Below are positions 1 to 44,057 of a DNA stretch of 44,057 nucleotides, in pieces (position 1 is the first letter of the stretch; each line of letters starts with the position of its first letter). Made by a program: the position numbers and the translations under genes. This DNA comes from Candidatus Zixiibacteriota bacterium (lineage in GTDB: Bacteria; Zixibacteria; MSB-5A5; WJJR01; JAJRUJ01), in NCBI GenBank assembly GCA_024277855.1, contig JAJRUJ010000046.1, positions 1 through 44,057 of the forward strand. The letters are read 5' to 3'. Under the pieces are notes generated by a model. That model had not been told where the DNA came from. It made no database searches and was given only the letters and a program-made list of their open reading frames with translations.

Positions 1-1
1 G

Positions 2-211
2 AAGATCATGAGTAAGAAAAAATTCAAAGCCGACCGTGAGAAACAACACAAACTGGCGCTGGCCGCCGGCTTGATAATTCCCGATGAGAAGACCTGTATT
101 ACCTGCCATAACAAGAAGAGCCCGACATTCAAGTCCTTTGACTATGCGAAGATGAAGGCCAAAGGTGTCCATGCCCTGCCGTCGGCCAAACCCGACAGCA
201 CCAAGGGTTGA
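2..211 (+). CDS. 3' end of a c554-like multihaem cytochrome c (partial)
   Basis: The reading frame is open to the left edge, so only the last ~69 residues are seen. They contain one haem-attachment motif, CITCH, after the segment GLIIPDEKT, and end in a short lysine- and proline-rich tail. From family knowledge, this arrangement resembles the C-terminal haem domain of cytochrome c554-like periplasmic electron carriers, where a final CxxCH follows a GLIIP-type stretch. An ATG at 8 could be read as a start, but it would give a protein of 67 residues with no signal peptide, so a truncated longer gene is more likely. The gene ends just before a strong terminator, so it belongs to a transcript separate from the Mtr-like operon downstream, although the shared theme is periplasmic electron transfer. 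Total haem count is unknown. Confidence 0.6.
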   Translation, partial: KIMSKKKFKADREKQHKLALAAGLIIPDEKTCITCHNKKSPTFKSFDYAKMKAKGVHALPSAKPDSTKG

Positions 212-234
212 TCCAGCTTACATTGAAGACAATA

Positions 235-263
235 CCCCCGGACCACGCGGTCCGGGGGTTTTT
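235..263 (+). terminator. Rho-independent terminator of the left-edge cytochrome gene
   Basis: A perfect 10-bp stem (CCCCCGGACC at 235-244 with GGTCCGGGGG at 249-258) with a 4-nt loop is followed by five T residues. It ends the transcript of the partial cytochrome gene 24 bp upstream. Almost the same stem is used again at 5376-5400. Confidence 0.9.
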
Positions 264-513
264 ATCTGGCTTTTCACCGGTGGGGTACGCCACCATCATC
301 AATTCATGAGTATACTCGAATCTACATAGTATTTTAGGGACGGGCATATACATTACCTATATGTATGATATAAAATGTTTTAAATATCGTTGGAGATAGC
401 AAAATTTTACTTGATCTTTTCCTACCCTGCCAAGCATACTTACTAAAATGATCGGAGTATTTTGGTGCATTGTGAATACAATAACTTGAACTTGACCGAT
501 CAAGGAGCACGCG
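264..513 (+). promoter_or_regulatory. AT-rich upstream region of the Mtr-like operon; weak sigma70-like promoter at 411-440
   Basis: No gene is visible here. The stretch 330-480 is clearly more AT-rich than its surroundings. The best sigma70-like match is TTGATC (411-416), an 18-nt spacer and CATACT (435-440), four of six positions in each box. A short dyad, CTTGA-CCGA-TCAAG, lies at 491-504 and overlaps the ribosome-binding site of the small leader ORF. The promoter call is weak; the region is included because it must hold the control signals of the cytochrome operon at 561-5347. Confidence 0.3.
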
Positions 514-567
514 ATGCGCCTCGGGAAACCATCAAGACTTAATGAGCAAACAAGGATGCGATGTTAA
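514..567 (+). CDS. Possible 17-residue leader peptide upstream of the decahaem cytochrome
   Basis: An ATG at 514 sits six bases after a good Shine-Dalgarno sequence (AAGGAG, 502-507). It opens a 17-codon frame rich in Arg and Lys, ending in TAA at 565-567. The stop overlaps the ATG at 561 of the next gene in another frame, the usual geometry for translational coupling. No known leader-peptide family is recognised and the frame is short enough to occur by chance. If real, it could control translation of the cytochrome gene. Confidence 0.3.
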   Translation: MRLGKPSRLNEQTRMRC

Positions 568-1517
568 TCTTTAATTGGCCAAAAACTAAACTCGCAAATC
601 TGGGGGTAAACATGCAAAGCGCATGCGCCCTGGCAATCTCGGCAATTATGTTGATCTTGCCTTCCGCCCCCTTCGCGGGCGATGTCTTAATCGACAATGA
701 GACCTGTCTGGAGTGTCATGAAGACCCCGCTGTGGCAATGCGGCACACGGTTCATCAACTTACCCCGCCGGATGGTTCGGGGGGAGCGATTGCGATTGGT
801 TGCGTAAGCTGTCACGCCGGTGCCGATGCTCATCTTGACGACCCGGATGTGTCGACAATCGAAAACCCTGCCAATCTGTCGATGGAAGCTGAGGCGACAG
901 TCTGTGCGGCCTGCCATCTGAACGACCACCAGGTGTCGATGGTTGAAACCAATCCCCACGAACTTGCCGGTTTGAATTGTTCTGCCTGTCATGCGATTCA
1001 TGCCGCTGGAGAGCAACCTCGGCGATCGTCTGAAACTTGCCTGACCTGCCACGATGATCAGAAAGGGGAATTCGCGCTGAGTTCCAACCATCGTGTCCTG
1101 GAAGGGGTCGTTGAATGTATCGATTGCCACGATATTGCCCAGAAGCTCCAGGTTCCATTTGGAGATATTCTCACCCGGCGGTGTTTCAGTTGTCATGGTG
1201 AACTGGAAGGGCCATACCCCTTTGAGCACCAGGCAACCAATGCCTATAGCGTCGAGGGCGGGGGGTGCCTGGAGTGCCATCGGCCGCATGGGTCAATTTT
1301 CGACCGGCTGTTGCGTGAACCCGGCACCCAGTTGTGCCGACAATGTCATGCGGCGCCTATTCACCAGACAGCGCACAACGGGTTGTTCGCCAATGAAAAT
1401 TGCCTTAACTGCCACGCGGATATCCACGGCTCGTTCGACGATGAACATTATTTCCCGCCCGGCGTGCCGCCGGCCACCTGCTCCCAAAGCGGGTGCCACC
1501 CGTTAGGAGGGAACTAA
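561..1517 (+). CDS. MtrA/DmsE-type periplasmic multihaem cytochrome c (10 CxxCH + 1 CX4CH)
   Basis: This encodes a 318-residue exported cytochrome with ten CxxCH motifs (in order CLECH, CVSCH, CAACH, CSACH, CLTCH, CIDCH, CFSCH, CLECH, CRQCH, CLNCH). An eleventh candidate, C-SQSG-CH, stands close to the C-terminus. Length, haem number and the following barrel gene match the MtrA/PioA/DmsE family, which forms the haem wire inside an outer-membrane porin. The start at 561 gives a signal peptide with two lysines before the hydrophobic core and cleavage near FAG. An internal ATG at 612 follows a GGGGG sequence but would leave an uncharged n-region, so it is second choice. The stop lies 2 bp before the barrel gene, indicating one operon. 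The CX4CH site is unusual: it may bind an extra haem through a dedicated lyase or may be a relic. Confidence 0.85.
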   Translation: MLIFNWPKTKLANLGVNMQSACALAISAIMLILPSAPFAGDVLIDNETCLECHEDPAVAMRHTVHQLTPPDGSGGAIAIGCVSCHAGADAHLDDPDVSTIENPANLSMEAEATVCAACHLNDHQVSMVETNPHELAGLNCSACHAIHAAGEQPRRSSETCLTCHDDQKGEFALSSNHRVLEGVVECIDCHDIAQKLQVPFGDILTRRCFSCHGELEGPYPFEHQATNAYSVEGGGCLECHRPHGSIFDRLLREPGTQLCRQCHAAPIHQTAHNGLFANENCLNCHADIHGSFDDEHYFPPGVPPATCSQSGCHPLGGN

Positions 1518-1519
1518 CC

Positions 1520-3106
1520 ATGAAGGTGTTACGCTTATTCGGCTTGGTTCTCTTGTTAACGATTTGCTGGTCGACGGGTTCGGCCCTTGCCGGCTGGGAA
1601 GGCGAAGGGTCTATCGACCTGGGGTATACATTCCTCGATCAGGTTGGCAACCGGTCCGCATCGCCGGAAACATATGATGTCTATGACGATTTAGGAATCT
1701 CCCTGCGCGGAATAAGACTGCGGTCAACCAACGGCTATCAACTTAATGCCGATTTCTCCAATATCAATCTTGAAAATCGCTCATTTAATGCCCGTCTCCG
1801 TCGGCCCGGCCGGATGAATTTGTCGGGATTTTTTCGCAAAACCCGGCGGGTGTATGATTTTGAAGGCACGACTCGGACCTATCGTACGCGGGGAGGGTTA
1901 GACCTGACCGTTATGCCTTACCGCACAGTAAAGCTTTCCGGAGGGTATTCGCGAGCCGGACTCGACGGCAATATCCTCCCGACTTTGGGTCTATTTAACG
2001 GTTTTCGTGAAGGCGTATCCGGTTCTCCGGAAGAAATCCAAACAGACTACTCGCTTGATGCATATTATTTCGGCGCGCAATTCCGCCTGCAAAAGACCGT
2101 TCTGGGGGTCCGTTATCGGGGTACGGCGCTGACCGACAATCTCGATGCAAAACAGGATCGTTCGGGACGGCATCTGCAAATCACGGTTTTCAGTCCGCTG
2201 CCGGGTTATGAGCGCCTGACGATGGATGGGTTGTTTTCCACCGGTTGGAATCGAGTTGACGACCGGGATAATAAGCGGAAAGAAACCCTGTTCCGTGGCG
2301 GGGGTGCCTGGTCGCTGACCGACGACTGGTCGCTGACATCCACGTTGCGCTTTTCCCGCACCGATAATGAAGCAACCGGCATCGAGACTGATAATGCCGT
2401 AGGCAATTTGTTTGCCCTGCGGCAATTTGCTCACCGGGCCGAAGCGGGCGTCGGGTATGAATTCCGTTCACAGGACGATCTCGTTAGTCGAACCGAAGCG
2501 AATGCGTTTATTCTGCGAGGAATGTATCGCCCGCTGGAGCGACTCCGATTGCGAGGTCAAGTGGCGTTCTATAATAAAGAGGATAACGACAAAACTACTC
2601 TGGTGGGCGACGAAGACGTAATCCGCCATCGTTTTGAAGTCCGCTACGACCATCCCGACGGCCATCGTCTTACCATCCGCTATCGTGATCGTCGACGGGA
2701 TTTTGAAGATATCGGCGCCGAGGCGGATTATCAATCGGTCACGTCGGTGCTCAGCATCAAGGTTCCCCGGTTCGGCACCGGAACCGGTTCGTACGCTTAC
2801 TCAAAAGGCGATTATCGAAACACGAGTTCGGAATTCGCCTTCGAACAACACGTGCTGACTGCGCAGATGTCGTCGGTGCGTTTCCATCATGCGCAATTGT
2901 CCGCCGGGCTGACTTATCTTCGAAGCCGGCTCTCTTCGGACCTCGAGAAAATTCTATTTACTGTCGGGGCGGATGTCGTCCTCCGCAGAGGGTATTCAGT
3001 CGGCTTGAAATATCAGGCACATACCTATGATGATTTTGTGGCGTTTAACCGGTATTACACGGCAAACGTGTTCACTGTAAACGTGCAAAAAACGGTTCAA
3101 TTCTAA
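1520..3106 (+). CDS. MtrB/PioB-type outer-membrane beta-barrel (porin of the cytochrome conduit)
   Basis: A 528-residue protein with a signal peptide (hydrophobic residues ~5-25, cleavage near ALAG). The rest alternates short polar and aromatic stretches typical of beta strands, with many Arg/Asp/Tyr residues, and ends in a C-terminal phenylalanine (VQKTVQF), the outer-membrane assembly signal. From position between a DmsE-type cytochrome and a multihaem lipoprotein it is assigned to the MtrB/PioB group, which sheathes the periplasmic cytochrome across the outer membrane. The start at 1520 follows AGGAGGG with good spacing, 2 bp after the cytochrome stop. It is shorter than well-known MtrB proteins (about 700 residues) and has no CxxC motif near its N-terminus. 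Sequence alone cannot give the strand number. Confidence 0.75.
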   Translation: MKVLRLFGLVLLLTICWSTGSALAGWEGEGSIDLGYTFLDQVGNRSASPETYDVYDDLGISLRGIRLRSTNGYQLNADFSNINLENRSFNARLRRPGRMNLSGFFRKTRRVYDFEGTTRTYRTRGGLDLTVMPYRTVKLSGGYSRAGLDGNILPTLGLFNGFREGVSGSPEEIQTDYSLDAYYFGAQFRLQKTVLGVRYRGTALTDNLDAKQDRSGRHLQITVFSPLPGYERLTMDGLFSTGWNRVDDRDNKRKETLFRGGGAWSLTDDWSLTSTLRFSRTDNEATGIETDNAVGNLFALRQFAHRAEAGVGYEFRSQDDLVSRTEANAFILRGMYRPLERLRLRGQVAFYNKEDNDKTTLVGDEDVIRHRFEVRYDHPDGHRLTIRYRDRRRDFEDIGAEADYQSVTSVLSIKVPRFGTGTGSYAYSKGDYRNTSSEFAFEQHVLTAQMSSVRFHHAQLSAGLTYLRSRLSSDLEKILFTVGADVVLRRGYSVGLKYQAHTYDDFVAFNRYYTANVFTVNVQKTVQF

Positions 3107-3121
3107 TCGGGAGGACGGGCG

Positions 3122-5347
3122 ATGAAAAGCCTCAAACTTATTTTTATCCTCTGCCTGGCAGTCATCACAATCGCCGTATTCACCTCGTGCGAGCGAAAAG
3201 TAACCAACGAAACGACCAAGATTGTCTCGCCGGGGGATGCAAAATATGTTGGTTCCGAGACGTGTCAGCCATGCCACGCAGATAACTACGCGGACTTTAT
3301 GCAGTCAGGGCATCCATACAAACTCAATGATGCCGTCGACGCACAACAGCCCGGTTACTATCCGTTTGGTGACCTGGAGGGTCCGCCTCCGGGAATGAGC
3401 TGGGACCAGGTGAGGATGGTGATCGGCGGTTTCCGCTGGAAAGCGCGCTTCATTAATCAGGAAGGGTATATCATCACCGGCGACGATGCCAGCGCCACCA
3501 CTCAATGGAACCTGCCGACAAATGACCACCCCGAATCCGAATGGGTGGGGTACCATGCTGGTCAGAAAAACGTGGAGTATAAATGCGGGCCGTGCCATAT
3601 GACCGCCTACAGTCCCGAAGGGAACCAGCTTGGTTTACCCGGCCTGATCGGGACATGGGAGTTCAACGGTGTTCAATGTGAAGAATGTCACGGGCCGGGT
3701 GAATTCCACGCGGAAAAACCCGAATCGTTCGCGATGAAGATTGACCGCACGAATCAGCAGTGCGGCAAATGCCATATTCGTGGCGACAAGTCGGAAATCC
3801 CGGCCAGCGGCGGATTTATCAAACACCATGAACAATGGAATGAAATCTTCCGGAGTAAGCACCTTGCCCTGCAATGTGTCGATTGTCATGATCCGCATAA
3901 GGGTTTGCACGAGAAAAACCCGAACCGCGCCGCGGCGATTCGTTCAAAATGTGAGAGTTGCCACTTTGATGAGGCCGGCGCCTATGAGGAATCGGCCCTG
4001 CCGCATGAAGGTTTAAATATCGACTGTATCGCTTGTCATATGCCGAAAGCGGCAAAATCAGCTCGCAGCGTCGCCGAATATGTCGGCGATGTCCGTTCGC
4101 ATCTGTTTGGAATAAACACCGACCCCGATGCAGAGATGTTTAATGCTGAGGGCAATCTGGCCAACGGGTACTTAACGCTCGAATACACCTGCCTCCAGTG
4201 TCATTCGACCAAGGACAAAGAATGGGCGGCGGCCGCGGCCTCTGCGATTCATCCGGTGTCCCATGCCGGTGCTTCGGAGTATGTCGGGTCAAGTACCTGC
4301 GCAACATGTCATGAGACCATCTACTCGGATTTTGTTAAGTCCGGCCATCCCTACAAATTGAACAAGGCCGCAGACGCGCAACAGCCGGGGTATTACCCCT
4401 TTGGCGACCTGGAAGGTCCGCCTGACGGGTATACCTGGGATCAGGTCAGTTATGTCATCGGCGGTTTCCGGTGGAAAGCGCGCTTCATCGATCTCAACGG
4501 ATATATTATTACCGGCGAGGATGCTGAAGCCACCACACAGTGGAACCTGCCGACCAATGATGACCCTGAACCCGAATGGGTGGGCTATCACGCCGGCGAG
4601 AAAAACGTAGAGTATAACTGTGGGCCTTGTCACATGACCGCCTATAATCCGGTGGGCAATCAGGATGGTTTGCCGGGCATGGTCGGCACCTGGGAATTCG
4701 GCGGTATTCAGTGCGAAGAATGTCACGGCGCCGGAGAACAGCACACTCAGGATCCGCGCGGTGTTCAGATGGTTGTCGAACGCTCCAACCATGCGTGCGG
4801 GAAATGCCACATCCGTGGTGATGTCGGAGATATTCCGGCCAGCGGCGGGTTTGTCAAACACCACGAGCAATGGAATGAACTGTTTAGCAGCAAGCATGCC
4901 TCAATTGGCTGTGTCGACTGCCATGATCCGCACAAGGGCCTGCACGAAAAGAATCCCGACCGCGCTGCGGCGATTAAGTCAAAGTGTGAAAGCTGTCACT
5001 TCAAGGAAGCGGGCAATTTTGCCAAATCCGATCTGCCCATGTACGGCGAAGGTGTCACTTGCCTGGATTGTCATATGCCTAAGGCGGCAAAATCGGCGCG
5101 GTCGGTAGCGACCTATGTCGGGGATGTGCGTTCACATATGTTCGGCATCAACACCGACCCTGACGCGCCGATGTTCAGCGCTGACGGCAAGTCGGCCCTC
5201 GGCTACTTGACGTTGGATTTCACGTGTCTGAAATGTCACACGGACGAAGATAAATCCTGGGCTGCCGAGAACGCCCACAATGTTCATCCCGATGAAAATT
5301 CACCAATCGGACCGAATCCAGACGGGTTTACCTCGTACAGTCAGTAA
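3122..5347 (+). CDS. 16-haem outer-membrane cytochrome lipoprotein made of two tandem octahaem units
   Basis: A 741-residue protein with a lipoprotein signal peptide (hydrophobic residues 5-20, then VFTSC with the lipidated cysteine at about 23). It contains 16 CxxCH motifs in two sets of eight. Unit 1 (residues ~41-385) has CQPCH, CGPCH, CEECH, CGKCH, CVDCH, CESCH, CIACH, CLQCH; unit 2 (~386-730) has CATCH, CGPCH, CEECH, CGKCH, CVDCH, CESCH, CLDCH, CLKCH. Long stretches such as the SGHPYKL, GGFRWKARF and GINTDPDA segments are the same in both units. The fold of each unit is probably c554-like. As the third gene of an MtrA-MtrB operon (16-bp gap, ribosome-binding site GGGAGGACG) it fits the role of the outer-surface cytochrome that passes electrons to or from an external substrate. 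It is not a homologue of MtrC/OmcA that I can recognise, and the substrate is unknown. Confidence 0.85.
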   Translation: MKSLKLIFILCLAVITIAVFTSCERKVTNETTKIVSPGDAKYVGSETCQPCHADNYADFMQSGHPYKLNDAVDAQQPGYYPFGDLEGPPPGMSWDQVRMVIGGFRWKARFINQEGYIITGDDASATTQWNLPTNDHPESEWVGYHAGQKNVEYKCGPCHMTAYSPEGNQLGLPGLIGTWEFNGVQCEECHGPGEFHAEKPESFAMKIDRTNQQCGKCHIRGDKSEIPASGGFIKHHEQWNEIFRSKHLALQCVDCHDPHKGLHEKNPNRAAAIRSKCESCHFDEAGAYEESALPHEGLNIDCIACHMPKAAKSARSVAEYVGDVRSHLFGINTDPDAEMFNAEGNLANGYLTLEYTCLQCHSTKDKEWAAAAASAIHPVSHAGASEYVGSSTCATCHETIYSDFVKSGHPYKLNKAADAQQPGYYPFGDLEGPPDGYTWDQVSYVIGGFRWKARFIDLNGYIITGEDAEATTQWNLPTNDDPEPEWVGYHAGEKNVEYNCGPCHMTAYNPVGNQDGLPGMVGTWEFGGIQCEECHGAGEQHTQDPRGVQMVVERSNHACGKCHIRGDVGDIPASGGFVKHHEQWNELFSSKHASIGCVDCHDPHKGLHEKNPDRAAAIKSKCESCHFKEAGNFAKSDLPMYGEGVTCLDCHMPKAAKSARSVATYVGDVRSHMFGINTDPDAPMFSADGKSALGYLTLDFTCLKCHTDEDKSWAAENAHNVHPDENSPIGPNPDGFTSYSQ
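3242..5311 (+). repeat. Internal tandem duplication within the 16-haem cytochrome gene
   Basis: Two head-to-tail units of about 1035 bp (3242-4276 and 4277-5311) encode octahaem domains that align without large gaps along their full length; all eight haem motifs correspond one to one. The units are joined by a short Ala/His-rich linker. The DNA has drifted mainly at third codon positions, suggesting a duplication that has been kept under selection. Confidence 0.85.
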
Positions 5348-5375
5348 TCGGTAAAAGTGTGTCTCCTATTGAATA

Positions 5376-5406
5376 CCCCCGGGCCGTGCCGGTCCGGGGG
5401 ATTTTT
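5376..5406 (+). terminator. Rho-independent terminator of the mtrA-mtrB-cytochrome operon
   Basis: A 10-bp GC-rich stem (5376-5385 with 5391-5400, one G-U pair) with a 5-nt loop is followed by ATTTTTT. It closes the plus-strand electron-transfer operon 28 bp after the stop codon. Confidence 0.9.
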
Positions 5407-5438
5407 TATTGCGGGAGGAGAACTGACTCATCTGCCAT

Positions 5439-5467
5439 AAAAAAACCCGGCGGGGGGACCCGCCGGG
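5439..5467 (-). terminator. Rho-independent terminator of the tetR-mtrA-mtrB operon (minus strand)
   Basis: Read on the minus strand, a 9-bp stem (CCCGGCGGG with CCCGCCGGG, 5459-5467 and 5446-5454) is followed by a run of seven T (plus-strand A at 5439-5445). It lies just past the end of the interrupted barrel gene, so transcription is apparently meant to run through the whole 5498-9297 unit, including the part after the in-frame stop. Confidence 0.9.
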
Positions 5468-5497
5468 CGAATGCAACACTTACCTGATTTGTTGGTT

Positions 5498-5944
5498 TTA
5501 CATCCCCGTGATCGTCACACCTGCCCGAACGACGAAGAGGGAACCGGATTCGATGCCGTAAACATACCCTTCGTTGTCGGTCAGATCATAGTAGTTGATC
5601 CCGGCGTCAAAACTCATCCGCGGACTGATCTGGTATGAACCGCTCAAAGCGATATTGAGCTGCTTGTAGTCCAGATTCGAGTATTCGTAAATTCCGCTGT
5701 AGTCATAGTTGCCGGATTCGATTGATTCCAGGATTTCTGCGGAAACCTCGGGCATCTCCACCGGGTCGAATTCGGCGGTAGAGATGGTGAAATTACCGTT
5801 CAGATTCACCGTTAATGCTGACCGGGGATGGAAAGAGATACCGCCCGAAATGATTTGTGCGGTGTTGTTGTAGTCGGTCACGCCGAGGAGCGAACCATAA
5901 TGCTTGACACCTCCGCCGGAGGTGTTTGCCGTGATGCCGCCCGC
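5498..5944 (-). pseudogene. C-terminal part of the MtrB-like barrel, cut off by an in-frame TGA
   Basis: Directly after the TGA at 5947-5945 the same frame stays open for another 148 codons to a TAA at 5498. The encoded sequence begins AGGITANTSGG, continues with typical strand-turn-strand patterns (NGNFTIST, LNIALSGSYQI, AGINYYDL) and ends RAGVTITGM. This is the missing end of the barrel: with it the protein would be about 719 residues, the usual MtrB/PioB size. A GTG at 5881 could in theory start a separate product, but it has no good ribosome-binding site and a fragment of a barrel would not fold alone. Either the gene is inactivated by a point mutation, the TGA is read through, or the base is a sequencing error. 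Confidence 0.7.
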
Positions 5945-7657
5945 TCACCCATCCATGATCGCAACAGTTACCGGCCCATTCGACTCGTCGAAAAGATATG
6001 ACGCAGAGCCGAAGAAATTCCACTCGGGACGCGGAGTATAGGTAAACGACACGGCCGGTTGATAGACGGTGCGTTCATAATCCAGACTGTCGAGATCATC
6101 ATTGGTTTCTAATGTGACATTGGCGGTCACCTGCGCCGAAAACTGCGGTGAGGGCCGTAAATTGAGCCGGAAGTCGGCTTGGTGGGCCACTGTCGGCTGA
6201 TTGGTGATTTCGCCGGTGCGCAGGGCGTCCCGTTGGTAATAGTACACCAGCCCGGGGACGTTCTGCCCGCTTCGTTCAAACAACCCTTTGTAATTGGTGA
6301 AAGGGTTATCGGTCAGCTCCAGACGGTATTTTAGCCGGGCATTCACCCGCACAGACGGCCGGTAACTGGCTTTCAGTTGCCCGATATACCGATTGGTCGT
6401 CTGCTTGACCCCGGCATACGGGTAATCATCACGTTGTTCGGCCTCATACCCGGCCAGAAACGCCAGAGTAGTCCGCCGGTCGGGCCGATAGGTTAACTCG
6501 GTTTCGGCGTTACCGCGCCGACCGGTCAGGATCGAATACCGCGTGTAATCGAAATCCTGTCCGCCGCCACTGCGCCCGTCGCGGTAATTCGGCAGATCGA
6601 CAAAATACTCATCGGCATCGCGATGACTCCCCGACGCCTGCGCCCGGAGGGACGCCCTTGGCGAAAGTCGAACGGAGTATTTGGCCGAACCGGAAATGAT
6701 GGTGGTTTTGAGATTGCTATGGTCATTTTTCGCGGTAGTCGCGGACACCCGAGCCAGCAGCGTCCCCTTACCCAGGGCATAGCGGCCCTTGAGTGCGTGG
6801 GACATCTTCTTGACTTCGGGAATCAAATTGACCAGCATGTCCTCGTCTTCAAAGATCAACCGTGAGGCGAACTCATCACCCTTTTGCGCGGTCGGCTCCT
6901 TGGTCGGATGGGCCGCGGAGTCGTAATAGATCTCCGGGGTGGCGGCGTTGGATTTGAAGATCCGATAGCCGAATTCGTACCCGATGGAGCCTTTTTCATT
7001 TTGGGCCGTCGCACCGAGTGAGAGTTCATGCGAGACCCGGTCGCGTTCGGCGGCAAATGACTCGATGTGGCAGGTGGCACAATGCATCAAGGCGAGCGTC
7101 TGGTCGTCGCCTTTTTCGAGGATTGTCCGGTGTGCCGCCGATAGTTTGAGCCAGCCGGCGTCCCGAGGGTTAAACTCTATCTCGGTCTTGATTTCGTGAC
7201 GGGTGAAACCGTACTCGGAACCAGGGTCCAGATCCTCGTGGGTGATCATCTTGCCGCCCTTGGAAATACCTTCCCGGTCCAGCGATTCCCGGACTTCAAG
7301 GTTTGCCAGCAGGTCGGTTGGTTTGATATGCTCCAGCGACCGATAGGAAAGTTTGAACTTCCACTGGTCGGCAATGCGGGCAGTGCCGAAAAGATCGACA
7401 TTGTCGTCATTGTAGAAATGCCCGCGCAGATCGAAAACATTGAAACCGTTGACACCGGAAAGGGCAAACCCGATCTCCGGCATCCCTTCGTCATCCCGAC
7501 CGATATACTCCCCGACCTGGTCGGCAAAGTTGTTGGTACCGGTGTAGTTTCCACCGACATATAACGACCAGCGATAATCGGTCGGTTCCTGTGCCGACGC
7601 CGACGCAAACAAGGCGCCGACGACCAGCAGTGTTGCAAACAATAGCTTTCGCGTCAT
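5945..7657 (-). CDS. MtrB/PioB-type outer-membrane barrel with an internal CxxCH motif; prematurely stopped
   Basis: The 570 residues from ATG 7657 (ribosome-binding site AAGGAGG, 5 bp upstream) begin with a signal peptide (LLFATLLVVGALFASASAQ) followed by barrel-like sequence. They belong to the MtrB/PioB family by context: the gene lies 10 bp after a decahaem DmsE-type cytochrome. A CxxCH haem motif (CATCH, residues ~193-197) sits in the N-terminal third, unusual for a porin; it could place one covalent haem at the cytochrome-barrel interface. The frame ends at TGA 5947-5945 without a C-terminal aromatic residue, but the same frame resumes at once, so the product is probably truncated or the stop is suppressed. 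The barrel at 1520-3106 is a distant relative rather than a recent copy. Confidence 0.75.
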   Translation of the reverse strand: MTRKLLFATLLVVGALFASASAQEPTDYRWSLYVGGNYTGTNNFADQVGEYIGRDDEGMPEIGFALSGVNGFNVFDLRGHFYNDDNVDLFGTARIADQWKFKLSYRSLEHIKPTDLLANLEVRESLDREGISKGGKMITHEDLDPGSEYGFTRHEIKTEIEFNPRDAGWLKLSAAHRTILEKGDDQTLALMHCATCHIESFAAERDRVSHELSLGATAQNEKGSIGYEFGYRIFKSNAATPEIYYDSAAHPTKEPTAQKGDEFASRLIFEDEDMLVNLIPEVKKMSHALKGRYALGKGTLLARVSATTAKNDHSNLKTTIISGSAKYSVRLSPRASLRAQASGSHRDADEYFVDLPNYRDGRSGGGQDFDYTRYSILTGRRGNAETELTYRPDRRTTLAFLAGYEAEQRDDYPYAGVKQTTNRYIGQLKASYRPSVRVNARLKYRLELTDNPFTNYKGLFERSGQNVPGLVYYYQRDALRTGEITNQPTVAHQADFRLNLRPSPQFSAQVTANVTLETNDDLDSLDYERTVYQPAVSFTYTPRPEWNFFGSASYLFDESNGPVTVAIMDG

Positions 7658-7667
7658 CTTTGCCTCC

Positions 7668-8621
7668 TTACCTGGTCAGCGCGCCGGGCGCGGTGATTGA
7701 TTGTGAAGACAGGTCGGTGCCATGAATGGCGCCATGGCACTGGGTGCATTTGGTCAACATCGCGCTTTTGAACCCGTCAAGACTCGACACACCTTCGCGG
7801 CCGTCATACAACGGCGGCGCAAAAGTGCCGTCATACCCGGTGATTTGTGAATGGAAATGCGCCGGATGACAGGACAAACACAACGTCGGTTCATTTTTTA
7901 CCAGCAGGTTGTCAGCCACGGTCCCGTGCGGGTCGTGACAGATCGAACAGTCTTCAACTGCCGGGGCATGCTCAAAGATGAACGGCCCCTGTTTGGCCGG
8001 ATGACAGGAGAAACAGAGTTCCCGGTTGTCTCCGCCGGTCGCAAATTTCTGTTCCCGCCCGTGCGGCTCGTGGCAGTCGATACACCCCATCCGGCCCTCG
8101 ATGATCGGATGATGAGAGGGCAGGCCCGCCTGCGCCCGTTTGTCGGTGTGACAATCAAAACACAACTGCGGCGATTGTTTTTTTAACGATCCCTCGGCGC
8201 TATGGACCACGTGGCAATCAGCGCATCCCCCGGAAACTTCATAGTGCGCCGTTGCAAACGTATTCCCCGCCGTCAGGTCGGTGTGACAGGTCACACACCT
8301 GCTTGAATTATCGGGATCGTCGAGATCACCCGGGTTGAAAATCAACGCCGGGTCTGTTTCTTCCACGTGCGCCGAACCGAGTCCGTGACAAGATTCACAA
8401 GCGATGTGATGGTCTTCCGTGTCGGCCGAATACGCTCGGCCGTGGACGGTTTCGCCGAACATCTGGCCGACCTCGTCATGGCAGTCCAGGCAAGTAGCCG
8501 TGCCGACCGCAATCGCATCGGCCGGCGGCTTACCCGCCAACGCCGATCCTGCGATCAGGCACAGGATAATACTGGCATAGACGGTGATCAGGCCCCGTCG
8601 TCCGCCGGTTTTCATGGGCAT
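7668..8621 (-). CDS. MtrA/DmsE-type decahaem periplasmic cytochrome c
   Basis: A 317-residue exported cytochrome with exactly ten CxxCH motifs (CLDCH, CESCH, CVTCH, CADCH, CFDCH, CIDCH, CFSCH, CSICH, CLSCH, CTQCH), the classical DmsE/MtrA number. The N-terminus carries an Arg/Lys-rich n-region and a hydrophobic core ending in GSALAG. The start at 8621 is chosen because AAGGGGG lies five bases before it; the ATG at 8615 would also keep the signal peptide. The gene stands between tetR and the barrel gene, and its stop is 10 bp before the barrel start, so all three are cotranscribed. It should form the periplasmic half of a second, TetR-controlled porin-cytochrome conduit. No outer-surface cytochrome gene follows in this operon; the conduit may share the 16-haem lipoprotein. 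Confidence 0.88.
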   Translation of the reverse strand: MPMKTGGRRGLITVYASIILCLIAGSALAGKPPADAIAVGTATCLDCHDEVGQMFGETVHGRAYSADTEDHHIACESCHGLGSAHVEETDPALIFNPGDLDDPDNSSRCVTCHTDLTAGNTFATAHYEVSGGCADCHVVHSAEGSLKKQSPQLCFDCHTDKRAQAGLPSHHPIIEGRMGCIDCHEPHGREQKFATGGDNRELCFSCHPAKQGPFIFEHAPAVEDCSICHDPHGTVADNLLVKNEPTLCLSCHPAHFHSQITGYDGTFAPPLYDGREGVSSLDGFKSAMLTKCTQCHGAIHGTDLSSQSITAPGALTR

Positions 8622-8688
8622 AGATACCCCCTTCCAGGTAAAGTGTTGCATTGTTTGTTTTGTTGTGTCCTCATCAGTGTCCCCTCGG

Positions 8689-9297
8689 TTATTTCCGCCG
8701 CAGGCCGGCTGCGAAGATCGGCACATTGTTGCGGACAATACGCTCGGGGTTATAGGCGTTTTTCTGAAACGTCTGCCAGAGGTGCAAACCCAGCGCACAG
8801 TCCATCACCATCCCCATGAAGCAACGGGCGGTGATTTCCGGGTGGATATTGCGAATTTTTTTGGCCCGTTTGAGCGAACGGAGCTTCTTCGTCAGGAAGA
8901 CGACAAACAACCCGCGCAGGTCCTGAAAAGTCCGGTGGGCCTGTGGATGTCCCTCCAATGCCGAAAACAGCAAGAGCCGCGATAGCTCGGTGTTGGCGCT
9001 GTATGTCTTGACCACATACATTGCCAAACCATCAAGTACCTCCTCAATATCGTCGGATTTATCCAGATCGTCGAGGACTTGATGGATATTCAGCCGATCC
9101 TTGAGAGAGACAAGCACTTCACTATAGAGGTCCTGTTTGGAGGCAAAATGCCGGTAGAGTGCCGGCTCGGTGACCCGGCAGGACCGCGCGAGCATGCCCA
9201 TTGTCACCTTCTTGAAACCGTCCCGCGCAAATAACCGCGTGGCTTTTTCGATGATTTGCGCCCGCCGTTCGGAACCGCTCAGTCGTCGTTGTGCCAT
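8689..9297 (-). CDS. TetR-family transcriptional regulator of the porin-cytochrome operon
   Basis: A 202-residue protein with a TetR-type helix-turn-helix at residues ~10-57 (IIEKATRLFARDGFKKVTM ... VTEPALYRHFASKQDLY), which is the strongest family signature, followed by an all-helical ligand domain of the usual length. The ATG at 9297 follows GAAAGAGG. An upstream in-frame ATG (9324) lies inside the operator and lacks a ribosome-binding site, so it was not used. The gene is first in the operon with the MtrA-like and MtrB-like genes, and two dyads lie upstream, so autorepression and repression of the conduit are expected. The ligand cannot be told from sequence. Confidence 0.88.
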   Translation of the reverse strand: MAQRRLSGSERRAQIIEKATRLFARDGFKKVTMGMLARSCRVTEPALYRHFASKQDLYSEVLVSLKDRLNIHQVLDDLDKSDDIEEVLDGLAMYVVKTYSANTELSRLLLFSALEGHPQAHRTFQDLRGLFVVFLTKKLRSLKRAKKIRNIHPEITARCFMGMVMDCALGLHLWQTFQKNAYNPERIVRNNVPIFAAGLRRK

Positions 9298-9313
9298 AAG
9301 CGCCTCTTTCAGA

Positions 9314-9331
9314 TTAGTGAACATTCACTAA
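9314..9331. promoter_or_regulatory. Perfect dyad operator upstream of tetR
   Basis: TTAGTGAA-CA-TTCACTAA is an 8-bp perfect inverted repeat with a 2-bp centre, 17 bp upstream of the tetR start. Size and symmetry fit TetR-family operators. It lies downstream of the predicted -10 box, where binding would block elongation. Confidence 0.7.
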
Positions 9332-9341
9332 CTACTTTCGG

Positions 9342-9371
9342 TATTTAGTGAATTTATTCTCTAACTGTCAA
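9342..9371 (-). promoter_or_regulatory. tetR promoter with a second operator between -35 and -10
   Basis: On the minus strand a perfect TTGACA (-35, 9371-9366) is followed after 17-18 bp by a weak -10 (CTAAAT or TAAATA, near 9348-9342). The spacer is filled by an imperfect copy of the operator, TTAGTGAA-TTTA-TTCTCTAA on the plus strand (9345-9364), with one mismatch and a 4-bp centre. A repressor bound there would exclude RNA polymerase. Confidence 0.5.
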
Positions 9372-9518
9372 GCCCAAAGTCCTTATTATCGTAAAATCGC
9401 AAATAGATTTGGACATGGTGCTTTTACCGGGGTTGGCCCTCGAGCCGGATCATGTCGGATTTCCCCTCATTGCGCCGCCGAAGAATGCCATGTCCGGCCG
9501 AGATGATCAACGCACAGC

Positions 9519-9548
9519 TTGACTTGGCCGCCCGACTGCGTTTCTTAT
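9519..9548 (+). promoter_or_regulatory. Sigma70-like promoter of ricT-metG
   Basis: TTGACT (9519-9524), an 18-bp spacer and TCTTAT (9543-9548) give a short leader before the ribosome-binding site AAAGGAAG and the ricT start at 9576. Confidence 0.45.
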
Positions 9549-9575
9549 GTCAGGACGGGGGTAAAGGAAGAAATT

Positions 9576-10487
9576 ATGGATCAACCATCGCCAAGATCAG
9601 TGCCCGCCGGGGAAGTTTCGGTGTTTATGATCGAATTTAAAGGTTCGCGGAAAGAGTATTATCGTAATCCGTACAATCTGCCGCTGGATCCGGGCGACTG
9701 GGTGATGGTGCAGGTCGAACGGGGCGAAGATCTTGGGCGGACTGTTTCCGAGGCCGACCCGGAGCGAGTCAAACCGGAAGCAGTTAAACCCCTGCCGATT
9801 TTGCGCAGGGCCGGCGCGGACGAGTTGCGCGTCAAGACAGAAAACGCACAAAAAGAAAAAACCGCCTGTATCGAATGTGAAAAATTGATCGCCGGGCGCG
9901 GATTGAAGATGAAACTCGTCGATGCCGAATGGCAGTATGACAGCAATAAGATCACGTTTTATTTCACCGCCGAAAAACGTGTCGATTTCCGCGAGTTGGT
10001 CAAAGACCTGGCCTCGTTGTATCGCACTCGAATTGAACTGCGGCAGATCGGCGCCCGGGATGAGGCGCGGCGCGTCGGCGGATTCGGGGTATGTGGACTG
10101 CAACAGTGTTGCAACACATTTTTGCACGAATTCGAACCGATTACGACGCAGTTGGCGCGCGAGCAAAACCTTTCACTCAACCCGGCGAAGATTTCCGGAA
10201 ACTGTGGACGATTGCTCTGTTGCCTGCGATATGAGAGTTCGTTCTATCGCGAAGCGGTCAAGGCCTATCCCAAGCCGGGCTCGTTGTATACCACCGAAAA
10301 GGGGACGGCAAAAGTAGAGCGGGTTTCGGTTTTGCGGGAGTTCATGCAGGTTCGGTACGAATCCGGCGATGTCGATAAAATCAGTCTGCTCGAGTTACGC
10401 CGCAACGCCCGCCAGCGGGAATGGGTCCAAAAAGAAAAAGCAGAGTCAGACACAAATCCGAGCCAGACAGGCATAACGCCCGCATAA
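9576..10487 (+). CDS. ricT: PSP1-domain protein, RicT/YaaT family
   Basis: A 303-residue cytoplasmic protein of the PSP1 (RicT/YaaT) family. The conserved cysteine-rich core is present: GFGVCGLQQCC (residues ~168-178) and NCGRLLCCLRYE (~207-218), plus the CIECEKLI segment earlier. In Bacillus, RicT forms a complex with RicA and RicF that binds Fe-S clusters and affects RNase Y-dependent mRNA maturation; those partners are not in this window, so the exact role here is unknown. The start at 9576 follows AAAGGAAG; a longer frame from 9519 would overlap the predicted promoter. It is followed by metG after 24 bp. The C-terminus is a charged tail of Glu, Lys and Ser. Confidence 0.85.
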   Translation: MDQPSPRSVPAGEVSVFMIEFKGSRKEYYRNPYNLPLDPGDWVMVQVERGEDLGRTVSEADPERVKPEAVKPLPILRRAGADELRVKTENAQKEKTACIECEKLIAGRGLKMKLVDAEWQYDSNKITFYFTAEKRVDFRELVKDLASLYRTRIELRQIGARDEARRVGGFGVCGLQQCCNTFLHEFEPITTQLAREQNLSLNPAKISGNCGRLLCCLRYESSFYREAVKAYPKPGSLYTTEKGTAKVERVSVLREFMQVRYESGDVDKISLLELRRNARQREWVQKEKAESDTNPSQTGITPA

Positions 10488-10511
10488 ATAGCGACATTAC
10501 GGAGTAAATTT

Positions 10512-12452
10512 ATGGCCACTTCTCCCGCCCAGACGGGGCGTGTGCTGATTACCACGCCGATTTATTACGTCAACGACCGGCCGCATCTCGGCCACGCCTA
10601 TACCACCGTCGCCGCCGATTTCATGGCCCGCGCACACCGGTTGCTGGGCCGGGAGGTTTTCTTTCTGACCGGGACCGATGAGCACGGAGAGAAAGTCGCC
10701 GAAACCGCCTGGAGCCGGGGCCTCACGCCGATCGAGCATTGTGACGACGTCGTCGCCGGTTTTCAAGACGCCTGGCAGGCGCTGCACATCGATTATGACC
10801 GGTTTATCCGCACGACCGAAGAAGACCATGTCAACGGCGTGACCAAAATTCTCGAACGCTTACACGAGGCGAAGACTCCGGACGGTGAGTCGGTCATCTA
10901 TGAAGGCGACTACAAGGGTCTGTATTGTACCGGGTGCGAGAAGTTTTTGAACAGCCGCGAACTTGAAGACGGCCGCTGTCCGATCCATCCCAACCGCGAA
11001 GTCCGGGAGATCACCGAGCGTAATTATTTTTTCCGGCTCTCGTCCTATCTGGACACACTCAAGTCAATGATCGAGACCGACGAGATTCTGATTCGGCCGG
11101 AAATTCGCAAACGCGAAGTGCTCGGTCTGTTTGGTCAGGGTCTCGATGATTTCTCGATCTCCCGGGAAAAAGTCGAATGGGGCATCCCGCTGCCGTTCGA
11201 CCGGTCACAGACCGCCTATGTTTGGGTCGATGCGCTGTCGAATTATATCACCGGTATCGGCTATGGTAACCACCCCGACAATTACCGGAAATGGTGGAAC
11301 GACGCATCGGTGTTGCATTTATTGGCTAAGGATATTTTGAAATTCCACACCATTTTTTGGCCGGCGATGTTACTGGCGATCGGTGAAAAACCCCCGGATG
11401 AATTGTTTATCCACGGTTATCTGACCCTGGTCGGCCAGAAGATGAGTAAATCGCTGGCTAATGTAATTAAGCCCGATGCCTGGGTGCCCGAGTACGGTGT
11501 TGACGGCGCGCGATATCTGATTTTGACCCTCTTCCGGTTTGGTCAGGACGGCGAGATCAAAGAGGAAATGATCCGCGAGAAGTATAATGCCGACCTGGCA
11601 AACGATTTTGGCAATTTAGTTTCACGCGCCTCGAAAATGGTCCTGGGAAACTTTGGCGGAATAATTCCGGAAGCCGATTTTTCCGGCCCGGAAGAAAAGG
11701 CGTTGGGCGAAATCATCGAACAGGCCGAAAAGACTTTCGCGGAGGCCGTCGACCGGGTCGATCCGAATCAGGCAATCGCGGCGGCGCTTTCGATCGCCCG
11801 GGAAACCAACCGGTATTTCGATCACGCCAAGCCCTGGGCACGGGCCAAAGAGAAAGACCTCGACGGCCTCGGTGTAATTCTCGGGGTGACGCTGGAGGCC
11901 ATCGCCAAAGCGGCAATCTACCTCTTTCCCGCATTGCCGACGAAAGTCCCCGAACTGTTGCGGTCTCTCGGTTTACTGGACGACGAGATCGCCGATCGCA
12001 CGGGCAAAGGGAAAGTTGTTGCCGCGCTGGTCGGGCGGGAAATCCAGAAAGGTCCGGCGTTGTTCCCCCGTGTGGAGAAACAAAAGCCAAAACCCGAGGC
12101 GCCGAAAAAAGAGACAAAACCGACCGACGGTGTGATTTCAATCGATGACGTTTTTGCGGTAAAATTGAAAATTGCGGAAGTAATCGAGGCCGAAAAAGTC
12201 GAGAAAACCGACAAATTATTGCAATTGCAAATTAAAATCGGCGAGGAAACCCGCCAGATTGTCGCCGGCATTGCCGAGTACTATCGGCCGGAAGATCTGG
12301 TCGGCCGGATGATCGTGGTCGTCGCCAATTTGAAACCGGCAAAAATTCGCGGGATTGAATCGAACGGCATGCTGTTAGCTGCCAAGAAAGGGAAAGAGCT
12401 TCGCCTGCTGACCCCGGACGGCGAAATTCGCTCGGGCGCATCGGTCGGGTAA
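10512..12452 (+). CDS. metG: Methionyl-tRNA synthetase
   Basis: A 646-residue class I aminoacyl-tRNA synthetase that charges tRNA-Met. The HIGH-type motif is HLGH (residues ~25-28) and the KMSKS loop is intact at ~310-314. A metal-binding knuckle, CTGC followed by CPIH, lies near residues 140-160 in the connective domain. The anticodon-binding domain follows, and residues ~540-646 form the C-terminal OB-fold tRNA-binding domain (segment KIAEVIEAEKVEKTDKLL and the later GRMIVVVANLKPAKIRG) found in dimeric MetRS enzymes. Between them lies a Lys/Pro/Glu-rich linker. The gene is likely cotranscribed with ricT and ends at a clear terminator. Confidence 0.97.
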   Translation: MATSPAQTGRVLITTPIYYVNDRPHLGHAYTTVAADFMARAHRLLGREVFFLTGTDEHGEKVAETAWSRGLTPIEHCDDVVAGFQDAWQALHIDYDRFIRTTEEDHVNGVTKILERLHEAKTPDGESVIYEGDYKGLYCTGCEKFLNSRELEDGRCPIHPNREVREITERNYFFRLSSYLDTLKSMIETDEILIRPEIRKREVLGLFGQGLDDFSISREKVEWGIPLPFDRSQTAYVWVDALSNYITGIGYGNHPDNYRKWWNDASVLHLLAKDILKFHTIFWPAMLLAIGEKPPDELFIHGYLTLVGQKMSKSLANVIKPDAWVPEYGVDGARYLILTLFRFGQDGEIKEEMIREKYNADLANDFGNLVSRASKMVLGNFGGIIPEADFSGPEEKALGEIIEQAEKTFAEAVDRVDPNQAIAAALSIARETNRYFDHAKPWARAKEKDLDGLGVILGVTLEAIAKAAIYLFPALPTKVPELLRSLGLLDDEIADRTGKGKVVAALVGREIQKGPALFPRVEKQKPKPEAPKKETKPTDGVISIDDVFAVKLKIAEVIEAEKVEKTDKLLQLQIKIGEETRQIVAGIAEYYRPEDLVGRMIVVVANLKPAKIRGIESNGMLLAAKKGKELRLLTPDGEIRSGASVG

Positions 12453-12484
12453 GCGGCTATAATACAGTATCTTATTTGATGTGC

Positions 12485-12519
12485 CGGGGCTGGGTTCTGA
12501 CAATCCGGCCCTGTTTTTT
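12485..12519 (+). terminator. Rho-independent terminator after metG
   Basis: An 11-bp stem (12485-12495 with 12503-12513, including three G-U pairs) and a 7-nt loop are followed by six T residues, 32 bp after the metG stop. Confidence 0.85.
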
Positions 12520-12661
12520 GGGGGGGTGTCAATGCGCTGTCAAAATCGGCCGATGATGTCAAGAAGCGGCCGACACTCCCATCGCCGCACAAATTCGACC
12601 GATATATTGTCGTAGGGTATGAAGCACAGACCTTTGTGAAAATATTTTCAAGGCGGAACCG

Positions 12662-14788
12662 ATGTCCAGGAATTTGTATGTCACGATCAATGAGGCCAAA
12701 TCGGGCAAGAGCGCGATTTCATTAGGCCTGATGGAAATATTGGAGGGGACAATTCAGCGGGTTGGTTTTTTCCGTCCAATTGCCCGCATGAATAAGAGCG
12801 GGGAGTATCTCGATCCGAATATCCATCTGATCCGGACGCATTTTCGCCTCGACGATGATCCGGAGACAATGTACGGTACCACCACCGAGATGGCCGAGAA
12901 ATATGTCGCCCGCGGCCGGTTTGATGATCTGATGGAAATCATCATCGACCGTTACAAAGCGTATGAAGAAAATTGTGATTTTGTTTTAATCGAGGGGACC
13001 AATTATGAAGGGGTCACCTCCTGGTTCGAGTTCGATACCAATGCTGATATCGCCCGCAACCTCGGTGCGCCGGTGTTGACAATTTTCAAGGGTAAGGACC
13101 GTACACCCGAAGAAATTGTGCCGCTGGCGGTGATGAACAAAGAACAATTTGACGAACGTGGATGCGAGTTGGCCGGCGTGATGGTTAACATGGTCAACAA
13201 AGACCGGCTGGCCGAAACCCGGAAATCACTCGAAACGGCATTAGCCAAAGAACAGATCAAACTGCTCGGAGTTATTCCTGATGAAGAGATGCTCTCGCGG
13301 CCTTCGGCGAATGAAATCGTCGCCGAATTGGGGGCAAAAGTCATCTACGGCGAAAAGCATCTGGACAATCTGGCCTCCGGCTGTGCCATTGCGGCAATGA
13401 AACTGGACAATTGTCTTGAACGCATCCCCTCCGGCACGTTGGTTATTACTCCCGGTGATCGACAGGATGTGATTGCCGGTTTGATGGCGGCGCAAATCTC
13501 GACGACGATGCCCAATATTGCCGGAATTGTCCTGAGTGGCGGGTTTCTCCCCACCCCGCCGATCGACCGCCTGATCAAAGGCCTGCGGTCGGTGCGCCTG
13601 CCGATTCTTTCGGTCGAGACAAACACCTTTGAAACCGCCATGGCGATCAACAACATCAAGTCGGTTATGCGGCCGGACAACCATCGCAAGATCGACACGG
13701 CGTTGTCGTTGTTCGAACGGCATGTCGATGCGAATCTGTTGCAGGCGATTACTGCAATCGAAGTGCCGGACGTCCTCACCCCGAAGCTGTTCCTGCACTC
13801 GATTGTGCGGATGGCCGCCCTGGACAAAAAACGGATCGTCCTGCCCGAGGGCGAGGAAGAACGCATCCTCAAGGCCGCCGATTCGCTGTTGCGGCGGGGG
13901 GTGGTCGATATCATCCTGTTGGGACAGGAAGAGAAAATCCGTGATCGCGCAGCGGCCCTGAAACTTAATCTGGACAAGGCCCAAATCATCGACCCGAACA
14001 CCCAGGAAAACTTTGACGACTACGCCGCCACCTACTTAAAATTGCGTGCGCATAAAAATATCACGCTCGATCGGGCGCGCGACCAGATGCACGACCCGAT
14101 TTTTTACGGGACGATGATGGTCTACAAAGGCGACGCCGACGGGATGGTCGGTGGTTCGGCCGCCACCACCGCGCATACCATCCGACCGGCGTTTGAGTTT
14201 ATCAAAACTAAGCCGGGGATTTCGCTGGTTTCGAGTATCTTCTTTATGTGCCTGGAAGATCGGGTGTTGGTCTACGGCGATTGTGCGGTCAATCCAAATC
14301 CCACTGCCGAACAGTTGGCCGAGATCGCTGTGGCCAGTGCCGACACCGCCCGAGCTTTCGGGATTGAGCCGGTGGTGGCAATGCTTTCGTATGCGACCGG
14401 AACCTCCGGTACGGGCAGTGACGTGGAAAAAGTGGATAAGGCCACCCAACTGGCTCATAAACTCCGACCTGACCTCGCAATCGAAGGTCCCCTGCAGTAT
14501 GATGCGGCAATCGATCTGGGGGTGGCCAGGGCAAAGCTCCCCGACAGTAAAGTGGCTGGACATGCCACGGTATTTATCTTCCCCGACCTCAATACCGGCA
14601 ACAATACTTACAAGGCGGTTCAACGCTCGGCCCATGCGCTGGCTGTCGGTCCGGTGTTGCAGGGATTGAATAAACCGGTCAACGACCTGAGCCGTGGTTG
14701 CCTGGTGGCGGATATCATTAACACCGTGGCGATTACCGCGATCCAGGCGCAACAAAACGGCCATCACCATCCGGGAGGCCGCCAGTGA
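12662..14788 (+). CDS. pta: Phosphate acetyltransferase, long three-domain form
   Basis: A 708-residue enzyme converting acetyl-CoA and phosphate to acetyl phosphate and CoA. Three domains are visible: an N-terminal BioD-like P-loop domain (residues ~1-200; a degenerate loop, NEAKSGKSAISLGL), a central DRTGG-type regulatory domain (~210-330), and the catalytic PTA/PTB domain (~380-700) with segments VLPEGEEERILKAA, ADGMVGGSAATTA and SYATGTSGTGSDVEKV. The start at 12662 follows AAGGCGG. The stop overlaps the GTG start of ackA (GTGA), so the two are translationally coupled. Together they give acetate formation with ATP gain, or acetate activation in reverse. Confidence 0.95.
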   Translation: MSRNLYVTINEAKSGKSAISLGLMEILEGTIQRVGFFRPIARMNKSGEYLDPNIHLIRTHFRLDDDPETMYGTTTEMAEKYVARGRFDDLMEIIIDRYKAYEENCDFVLIEGTNYEGVTSWFEFDTNADIARNLGAPVLTIFKGKDRTPEEIVPLAVMNKEQFDERGCELAGVMVNMVNKDRLAETRKSLETALAKEQIKLLGVIPDEEMLSRPSANEIVAELGAKVIYGEKHLDNLASGCAIAAMKLDNCLERIPSGTLVITPGDRQDVIAGLMAAQISTTMPNIAGIVLSGGFLPTPPIDRLIKGLRSVRLPILSVETNTFETAMAINNIKSVMRPDNHRKIDTALSLFERHVDANLLQAITAIEVPDVLTPKLFLHSIVRMAALDKKRIVLPEGEEERILKAADSLLRRGVVDIILLGQEEKIRDRAAALKLNLDKAQIIDPNTQENFDDYAATYLKLRAHKNITLDRARDQMHDPIFYGTMMVYKGDADGMVGGSAATTAHTIRPAFEFIKTKPGISLVSSIFFMCLEDRVLVYGDCAVNPNPTAEQLAEIAVASADTARAFGIEPVVAMLSYATGTSGTGSDVEKVDKATQLAHKLRPDLAIEGPLQYDAAIDLGVARAKLPDSKVAGHATVFIFPDLNTGNNTYKAVQRSAHALAVGPVLQGLNKPVNDLSRGCLVADIINTVAITAIQAQQNGHHHPGGRQ

Positions 14789-15978
14789 AAATTCTGGTTA
14801 TCAACTCCGGCAGTTCCTCAATTAAGTATAAGTTCTTTGCCCTGCCGGGGCGGAAGGTGCTGGCCTCCGGGGTCTGCGAAAAAATCGGCGAACCGGAAGG
14901 GAAACTGACCCAGCAAGTCGGAGACAAAAAAACGACGATCGAAAAACCGTTTGCCGATCATGGTAAGGCATTGCACGAGGTGCTCGAGCTCCTGACCGGC
15001 GATGGCGGTGTGCTGGCCGATAGGTCCGAGATCGACGGCGTCGGTCATCGACTGGTCCATGGCGGCGAGTCGTTTTCCGCCCCGGTCTTGATCGACGAGG
15101 AAGTCATCGCGGCTGTGCGCGAGAATATCTCGCTGGCTCCGCTGCATAATCCGCCAAACCTGCTCGGAATGGAAGTCGCCCGCGATCTTCTGCCTGGTAT
15201 ACCGCAGGTTGGAGGGTTCGATACGGCGTTTCACCAAACGATGGAGCCGGCGGCGTATTTATATGCCCTGCCTTACGAGTTCTATGAGAATAACAAAATC
15301 CGCCGCTATGGGTTTCATGGGACCTCGCATGCCTATGTCTCGCGCAAGGCCGCGGAGATGCTCGGCCGGCCGGCGTCTGAGGTGAATGTGATCACCTGCC
15401 ATCTCGGTAACGGGGCCAGCATGGCCGCGATCCGGGGCGGCCGAGTGGTGGACACGACAATGGGGTTAACCCCGCTTGAAGGGCTGGTTATGGGCACCCG
15501 ATCCGGTGATTTCGATCCGGCGATTATTTTCCATTTGCTCGATCAGACCGATAAAACCCCCGAGGCAATTAATAACATGCTCAACAAGAAAAGCGGTCTG
15601 CTGGGCCTTTCGGGCAAGACTAACGATATGCGCGAAATCGAAATGTTGATCGAACAGGGCAATGAGCGGGCGCGATTGGCTTTTGCGGTCTATTGCCGTC
15701 GCATTCGCAAATATATCGGCGCAATGACCGCGGTATTGGAGCATGTCGACGCACTGGTTTTTACTGCCGGCGTCGGAGAAAATTCACCGGCAGTCCGGGC
15801 CGAAAGTCTCCGGGGGCTGACGGAAATGGGTTACGATCTCGACGATGAGGCGAATGCCGGAACGTGCGCCGAGGCAGGCGATATCGCAACGCCCAAATCC
15901 CGCGTACGCATTTTGGTCATACCGACAGACGAGGAAGTTGAGATCGCCGAGCAAACGGTTCAGGTGATTTTGGGATAA
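14785..15978 (+). CDS. ackA: Acetate kinase
   Basis: A 397-residue ASKHA-fold kinase that transfers phosphate between acetyl phosphate and ADP. Family signatures are intact: the N-terminal LVINSGSSSIKYKFF, the central GFHGTSHAYVS and HLGNGAS, the TMGLTPLEGLVMGTRSGD block, and the C-terminal FTAGVGENSPAVR. The start is GTG at 14785, overlapping the pta stop by four bases; GGGAGG at 14773-14778 is the ribosome-binding site. It forms the second step of the Pta-Ack pathway. The only terminator-like hairpin nearby faces the other strand. Confidence 0.97.
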   Translation: MKILVINSGSSSIKYKFFALPGRKVLASGVCEKIGEPEGKLTQQVGDKKTTIEKPFADHGKALHEVLELLTGDGGVLADRSEIDGVGHRLVHGGESFSAPVLIDEEVIAAVRENISLAPLHNPPNLLGMEVARDLLPGIPQVGGFDTAFHQTMEPAAYLYALPYEFYENNKIRRYGFHGTSHAYVSRKAAEMLGRPASEVNVITCHLGNGASMAAIRGGRVVDTTMGLTPLEGLVMGTRSGDFDPAIIFHLLDQTDKTPEAINNMLNKKSGLLGLSGKTNDMREIEMLIEQGNERARLAFAVYCRRIRKYIGAMTAVLEHVDALVFTAGVGENSPAVRAESLRGLTEMGYDLDDEANAGTCAEAGDIATPKSRVRILVIPTDEEVEIAEQTVQVILG

Positions 15979-15986
15979 CGTGGCAG

Positions 15987-16015
15987 AAAAAAACGGCCGC
16001 CTTGCAGGGCGGCCG
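15987..16015 (-). terminator. Rho-independent terminator of the response-regulator transcript (minus strand)
   Basis: On the minus strand an 8-bp GC stem (16008-16015 with 15994-16001; loop of six) is followed by seven T (plus-strand A 15987-15993). It ends transcription coming from the mfd-hflX-response-regulator direction. There is no T run on the plus side, so it is not obviously bidirectional. Confidence 0.85.
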
Positions 16016-16054
16016 CCGATGAAACTCAATTCGATGTCAACTCACCGCTCGGGA

Positions 16055-16423
16055 TTACATATGCTTGGTGAGTACTTCCTGTAATTCATTCATTTTAAAT
16101 GGCTTACTCAGAAATCCGTCGGCGCGGTTTGAGACTGTCTCGTCATCGGCGGATTCAATCGTATATCCGGAGATCAAGACAACCGGCATCGTTGGGTATT
16201 TTTCTTTAACCGCCAGCAGCAATTCGGCGCCCCCCATTTTGGGCATGCGCAGATCGGTGATTACCATACCGAAGTCTCTGTCGTTGATAATGTTAAGCGC
16301 CTCAACTCCGTCTGATGCCGAGACGGATTCAACGTCGAACACCTCGAGCATATCTGCCAGTAACCCCGACATATTCGGATTATCCTCGACGACGAGGACT
16401 TTTTTTTTGGATTTGCGCGCCAT
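16055..16423 (-). CDS. Single-domain response regulator (CheY-like receiver)
   Basis: A 122-residue protein that is a receiver domain and nothing more. Acid-pocket residues (VVEDN), the phospho-acceptor Asp57 (VITDLRMPKMGG), the switch residue in LISGY and the conserved lysine in SKPF are all present. There is no output domain, so it must act by protein contact, as a phospho-relay intermediate or a target-binding regulator; the partner kinase is not nearby. The start at 16423 follows GGAAGGGAG; an upstream extension would add a non-conserved basic peptide. The N-terminus is a short basic stretch (ARKSKKK). It follows hflX by about 100 bp. Confidence 0.9.
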   Translation of the reverse strand: MARKSKKKVLVVEDNPNMSGLLADMLEVFDVESVSASDGVEALNIINDRDFGMVITDLRMPKMGGAELLLAVKEKYPTMPVVLISGYTIESADDETVSNRADGFLSKPFKMNELQEVLTKHM

Positions 16424-16524
16424 TGGCTCCCTTCCTTTTGCCTGCGCCTGGTGTCGGCGGGCAGAATATCCCCTGGAGGTATTTTTGGCCCTCAATCTAA
16501 TAATCGACCCGGAAAAGCAAAAAA

Positions 16525-17670
16525 TTAGGCATTGGAGCGAGATGTTGACGATTTGTGAAGATTGTCCTGCCAGCGATGATAATATTGACGCATGCGGCCG
16601 GTCAGCGAGTCGATGCCCACGCCGTCCCGGGCTGAGATAGCGACCAGGTCCAGACCATCCCAGGACAGGATAGTCAGCGGAGGCGGACCACCGTTGAGCA
16701 CATCTATTTTGTTGACGGCAACGAGTTGGTTAATATCGGCTGAGCCGATCCGGACGAGCGTTTTTTCGACTTCCTCCCACACGTGGCGGATATTTGGCGC
16801 AGCGCAATCGACGACATGGAGCAGAAGATCGGCGTCGGTGATTTCCGCCAGTGTCGCGCGAAATGAGGCCACCAATGAGGGCGGGAGCTTCCGGATAAAT
16901 CCGATAGTGTCGGTCAACAGGACCCGACCGGCATCCGCCAAATAAAGAATACGTGTCGTCGAATCGAGCGTCGCAAACAGGCGGTCGTCGACGAAGACGT
17001 CGGCCCTGGTCAACAGGTTGAACAGAGTCGACTTGCCGGCATTGGTATAACCGACCAGGGCGACTTTAAAAAGATCACGCCGGCCCTTGCGTTGTTCGTT
17101 TCGTTCACGGTCGATCCGGTTCAGTTTGGCACTCAGCCGTTTGATCCGTTTGCCGACCAGACGGCGGTCGACTTCGAGCTGAGTCTCTCCGGGTCCCCGC
17201 GTGCCGATACCGCCCTCCTGCTTGGACAGGTGCGACCACCGGCGGGTGAGTCGGGGATAGAGATATTTCATCTGGGCCAGTTCGACCTGAGTCCTGGCCT
17301 CGACCGTCCGTGCCCGCCGGGCAAAGACATCCAGAATGAGGATAGAGCGATCGATAACTTTGGTCTGCAGCGCGCTTTCCAGATTGCGGACTTGCGCCGG
17401 TGAAAGGTCGTCATCGAAGATGACCAGGTTACCGCCGGTCTGGCCGATTATCTGCGAGGTTTCTTCCAGTTTGCCTTTGCCGATCAGGTGTGAGGGACGG
17501 GGCCGACCGGATTTTTGCGTCACCTCGCCGACAACCTCGGCCCCGGCCGATTCGGCCAGAAAGCGCAACTCGGCCATCGATTCGGCAAGATCAATTTGCG
17601 CATTGCCACGCCGCAGGCCGACGAGGACGGCTTTTTCAATGAGTTTTGCTTTGAATATTTCGTGCTTCAT
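16525..17670 (-). CDS. hflX: Ribosome-associated GTPase HflX
   Basis: A 381-residue GTPase with the N-terminal HflX domain (residues ~10-190, including GKGKLEE and the GIGTRGPGETQLEVDRR signature) and a G domain. G1 is GYTNAGKST, G3 is DTIGF and G4 is NKID. HflX binds the 50S subunit and rescues or dissociates stalled ribosomes. The ATG at 17670 is preferred over an upstream TTG at 17703 because it matches the usual family start and has GGAG just before it. It lies downstream of surA on the same strand with a gap of about 100 bp. Confidence 0.95.
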   Translation of the reverse strand: MKHEIFKAKLIEKAVLVGLRRGNAQIDLAESMAELRFLAESAGAEVVGEVTQKSGRPRPSHLIGKGKLEETSQIIGQTGGNLVIFDDDLSPAQVRNLESALQTKVIDRSILILDVFARRARTVEARTQVELAQMKYLYPRLTRRWSHLSKQEGGIGTRGPGETQLEVDRRLVGKRIKRLSAKLNRIDRERNEQRKGRRDLFKVALVGYTNAGKSTLFNLLTRADVFVDDRLFATLDSTTRILYLADAGRVLLTDTIGFIRKLPPSLVASFRATLAEITDADLLLHVVDCAAPNIRHVWEEVEKTLVRIGSADINQLVAVNKIDVLNGGPPPLTILSWDGLDLVAISARDGVGIDSLTGRMRQYYHRWQDNLHKSSTSRSNA

Positions 17671-17769
17671 CGCACTCCAGATAAATTCAAAAACGCCTGC
17701 CAACTAATATACGGGAGTTTTGTCGCACAACCTACAATGCCGAAGAGAATAATTGCAGGGGAAAGCGGA

Positions 17770-19086
17770 CTAATATTTTTTAATTTCGAGATAGATATCC
17801 CCGCGAATTTGGGCGATCCAGTCGGAGACGACACGGTTGGTTTTATCCCGCCGGGCCATTTGCTTGATTGTATCCCAATCCTCATCCAGGGAGTATGCCC
17901 GGCTTTCCCGCTTGTCGAGAACCCGCAGGATATGGACGCCGAATTGGGAGATTGCCGGCCCGGCAAATCCATTTTCATCGACATCCTGCAAGGCCTGCTG
18001 AAATTCGGGATACATCTGAGTAACCGGATACCAACCCAGTTCGCCGCAATTTTTGCGGGATTCGTTGTCGGTCGTATATTCACGGACCAACTTACAAAAA
18101 TCGGCTCCCGCCCGGATTTCGGCCAACAGCGAATCGGCCAGCGCCAATACCGCGGCCGTATCGGCCCGGTCGGCAGTCAGGCGCAGGAGAATATGTCTGG
18201 TGCGAAACCGTGGCCCTTTTTTCTCCTCAACTTCGATCAGGTGGAAACCGTACGGTGAGCGCACGACGCCGGAAAGTTGCCCGGGACTTAACCGCTGAGC
18301 CGCTTCTTCAAACTCCGGCACCAAATCGCCCGGTCCAAACCAGCCCAACTCTCCCCCTACTTCACCGGTCGGATCATCGGAGTACAATTCGGCCATTTGG
18401 GCAAAGTCGGCCCCATTTTCAATCTCGGCCCGGATCTGAGTCAGCTTTTCCCGCGTCGCAAGTATCCGATTGGTGTCGATTTTGATTTCTAAAAGCAAAT
18501 GTCCCAGTTTGGTCGACGCCGGCATATTGGGCAGTGAATCGATATATTGAGCGTAGAATTCTTTCACTTCACCGTTGGTCACCGAGACGTTGCCCAGTTT
18601 GCTGTTGATCAATCGCTGTTTGAGCAATTGGTTGGCGGCATCCTTGCGGAACCGTCGCCGCAATTCGCCGAGGGTCAGCCCCTCCTTGAGCAACTGGGCC
18701 TCAAACGCATCATCGCCGGCGAATTGCGCTCGCAGACTTTCGATATGTTCATTCAATGCCTGATCGATTTCCTCGGGTGAAACGGCAATCGTTGTGTCTT
18801 TTTCCGCCTCGGACAGGATCAGCCGATCATCGATCATCTGGCGCAGAATATCGGCGCGCAGTTCGGCGCGGCGGGCAGGGTTGGTCAGGTCTATTTTGTT
18901 TTGCAGGGCAATCAACTGCATCTGTGCCTGCAATTCCGATTCGAGGATGATTTTGTTGCCGACGATCGCCGCCGGCCGGTCGAAGGTCTCTGCCGTAGCC
19001 AGGCTCACAGCCGCCAGCAGGAGCATGCCGCTCAGGGTCAGAATATAACGCCAGGTCATTGCTTTCACCATCCATTGGTTTTTCAT
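17770..19086 (-). CDS. surA: SurA-like periplasmic peptidyl-prolyl isomerase/chaperone
   Basis: A 438-residue exported protein: signal peptide (YILTLSGMLLLAAVSLATAE), an N-terminal chaperone region with a SurA-type start (AAIVGNKIILESELQAQM), then two parvulin domains. Parvulin marks are the LGHLLLEI ... SDDPTGEVGGELGWF ... SPYGFHLIEVEEK block (residues ~185-285) and TRHILLRL ... GELGWYPV ... SQFGVHILRVLDK (~290-390). It should guide outer-membrane proteins, here probably including the Mtr-type barrels, across the periplasm. The start at 19086 lies 13 bp after the preceding gene's stop. Several further Met codons exist before the hydrophobic core, so the exact start is uncertain. Confidence 0.88.
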   Translation of the reverse strand: MKNQWMVKAMTWRYILTLSGMLLLAAVSLATAETFDRPAAIVGNKIILESELQAQMQLIALQNKIDLTNPARRAELRADILRQMIDDRLILSEAEKDTTIAVSPEEIDQALNEHIESLRAQFAGDDAFEAQLLKEGLTLGELRRRFRKDAANQLLKQRLINSKLGNVSVTNGEVKEFYAQYIDSLPNMPASTKLGHLLLEIKIDTNRILATREKLTQIRAEIENGADFAQMAELYSDDPTGEVGGELGWFGPGDLVPEFEEAAQRLSPGQLSGVVRSPYGFHLIEVEEKKGPRFRTRHILLRLTADRADTAAVLALADSLLAEIRAGADFCKLVREYTTDNESRKNCGELGWYPVTQMYPEFQQALQDVDENGFAGPAISQFGVHILRVLDKRESRAYSLDEDWDTIKQMARRDKTNRVVSDWIAQIRGDIYLEIKKY

Positions 19087-19099
19087 CTTACCGCGCGGG

Positions 19100-20809
19100 T
19101 TACTGCTTTTGTTGGTATTTCTCTTTGTCAACAGTCTTGGTCAACAGATCGTCGAAAACCGTGACTGTCGTGGTCGATTTGAGTGAATCGACATAGGCGG
19201 TATAGGTCGAATCAATCCGGAAATCGCGCATGTTGGTATACAGGTCATCGCGAATATCGTCGTAAGTCCGTAATTCCGGCAATTCACGTTCGGTCACCCG
19301 GATAATCGACCAGTCCTCGTCGGCGACAAACGGTTGGGATATTTTGCCGACATCGAGGGTTTCGGCAACCGCCCAGATCTCCGGCCAGCGGTAGTCCTTG
19401 ATATATCCCAAGTCGCCTTTTTTCCGTTTATATCCCTTACGGATGGTATGCTTGGCGGCCAGATTTGCAAAATTGTCCGGCCGTAGTTTAGGCCGCAGGT
19501 CCATTGCATCTTTTTTGGTGGCAAACTGAATTTCAGAAATTCGCATCCGCAAATCGCTGTAAAATTGATCGGGGTGTGCGGCATAATAGGTTCGCATTTC
19601 CGAATCGCTGACCGATACCTGACGATGGAGAATTGAATTTCTCAATTTTTCGGCCATTACCGATTCGGTAAACTGTTTCATCCGCCGGGTGTAAAGCTCG
19701 GCCTCCTCCAGGCCCAAACTCTTCGCCTGGTCGATCAACAACTCCAACAACACCTGGTCGAAGATATGATCTTCAACAGCGGCCGGTGAGTCCAGGGACG
19801 GTTTCATTTCCGGCGGCATCTGATTGACCGAGGTCAAATACTGACCGAGGGTGATTACCTGGTCATTGAGATAACGGGCAAACGGCTTTTCCGCGTCGAG
19901 GTCGGAGAGGTAGTCGAGGGGAACATCCCGCCGCAGTGAATCGGCCAGCACCAATGTGTCGAACTGGGCATACTCTTCGACTTTTCCCTTCAGATATTCC
20001 AGCGTAGCGAGATCCAACTCGATAGGATATTTCTGTTTTAACTCCTGCCGATGCTCCAGTTGCCGTTCTTTTTGTTTTTCGGATTTGAGTTTTGCTTCGA
20101 TTCGCTCGCGAACCTGGTCAAATGGCTGGCTGGTTATATCCTTTTTTTCGAGCAATTCGATGATATGCCAGCCATATTCAGTTTTCACCGGTTTGGATAA
20201 TTCCCCGACATTCATCCCAAAGACGACACTCTGGAATGGTTCGACCAGGTCGCCCCAGGCATATTGCCGGCCCAAATCGCCCCCGCGGCGGGCCGATAGC
20301 GGGTCTTGCGAAACATCACGCGCCAGCTTGGCAAAATCGGCGCCGTTGGTCAATTCGGCGTAAACCGAATCGGCCTGCGCTTTGGTCGGGACCAGAATAT
20401 GACGGGCGCGAATGCGGGTAAACCAGTGTTCATAGTTTTTGCGCAGTTCTTTTTCCGAAATGTTCACTTTATCGATAATTTCCACCCGGAACAACTCATC
20501 GAGCAGGAATTTGTCTCGCTCACGCTCGACCAGTTCGAGGACCTCCAGATCGGTATCAAACCCGTGAGCATACGCTGCTTTGATCAGCAACTGTTCTTCG
20601 ATTTGCTCCTGGAGGTATTTCTCTTTGGCCGCGAGTTCTTCCTCGGCGGTAACGAATTCCGGCATGCCAACCTGTTCGAAGTTTTCTGAAATTCGATAGA
20701 GTGGAATTTCACGATCACCGACAACCGCTACTACCGGCAGTTCCGACTTTTTCTCACCACACCCGGTGAGGACGATAACATAAATGACCAACCAAACGAG
20801 TTTCTTCAT
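19100..20809 (-). CDS. Parvulin-type peptidyl-prolyl isomerase lipoprotein (PpiD/PrsA-like)
   Basis: A 569-residue predicted lipoprotein: ATG 20809, a short hydrophobic stretch and lipobox VLTGC. It has a SurA/PpiD-like N-terminal helix region and a well-kept parvulin domain (residues ~130-225: RARHILV, FAKLARDVSQDPLSARRGGDLG, TEYGWHIIELLEK). A second half repeats the plan with a degenerate parvulin (ISEIQFATKK ... KKGDLGYIKD). GGAGAG eight bases upstream supports the 20809 start. Directly upstream of surA on the same strand, it is most likely a membrane-anchored folding factor working on the same client proteins. A PrsA- or PpiD-type name is possible; the sequence does not decide between them. 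Confidence 0.82.
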   Translation of the reverse strand: MKKLVWLVIYVIVLTGCGEKKSELPVVAVVGDREIPLYRISENFEQVGMPEFVTAEEELAAKEKYLQEQIEEQLLIKAAYAHGFDTDLEVLELVERERDKFLLDELFRVEIIDKVNISEKELRKNYEHWFTRIRARHILVPTKAQADSVYAELTNGADFAKLARDVSQDPLSARRGGDLGRQYAWGDLVEPFQSVVFGMNVGELSKPVKTEYGWHIIELLEKKDITSQPFDQVRERIEAKLKSEKQKERQLEHRQELKQKYPIELDLATLEYLKGKVEEYAQFDTLVLADSLRRDVPLDYLSDLDAEKPFARYLNDQVITLGQYLTSVNQMPPEMKPSLDSPAAVEDHIFDQVLLELLIDQAKSLGLEEAELYTRRMKQFTESVMAEKLRNSILHRQVSVSDSEMRTYYAAHPDQFYSDLRMRISEIQFATKKDAMDLRPKLRPDNFANLAAKHTIRKGYKRKKGDLGYIKDYRWPEIWAVAETLDVGKISQPFVADEDWSIIRVTERELPELRTYDDIRDDLYTNMRDFRIDSTYTAYVDSLKSTTTVTVFDDLLTKTVDKEKYQQKQ

Positions 20810-20871
20810 CGACATACTCTCCAAAGTCTTTGTTGTCTCCAGTTATACACAGATTTTGAATGTAGGTCTAA

Positions 20872-23800
20872 TCACAGTCGCAACAAAGTGTTTTTGAGTC
20901 GTTCAGCCCTCAGGCGGCCGGTCGGTGGGCCTTTTTGACCACGCGGCGGACCGATCTGGAGCGAAAACGGCGGGCCGGGTGAGAATGAAAGGTGTTCGGG
21001 GAAGGATTTTCGCCACCGTTCAATCTCTGTCCGCCCGATCGGCCGGTCGGGGTTAAACTCGACAACCAGCCGCCGCCCATCTGCATCTATCTGCGCCCGC
21101 GCAACTTGCAGGCCCGTCCCCAGTACCCGCGCATACGCCAGGTCGCACAATACGAGGACCGGATCCGGCGGAGAGCCGAACCGGTCGGTCAACTCCAGTT
21201 TGAGATCATCGAGTTCGTGCGTGGCTGTCGCATCGGCCAGACGTTTGTAAATTTCAAATCGTTGTTGGTTGTCTGTGATATATTCGTCGGGTATGAAGGT
21301 CTCACCGACAAATTCGATCCGGGTGGCCGCCCGGATGGTCTCCTCGGAACCGCCGCGAATCTCAGCGACCGCCTCGTCTAATAATTTGCAATAGAGGTCA
21401 AACCCGATTTCTTCAATGAATCCATGCTGCTGCGGCCCCAGTAGATTACCCGCCCCCCGGATTTCCAGGTCGCGCATCGCCAGATGAAACCCTGAACCAA
21501 GCGCCGTATGTTCTTCGAGCGCTTTGAGCCGTTTACGCGCGAGTGGGGACAGGGCGCTGAAGGCCGGAGTCAGCAGATAGGCATAGGCGCGCAGGGGCGA
21601 GCGACCGACCCGGCCGCGCAACTGATACAGTTGCGAGAGACCAAAACGATCTGCCCGGTTGATCACAATCGTATTGACCGAGGGGATATCCAGCCCGGAT
21701 TCAATGATTGCCGTCGAGAGCAGGCAGTCGAATTCGTGATGCATGAACCGGAGCATGATGCTCTCCAGTTCACGCTCATTCATCTGGCCGTGCGCCACAC
21801 CGATGCGTAATTCGGGTAGAATCCGCTGCAGGAATTTTTCCATCGCCCGGATCGAACGGACCCGGTTGTGGACAAAAAATACCTGTCCTTCGCGTTCCAG
21901 TTCGCGCCGGACCGCCTCGACAATCACCTCGGGTGAAAATTCCCGGATCTCCGTATGGATCGGCAACCGGTCCCTGGGCGAGGTGTTGATCAGCGACATA
22001 TCTCGCGCGCCCAACAACGACATTTGCAGTGTCCGCGGAATCGGCGTTGCGGTCAGGGTAATTGTATCGACCGCAGTCTTCAGTTGGCGGATTTTTTCTT
22101 TGTGGGCCACCCCAAAATGCTGCTCTTCGTCGACAACCAGCAGGCCCAGGTCGGCATAGGCGACATCTTTGGAAAGCAGGCGGTGCGTGCCGATAATGAT
22201 ATCTACTTTGCCTTCACCGAGCCGCGCGATTATCTCCTTTTGCTCCTTCGGTCGTCTGAATCGCGAGAGCATTTCGACCTGGATCGGGAAATCGGCCAGC
22301 CGTTCGCGGAAAGTATTGAGATGCTGTTCGGCGAGAATCGTGGTCGGTACCAGCACCGCCACCTGTTTGTGGTCGGTGACGGCTTTGAAGGCGGCACGAA
22401 TTGCGACTTCGGTCTTGCCATACCCGACATCGCCGCAAACCAGCCGGTCGGCCGGTGAGGGTTCGCACATGTCGTTTTTGATGTCGGCAATCGCTTTGAG
22501 CTGGTCGGGTGTTTCCTCAAAAGCGAACGAGGCCTCCAGTTGTTTCTGCCATTCCGAGTCGGGTGAGAAAGCAATCCCCGGCCGCGTCTTGCGCTCGGCA
22601 TACAGCCGGACGAGATCGGCGGCCATCTCGAGCAGGATTTTTTTGGTCTTACGCTTGGTTTTCTCCCAGACGGTGCCGCCCAGCTTCGAGAGCTGGGGAT
22701 TGCCCTCCTTACCGGAGAATTTCTGAACACGGTTGAATTCCTCGATCGGCACGAAAAGTTTGTCGTCTTTTTGATAGTGGATCAACAGGCAATCGCGCTG
22801 TTGCCCCTCGACGGTAATGCGCTGCAGACCGCGAAATCGCCCGATCCCGTAATCGATGTGGACGACATAATCGCCTTTGGAAAGTTGGTTGTAACTGGAG
22901 AGCGCAATCCCCTCTCTAAACCGGCGGCGGCGGTATTGTTTGTAACGGCGGTTAAACACCTGATGGTCGGTCAGCACACAATCGCCGTCCTCGAAACAAA
23001 AACCGCCGTGTACTCCCGGAGTCGAAAGATACGTTGTTCGCGGGATGTCCCCTTCGGTTTCAAAAATCTCAATCAGCCGCTTTTGATGCGCCTCGGAATC
23101 GCAGAGCAGCCACACCCGCTGTTCGCGCGCGGCCTGCTCCTGCAGAAATTCGACCACCCGGCCGATATGTGACATGAAAATCGGCGGAGCGGCGGTGGCA
23201 AAATCGATAATTCCCGCCGACTTGAGTTCATGATCTTCAATGGTGGAAAGTTTTTCAATCTTTCCGGTTATTGCCGCGAATGTCGCCGCCACCCGTTCAG
23301 GCGCAGGCAATGGTAAATATTCGCGGTCAATCCGCGCCTGAAATTTGGCCTCGCGTTCCGTTGCGTTTTCCACCCGTTGAGTCATCAGCGACGGGTTGTC
23401 GAACCAGACCAGGGCCTCGGACGGCAGGTGGTCGAAAACCGTGCCGCGGGGATAGCCGAGGATTCCGGCCAGCCACTCCAGTCCGGGGAAGTCCGGATCG
23501 CCTTCCACGCGCTCACGCAGGGTATCGGAGGCATCCACCGCGGCCAGGCGTGAAATCAATTCACTCCGGTCGGTCAGGATTTCCCGGGAGGGCAGGATCA
23601 GACACTCGGTAAATTGGTCGAGCGAACGTTGACTGGAAACCGAGAATGTGCGGATCGAATCGATCATGTCGCCAAAAAACTCGATGCGCAGCGGGTTTTC
23701 GGCCGAATAGGTGAAGACATCGACGATCCCGCCCCGGTGGGCGAATCCGCCGGCTTCCTCGACCAACGGCGAGCGTTCATATCCGAGATCGACCAATTGC

Positions 23801-24330
23801 CGCAGGACATCCTCAATATCGATTTCCTGTCCGACACGCAGGGCCAGCGTTTTTTTGCGTAATTGCTGCGGGGTGATCGTCGGCTCAAGCGCCGCCCGCA
23901 GATGGGTGACGCCAATCACCGGTTGCCCGCCCTGCAGATGCCAAAGACATTCCAGTCGCTGCCCCACCGGCTCGGCGGAGGGGCGGCGAAATTCATATGG
24001 GGCCATTTCCCAGGTGGGAAAACGGAATACACGGCGTGGACCCACGATCGAAGAAAGGTCGTCAAACCATTTCGCGGCATCGTTTCCCTCGCCGCAAAAG
24101 ACCATCATCGGCCGAGGTGCGCGCAAAAAAAGCGATCCGAGCACGAACGCTCCGGACGAACCGGCGAGGCCGCCGACTCGGACAGTCGAAGTCTCGCGCG
24201 CGGCCAGGGCCGTGGTCATCTCGTTAAAGACCGCCAGTTCGCGTACTTTGCGGATAATCGGCGAGCCGCGCGCGGCCAGGCGTTCATCCTCGGTCAGGAC
24301 TGCTTGACTCTCGCTGGACGACTGCTTCAT
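20872..24330 (-). CDS. mfd: Transcription-repair coupling factor Mfd
   Basis: A 1152-residue SF2 translocase that removes stalled RNA polymerase and recruits UvrA. All domains are seen in order: the UvrB-homology module (residues ~30-300), the RNA-polymerase-interaction domain (VDYGIGRFRGLQRI to VPIEEFNRVQKFSG, ~480-560), the helicase core with Walker A GDVGYGKTE, the DEEQ box (VVDEEQHFG) and the TATPIPRTLQMSLLG motif, the QLRGRVGRS motif VI region, and the C-terminal TRCF domain (LELTDRFGSPP). The start is ATG 24330; a TTG three codons earlier is possible. It heads the minus-strand run of mfd, two parvulins, hflX and a response regulator. A terminator-like hairpin lies in its leader. Confidence 0.97.
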   Translation of the reverse strand: MKQSSSESQAVLTEDERLAARGSPIIRKVRELAVFNEMTTALAARETSTVRVGGLAGSSGAFVLGSLFLRAPRPMMVFCGEGNDAAKWFDDLSSIVGPRRVFRFPTWEMAPYEFRRPSAEPVGQRLECLWHLQGGQPVIGVTHLRAALEPTITPQQLRKKTLALRVGQEIDIEDVLRQLVDLGYERSPLVEEAGGFAHRGGIVDVFTYSAENPLRIEFFGDMIDSIRTFSVSSQRSLDQFTECLILPSREILTDRSELISRLAAVDASDTLRERVEGDPDFPGLEWLAGILGYPRGTVFDHLPSEALVWFDNPSLMTQRVENATEREAKFQARIDREYLPLPAPERVAATFAAITGKIEKLSTIEDHELKSAGIIDFATAAPPIFMSHIGRVVEFLQEQAAREQRVWLLCDSEAHQKRLIEIFETEGDIPRTTYLSTPGVHGGFCFEDGDCVLTDHQVFNRRYKQYRRRRFREGIALSSYNQLSKGDYVVHIDYGIGRFRGLQRITVEGQQRDCLLIHYQKDDKLFVPIEEFNRVQKFSGKEGNPQLSKLGGTVWEKTKRKTKKILLEMAADLVRLYAERKTRPGIAFSPDSEWQKQLEASFAFEETPDQLKAIADIKNDMCEPSPADRLVCGDVGYGKTEVAIRAAFKAVTDHKQVAVLVPTTILAEQHLNTFRERLADFPIQVEMLSRFRRPKEQKEIIARLGEGKVDIIIGTHRLLSKDVAYADLGLLVVDEEQHFGVAHKEKIRQLKTAVDTITLTATPIPRTLQMSLLGARDMSLINTSPRDRLPIHTEIREFSPEVIVEAVRRELEREGQVFFVHNRVRSIRAMEKFLQRILPELRIGVAHGQMNERELESIMLRFMHHEFDCLLSTAIIESGLDIPSVNTIVINRADRFGLSQLYQLRGRVGRSPLRAYAYLLTPAFSALSPLARKRLKALEEHTALGSGFHLAMRDLEIRGAGNLLGPQQHGFIEEIGFDLYCKLLDEAVAEIRGGSEETIRAATRIEFVGETFIPDEYITDNQQRFEIYKRLADATATHELDDLKLELTDRFGSPPDPVLVLCDLAYARVLGTGLQVARAQIDADGRRLVVEFNPDRPIGRTEIERWRKSFPEHLSFSPGPPFSLQIGPPRGQKGPPTGRLRAERLKNTLLRL

Positions 24331-24382
24331 CAAGTGCAATCTTTCTCGGGCAACTTATCCCCCCAGTGCATCGACCAAACAC

Positions 24383-24415
24383 AAAAACCCCAGCCCCGCA
24401 CCGGCGCGGGGTGGG
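24383..24415 (-). terminator. Terminator-like hairpin in the mfd leader
   Basis: On the minus strand a GC stem (CCCCGC at 24411-24406 with GCGGGG at 24399-24394, extendable with G-U pairs) is followed by TTTTT (plus-strand A 24383-24387), about 50 bp before the mfd start. No minus-strand gene is visible upstream of it in this window, so it may end a short RNA or act as an attenuator for mfd. Confidence 0.5.
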
Positions 24416-24638
24416 TGTCTCGGATCGACAATATATTTTATTGACGGGCCGACGGCAAGTTCCACCAAGCCAAACGCGCAATAATTCGATGGAGTTATTC
24501 AGTTTGGATGATACAAAACGCCGCCAACTTGTCAATCCCTCTTGCCGTCGCTGGTATCCGGGCTGAGATCGCCGTATTATTCTAACGAATAGTCGACAAT
24601 GTTTCGGCCTTTTATGAAGATCAGGAGGATAGCACCGG
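24416..24638. other. Intergenic region between mfd and the OsmC-like gene; 10-bp inverted repeat
   Basis: No coding frame with a ribosome-binding site is seen. CGACGGCAAG at 24450-24459 and CTTGCCGTCG at 24541-24550 form a perfect 10-bp inverted repeat around about 80 bp, so a structured RNA is possible. Promoters for mfd and the OsmC-like gene must lie here, but no convincing -35/-10 pair was found. Confidence 0.35.
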
Positions 24639-25055
24639 ATGAAGACACTCAAATCCAGATGGACCGGGGGGATGCAGTTTACTGCAAATACCGATACCGG
24701 TCATACAATTATCACTGATTCCCCGGTCGATAAAGGCGGGCAGGACAGCGGGCCGCGACCCAGTGAACTCCCGTTGGTCGGGCTGGCCGGCTGTACGGGG
24801 GTCGACATTGTGATGATCCTGGAAAAGATGAAGGTAAAATTCGATTCGCTGGAAATCTCGATCGAGGCCGATCCAGCCGAGGAACATCCCAAAATCTGGC
24901 AGGAAATCAGGGTCAAATTTACCTTTACCGGGAATCCCGATCCAAAGAAAGTCGAGCGGGCGATCAAACTTTCCCATGAGAAATACTGTTCGGTCGGGGC
25001 AATGCTTGGCGCCGCGGCAAAAATAAGCTATGAATATGAAATCCTGCCCGCGTAG
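24639..25055 (+). CDS. OsmC/Ohr-family thiol peroxidase-like protein
   Basis: A 138-residue cytoplasmic protein of the OsmC superfamily. The two family cysteines are present: one in GLAGCTGVDIVMILEK (about residue 52) at the start of the central helix and one in KYCSVGAML (about 118). These form the peroxidatic pair in active members that reduce organic hydroperoxides. The segment lengths fit the YhfA-like branch rather than Ohr. AGGAGG lies 10 bp before the ATG. It is the first gene of a plus-strand run, but about 140 bp separate it from the next gene, so cotranscription is uncertain. Confidence 0.88.
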   Translation: MKTLKSRWTGGMQFTANTDTGHTIITDSPVDKGGQDSGPRPSELPLVGLAGCTGVDIVMILEKMKVKFDSLEISIEADPAEEHPKIWQEIRVKFTFTGNPDPKKVERAIKLSHEKYCSVGAMLGAAAKISYEYEILPA

Positions 25056-25195
25056 GTTGCGGAAGGACGGCAGGTGAAATCGAAACAAAGTGATGCCGAT
25101 CACCTGAAAAATTGATATATCTTACCCGTGCTCGGCGGTGAGGGGATGTTCGTATCAATGGGTGAGGGTTTTCACCTGGATCAAAGGCCATCGTG

Positions 25196-26662
25196 ATGTA
25201 TAAACAATCTGATCGTAAAAAAATCCGTCAGGCGCATGTGGCCGGGCAGTTCTATCCGGGCGATCCGGTCGAACTGACCAAGACAATCGCGGGCTATTTC
25301 GCCCGGGTTGACAAAGCTGAAATTGTGGGAACGCCGCTGGCGCTCATCACGCCGCATGCCGGGTATCACTATTCGGGACAGGTCGCCGCCCATGCCTACA
25401 AATCGGTCGAAGCCCGGTCGTATGAAACCGTGGTGGTGATTGCACCATCGCATACGGCCTTTTTCAAAGGCGCAGCGGTTTACGACGGCGGGACATACCG
25501 CACGCCGTTAGGCGATATTCCCTTGGATCTCTACTTTGTCGGCAAACTGACCGGGATCGACCCGAAGATCATGCTCTCGGATACCGGGCATGAAGGTCGC
25601 GGCGGACGATATGAACATTCGCTGGAAGTGCAATTGCCGTTTTTACAGGTTGTGCTGGGGAAATTCATGCTGGTGCCGATCGTAATGGGTGACCAGGAGC
25701 ATGACACCTGCCGGGCCCTCGGCGACGCTCTCGGCGAATTCAGCCGTCCGGGGCGGACGTTGATTGTGGCTTCCTCCGACCTGTCCCATTTTCACCCGTC
25801 GGCCGAAGCGCAGAAACTGGACCGGCGGGCGGCGGAGGTAATCGAAGCATTCGCGCCGTATGATTTGCTCAAGCGGCTCGACACCGGCGAGTGTGAAGCA
25901 TGCGGCGGCGGGCCGATTGCCGCGGCGATGATTGCCGCACACAGGATGGGCGGCAACCGGGTGACCATCCTCAAGATGGCGAATTCCGGTGACGTAGAAC
26001 CGGATATGGATGATCGCGTCGTCGGGTATCTGGCCGCTGTGATTGATGACGGTAAACAAACCGAGGATACCGGCAAAGTCCACGACCTTGATCGATCAGT
26101 CGTCGCGGCAAAAGACACCAAAGTGTTGGCCTACAGCGAAGAGGAACAACGTTTTCTCAAACGCGTAGCATTCAAATCGATCGAAAACACCGTTAAAGGT
26201 TCGCATTTCCCGGACCTTTCGCCACCGACCAGGCGTCTCTCCGAAAAACACGGAGTGTTTGTTACCTTGCACAAAGACGGATACCTGCGGGGCCGGATGG
26301 GCTTTGTCGAGGGATTAAAGTCTCTGGTCGACGTCGTGCGCGATGCCGCACGGGCGGCGGCAATCGACGACCGTCGATTTCAACCACTGCAACCCAAGGA
26401 AATCGAACAACTCACAATAACGATTACGGTTCTCTCTCCGCCGCTCCCTGTTGATGATATTGATTCTATTCTGATCGGCCGTGACGGGTTGTTGGTACAG
26501 CGGGGCTTTCAGACGGGGTTTCTGCTGCCGGCGGCTGCCGTTGAAGGGAAATGGGACCGGGAGACATTCCTCGACGAGACGTGTCTTGCCGCGGGCCTGC
26601 CGCGTGAATCATGGCGGGAAGAGGAAACAAAGGTCTACGCGTTCAATACTGCGGTATTTTAA
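25196..26662 (+). CDS. MEMO-AMMECR1 fusion protein (AmmeMemoRadiSam system proteins B and A)
   Basis: A 488-residue two-domain protein. Residues ~10-275 are a MEMO domain with its putative metal-site segments: TPHAGYHYSG, GRYEHSLEVQLPFLQ, SSDLSHFH and the cysteine loop CEACGGGPI. Residues ~310-488 are an AMMECR1 domain. In most AMMECR1 proteins the central motif reads LRGCIG; here it is LRGRMG, so the usual cysteine is absent. The two families are commonly fused or adjacent to a radical-SAM gene in bacteria and archaea; their shared reaction is poorly known, and no radical-SAM gene is present here. The ATG at 25196 is preceded in frame by a GTG at 25193, and AAAGG serves either. It overlaps comF by one base. 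Confidence 0.9.
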   Translation: MYKQSDRKKIRQAHVAGQFYPGDPVELTKTIAGYFARVDKAEIVGTPLALITPHAGYHYSGQVAAHAYKSVEARSYETVVVIAPSHTAFFKGAAVYDGGTYRTPLGDIPLDLYFVGKLTGIDPKIMLSDTGHEGRGGRYEHSLEVQLPFLQVVLGKFMLVPIVMGDQEHDTCRALGDALGEFSRPGRTLIVASSDLSHFHPSAEAQKLDRRAAEVIEAFAPYDLLKRLDTGECEACGGGPIAAAMIAAHRMGGNRVTILKMANSGDVEPDMDDRVVGYLAAVIDDGKQTEDTGKVHDLDRSVVAAKDTKVLAYSEEEQRFLKRVAFKSIENTVKGSHFPDLSPPTRRLSEKHGVFVTLHKDGYLRGRMGFVEGLKSLVDVVRDAARAAAIDDRRFQPLQPKEIEQLTITITVLSPPLPVDDIDSILIGRDGLLVQRGFQTGFLLPAAAVEGKWDRETFLDETCLAAGLPRESWREEETKVYAFNTAVF

Positions 26663-27339
26663 TGTCAACTGAATCGGCAACATTGTGGTGGCTCCACGCC
26701 GCGCACCGACTCGGGATGCGGTGGTTTGGCGGGTATATCCCGGCTCCTGACAGCTGGCCGCCGCCACGCGATTATGACCGCTTGGGGCAACCGGAAGGAA
26801 TCCCGGTGGCCCTGGGCTCGACCCCGGCAACGGTACTGGATTATTACCGACATGGCCGGCGCCGGATCCCGGTTGGTGCGGAGATGAACCGTTTTAAATA
26901 TCGCGGCGATCTCGACGCGGGTTGGCGATTGGTGACCGCGGCGGACAAGCTGTTGCGCGGACAACGGATCGCCGAGACGTTGGATGTCATTGTTCCGGTT
27001 CCACCGCTTCCGGTATTTCGCGATTTCCAACCGTCACTGTGGCTGGCCCGGCAATTAGGAGCGCTGCTCGGGCGGCCGGTCATCACCGGCATATTTCGGC
27101 GGACCCGACCGGGTGCCGCACAAAAAAATGTTCCCCACGGGAAGCGCAAACGGGCAAATGTCGCCGGGTTATGGAAACTCGACGACGACAACCGATTTGT
27201 TATTGTCGGTCGCCGGATATTGCTGATCGATGATATCGCCGACTCCGGCCAGACATTGTTGGAGATGAAGCGGGTATTACGCGAGGCCGGTGCTGAGGTC
27301 TCAATTTTCGCTTTCGCCAAGACCGCATATCAACCGTAA
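26662..27339 (+). CDS. comF: ComF-family phosphoribosyltransferase-like protein
   Basis: A 225-residue protein of the ComF/GntX type. The PRPP-binding motif RILLIDDIADSGQTLLEM (residues ~186-203) is well kept, and a FKYRGDL segment (~75) matches the usual LKYxGD. The N-terminal zinc-ribbon cysteines of many ComF proteins are missing, so only the phosphoribosyltransferase part is typical. ComF is required for DNA uptake in naturally competent bacteria, though its biochemical role is not firmly known. The start ATG overlaps the preceding stop (TAATG), and dprA, another transformation gene, follows after 13 bp, which supports a competence-related reading. Confidence 0.85.
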   Translation: MSTESATLWWLHAAHRLGMRWFGGYIPAPDSWPPPRDYDRLGQPEGIPVALGSTPATVLDYYRHGRRRIPVGAEMNRFKYRGDLDAGWRLVTAADKLLRGQRIAETLDVIVPVPPLPVFRDFQPSLWLARQLGALLGRPVITGIFRRTRPGAAQKNVPHGKRKRANVAGLWKLDDDNRFVIVGRRILLIDDIADSGQTLLEMKRVLREAGAEVSIFAFAKTAYQP

Positions 27340-27352
27340 GGACAGACTGGTT

Positions 27353-28219
27353 ATGGATAATCGGGCGATAATTTTCAACCTCAAAGAAGCCGGCCGGATC
27401 GGGCCGCGAACGATGCTCGCCCTGCTGGACTACTTCGGTTCTCCGGAAGGTATCTGGGAGGCCTCGCCCGAAGAGCTATTGGCCATCCCTAAAATCGGTG
27501 AGAAAACGGTCACCCGGCTGGTGGAGGCACGACAACTGCGGGATCAGACCCAGATGGAATTGGAGGCGTTGGAAGAACAGGGTTTGCAGATTGTCACCAT
27601 CCTCGATCCGGAATACCCGGCGCGGCTGCGCGACCTGGGCGATGCGCCCTCACTTCTATACGTGCGCGGCAGTTTGGATATCTTTGCCGGACCGGTGATT
27701 GCCGTCGTCGGGACACATGAGGCCGACCCCGCCGGTATCTTAAATGCGGAAAACTGGAGCGCGCGACTGGCCAAACGCGGTGCGGTGGTCGTTTCGGGGT
27801 TGGCGCGGGGGATCGATGCGGCCGCGCATGTCGGCACCCTGCAGGTCGGCGGAACAACCGTCGGCGTTCTGGGCAGCGGATTCGCCAGGATGTATCCGGC
27901 CGAACACGGCGAATTGTCCTCGCAGGTAGCTGAATCCGGTGCGGTTTTTTCCGAATACAGCCCGCAGACGCCGGTGATTGTCGGGAGACTGATGGCCCGT
28001 AATCGGATTGTTGTTGGGCTGGCCGATGCCGTCCTGATTATTCAGGTGCACGAATCGTCGGCGGGTACAATGGATGCGGCTACCCGAGCGATGGAGCAGG
28101 GCAAGCCGCTGTTTGTCGTCGAACAGGAACAGATACCGCAATTGGGTCAGATCAAGGCCTGCGGCGGGCTGGTGGTTGACGAGGAGACCGGCCTTGATCT
28201 GATTTTAAACTACCTGTGA
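27353..28219 (+). CDS. dprA: DNA-processing protein DprA/Smf
   Basis: A 288-residue protein with the DprA arrangement: an N-terminal helix-hairpin-helix region (IGPRTMLALLDYFGSPEGIW and IPKIGEKTVTRLVEA) and a Rossmann-like domain with VVSGLARGIDAAAHVGTL, VGVLGSGFARMYPAEH, ARNRIVVGLADAVLIIQ and GKPLFVV. DprA loads RecA onto incoming single-stranded DNA during transformation. The first motif is divergent (VVGTHEADPAG in place of the usual SR-type segment). There is no C-terminal winged-helix extension. ATG 27353 is preceded by AAGGA. With comF directly upstream it makes a small competence cluster. Confidence 0.88.
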   Translation: MDNRAIIFNLKEAGRIGPRTMLALLDYFGSPEGIWEASPEELLAIPKIGEKTVTRLVEARQLRDQTQMELEALEEQGLQIVTILDPEYPARLRDLGDAPSLLYVRGSLDIFAGPVIAVVGTHEADPAGILNAENWSARLAKRGAVVVSGLARGIDAAAHVGTLQVGGTTVGVLGSGFARMYPAEHGELSSQVAESGAVFSEYSPQTPVIVGRLMARNRIVVGLADAVLIIQVHESSAGTMDAATRAMEQGKPLFVVEQEQIPQLGQIKACGGLVVDEETGLDLILNYL

Positions 28220-28268
28220 TCGGCAACCGCTTTTCTCATCATCAGCTTTGAATCGTATCAGGTATATC

Positions 28269-28520
28269 ATGAGCCACGACGACGAACTCCGTGCCGAGGA
28301 CGAAAAACTCGAAAAACTCCGCAGGCTGGTCGATCGGACCGCGTTCCTGCTGACCAATATCCCAATGACCGATGAGGTTCGCGACGAATTATTGATCGCC
28401 ACCCGCCGGAAAGCCGAGAGGTTGATACCCGACCAGATGGACACGTATACATTGATTTATGAATCGCGGTTTTATCGGTTGATTGAGCAATTCGGCGGTC
28501 GACACAATCAGGCAGAATAA
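28269..28520 (+). CDS. Small hypothetical protein, 83 residues
   Basis: A highly charged, mainly helical protein starting MSHDDELRAEDEKLEKL and ending near RFYRLIEQFGG. No family is recognised and there is no signal peptide or membrane segment. ATG 28269 is weakly supported by AGGT about eight bases upstream; a TTG at 28248 would add seven residues. It follows dprA by 49 bp on the same strand and base composition matches its neighbours, so it is likely a real gene. The heptad-like spacing of Leu and Ile in the first half suggests a short coiled coil. Confidence 0.6.
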   Translation: MSHDDELRAEDEKLEKLRRLVDRTAFLLTNIPMTDEVRDELLIATRRKAERLIPDQMDTYTLIYESRFYRLIEQFGGRHNQAE

Positions 28521-28576
28521 TCCTGTCTCCTCCCTGAATTCCCTGACATTTACCACAGAAAACAGCTTATCCCCGT

Positions 28577-28598
28577 CGTCAAAATTTTCATTTTGACG
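28577..28598. promoter_or_regulatory. Perfect inverted repeat upstream of the membrane Fe-S protein promoter
   Basis: CGTCAAAAT-TTTC-ATTTTGACG is a 9-bp perfect dyad with a 4-bp centre and no T tail, so it is more likely an operator than a terminator. It lies 8 bp upstream of the predicted -35 box, a position typical of activator sites. Confidence 0.5.
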
Positions 28599-28606
28599 CC
28601 AAGACC

Positions 28607-28635
28607 TTGCTCTGGACTGATCGGATAGATATCAT
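28607..28635 (+). promoter_or_regulatory. Sigma70-like promoter of the membrane Fe-S oxidoreductase gene
   Basis: TTGCTC (28607-28612), a 17-bp spacer and TATCAT (28630-28635; five of six) precede a leader of about 85 nt and the start at 28727. The weak -35 with an adjacent dyad suggests regulated activation. Confidence 0.45.
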
Positions 28636-28726
28636 GTAAGGGTTTATGGGGATTTGTGCCGGGTGTCTCACCGGCCGGTATTTCCTGGAGTGCGATGTTC
28701 GCATCACCGACGGCGAGGGAAGACTG

Positions 28727-30556
28727 ATGATCGAGCGACTGATCCTGGCAGCGTTAATCGTGGCAGCGACCGTACTTTTCTGGCTGCCCGTCCAGAAACG
28801 GCTTAATTTCCTCAAACCCGCCAAAGGAACTCTCGACTTCAATGATTTCGGGCGGCGGTTTGGCCGCTGGATCCGGGAAGTCCTGTTCCAGAACCGGGTT
28901 ATCAGCCAGCGGCCGCTGGCCGGGTTGATGCACGCTTTTGTTTTCTGGGGTTTTGTCTTTTTTATCCCGGAGACTCTACATCATTTCGCGGAGGGGTTTG
29001 GTTTCTCTCTGCTGGGGCACGGCGGGTTTCATGCCTCGGTGTCGGCAATCGTCTCAGTCTGGGCGGTGCTGGTAATCATCGGTATCCTCTATCTGACATT
29101 CCGGCGCTTTATCCTCAGGCCGGAAGGACTGGGCAAAAAGCTCTCGGCCTCCTCGGGGTTGGTGGCCGTGTTTATCGTTGTGTTGATGGTGACTTATCTT
29201 CTCCGCCTGTATTCTCTGGAACAAGGAACATTGGCCTATACAATCAACTGGTGGATTCATGCGCTGACGATTCTGGCTTTTGCCGTGCTCGTCCCCCACA
29301 GTAAACACCTGCACCTGGTCTTGTCGCCGCTGACCACGTTTACCAAGCCATTCCACCTGGCCGAGGTAAAGCCGCTCGATTTTGAAAAGGAAGAATTCGG
29401 CGCGGTTGAGTTGGCCGATCTGGATGCCCACACCGCCCTCGGCGCATTTACCTGTGTCGAATGCGGACGCTGCCAGGATAACTGCCCGGCCTATCAAACC
29501 GGGAAGGTGCTAAATCCCAAGCAAATCATGCTCGATCTGCGCCAGGGATACCTGAGCAAAGGCAATGCGCCGGTGGTGGCCGATGAAATCCTGCCGCTGG
29601 AGGCCTTATGGCAGTGCACGACCTGCGGCGCGTGCACATTCCAGTGTCCGGTGGGAATCGACCAGGTTATTCCGATCCTGGAGTTGCGCCGGGGTCTGGG
29701 CGCCGAGGGTGAGTTCCCCGAGCCGATGACCGCATTGATGAAAAACCTCGAACGCAACGGCAATCCCTGGGGCTACACCCAGAACCAGGCCGAGGAATTC
29801 CTCGACGAGCACGGTTACCCTGCCTATGAAAATCAGGATGTCCTGTATTGGATGGGTTGTTTGGCGCGTTATGACGTGCAATACCGCCAGGTCTCACTCG
29901 CTTTCACCAGAATCCTCAATGCGGCCGGAGTCGATTGGGGTGTCTTGCGTGAAGAAAAATGCACCGGCGATGCCGCCCGGCGGGCGGGAAATGAATACCA
30001 GTTCCAGGAACTGGCGATGGAAAATGTGGAATTGCTCAATGCCAGCGGCGCCAAAAAAATCGTCACCACCTGCCCGCATTGCCTGCGGACACTCGAAGAA
30101 TATAAAGAGTTGGAGTTAAACGCCGACATCGAGATTCTCCACCATTCGACTTTTATCGACACCTTGCTGGCCGAGGGTAAACTCAAACTCACCGGGGACA
30201 AAACCGTAAAAGCGGTCTATCACGATCCGTGCTATCTTTCGCGCTATGAAGGGGAAAAAGGCCGGCAGACTCCGCGAGCGGTCCTGCGCTCAGCCGGGGT
30301 GGAGCTTGTTGAGCCGGAACGTACCCGCGAAAAGTCGTTCTGCTGTGGGGCGGGGGGCGCACAAATGTTTAATGAAGAAACTGCCGGTGAGCGGATCCCC
30401 CATGTGCGCACCGAGGAACTACTGCGTACCGGCGCCAAAGAGATCGCCGCCGCCTGTCCGTTCTGCCCGATTATGCTGCGTGATGCGCTGGCGGTCAAAG
30501 ATGTCACCGATGTCCCGGTCAAAGACATCGCCGAATATGTCGCCGATCAGTTATAG
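28727..30556 (+). CDS. Membrane-bound (Fe-S) oxidoreductase with cytochrome b-like N-terminus (ETF:menaquinone oxidoreductase-like)
   Basis: A 609-residue protein. Residues ~1-215 contain five or six hydrophobic helices resembling the nitrate-reductase gamma/cytochrome b type, with histidines in GLMHAFVFWG and LVPHSKHLHL as candidate haem b ligands. A dicluster ferredoxin domain follows (CVECGRCQDNCP and CTTCGACTFQCP, residues ~245-325). Then come two CCG-type domains with CPHC at ~450 and SFCCGAGGAQMF at ~540, the heterodisulfide-reductase-like cofactor site. This layout is that of the membrane Fe-S proteins believed to pass electrons between ETF and menaquinone. No etfAB genes are in view. 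The start at 28727 follows GAGGGAAG; a longer frame from 28646 would cover the promoter leader. Confidence 0.85.
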   Translation: MIERLILAALIVAATVLFWLPVQKRLNFLKPAKGTLDFNDFGRRFGRWIREVLFQNRVISQRPLAGLMHAFVFWGFVFFIPETLHHFAEGFGFSLLGHGGFHASVSAIVSVWAVLVIIGILYLTFRRFILRPEGLGKKLSASSGLVAVFIVVLMVTYLLRLYSLEQGTLAYTINWWIHALTILAFAVLVPHSKHLHLVLSPLTTFTKPFHLAEVKPLDFEKEEFGAVELADLDAHTALGAFTCVECGRCQDNCPAYQTGKVLNPKQIMLDLRQGYLSKGNAPVVADEILPLEALWQCTTCGACTFQCPVGIDQVIPILELRRGLGAEGEFPEPMTALMKNLERNGNPWGYTQNQAEEFLDEHGYPAYENQDVLYWMGCLARYDVQYRQVSLAFTRILNAAGVDWGVLREEKCTGDAARRAGNEYQFQELAMENVELLNASGAKKIVTTCPHCLRTLEEYKELELNADIEILHHSTFIDTLLAEGKLKLTGDKTVKAVYHDPCYLSRYEGEKGRQTPRAVLRSAGVELVEPERTREKSFCCGAGGAQMFNEETAGERIPHVRTEELLRTGAKEIAAACPFCPIMLRDALAVKDVTDVPVKDIAEYVADQL

Positions 30557-30629
30557 GATTGGTGCAATCGCTACGTATAGGTTCGTGGTTAAATCAAATC
30601 TTCCCGGCAGAGGCACTGAACCGGACAAC

Positions 30630-31589
30630 TTACCAATCGCCGAAGGCCGAGTTAACGGTGCCCGTATTGATTGGTTTGGTGGTTTTTGTCTCTCGATCGT
30701 AAATATACAGCGCATTGACCCCGGTGCGGTTTGAATGGAACAGGAGCCGTTGCCCATCGGGTGAAAAACGCGGCCAGCGGTCCATGGCCGGCTCGGTGGT
30801 TATCTGCTCCGCCTTGTTTTCCACCAGGTCAAAAATCACGATATCAAAATTCGATCCGTTTTCGGTCCGGCGAATTTTGGTGTAGGCCAAAAACCGGTTG
30901 TCCGGTGAGATCGCCGGTTCGATGTCTGCCGAAAGTGTGTCCAGCGGGATAACCATCCGGGTGATCCCTTTGGCGAAATCGCGCACCCAAATCCGTGGCC
31001 GACCGGTCTGATCAGAATTAAAAATCAACCGGGTCCCCTGGGACGCGAAAATGGGGTGCCATTCGTTGGACGGCTCGGTGATTACCGGCGTCAATTCAGA
31101 ACCGTCAATTTTCATCGAATAGATATCGAGATTGCCGTTCCGATTGGTCGAGAAGACGATACTCTGCCCGTCCGGATGAAACGAGGCGATGTTGAAATTA
31201 TCGGCCGTGTCGGCGGTCAGATAGCGCAGGTTGCTGCCGTCGACGTTGGCAATGGCCAGATCGTAATGGCCGTTTCGTTCATGGGCAAAGACAAACTGTG
31301 ATCGATCGGGGGAAAATATCGGTTGAACGACGTCGAGCGGATATACCGCCACCGAATCCGGGTATTTGCCGATGGTCGTCAGACGATAAATGTCGTAGAC
31401 GTTTTTAAGTTTCACCTGAAAGAGAATGTCCAGCTCTGAGTTGGCGGTCTCGGCCGGTTCGGTTTTACCGCTCTCGGCCAAATCGGTTTTGCCGCTCTCA
31501 TCGGATTGCCCGGTACACGCAGTTACCAGCATTAATAATGTCAGCGCGGCCAATGCCGAGCGCTTCCCATGTCCCAATAGATTTTTCAT
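30630..31589 (-). CDS. TolB-like beta-propeller lipoprotein (PD40 repeats)
   Basis: A 319-residue predicted lipoprotein with lipobox LMLVTAC after a short hydrophobic segment. A low-complexity linker with a repeated SGKT-[DE]-x-AE unit follows, then a WD40-like propeller: repeated (F/I)SPD-type and TNRxGNxDIY / SNRTGxxALYIY motifs mark about five PD40 blades (FSPDRSQFVFAH, FHPDGQSIVFST, SPDNRFLAYTK, FSPDGQRLLFHS). Such proteins sit on the periplasmic side of a membrane and bind partner proteins; TolB is one example, but tol/pal genes are absent here. There is no Shine-Dalgarno sequence. A promoter, TTGACC-N17-CATATT (31624-31596), places transcription start close to this ATG, so the mRNA may be leaderless. 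An ATG at 31595 is the alternative. Confidence 0.8.
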   Translation of the reverse strand: MKNLLGHGKRSALAALTLLMLVTACTGQSDESGKTDLAESGKTEPAETANSELDILFQVKLKNVYDIYRLTTIGKYPDSVAVYPLDVVQPIFSPDRSQFVFAHERNGHYDLAIANVDGSNLRYLTADTADNFNIASFHPDGQSIVFSTNRNGNLDIYSMKIDGSELTPVITEPSNEWHPIFASQGTRLIFNSDQTGRPRIWVRDFAKGITRMVIPLDTLSADIEPAISPDNRFLAYTKIRRTENGSNFDIVIFDLVENKAEQITTEPAMDRWPRFSPDGQRLLFHSNRTGVNALYIYDRETKTTKPINTGTVNSAFGDW

Positions 31590-31595
31590 AAGCAT

Positions 31596-31624
31596 AATAT
31601 GGTATCGGATGGTTGAGAGGTCAA
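31596..31624 (-). promoter_or_regulatory. Sigma70-like promoter abutting the TolB-like gene (possible leaderless mRNA)
   Basis: Minus strand TTGACC (31624-31619), 17-bp spacer, CATATT (31601-31596). The expected start point, about seven bases after the -10, falls on the A of the ATG at 31589, and no ribosome-binding site precedes either ATG. Confidence 0.4.
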
Positions 31625-31645
31625 GTCCGGCGCGAAAGGGGGCGA

Positions 31646-33202
31646 CTATTTATCGAAAGCCACGGTAATCAGCGAATCGAGCCCACTGGCGGTTTGGTCA
31701 CCGGTGACCTGGCGGCGCAAGCGGAGTCGTTCGACAGCCATCGAGGCCTGATTGATAAAGCTCTCGACCGAACGGACTTTGCGATCCTCCACGGGTTGAT
31801 CATCGCCGTTTTCCACAAAGACGACATATTCGACATCATCGGTAATCGGCATCGGCAACAAACAGAAGGCCTTTGCGCCAAAGGCCGCCAGTTCCGCCTC
31901 GTCAAGCATCGAGGCATATAACTCGGCGCCGGTGTCGAGGATATTGATCGGTTTGTTATCTGCAACCACAGAGACGATCGCGCCGATACCCGGGGTAAGC
32001 GGGATGTTGAGCTCCTGGACATCCTGCTGCGAAGTTACGCCAAAGCCAAGTAATCCTGACGCTTTATTGGTGTTGTGGTCGATACGCAACAACAATGCCC
32101 GGCGAAATTCCACCGCCCGATAAATACCTTCCAGCAAAGTTTGCAGCACCTGCTCCTCACTGGCCCCCTCGCGAAGCGCCAGGGCCATTTCACGCATAAT
32201 GGCCAATTCGCGCTCGACTTCCGACAATCGCCGGGTGGTTTTGACCAGTTCTTCGCTGGAAGTATCGGCGTCGGTTCTCACGGCCGCCGATTCGCTTGAG
32301 GGCGTCAGATTGGTGATTTGGATGTCCAACTCTACCGCAATATCCCGGGTCTGTTCCGCGGCCGATTCGATCACTTCGAGCAAATCGATTCGTTTAATCC
32401 CCAACAGTTGCAGCATTTCACTTTCGAGATCGTCGGCGATGTCCTCGGGGGTGCTGATGCCGGTGGTCATCTTGTTGACGATCAGATCGGCGGCGTAGAC
32501 AATATCGACCAACGGTTCCGGGCTTCGCTCCCGGCGTTTACGGCCGACCCGGTGATGCAGACGAATCGGATTGAGCAATATCGGCGGCAGGTTCCATTTT
32601 TTCCCCAGCCAGACTCCGACCTCTTGATGATCGATGCCCAGTTTGTCCCGCTCACGGCGGACAGGATCATCCGTCCGTAAGAGTAAGCGGCCGATTTTGG
32701 GCACGTCTCCGGCAAATATCATACAGGTCACCGGCTGACCGATATCATGCAAAAAACCGGCAATAAAGGCCTCTTCGGAGGATTTATGTCCCGACCGATG
32801 GGCCAGTTTCTTGGCCACGACACCACAACCCAATGACCGGGTCCAAAACATGGTTAAGTCAAATCCGGCTTTCTTTTCCAGACGGGAGAAGGTGTCGTAG
32901 ACGGCGATCCCCATCACGATGCTGCGTACCGCGTTGAAACCGACCAAAACAATGGCCTGGGTAATTGTCGATACTTTGCCGGAGTACTGCCCGTAATAAG
33001 CGGAATTGGCGACGCGGAGGATTTTGGCGGTCAGGGAATGGTCGGAGAGGACGATATTGGCCAGATCAGCGGCAGATGAACGGGGATCCTCGGAAATCTG
33101 GCGGACCCGTTCGATAATCTGCGGCATCGAGGGTAGATTGTCGAAATTCTCCATCTTCTGGAGAGCCCGACGCCGCAAAGAACTGATCGTCGCGGTCGAC
33201 AT
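31646..33202 (-). CDS. HDOD domain protein with C-terminal GAF domain
   Basis: A 518-residue soluble signalling protein. Residues ~15-220 form an HDOD domain (LPSMPQIIERV, ILRVANSAYYG, GFLHDIGQPV, DHQEVGVWLGKKWNLPPIL and IRLHHR), related to HD-GYP phosphodiesterases but usually without their catalytic metal set. A helical linker with coiled-coil character (LVKTTRRLSEVERELAIMREMA) leads to a GAF-type sensor at ~350-500. HDOD proteins serve regulatory roles in c-di-GMP, stress or motility circuits; the ligand here is unknown. The start overlaps the stop of the upstream HDOD gene by one base (TAATG), implying translational coupling and probably joint action. Confidence 0.88.
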   Translation of the reverse strand: MSTATISSLRRRALQKMENFDNLPSMPQIIERVRQISEDPRSSAADLANIVLSDHSLTAKILRVANSAYYGQYSGKVSTITQAIVLVGFNAVRSIVMGIAVYDTFSRLEKKAGFDLTMFWTRSLGCGVVAKKLAHRSGHKSSEEAFIAGFLHDIGQPVTCMIFAGDVPKIGRLLLRTDDPVRRERDKLGIDHQEVGVWLGKKWNLPPILLNPIRLHHRVGRKRRERSPEPLVDIVYAADLIVNKMTTGISTPEDIADDLESEMLQLLGIKRIDLLEVIESAAEQTRDIAVELDIQITNLTPSSESAAVRTDADTSSEELVKTTRRLSEVERELAIMREMALALREGASEEQVLQTLLEGIYRAVEFRRALLLRIDHNTNKASGLLGFGVTSQQDVQELNIPLTPGIGAIVSVVADNKPINILDTGAELYASMLDEAELAAFGAKAFCLLPMPITDDVEYVVFVENGDDQPVEDRKVRSVESFINQASMAVERLRLRRQVTGDQTASGLDSLITVAFDK

Positions 33203-34074
33203 TATCCCTCAAAGAGGTGCTTCTCTTCATTGAAGCGCGTTTCGATCTCTTCCTGGATTGACGCGATCATCGCCGCGTCCAGGTCCATGGCCAACGCCTG
33301 AGGCAATGCGGTAAGGTCTTTTTGATAGTCCTCAATGAACCCGGTACCCAGGTTCTTCGCCAGTTCATTGGCAAACGAGACAATTGCCACCAGCGAAACA
33401 TTGCCGTCTTCGGAAACAAATGCCTCGTTCGAGTGATGATTGGCCACGGTATCAACCAGCGCCGGCGGGAAATTCCACAGAGAGAGGATCACCGCCCCCA
33501 GCGCGCTGTGGGTGAAGCCAAGCTTTTGTTCTTCGAGCAAATTGAAATCCAAATGGTCGGCCTTGACTTGCTTAACAATCTCCTGATAGGGCGTAGGCAT
33601 TTTTTGCAGCAAAATGAGTTTGCCGATATCATGCAGTAAGCCAACGATGAAACACTCTTCGATCTGTTTGTGTCTGATTCGCTGGGCGATAATACGCGCG
33701 GCCATTGCGGTCGCCAGCGAATGGTCCCAGAGAATTCCGGCCGTCTCATTGCCGGATTTGCGTCCAAACAGAGAGTAAGTTGAAGAGGCGACAACTAAAG
33801 AACGGATCGTATGGAACCCCAGGATCAGTACCGCCTCATTCAACGAAGCCACCGAACGCGCCCGGCCATAAAAAGGAGAATTGGACAGTCGCAGGACCTT
33901 GGCGGTCAGAGCGGGATCGCCCGAGAGTACGCGGGAAAGTTTGTCAATCTCGGTGTTCAAATCGGCGGTAAGCCCCATCACCGTGGAAACCACGGCGGGA
34001 GAAGTTGGCAATTCGCCGATGGTGGCGATGATTTTCGTCATCATGGGAGATTGCTGAACGTCGGTTGCCGGCAT
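33202..34074 (-). CDS. HDOD domain protein
   Basis: A 290-residue protein that consists almost only of an HDOD domain (LPTSPAVVSTVMGL, KVLRLSNSPFYG, SLNEAVLILGFHTIRSLVVAS, FIVGLLHDIGKL, HSALGAVILSLWNFPPALVDTVANHH). The HD pair and the NHH segment are present. A strong ribosome-binding site (AAAGGAG) lies before ATG 34074. It is translationally coupled to the HDOD-GAF gene, to which it is clearly related, so the pair arose by duplication, one copy keeping only the HDOD core. Confidence 0.9.
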   Translation of the reverse strand: MPATDVQQSPMMTKIIATIGELPTSPAVVSTVMGLTADLNTEIDKLSRVLSGDPALTAKVLRLSNSPFYGRARSVASLNEAVLILGFHTIRSLVVASSTYSLFGRKSGNETAGILWDHSLATAMAARIIAQRIRHKQIEECFIVGLLHDIGKLILLQKMPTPYQEIVKQVKADHLDFNLLEEQKLGFTHSALGAVILSLWNFPPALVDTVANHHSNEAFVSEDGNVSLVAIVSFANELAKNLGTGFIEDYQKDLTALPQALAMDLDAAMIASIQEEIETRFNEEKHLFEG

Positions 34075-34197
34075 TTATAATTACTCCTTTATGATTTCAT
34101 TCTTGTAACAATATCGGCCGATCAGAGGTAATCGTTAACGGCACGAACGGGTCATCGTGGGGGGGCGTTTTTTTGCGGGTGAAACGAGAGAGGCGGA

Positions 34198-34650
34198 TTA
34201 TTCGTTGTCTGCCGGAGGATTATTGGGCGGCACAGGCCCTTTGGGCCGTGATTTACGGGAAAATCGGCCAAACAGACCCCGGTCCTGTCGGAGTTCTTTT
34301 CTCTCTTTTTTGGTTTTCTTTTCTTTGGCGAGGGCGAGGGCATCCAATTCTTCGATTTTCAGCAGAAGGCGTTCGACATTTTCCCGCCGTTCCATCATCT
34401 CGCGAAAGGTGTCATAGTCTTTGATATTAAACAGTGTCTGGACAAATGGTTCGAAGAAAATCAACGCCTGAGAACCGATGAAATTGAGGGGTTTGACCGA
34501 TTCGATAAAAAGGATGGCCGGGACCGTCATTTTCCATTCGATGACTTTGGTTGCGAGTTTGGTCAGGACGCGTTCCTCGGCCTCGGTCAGGGGCGCCGCC
34601 TGGTCGAGATTGTCGTGGCCGTCCGATGCGAACATCTTTTTGAAACCCAT
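34198..34650 (-). CDS. Hypothetical protein with hydrophobic core and basic C-terminal coiled coil
   Basis: A 150-residue protein of no family I recognise. Residues ~40-85 are rich in hydrophobic and aromatic residues (VPAILFIESVKPLNFIGSQALIFFEPF), possibly membrane-associated, followed by a charged helical stretch (~88-125: MMERRENVERLLLKIEELDALALAKEKKTKKERKEL is its general character) and a proline-rich tail. It overlaps the upstream membrane-protein gene by one base (TGATG), so the two are translationally coupled and may form one complex. Codon use matches neighbours. Confidence 0.65.
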   Translation of the reverse strand: MGFKKMFASDGHDNLDQAAPLTEAEERVLTKLATKVIEWKMTVPAILFIESVKPLNFIGSQALIFFEPFVQTLFNIKDYDTFREMMERRENVERLLLKIEELDALALAKEKKTKKERKELRQDRGLFGRFSRKSRPKGPVPPNNPPADNE

Positions 34651-35108
34651 CAGTTCTCCCCCGGCGCGTCGAAAGTGATCTTGTCTTTGATAACGGCGAT
34701 AACTTCGTCACGGTTATTCTCAAAGCGAATATACATTCCCCGGAAATTTTCCAGCCGGGAGGGACGGGGAAAAGGACTGAGCAGTACGCCGTTCTTATCC
34801 GGATAGAAACTGCGGAATTCCGACCACCGCCGGTTTTGATCGATACCTAAATATCGCCGCTGAACCGATTGTTCGGTCAGACGAAAACCGGTGGGCAGGA
34901 AAAACGGCAAAAGAGCGCCGCCGAGAATAGCCAAGCCCAGCAAACCGAAAAACGGCCCGTACCAGACGGCCAGAAGGACGGGGATCCCGAGGACAGTCAG
35001 GGTGATCAGGGCCGTTCGCCCCATCGACCGTCGCGCCGGAAGCGATTGCCATTTGAGCAGTTCGCGTTCGGTGGTCTCCTCGGTTTTTTTGGTGTCGAGA
35101 TCGTTCAT
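34650..35108 (-). CDS. Hypothetical membrane protein with two transmembrane helices
   Basis: A 152-residue protein. A charged cytoplasmic N-terminus (~1-30) is followed by two close hydrophobic helices (~32-70, with a GPFFGLLGLAILGG centre), then a soluble domain with RLTEQSVQRRYLG and RWSEFRSFYPDKNGVLL, which resembles PH-like membrane-protein domains that describe a bent beta sheet; that fold is a guess. ATG 35108 is chosen over an in-frame TTG two codons earlier. Coupled with the next gene downstream. Confidence 0.65.
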   Translation of the reverse strand: MNDLDTKKTEETTERELLKWQSLPARRSMGRTALITLTVLGIPVLLAVWYGPFFGLLGLAILGGALLPFFLPTGFRLTEQSVQRRYLGIDQNRRWSEFRSFYPDKNGVLLSPFPRPSRLENFRGMYIRFENNRDEVIAVIKDKITFDAPGEN

Positions 35109-35128
35109 CGGCAAATACTCGCGGTGGT

Positions 35129-35362
35129 TCAGCCCTGTGGTTTCTTCGGGGCTTCCTCGGCCGGTCGATACCGCTCTTTCCGCACCGTGTTCATTTCCTC
35201 CAGTAGTTCCTTGGGGTCAATCATTTTTTTCTTAATCAGCAACCGCACCAGCGACTCCTGGGCCAGGTTGTTCGACAACGTTAATTCCTGGAAGGTCACG
35301 TCGCGCATCTTCCCGTCGGCCATCACCCGCAAGGCGATATCTTTCGGATCGGGCTTGTCCAC
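35129..35362 (-). CDS. Hypothetical small protein, 77 residues
   Basis: It starts with GTG at 35362 behind AAAGGCGG. The sequence is helical and polar (TFQELTLSNNLAQESLVRLLIKK and PKELLEEM) with a Pro/Lys-rich end. No family is recognised; the middle resembles the short leucine-rich helices of adaptor proteins. It is 20 bp upstream of the two-helix membrane protein on the same strand and probably shares its transcript. Confidence 0.6.
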   Translation of the reverse strand: MDKPDPKDIALRVMADGKMRDVTFQELTLSNNLAQESLVRLLIKKKMIDPKELLEEMNTVRKERYRPAEEAPKKPQG

Positions 35363-35528
35363 ACTTACCGCCTTTCATGATCGACCGCGTCATGCGGTCG
35401 AAAAATACAATCTAACACGGCCTGCGCCCGATAGCAAATCGGTGGTCGAGTTTGGGCAATGGCCAAGCGTATCCTGACTCATCCGGCGGTCACCGGAGAC
35501 GCCGGTGAGAAAATCTGTGAAACGAAAG

Positions 35529-37409
35529 TTATGGCCGCGGACCAACCAAGGTGCTGTCGACGGTTGTCGAGTCGGGGGGCGGCGGTTCGGGCCGAGGCAG
35601 TTCGTTGGCGGGAATAATCCGGCCCTGGTGGTGCCCATACAGCGGCACAAACACATTTTCCCGATTGGCGGAAATGTCGATTGTCCCGGAGGCCCCTTCA
35701 TAATTGAGTAGAGGAGGCCGGCCATTATCTTTGCCCGCTTTGACCAAATCGACGGCCAGCAACACTGCGTCGTAGGTTCGTGCAGCCACTAAACCGGGAC
35801 TGCCGCCATATCGTTTTTTCCAGACGGCAAGGAACTCATCTCGACGGCGGGTCGATTCCGGCTGGTATTCCGCCGAGGCAAAGACAGCGCCTTCGAGATA
35901 CTTGTTCGCTCGTGATAATCGTTCCGGCTGTGCCCAGCCGTCGGTGCCCAGATAGCGGGCGAAAATGTTATAGAACCGCACTTGCGGGACAATGTCGTTG
36001 ATATCAGCCGCATCGCCCGGAATGAAAAAACCGCCGATCTGCACCGGCACTTCCTCTTCGTCCAGCGTATCTCCGTCGGCGGTGAAAAACACGGTCGAAT
36101 CATAGAATTCACGCAGGATGATGAGTTTGAGCCGCATCAGTTCGTTGCGATAATCGGTCTGGCCGGGATCACAGTATTGTACCGGCAAAACCAGCGCCCC
36201 CTTTTGTACGGCGGTCCGTTGGAAAGCCGACGCGATTTCGTGACCGTACGGTTCGTCGGGCACGAGTGCGGCAAAGATTGAATCTCCCAGCGAATCGATG
36301 GCAAACGAGGCGATTGTCTCTCCCACCAACGGCGGCGGCGTGTTCAGTTGATAGAGATGATCCGAAAGAGAAGTCAGGCCAGCCTGCGACGCCGCCGGTA
36401 AGACCTGCGGCAGTTCGACACAGGCCAGGATATTGGCGGTAGCTACGGCGCATTCGGAGGTCAATGGGCCGACCACGGCCTGAACCCCCTCGTCCAACAA
36501 ATGCCGCACGGCAATAGATGCCTGCAATGGATCGCCCTGGGTATCTTCGGACAATATTTCCAGGAAACCGCCGCCGGAGGATTGATAATACTCGGCGGCA
36601 AGACGCGCCGCCCGGCTCATTTTCTCCCCAAATTCCGCCAACGGCCCTTCGGCCGGGTAGAGCAACCCGAGGGTGATCTTTTTCTTCTGGTAATTCCGTA
36701 AGTATTCCAACCGTTCTTTTGCCGCCGCCGCCCATTGGCCCCGGCGATCATGCCGCAATGACTCGTCGTAGTACCGCGCGGCCTGAGTCATCCGACCGCG
36801 GTTTTCCAGACGGCCGGCCCAATAGAAATATAGCTCTGCCGCCGGTGGACCGGTAAGATCCAGGGCCGCCAGACGGCGAAAAGCGGCATCCTCAAGCCAA
36901 CGGGAAAATAGGGGTGTGAGTGATTGGATTACCCGTTCTTTAAGCACCTCATCTTCGCTGATTCGATAGGCGTCCAAATAAAACCGGGCGGCCCGTTCCG
37001 GGTCGGCCCGATAATAGGCGGCATGTCCGGAAAGATAGTAAAACATGTCTTCGTAGCGGCCCCCGGTAAACTCCCGGCGGCAGTCGGTCAGGAGGACATC
37101 GGCATCGTCATACTGTTGATTGGCCAGAAGACATTTAGCCAAAAACAAAGAAGCGACTTCGGCGTCAAAATGTCGCGTAGCCGTCTGCAGATCGCGGAAT
37201 TTGATTTCCGCCCGGGAAAAATCGCCGTTGCGAAAATCCTGCAGGGCGCTTTCGAAAACCCGGCGAGCCGCCGGGTCACCGGTAAATACTTCCCGCCAGC
37301 GTTCGGCTTGCGCGTCGGAAACGCCGATCGATAACAGGAGGAGAACCAGCCAGAAGACCGTGAAACCCGGTAATTTTCTCGCCGATATAGACCGCTCACG
37401 CATTTTCAT
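35529..37409 (-). CDS. Periplasmic TPR-plus-ligand-binding protein (Leu/Ile/Val-binding-like, LpoA-like layout)
   Basis: A 626-residue exported protein. A signal peptide (FTVFWLVLLLLSIGVSDAQA) is followed by TPR-like helical repeats (residues ~45-235: FRNGDFSRAEIKF, CLLANQQYDDADVLL, AAYYRADPERAARFYLDA, RGRMTQAARYYDES). A type I periplasmic-binding fold comes next (~245-600: ITLGLLYPAEGPLAEFGEKMSRAARLA, VQAVVGPLTSECAVATANI, FAALVPDEPYGHEIASAF, RTYDAVLLAVDLVKAG). The tail is Pro- and Ser/Thr-rich. No permease or ATPase genes are nearby, so uptake is unlikely. The combination of TPR with a substrate-binding fold is like LpoA, the lipoprotein activator of a penicillin-binding protein, but there is no lipobox. 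ATG 37409 follows AGGA. Confidence 0.75.
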   Translation of the reverse strand: MKMRERSISARKLPGFTVFWLVLLLLSIGVSDAQAERWREVFTGDPAARRVFESALQDFRNGDFSRAEIKFRDLQTATRHFDAEVASLFLAKCLLANQQYDDADVLLTDCRREFTGGRYEDMFYYLSGHAAYYRADPERAARFYLDAYRISEDEVLKERVIQSLTPLFSRWLEDAAFRRLAALDLTGPPAAELYFYWAGRLENRGRMTQAARYYDESLRHDRRGQWAAAAKERLEYLRNYQKKKITLGLLYPAEGPLAEFGEKMSRAARLAAEYYQSSGGGFLEILSEDTQGDPLQASIAVRHLLDEGVQAVVGPLTSECAVATANILACVELPQVLPAASQAGLTSLSDHLYQLNTPPPLVGETIASFAIDSLGDSIFAALVPDEPYGHEIASAFQRTAVQKGALVLPVQYCDPGQTDYRNELMRLKLIILREFYDSTVFFTADGDTLDEEEVPVQIGGFFIPGDAADINDIVPQVRFYNIFARYLGTDGWAQPERLSRANKYLEGAVFASAEYQPESTRRRDEFLAVWKKRYGGSPGLVAARTYDAVLLAVDLVKAGKDNGRPPLLNYEGASGTIDISANRENVFVPLYGHHQGRIIPANELPRPEPPPPDSTTVDSTLVGPRP

Positions 37410-37474
37410 CACATGTCCTGATCATCGAAGGCCTCTGCCGCCCCGGACCGGGGAAATGTACGACGGGAGATACC

Positions 37475-37509
37475 AAAAAACAATACCCCTCGTCGAAGGT
37501 AACGAGGGG
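37475..37509 (-). terminator. Rho-independent terminator after the rplI-nuclease genes (minus strand)
   Basis: Minus strand: CCCCTCGT (37509-37502) pairs with ACGAGGGG (37493-37486) around an 8-nt loop, followed by TATTG and six T (plus-strand A 37475-37480). It separates the ribosomal-protein operon from the TPR/ligand-binding gene. Confidence 0.8.
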
Positions 37510-37536
37510 CACGTGAGATTTCCCTTTTCCCGCGTC

Positions 37537-38025
37537 CTATTCCAGTGAATACTGGCCGAAATCTTCCGGCTTGATGTTGCGCAGACGTTCCTTGAGCGCT
37601 TCGGGGTCGTGCCTGGCCTTTTCGCCGTCAGCGCCCTTGCTCTCCTGAAACAGTTCCTCGTTGACGAAAATCGGCACTTTTGCTTTAAGCGCCAGGGCGA
37701 TTGAATCGGACGGCCGCGCATCGACTTCAAACGTCGATCCGTTTCGGGTCAAATAGATCCGGGCAAAAAAAGTCTGCTCTTTCAGTTCGGTGATTTCGAT
37801 TTTTTCCACTTTGCCGCCGGTCGCTTCAATAACCTGACGCAAAAGATCATGGGTCATTGGCCGCTTGGAGCCAACGCCGGAAAGTTCCATGGCTATCGCC
37901 CATGCTTCGAAATGCCCGATCCAGATCGGTAATACTTTTTCCGAGTCAACCGGTGAGAGTATGACCACCGGTGAATTCGACGTCACATCCAACGCCAGGC
38001 CGTTGATTTTGGCCTTGATCATCAT
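37537..38025 (-). CDS. Bifunctional nuclease family (BFN/DUF151) protein
   Basis: A 162-residue protein of the DUF151/BFN family. Family features are visible: PVVILSPVDSEKVLPIWIGHFEAWAI near the N-terminus, RPMTHDLLRQVIEATGGKVEKIEI in the middle and the signature DARPSDSIALALKAKVPIFV at ~103-122. Plant and bacterial members show DNase/RNase activity, but the physiological role is not well known. A Lys/Glu-rich extension follows the domain. It sits 18 bp after rplI and before the terminator, so it is the last gene of the pth-rpsF-rpsR-rplI operon. Confidence 0.9.
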   Translation of the reverse strand: MMIKAKINGLALDVTSNSPVVILSPVDSEKVLPIWIGHFEAWAIAMELSGVGSKRPMTHDLLRQVIEATGGKVEKIEITELKEQTFFARIYLTRNGSTFEVDARPSDSIALALKAKVPIFVNEELFQESKGADGEKARHDPEALKERLRNIKPEDFGQYSLE

Positions 38026-38043
38026 TACGATTATCCTCGCGGA

Positions 38044-38490
38044 TCAGTCTTTTTTTACCACCCAGACTTTCAGGTTGGCCACTACATCCCGTTCGACCTT
38101 GATCGGTACAGTATACACGCCAAGGGCCTTAATCGGTTCTTCGAGGTTGATATTCCGCCGGTCGACGATGAACCCCTGGACCGCCAGCAGATCGGCAATA
38201 TTCTGCGACGTTACCGAACCGAAAACGCGATCTTCCTCACCAACCTGGACTTCGGCCGTGCAGGATACTTTTTCGAGCGCATCTTTGAGTTGCTCTGCTT
38301 CACGCCGACGTTTTTTGTCGCGGAGGCTTTTTTGCAGGGTGATCTCGCCGATCGATTTCAGATTGCCGCGCGTGGCCACCACTGCCAGATTCCGGGGAAT
38401 CAGGTAATTACGGCCATACCCATCCTTCACTTTCACGATTTCGCCGCATTTACCCAGATTTGCAATATCGTCTTTTAAGATAACTTTCAT
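38044..38490 (-). CDS. rplI: 50S ribosomal protein L9
   Basis: A 148-residue L9 protein. The N-terminal RNA-binding signature MKVILKDDIANLGKCGEIV and GYGRNYLIPRNLAV is complete, then the long connecting helix and the C-terminal domain (GVYTVPIKV near the end). ATG 38490 is preceded by AGGTGGGA; an upstream in-frame start would add three residues. It is in the standard rpsF-rpsR-rplI order. Confidence 0.97.
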   Translation of the reverse strand: MKVILKDDIANLGKCGEIVKVKDGYGRNYLIPRNLAVVATRGNLKSIGEITLQKSLRDKKRRREAEQLKDALEKVSCTAEVQVGEEDRVFGSVTSQNIADLLAVQGFIVDRRNINLEEPIKALGVYTVPIKVERDVVANLKVWVVKKD

Positions 38491-38526
38491 AATTCCCACC
38501 TGCTTTTCCCCGTTTGGGGCTGGTTG

Positions 38527-38793
38527 CTATTTATACACTTCATCCACAAACGGTAAGAGGGCCAGATGGCGCGCCCGTTTGATCGCCTGACAAAGCCGGC
38601 GCTGGTTCTTTGACGAGATCCCGGTGATCCGACGCGGGATGATTTTCCCCCGCTCGCTGATAAAGCGACGCAAAAGACGCTCGTTTTTATAATCGATCTC
38701 CGGACCCTTCACTTCGGCAAAGCGGCGCGGTTTACTGGACCCTTTATCCCAGGCCGATGATGACCGACGACGCCGTTTCTGAAAAGCTGCCAT
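38527..38793 (-). CDS. rpsR: 30S ribosomal protein S18
   Basis: An 88-residue S18 with a basic N-terminus ([13 protein letters not shown]) and the family core [26 protein letters not shown] followed by [20 protein letters not shown]. It binds 16S rRNA with S6, whose gene lies 30 bp upstream. There is no ssb gene between rpsF and rpsR, unlike in many bacteria. Confidence 0.97.
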
Positions 38794-38823
38794 AGTTTAC
38801 CTTCTTGCTCATCGCGCCACAAT

Positions 38824-39282
38824 CTATGCGCTCGGTTTTTCATCAACCTTGTCCGAGGTTTCTTCGGACGGTGCGGTTTCTGTAGTCTCCACGGTCGTCT
38901 CTGCCGGTGTTTCCTCGGCAGGAGCGGCCGGTGTTTCGGTGTCGGTGTCTGTTGTCGTTGCCACGGCGGTCACTTCGGCTTCCGGTTCCGGCGGTGGTGG
39001 CGGGGCCACAACAGTCAGATAGCGCAGACAATTTTCGTTAAGCAGAAACTGGCGCTCCAGTTCCTTGGGTACGGTGTGTTCCGAGTTGTGCACGAGGTGC
39101 ACATAGTACCCCTGGGTTTTCTTCCGGATTTCATAGGCCAGACGACGTATGCCCCAGCGATCTTCCTTTTCGATGGTCCCGGATCCGGTGGTGATGATGT
39201 TTTTGTAGCGCTCGATATTCTTCTCGAGCTCGGTTTCTTCCAGGTCGGGGGTAAGGATGAAGGTCGTCTCGTAGCGACGCAT
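38824..39282 (-). CDS. rpsF: 30S ribosomal protein S6 with long acidic C-terminal extension
   Basis: A 152-residue S6. Residues ~1-93 are the usual domain (MRRYETTFILTPDLEE, EDRWGIRRLAYEIRKKTQGYYVHLVH, ENCLRYLTV). After a short polyproline stretch come about 50 residues made up almost only of Thr, Glu, Ala, Pro, Asp and Val. S6 tails vary among bacteria (E. coli S6 is glutamylated), but this one is long and threonine-rich. AAGGAGG lies just before ATG 39282. The start overlaps the pth stop (TGATG), so pth and rpsF are coupled. Confidence 0.95.
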   Translation of the reverse strand: MRRYETTFILTPDLEETELEKNIERYKNIITTGSGTIEKEDRWGIRRLAYEIRKKTQGYYVHLVHNSEHTVPKELERQFLLNENCLRYLTVVAPPPPPEPEAEVTAVATTTDTDTETPAAPAEETPAETTVETTETAPSEETSDKVDEKPSA

Positions 39283-39899
39283 CAAACCTCCTTCGGTCTC
39301 TCGGCGCCGTCATCTGACTCCGGCGGCGCAGAAGGTTTTACGTTGTATTTCCCGGCCGTGTAGCCAAAACCGCGTGTGACATAATCAACGACGGCCTCGG
39401 CTGCCCGATCGGCCAATTTTCGAAGCGTATGTATAACACTTTCTTCAATTTTTGCAAGGACAAAATCGGCCGGGTCCTCCCGTTCGGGCACCGGCCCTAT
39501 CCCCAGACGGATACGGGGAAAATCCGGGGTATGCAATTCGTCTATTATTGAAAAGAGGCCATTATGGCCGCCGTCACTCCCTTTTTGCCGAACCCTGATT
39601 CTCCCCTCATCGAGAGCAAAATCATCGCAAATTACAAGGATTTGCTTGGGGGTAAGTTCGTATTTATCCATGATTTGCTTTGCCGCACGGCCCGAGAGAT
39701 TCATGAATGTGGTCGGTTTGACCAGTGAGACCATATTGCCGCGTAACCTCTTCTGTGCAATGTAGTAATCTCCTTTGCCGGGCTTGAAGCGGCATTTCAG
39801 CTTCTCGGCTACTCGATCCCCGGTCCAAAATCCCAGATTGTGGCGGGTAAGTTCATATTCCGATCCGGGATTTCCCAGAAACACGATGGCGTAGTCCAT
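39282..39899 (-). CDS. pth: Peptidyl-tRNA hydrolase
   Basis: A 205-residue Pth that frees tRNA from dropped peptidyl-tRNA. The catalytic histidine in TRHNLGF, TFMNLSGRA, the catalytic DDFALDEGRIRVR and GSDGGHNG are all present. ATG 39899 gives the standard start (DYAIVFLGNPG); an upstream TTG at 39926 would add a non-conserved peptide. The C-terminal 20 residues (KPSAPPESDDGAERP) are an acidic extension. It is the first gene of the minus-strand ribosomal-protein operon. Confidence 0.96.
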   Translation of the reverse strand: MDYAIVFLGNPGSEYELTRHNLGFWTGDRVAEKLKCRFKPGKGDYYIAQKRLRGNMVSLVKPTTFMNLSGRAAKQIMDKYELTPKQILVICDDFALDEGRIRVRQKGSDGGHNGLFSIIDELHTPDFPRIRLGIGPVPEREDPADFVLAKIEESVIHTLRKLADRAAEAVVDYVTRGFGYTAGKYNVKPSAPPESDDGAERPKEV

Positions 39900-39988
39900 G
39901 CCATCATATGGCAAAAACACCGACAAAAGGCAAGGATAGTCACCGAACGTCGGAAAAAACCGTCATCATTTCGACAGTATAAAGAGAT

Positions 39989-40000
39989 ATTGATATCAAT
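39989..40000. promoter_or_regulatory. 12-bp perfect palindrome between pth and the CcmH-like gene
   Basis: ATTGATATCAAT lies in the 184-bp divergent intergenic region. It resembles an FNR half-site pair without the required 4-bp spacer, so it is not an FNR box. A minus-strand -10-like TATACT lies close by (39981-39976). A regulator of one or both genes may bind here, but no firm promoter was identified. Confidence 0.35.
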
Positions 40001-40083
40001 CGCCGCTGTTCGGCTATTGATCTTGGACCGGATAGTCTATTACTTAATGGTAAAGAGACAACATTAACCGGGGGAGTTAATTC

Positions 40084-40479
40084 ATGACAAATACGCAGAC
40101 AGGGGCGCGAATCAACTCATTGTTGTTGCTGGTTATCGGCCTCTTGGTTGGAGTAATTACCGGGTACATGATCGGACATTCTCAGAATCCCGGACAGGCG
40201 GCCCGCCTGACCAATCCAACGACATTATTGAATGATCAACTGGCGAAGGAGAACCAGTGGATCGTTGAGGGATTAAACTGCCCGATGGCCGGCTGCACCA
40301 ATCCCTTGCTGGAAGACAGCGGAGATTTGTCTCGTCAGATTCGTGACTGGGTTAATGGTCAACTTGCTGCCGGACGATCGGGACAGGATATCCGTGCTGA
40401 AATAATCCGCACCCACGGTGATCGACTGTTCAAAACATTCAAACCGACCAGCACCGACTCATTATCGTTGCCGAAATAA
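40084..40479 (+). CDS. CcmH/CycL-like membrane-anchored thiol protein
   Basis: A 131-residue protein with one N-terminal transmembrane helix (residues ~11-29) and a periplasmic domain. The segment from CPMAGC (66-71) through LEDSGDLSRQIRDWVNGQLAAGRSGQDIRAEIIRTHGDRLF aligns in length and pattern with the CcmH/NrfF core (a cysteine pair followed by D-S, R-x-x-V-x-x-x-L-x-x-G-x-S-x-x-x-I and Y/H-G-D). CcmH reduces apocytochrome cysteines before haem attachment, which would suit the cytochrome genes at the left end. The cysteines are spaced CX4C instead of CX2C, so the assignment is moderate. The ribosome-binding site GGGGGAG lies seven bases before the ATG. No other ccm genes are in view. Confidence 0.6.
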   Translation: MTNTQTGARINSLLLLVIGLLVGVITGYMIGHSQNPGQAARLTNPTTLLNDQLAKENQWIVEGLNCPMAGCTNPLLEDSGDLSRQIRDWVNGQLAAGRSGQDIRAEIIRTHGDRLFKTFKPTSTDSLSLPK

Positions 40480-40559
40480 AAAGCTGATTTTGCCGGTATC
40501 GACGGTGACGATATAGTGGAAACAAATCGCCGCAGGTTTAAAAAATCGGCAAGGCCGGC

Positions 40560-40588
40560 TTGACAATCGGGCAGCGGATGCGTATAGG
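40560..40588 (+). promoter_or_regulatory. Promoter of the tRNA-Glu gene
   Basis: Perfect TTGACA (40560-40565), an exact 17-bp spacer and TATAGG (40583-40588), 39 bp upstream of the tRNA. This is the best sigma70-type match in the window. Confidence 0.7.
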
Positions 40589-40627
40589 CATACATGTCCG
40601 CACGGGCCAGACTCGTGCATGGATAAT

Positions 40628-40699
40628 GGCGCTATCGTCTAGTGGTTAGGACGGGTGGTTCTCAGCCATCAAACCGGGGTTCAATTCCCCGTAGCGCTA
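40628..40699 (+). tRNA. tRNA-Glu (anticodon CTC)
   Basis: A complete cloverleaf: acceptor stem GGCGCTA (40628-40634) with TAGCGCT (40692-40698; one G-U pair), D-arm GTCT/GGAC around AGTGGTTA, anticodon stem GGTGG/CCATC (one G-U) with loop TTCTCAG, giving anticodon CTC at 40661-40663, a 4-nt variable region and T-arm CGGGG/CCCCG around TTCAATT. CCA is not encoded. The TCGTCTAGTGGTTAGGAC stretch is typical of bacterial tRNA-Glu. Confidence 0.95.
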
Positions 40700-41043
40700 T
40701 TTACCGTCGTTAATCGTTAAGTCCCCTTAAATATCTTGAGAAGCAACCTTCTACCCCCTGCAATGTAATGCCTCTTTCTGCTCGCTCCGACGGTTTCATC
40801 AGGATTATTTCAGCAAGGATGTTCTTCGATTCAAGCCGGATTATGCCAATTTTACTGGCTCGTGCATTGATGAGGTTGGTTAGGTTCTGCAATTTCCCAG
40901 CGACCCATTTTGGGGATACTTGGGATTTCGTTGTTGAGGCCGCGACCGGATTGGAATTTGATGATGATGATCCCGTCGTAGCCGTCATGAAAAAGCCGTG
41001 ACACCCGCCCCCGGGTGTTGGGCTTTACAGGCGGATGGTGAGC
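40700..41043. other. Non-coding segment downstream of tRNA-Glu; overlapping antiparallel frames of doubtful status
   Basis: Two open frames overlap here, one on each strand (minus 40710-40988, 92 residues; plus 40768-41001, 77 residues). Neither has a ribosome-binding site or a recognised domain, and I cannot say which, if either, is translated. The segment ends in a long hairpin (40992-41025). It has the look of an intergenic repeat or mobile-element remnant next to a tRNA, but no terminal repeats, integrase or duplicated tRNA end were found. Confidence 0.4.
40992..41025. repeat. Long imperfect hairpin
   Basis: AAAGCC (40992-40997) pairs with GGCTTT (41020-41025), and inside it ACACCCG (41001-41007) pairs with CGGGTGT (41012-41018) around CCCC; the bulge is three bases against one. 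No T run follows on either strand. Its distance from the sigma54 promoter (the inner dyad is 75-95 bp upstream of the -24 box) would suit an enhancer-binding site. Confidence 0.6.
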
Positions 41044-41064
41044 GCGCAGCGAGGCAGGTTGATT
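41044..41064 (+). repeat. Repeat A, copy 1 (21 bp)
   Basis: A 21-bp sequence beginning GCGCAGCGAGGCAGG is repeated exactly at 43045-43065. Here it lies 30 bp upstream of the -24 box of the first sigma54 promoter. Confidence 0.7.
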
Positions 41065-41069
41065 AGAAT

Positions 41070-41111
41070 AATTATTCATCATCTCTGAATTCCCGGCACA
41101 CTTCCTGCTAT
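41070..41111 (+). promoter_or_regulatory. Sigma54 (RpoN) promoter within repeat B, copy 1
   Basis: A 42-bp element, identical to 43285-43326, contains CGGCACACTTCCTGCTA at 41094-41110. Compared with the sigma54 consensus TGGCAC-N5-TTGC[A/T], GG (41095-41096) and GC (41107-41108) have the exact spacing, and GGCAC and TGC match. The expected transcription start is near 41120. It would drive the two secreted paralogues at 41238-42951. About 42 bp after the element is a ribosome-binding-site/start context (AAAGGAGGTTGCC then GTG at 41154) that stops after two codons. Confidence 0.7.
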
Positions 41112-41226
41112 TACACTTTTTGTATTAACAATTGTTTTCCAAAGGAGGTTGCCGTGTGCTGAAAAAACCCGCATCATTGGTTCGGCGCAAGTGATTCGCA
41201 TTGTGCCAATTGTAAATCAATAGGCA

Positions 41227-41343
41227 GAGGAGGAGGCATGTATCACACCAGGAATATCAAAGTCGTGCTTACATCATGTTGTGCACTGTTTTTGTTCTTC
41301 ACCCTGACCACAATCTGTGCCGCACAAACGACGGGCAAAATCG
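41227..41343 (+). repeat. Leader repeat, copy 1: ribosome-binding site and signal-peptide region shared by two paralogues
   Basis: 117 bp that match 42044-42160 with a single mismatch (an A/T change in codon 8). The block covers the GGAGGAGG ribosome-binding site and about 35 codons including the whole signal peptide, and stops abruptly; beyond it the two genes share only weak protein similarity. Confidence 0.9.
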
Positions 41344-42011
41344 CCGATACGACGGGTCATCTGCAAAGTGCCTTAAACTACAAAGGCAACGGCTGGTTAA
41401 TCCTCAATGGCGAGTACATCCCCGGGCCATACGAGGTGACCATCACTGATAGCACGGTATTGGTCAATGACTTGATTGCCCTCAGTAAACCGGAACCGGG
41501 CGAGAAACGCGTCGTGGACTCAAGCACGACTGCACAACATACTCTCTTGAACGAGCTTAGTGATAGTTTCCACGTCTGGATCGACGCTGTTGGCGTTGAT
41601 ACCGCACGTCAAAAGTGCTTGAGGTTTATGCAAAAGCAATCCTCCGTCGCAGATGCATATATCAAGAATGGCGAGCGGCTGCGCTTCACGTTTAAGAATG
41701 AGAAATATGAAGAAGGGATGTGGCTTAAACCGGCAAAGACTCCGTCAGTTGAGCGTGAAGCCAGACTTAGGGGCAATCTGCAGGCGTATGGTAAACGATT
41801 GCAATCCCGCCTGAATTCAGGCAGCTTGGTAATTTTGCAGGGCGGTCGATACCGAGACGTGTTGTATCCTCGATCGAAAACGGTCTTCAAACAACTTAAA
41901 GAAATTGCAACAGACGTTCCCGATCGGGAGGATCGTGTTTCGGCAATTCTTGAAATAATCCGTCGGCGAAGCTTGGCGGAGACGATTGCAGATAAGTTCT
42001 TCCAGAATTGA
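41238..42011 (+). CDS. Secreted protein of unknown family, paralogue 1
   Basis: A 257-residue exported protein: a signal peptide with an Arg/Lys n-region and a long hydrophobic core ending TICAAQ. The mature part has a GWLILNGEYIPGPYEV motif (residues ~51-66), a helix with a cysteine (TARQKCLRFMQ), then REARLRGNLQAYGKRLQSRLNSGSLVILQGG and a helical C-terminus. The same order of motifs occurs in the next gene, so the two are full-length relatives. I recognise no known family; the GW-I-G-Y-I-PY pattern is the best handle for a search. The ribosome-binding site is GGAGGAGG. It lies under the sigma54 promoter at 41094, with its start 43 bp ahead of a downstream copy of its own leader. Confidence 0.75.
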   Translation: MYHTRNIKVVLTSCCALFLFFTLTTICAAQTTGKIADTTGHLQSALNYKGNGWLILNGEYIPGPYEVTITDSTVLVNDLIALSKPEPGEKRVVDSSTTAQHTLLNELSDSFHVWIDAVGVDTARQKCLRFMQKQSSVADAYIKNGERLRFTFKNEKYEEGMWLKPAKTPSVEREARLRGNLQAYGKRLQSRLNSGSLVILQGGRYRDVLYPRSKTVFKQLKEIATDVPDREDRVSAILEIIRRRSLAETIADKFFQN

Positions 42012-42043
42012 TGCGTTTCGACAATTCTGAATAGCATTTTGGG

Positions 42044-42160
42044 GAGGAGGAGGCATGTATCACACCAGGAATATCAATGTCGTGCTTACATCATGTTGTG
42101 CACTGTTTTTGTTCTTCACCCTGACCACAATCTGTGCCGCACAAACGACGGGCAAAATCG
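42044..42160 (+). repeat. Leader repeat, copy 2
   Basis: Matches 41227-41343 at 116 of 117 positions, as described for copy 1. Identity this high against diverged downstream sequence suggests gene conversion or recent leader exchange. Confidence 0.9.
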
Positions 42161-42951
42161 TGGATGTCAATGATGAGCGATTCCAGGAGCGAATTGATCA
42201 TCTGATGGAGCGGATTCCGTCCTGGGCAAATGAAACAGATGCCCTGCGCCAAAAATACCGTGAAGCGCTGGTCGATTATAGTTTCCGAAGCGTTCAGCAA
42301 GGGCACGCGGCCAGGCCATTGGAAGGCCCCGGATGGTTGATTATAGACTGTGAACGGATTCACAGTCCATTTGATGTGGTCGTTCATGATAGTTGCATTA
42401 CCGCAAACGGGCTCAGAGTATATCCAGAAGCCCCCGCCGAAATAGATACCAATGTTGTTGTTGAGTCCGCGGTATTGGAACGCGTCCAAGTCAGTGATTC
42501 GTTGTGGAAGGCTTTGCCTATCTGGCTGGAAGAGGGACTGGAAACGGCCGAGCATTTGGCTGTGGAGTTTATGCAATCTCAGCCAATCGTGGATACCGCA
42601 TATATTGCTGAACCGGGGACAATGCGAGTGGTCTATCATGGCCGGTTACGTGAAGTGGATTTCGCTTTGGCATCTGGGCGTAATAGTCGCAAGCCGTCCG
42701 AAGGCTGGTTGCGGGAGCAATTGGAAAAAAAAGCGGCGCGTATCAGGAGCGCACTGACTCATCATGGTTTAGTGATCGCCCAAGACGGTCATTTGAGGAT
42801 TGAACGCAGTTTTGAAGCACCTTTGATTTTTGCAAGACTGCAAGAAATCGCGCGAGATATTTCTGAGCAGGAAGCTCGATATCAAGCTATCATCAAAGTA
42901 TTCGATGACGAAACGGTGGCTCATGCGCTTGCCGAGCGCTTTATGCAATGA
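42055..42951 (+). CDS. Secreted protein of unknown family, paralogue 2
   Basis: A 298-residue exported protein with a signal peptide differing from paralogue 1 in a single residue. The mature part is longer by an insert (residues ~38-85, a helical segment with IDHLMERIPSWANETDALRQKYREAL). It keeps the family motifs: GWLIIDCERIHSPFDVVVHDS (~92-112), an ETAEHLAVEFMQSQPIVDTAYI helix, and WLREQLEKKAARIRSALTHHGLVIAQDG. The terminal helix LQEIARDISEQEARYQAIIKVF pairs with LKEIATDVPDREDRVSAILEII of paralogue 1. Mature identity is roughly one residue in four by eye. Function unknown. No terminator is visible after it. Confidence 0.75.
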   Translation: MYHTRNINVVLTSCCALFLFFTLTTICAAQTTGKIVDVNDERFQERIDHLMERIPSWANETDALRQKYREALVDYSFRSVQQGHAARPLEGPGWLIIDCERIHSPFDVVVHDSCITANGLRVYPEAPAEIDTNVVVESAVLERVQVSDSLWKALPIWLEEGLETAEHLAVEFMQSQPIVDTAYIAEPGTMRVVYHGRLREVDFALASGRNSRKPSEGWLREQLEKKAARIRSALTHHGLVIAQDGHLRIERSFEAPLIFARLQEIARDISEQEARYQAIIKVFDDETVAHALAERFMQ

Positions 42952-43284
42952 CCGTCACGTGGAGTATGGGACCAATCATACAGCCTATCTATTTTCTTCA
43001 TTTTCGTGGGAGAGTGGTTGGGGGAAAATGGGGATAGAGATACTGCGCAGCGAGGCAGGTTGATTTGAGATTAAGTCCAGGAGTAACATGGAGTAACATA
43101 TAGATTGGGGTGCGTTAGCGCACGCAGCGATTGCGCTGACGCAGGATAACTTCCGTATAGATAGATACTTACACAATCTTAAGGGTGTGACTGCGCAATC
43201 TCCTCCGGCGCAAACGGTGAAATCACCGCTTGCCGTACAACCGTGAGCGCACATGTATCCCTTCGTTCAATAATGACTTAGCAA
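42952..43284. other. Intergenic region with small dyads and a tandem decamer
   Basis: No convincing gene. It contains repeat A copy 2 (43045-43065), a tandem direct repeat GGAGTAACAT at 43080-43089 and 43090-43099, the hairpin GTGCG-TTAG-CGCAC (43110-43123) and the dyad CGGTGA-AA-TCACCG (43215-43228). The last dyad is 82-95 bp upstream of the -24 box of the second sigma54 promoter, a normal distance for an enhancer-binding protein site. A minus-strand frame of 89 residues (42985-43254) has no ribosome-binding site and is not called. Confidence 0.45.
43045..43065 (+). repeat. Repeat A, copy 2 (21 bp)
   Basis: Exact copy of 41044-41064. Here it is about 245 bp upstream of the -24 box rather than 30 bp, so repeat A and repeat B move independently. 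Confidence 0.7.
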
Positions 43285-43326
43285 AATTATTCATCATCTC
43301 TGAATTCCCGGCACACTTCCTGCTAT
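43285..43326 (+). promoter_or_regulatory. Sigma54 (RpoN) promoter within repeat B, copy 2
   Basis: Identical 42-bp copy of 41070-41111. The -24 GG is at 43310-43311 and the -12 GC at 43322-43323, so transcription should start near 43335. It precedes the partial lipoprotein gene at 43612. Confidence 0.7.
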
Positions 43327-43370
43327 GACGGTTTGGCAGAACCAAAACCCAAACCGAAAGGGAGGTTGCC

Positions 43371-43403
43371 ATGCGGAATAACATACTTTTTAATTGGTTA
43401 TAG
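43371..43403 (+). CDS. Possible 10-residue leader ORF after the second sigma54 promoter
   Basis: ATG at 43371 is directly preceded by AAAGGGAGGTTGCC, almost the same as AAAGGAGGTTGCC before the GTG at 41154. The frame encodes MRNNILFNWL and stops at TAG 43401-43403. The conserved start context in two promoter copies suggests a leader peptide or the relic of a lost first gene; the peptides themselves are not similar. Confidence 0.3.
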   Translation: MRNNILFNWL

Positions 43404-43611
43404 TAACAAGAGTGAAGGATTCGCTCGGATTCAATGCTCCGAGGATAATTAACGCTGTTGCGCTTGAACGGACGGACTAAAGGTGTGTCCCAGCGCTTGG
43501 GATCCTGGACGAGACGACGTTTAACTTTCGGGAGACTATTACCCGGTTGAGATGCCGGGTGAAATGATAGCCATGAAATCGCAGATTTATTTTTCCGGAA
43601 GGAACTGAAAG
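43404..43611 (+). promoter_or_regulatory. Structured 5' leader of the partial lipoprotein gene
   Basis: The transcript from the sigma54 promoter would carry about 275 nt of leader. It contains the hairpins TCCCA-GCGCT-TGGGA (near 43490) and ACCCGG...CCGGGT (43541-43546 with 43555-43560). No riboswitch class I know fits. Confidence 0.3.
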
Positions 43612-44057
43612 ATGCGAACAGAACAACGGATCAGGCGGGGACATATCAACGCATTGATGAGAATGGCCGCGTCGATATTATCAGTGGTTACCTATTGCCT
43701 TATATTTATCAACTGCGATGGGGGAGTAATAGGAGAGATACCTTGGAGTGTAGAAGGTAAAGTCTTGGAGTATGGCACAAATCTGCCTATCGACTCTGCG
43801 TGGGTTACCCCTGGGGATACCAATGTATTGGAATCACTATGGTATACCGACACTTTGGGCGAATTTTTCGTTGGGGGGGCATACGGCAGCCTTCCGGACG
43901 ACATCTACGTTGGTAGAACAGGGTATATAACCTCTCATCAAATTTTGGGTTTTGAGCGCGGCAGCAGATCAGTAACCGGAATCGTCATTCAGCTCGAAAA
44001 AGCGAGCAAGCAGACTGAGGGGAACAATGATGCGGGCCGCGAACAGCATTCTGATAA
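43612..44057 (+). CDS. Putative lipoprotein with carboxypeptidase-regulatory-like domain (partial, runs off the window)
   Basis: ATG 43612 follows GGAAGGA at good distance and the frame is open to the window end (148 codons). The N-terminus has a basic stretch (RTEQRIRRGH), a hydrophobic segment (ILSVVTYCLIFIN) and then CDGG. The INC site is an unusual lipobox, so a plain signal anchor is possible. Residues ~47-110 (VEGKVLEYGTNLPIDSAWV ... YTDTLGEFFVGG ... GYITSH) have the pattern of a carboxypeptidase-regulatory-like beta-sandwich, common in surface proteins. The remainder is polar. It lies downstream of the second sigma54 promoter, so it may share regulation with the paralogue pair. Confidence 0.65.
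   Translation, partial: MRTEQRIRRGHINALMRMAASILSVVTYCLIFINCDGGVIGEIPWSVEGKVLEYGTNLPIDSAWVTPGDTNVLESLWYTDTLGEFFVGGAYGSLPDDIYVGRTGYITSHQILGFERGSRSVTGIVIQLEKASKQTEGNNDAGREQHSD

Follow-up and report, generated by a model that had tools for sequence, protein, structure and literature searches.

The second copy of a 42-bp element that occurs twice in the window, i.e., the whole stretch of 44,057 nucleotides analysed here and the entire contig C32 of a 3.07-Mb, 129-contig genome, is most likely, judging from its sequence context, a promoter in a small regulon of a TPR-containing sigma54 activator (EBP) encoded on contig C24. The element itself is very probably a real sigma54 gene switch. The joint reading, with copy 2 as a working sigma54 promoter served by the C24 EBP through an upstream tandem dyad and copy 1 as a duplicate without this dyad, is likely to be correct. 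The window alone displays an ordinary-looking sigma54 promoter; the trail from it leads to a conserved gene order at many loci of one phylum. Naming a probable regulator from sequence is unusual for an uncultured lineage, and its predicted binding site is defined sharply enough for a direct test.

The two copies of the element had been described as identical, and they are indeed the same letter for letter, while the flanking sequence differs on both sides. Self-BLAST recovered the pair with a 52-nt core (E = 1e-15), and a genome-wide search for the element allowing up to 3 mismatches returned no place beyond these two. The element and its surroundings comprise the following features:

41044..41067, + strand, 24-nt repeat D3, copy 1, immediately next to the 42-bp element and without the dyad segment

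41070..41111, + strand, 42-bp element, copy 1 (sequence comparison, self-BLAST)

41094..41109, + strand, sigma54 -24/-12 core CGGCACACTTCCTGCT of copy 1, no TGCGN4CGCA dyad upstream

43045..43068, + strand, 24-nt repeat D3, copy 2 (sequence comparison)

43111..43143, + strand, tandem dyad TGCGTTAGCGCA-N9-TGCGCTGACGCA, proposed enhancer (UAS) for the C24 TPR-EBP, from its uniqueness and equal spacing

43285..43326, + strand, 42-bp element, copy 2 (sequence comparison, self-BLAST)

43309..43324, + strand, sigma54 -24/-12 core CGGCACACTTCCTGCT of copy 2, GG-N10-GC, same composite as C24:20561-20620

The proposed sigma54 site was borne out as well, as CGGCACACTTCCTGCT is present in both copies with exact GG-N10-GC spacing. 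Compared to the TGGCAC/TTGC consensus, it carries C and not T as first base, and its -12 element is CTGC and not TTGC; the same C-GGCACA form is seen at a site adjoining another EBP gene of the genome, on contig C54. The genome encodes RpoN, located on C24 (PF04552, E = 6.8e-55), and its EBPs are represented by 22 Sigma54_activat matches, ~18 of them strong. The bare core YGGCACN5YTGCW, searched genome-wide, gave 16 matches vs 19 in a reversed control, thus showing no enrichment, and the case for function therefore rests on context.

A third site, on C24, was first met as a weak match when a 2.4-kb region of the window was searched against the genome. It consists of GGCACAGTTCCTGCTATTAC followed 35 nt on by GGAGGTTGTC, vs 34 nt in copy 1 and 36 nt in copy 2, and has GGCACA.TTCCTGCTAT and GGAGGTTG in common with the window copies at nearly equal spacing. 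The 5' half of the 42-bp element is not present at this site. The composite GGCACRNNNNYTGCTN{30,40}GGAGGTTGYC is found at three places in the genome (C32 twice, C24 once) and nowhere in the control for this genome, and it is absent from 132 other genomes of the phylum. Among 85,000 named genomes, a collection outside which the window's genome falls, the same pattern gave 17 scattered matches, approximately the number estimated for chance. The C24 sigma54 site begins 206 nt past the stop of the gene encoding the TPR-EBP, a protein of 762 aa with TPR repeats, a Sigma54_activat AAA+ domain containing GAFTGA and a C-terminal HTH-like stretch that gave a weak match (PF02954, E = 0.001, below cut-off).

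The tandem dyad upstream of copy 2 has a counterpart at C24, TGCGTCGACGCA-N9-TGCGTCGACGCA, and the distance from the dyad start to the GG of the -24 element is exactly 199 nt in both cases. Only two perfect matches to the dyad exist in 133 genomes of the phylum, both in the window's genome, where 0.0013 would be expected, and all others have 3 mismatches, which is about chance level. As the dyad was recognised from C24 and the window jointly, i.e., after the fact, its uniqueness and the equal spacing are the only observations independent of that choice. The DNA itself shows the composite architecture with its exact spacing, its uniqueness, and that the genome encodes both RpoN and the EBP. Since the dyad is unique to copy 2 and C24, stands at equal spacing and, at C24, belongs to a site behind an EBP gene, copy 2 is read as a target of that EBP, with the dyad as its predicted binding site acting in trans on copy 2. 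RpoN-polymerase would then bind CGGCACACTTCCTGCT at copy 2, and the C24 TPR-EBP would bind the tandem dyad about 170-200 bp upstream and open the copy-2 promoter. Transcription would start near 43335, with the frames downstream as predicted targets. The EBP would also act on the identically spaced dyad and promoter right behind its own gene. The genome encodes a second TPR-EBP of 980 aa (L082:6360-9641, on contig C125), with a 94-aa exported protein carrying 'DGHPWDDG' before the gene and no sigma54 site found close behind it.

The two surroundings are related by the D3 repeat, which is identical at 23 of 24 positions and lies upstream of the element in both cases. In copy 2, ~216 nt separate D3 from the element, with the dyad in between, and the roughly 210 nt bearing the dyad are lacking in copy 1. 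Copy 1 may be weak or silent, or it may be served by the copy-2 dyad 2 kb away, or conceivably by an activator site of another kind. The original prediction had suggested a shared regulator site in the 5' half of the element. A regulator site is supported, namely the tandem dyad upstream of copy 2 and C24, but neither its location in the 5' half, which C24 lacks, nor its sharing with copy 1, which has no dyad, could be upheld. Because copy 1 misses the dyad segment and is abutted by D3, the 5' half is more plausibly ascribed to the local duplication than to the regulator. An inverted repeat within this half, ATTCA-N7-TGAAT, was dismissed as an EBP enhancer by reasoning, as it is positioned too near -24 for a usual enhancer. 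Similarly, GCCTCGCT, common to D3 and the C24 upstream region, does not exceed chance level.

Downstream of the two copies, the following features were identified:

41141..41156, + strand, SD-like AAAGGAGGTTGCCGTG behind copy 1, opening GTG-TGC-TGA only

41227..41348, + strand, 122-nt repeat, copy 1, covering SD and signal-peptide codons, 98% identical to 42044-42165

41238..42011, + strand, 257-aa secreted protein with a signal peptide (by inspection) and an SD of its own, GGAGGAGGC

42044..42165, + strand, 122-nt repeat, copy 2 (sequence comparison)

42055..42951, + strand, secreted paralogue, 298 aa, 34% identical overall to the 41238 protein (sequence comparison)

43358..43373, + strand, SD-like AAGGGAGGTTGCCATG behind copy 2, opening only the 10-codon frame MRNNILFNWL

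43612..44057, + strand, nearest long frame downstream of copy 2, 148 aa up to the contig end, possibly an exported protein, without a family match

Nearly identical ribosome-binding and start contexts had been claimed behind the two copies. The SD-like motifs are near-identical, with 34 and 36 nt from TGCT to GGAGG, but the starts open frames of 2 and 10 codons only; including C24, GGAGGTTGYC(R)TG is found at three sites with frames of 2, 10 and 9 codons. The long frames at 41238, 42055 and 43612 are each preceded by an SD-like sequence of their own. As the SD-like motifs open tiny frames and the long genes start further down, the promoters would yield either long leaders or a short RNA. The contig ends at 44057, and the putative copy-2 target gene, the 43612 frame, is therefore incomplete. 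At C24, the sigma54 target (L029:5617-6543) is a lipoprotein-like frame whose likely start overlaps the 9-codon ATG frame in another frame, and a small membrane protein is encoded next.

Under the short-RNA option, the promoters would not serve the secreted genes but yield a short non-coding RNA or a regulatory leader in which GGAGGTTGCC is a part of the RNA instead of a ribosome-binding site. This view is compatible with the sigma54 part and, although we consider it rather unlikely, it is consistent with the fact that none of the three GGAGGTTG(Y)C sites in the genome opens more than a tiny frame; however, a run of three frames no longer than 10 codons is not unusual by chance (~5%, an estimate). 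Relatives have a terminator-ended RNA of ~90-130 nt at the same position behind the EBP, yet model R1 of the relatives' RNA matches nothing in the window or in the other searched loci of the genome, and no convincing terminator stands close behind either copy. The C24 leader region does hold a perfect 10-bp inverted repeat, though the likely start site would cut part of it off, and C24 runs straight into the lipoprotein frame.

The tiny frames directly after the SD could also mark both copies as an old promoter and gene start whose gene body has decayed, with 41238 and 43612 using other promoters. The overlap between the C24 lipoprotein frame and an ATG in another frame would agree with such relics, as would the different, sigma70-like upstream region of the 41238 paralogues elsewhere in the genome. 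Yet a relic would not be expected to retain dyad, spacing and core in full, as copy 2 does, and no sigma70-like site above chance precedes the genes, making this scenario improbable. Least probable, to the point of being hard to credit, is that the element is a mere duplicate arising from local duplication or gene conversion with an accidental sigma54 match. Recent repeats do abound in the neighbourhood (117 nt at 99%, 24 nt and 52 nt), and the reversed control yields at least as many cores of such quality. However, the C24 site lies outside the local duplication and nevertheless combines the same core, SD-like motif and spacing with an equally spaced dyad beside an EBP gene. A sigma54 promoter at copy 2 served by the C24 EBP thus remains the preferred reading.

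An RpoN regulon of secreted proteins had been proposed as well, of which the sigma54 promoter is supported, while a wide regulon and control of the entire family are not. The regulon as seen in this genome is small, with two loci that have dyad and promoter, and a third promoter without a dyad. The first 117 nt of the 41238 and 42055 genes are 99% identical, and three more paralogues are encoded on contigs C59, C82 and C4, with a different, sigma70-like upstream region in which no sigma54 site was found. These paralogues rule out sigma54 control of the whole secreted family, and hence a general RpoN regulon of it. The family has relatives in four further genomes of the phylum. Searches of the window proteins against Pfam, NCBIfam and PDB gave nothing convincing, and the predicted structure of the 257-aa protein was too poor for a fold search (mean pLDDT 49.5). 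Relatives of the 41238 protein (L088, L089, L090, L093 and L095) are followed by a conserved exported partner with the motif 'TPGDN.G.D...YLFAPF.W...', ~350-450 aa where complete, for which the one protein scanned had no Pfam match; the window pair is without this partner. The exported paralogues display a constant 5' end, with signal-peptide DNA similar to identical and, in addition, up to ~280 nt upstream, and a diverging mature part. This pattern is seen in the window pair (41227-41348 and 42044-42165), in the C59, C82 and C4 paralogues (L094, L095 and L096) and in two small ORFs before the C24 EBP (L084:11-723), and may have arisen by gene conversion or an exchange of modules.

The C24 EBP has homologues in 127 of 133 genomes (E <= 1e-60), some of the matches covering the AAA+ part only. 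For 65 loci with enough sequence, picked from the better matches and including the C24 locus, the surroundings of the gene were studied. A same-strand sigma54 site follows within 450 nt downstream of the EBP at 40 of these loci, vs 0 on the opposite strand and 1.0 expected from shuffled sequence. Between the EBP stop and the sigma54 site, 23 of 45 loci contained TCGT-N6-9-ACGA dyads, located near -205 and -114 and 37 in total, vs 0.73 expected and one in control intervals, the count being made after TCGTA...TACGA blocks had shown up in group alignments. With its position at -200, the window dyad agrees with the distal one of these two places. When closely spaced tandem dyads were sought more generally behind other EBPs, the outcome was mostly negative, as the two dyads of the relatives are ~91 nt apart. 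An RNA of ~90-130 nt that stops at a strong intrinsic terminator is predicted at about 29 of 45 sites. At least two or three RNA sequence types occur behind TPR-EBPs, the commonest having a GAGGGG loop on a stem of which 6 of 11 pairs show compensatory changes, and none of the RNAs searched matched an Rfam family at gathering threshold. The terminator-ended product could also be an attenuated leader instead of a free small RNA. On the other side of the gene, most of the 65 loci have a small frame with a signal-peptide-like start that ends at or just before the EBP start, often with a stop-start overlap. These frames are 90-170 aa long, frequently contain a DDHPWGG motif and, among those scanned, gave no Pfam family at cut-off. 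The order exported protein, TPR-EBP, dyads, sigma54 promoter and terminator-ended ~100-nt RNA is represented by loci L098-L127 and L145-L184. In the window's own order, no sigma54 site was found within 450 nt downstream at any of six loci (L099, L101-L105), and the arrangement is looser there.

It could be speculated that the window promoter is part of an undescribed, phylum-wide module, a proposal that we regard as doubtful but worth stating. Here, the TPR-EBP would sense the small exported protein, or a peptide cut from it, and then act through two dyads and the sigma54 promoter directly behind its gene to drive a small regulatory RNA in many families and, in this genome, genes for exported proteins, resembling RRNPP-like peptide sensing with a sigma54 output. 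The gene order suggests peptide sensing, and if the exported protein is the signal, TPR peptide sensing would reach beyond Bacillota and be coupled to sigma54. No description of TPR-sigma54-peptide or sRNA systems of this kind was found in the open-licence literature, which is weak evidence of absence.

Several known systems share parts of this arrangement. RRNPP(A) peptide receptors belong to Bacillota (PMC9765709, PMC10075063). Like them, the module has a cytoplasmic TPR regulator encoded beside a small exported protein, but it differs in its sigma54 and AAA+ output, in its phylum, and in an exported protein of ~90-170 aa placed upstream. In Pfam, the C24 EBP matches generic TPR models, MalT-like TPR and sigma54 AAA+, with no family specific to receptors such as Rap, NprR, PlcR, PrgX or Rgg among the 25 matches listed. 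Promoters of the NtrC, DctD and LuxO type resemble the present ones in the GG-N10-GC core, the upstream tandem dyads and the AAA+ activator with GAFTGA, whereas the N-terminal region of the C24 activator consists of TPR and not of a response-regulator, GAF or PAS domain, and the window/C24 dyad sequence is specific to the C24 protein and genome. In Vibrio, the EBP LuxO drives the sigma54-dependent regulatory RNA Qrr1 via two UASs, one between -175 and -106 and the other between -106 and -60 (PMC10162802). The relatives of the C24 EBP are alike in having, beside the EBP gene, two dyads with a sigma54 promoter and a terminator-ended RNA of ~100 nt, but the C24 EBP carries TPR in place of the receiver domain and is not of the LuxO family (241 bits to model NF041946, cut-off 800). 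The PEP-CTERM/PrsR-type regulon likewise places exported proteins under sigma54 control; the PEP-CTERM response-regulator model TIGR02915 matched the C24 EBP with 259 bits vs a cut-off of 502.6, in the AAA+ and C-terminal part only.

Elsewhere in the window, a cluster of multihaem-like proteins extends over 561-8798 and includes, at 3122-5347, a multihaem cytochrome-like protein with an internal tandem duplication (3286-4203 vs 4321-5238, DNA 73% identical). Next to a tRNA gene at 40628-40699, the frame at 40084-40479 encodes a stand-alone CcmH-like protein whose match to Pfam CcmH (E = 8e-5) narrowly misses the cut-off.
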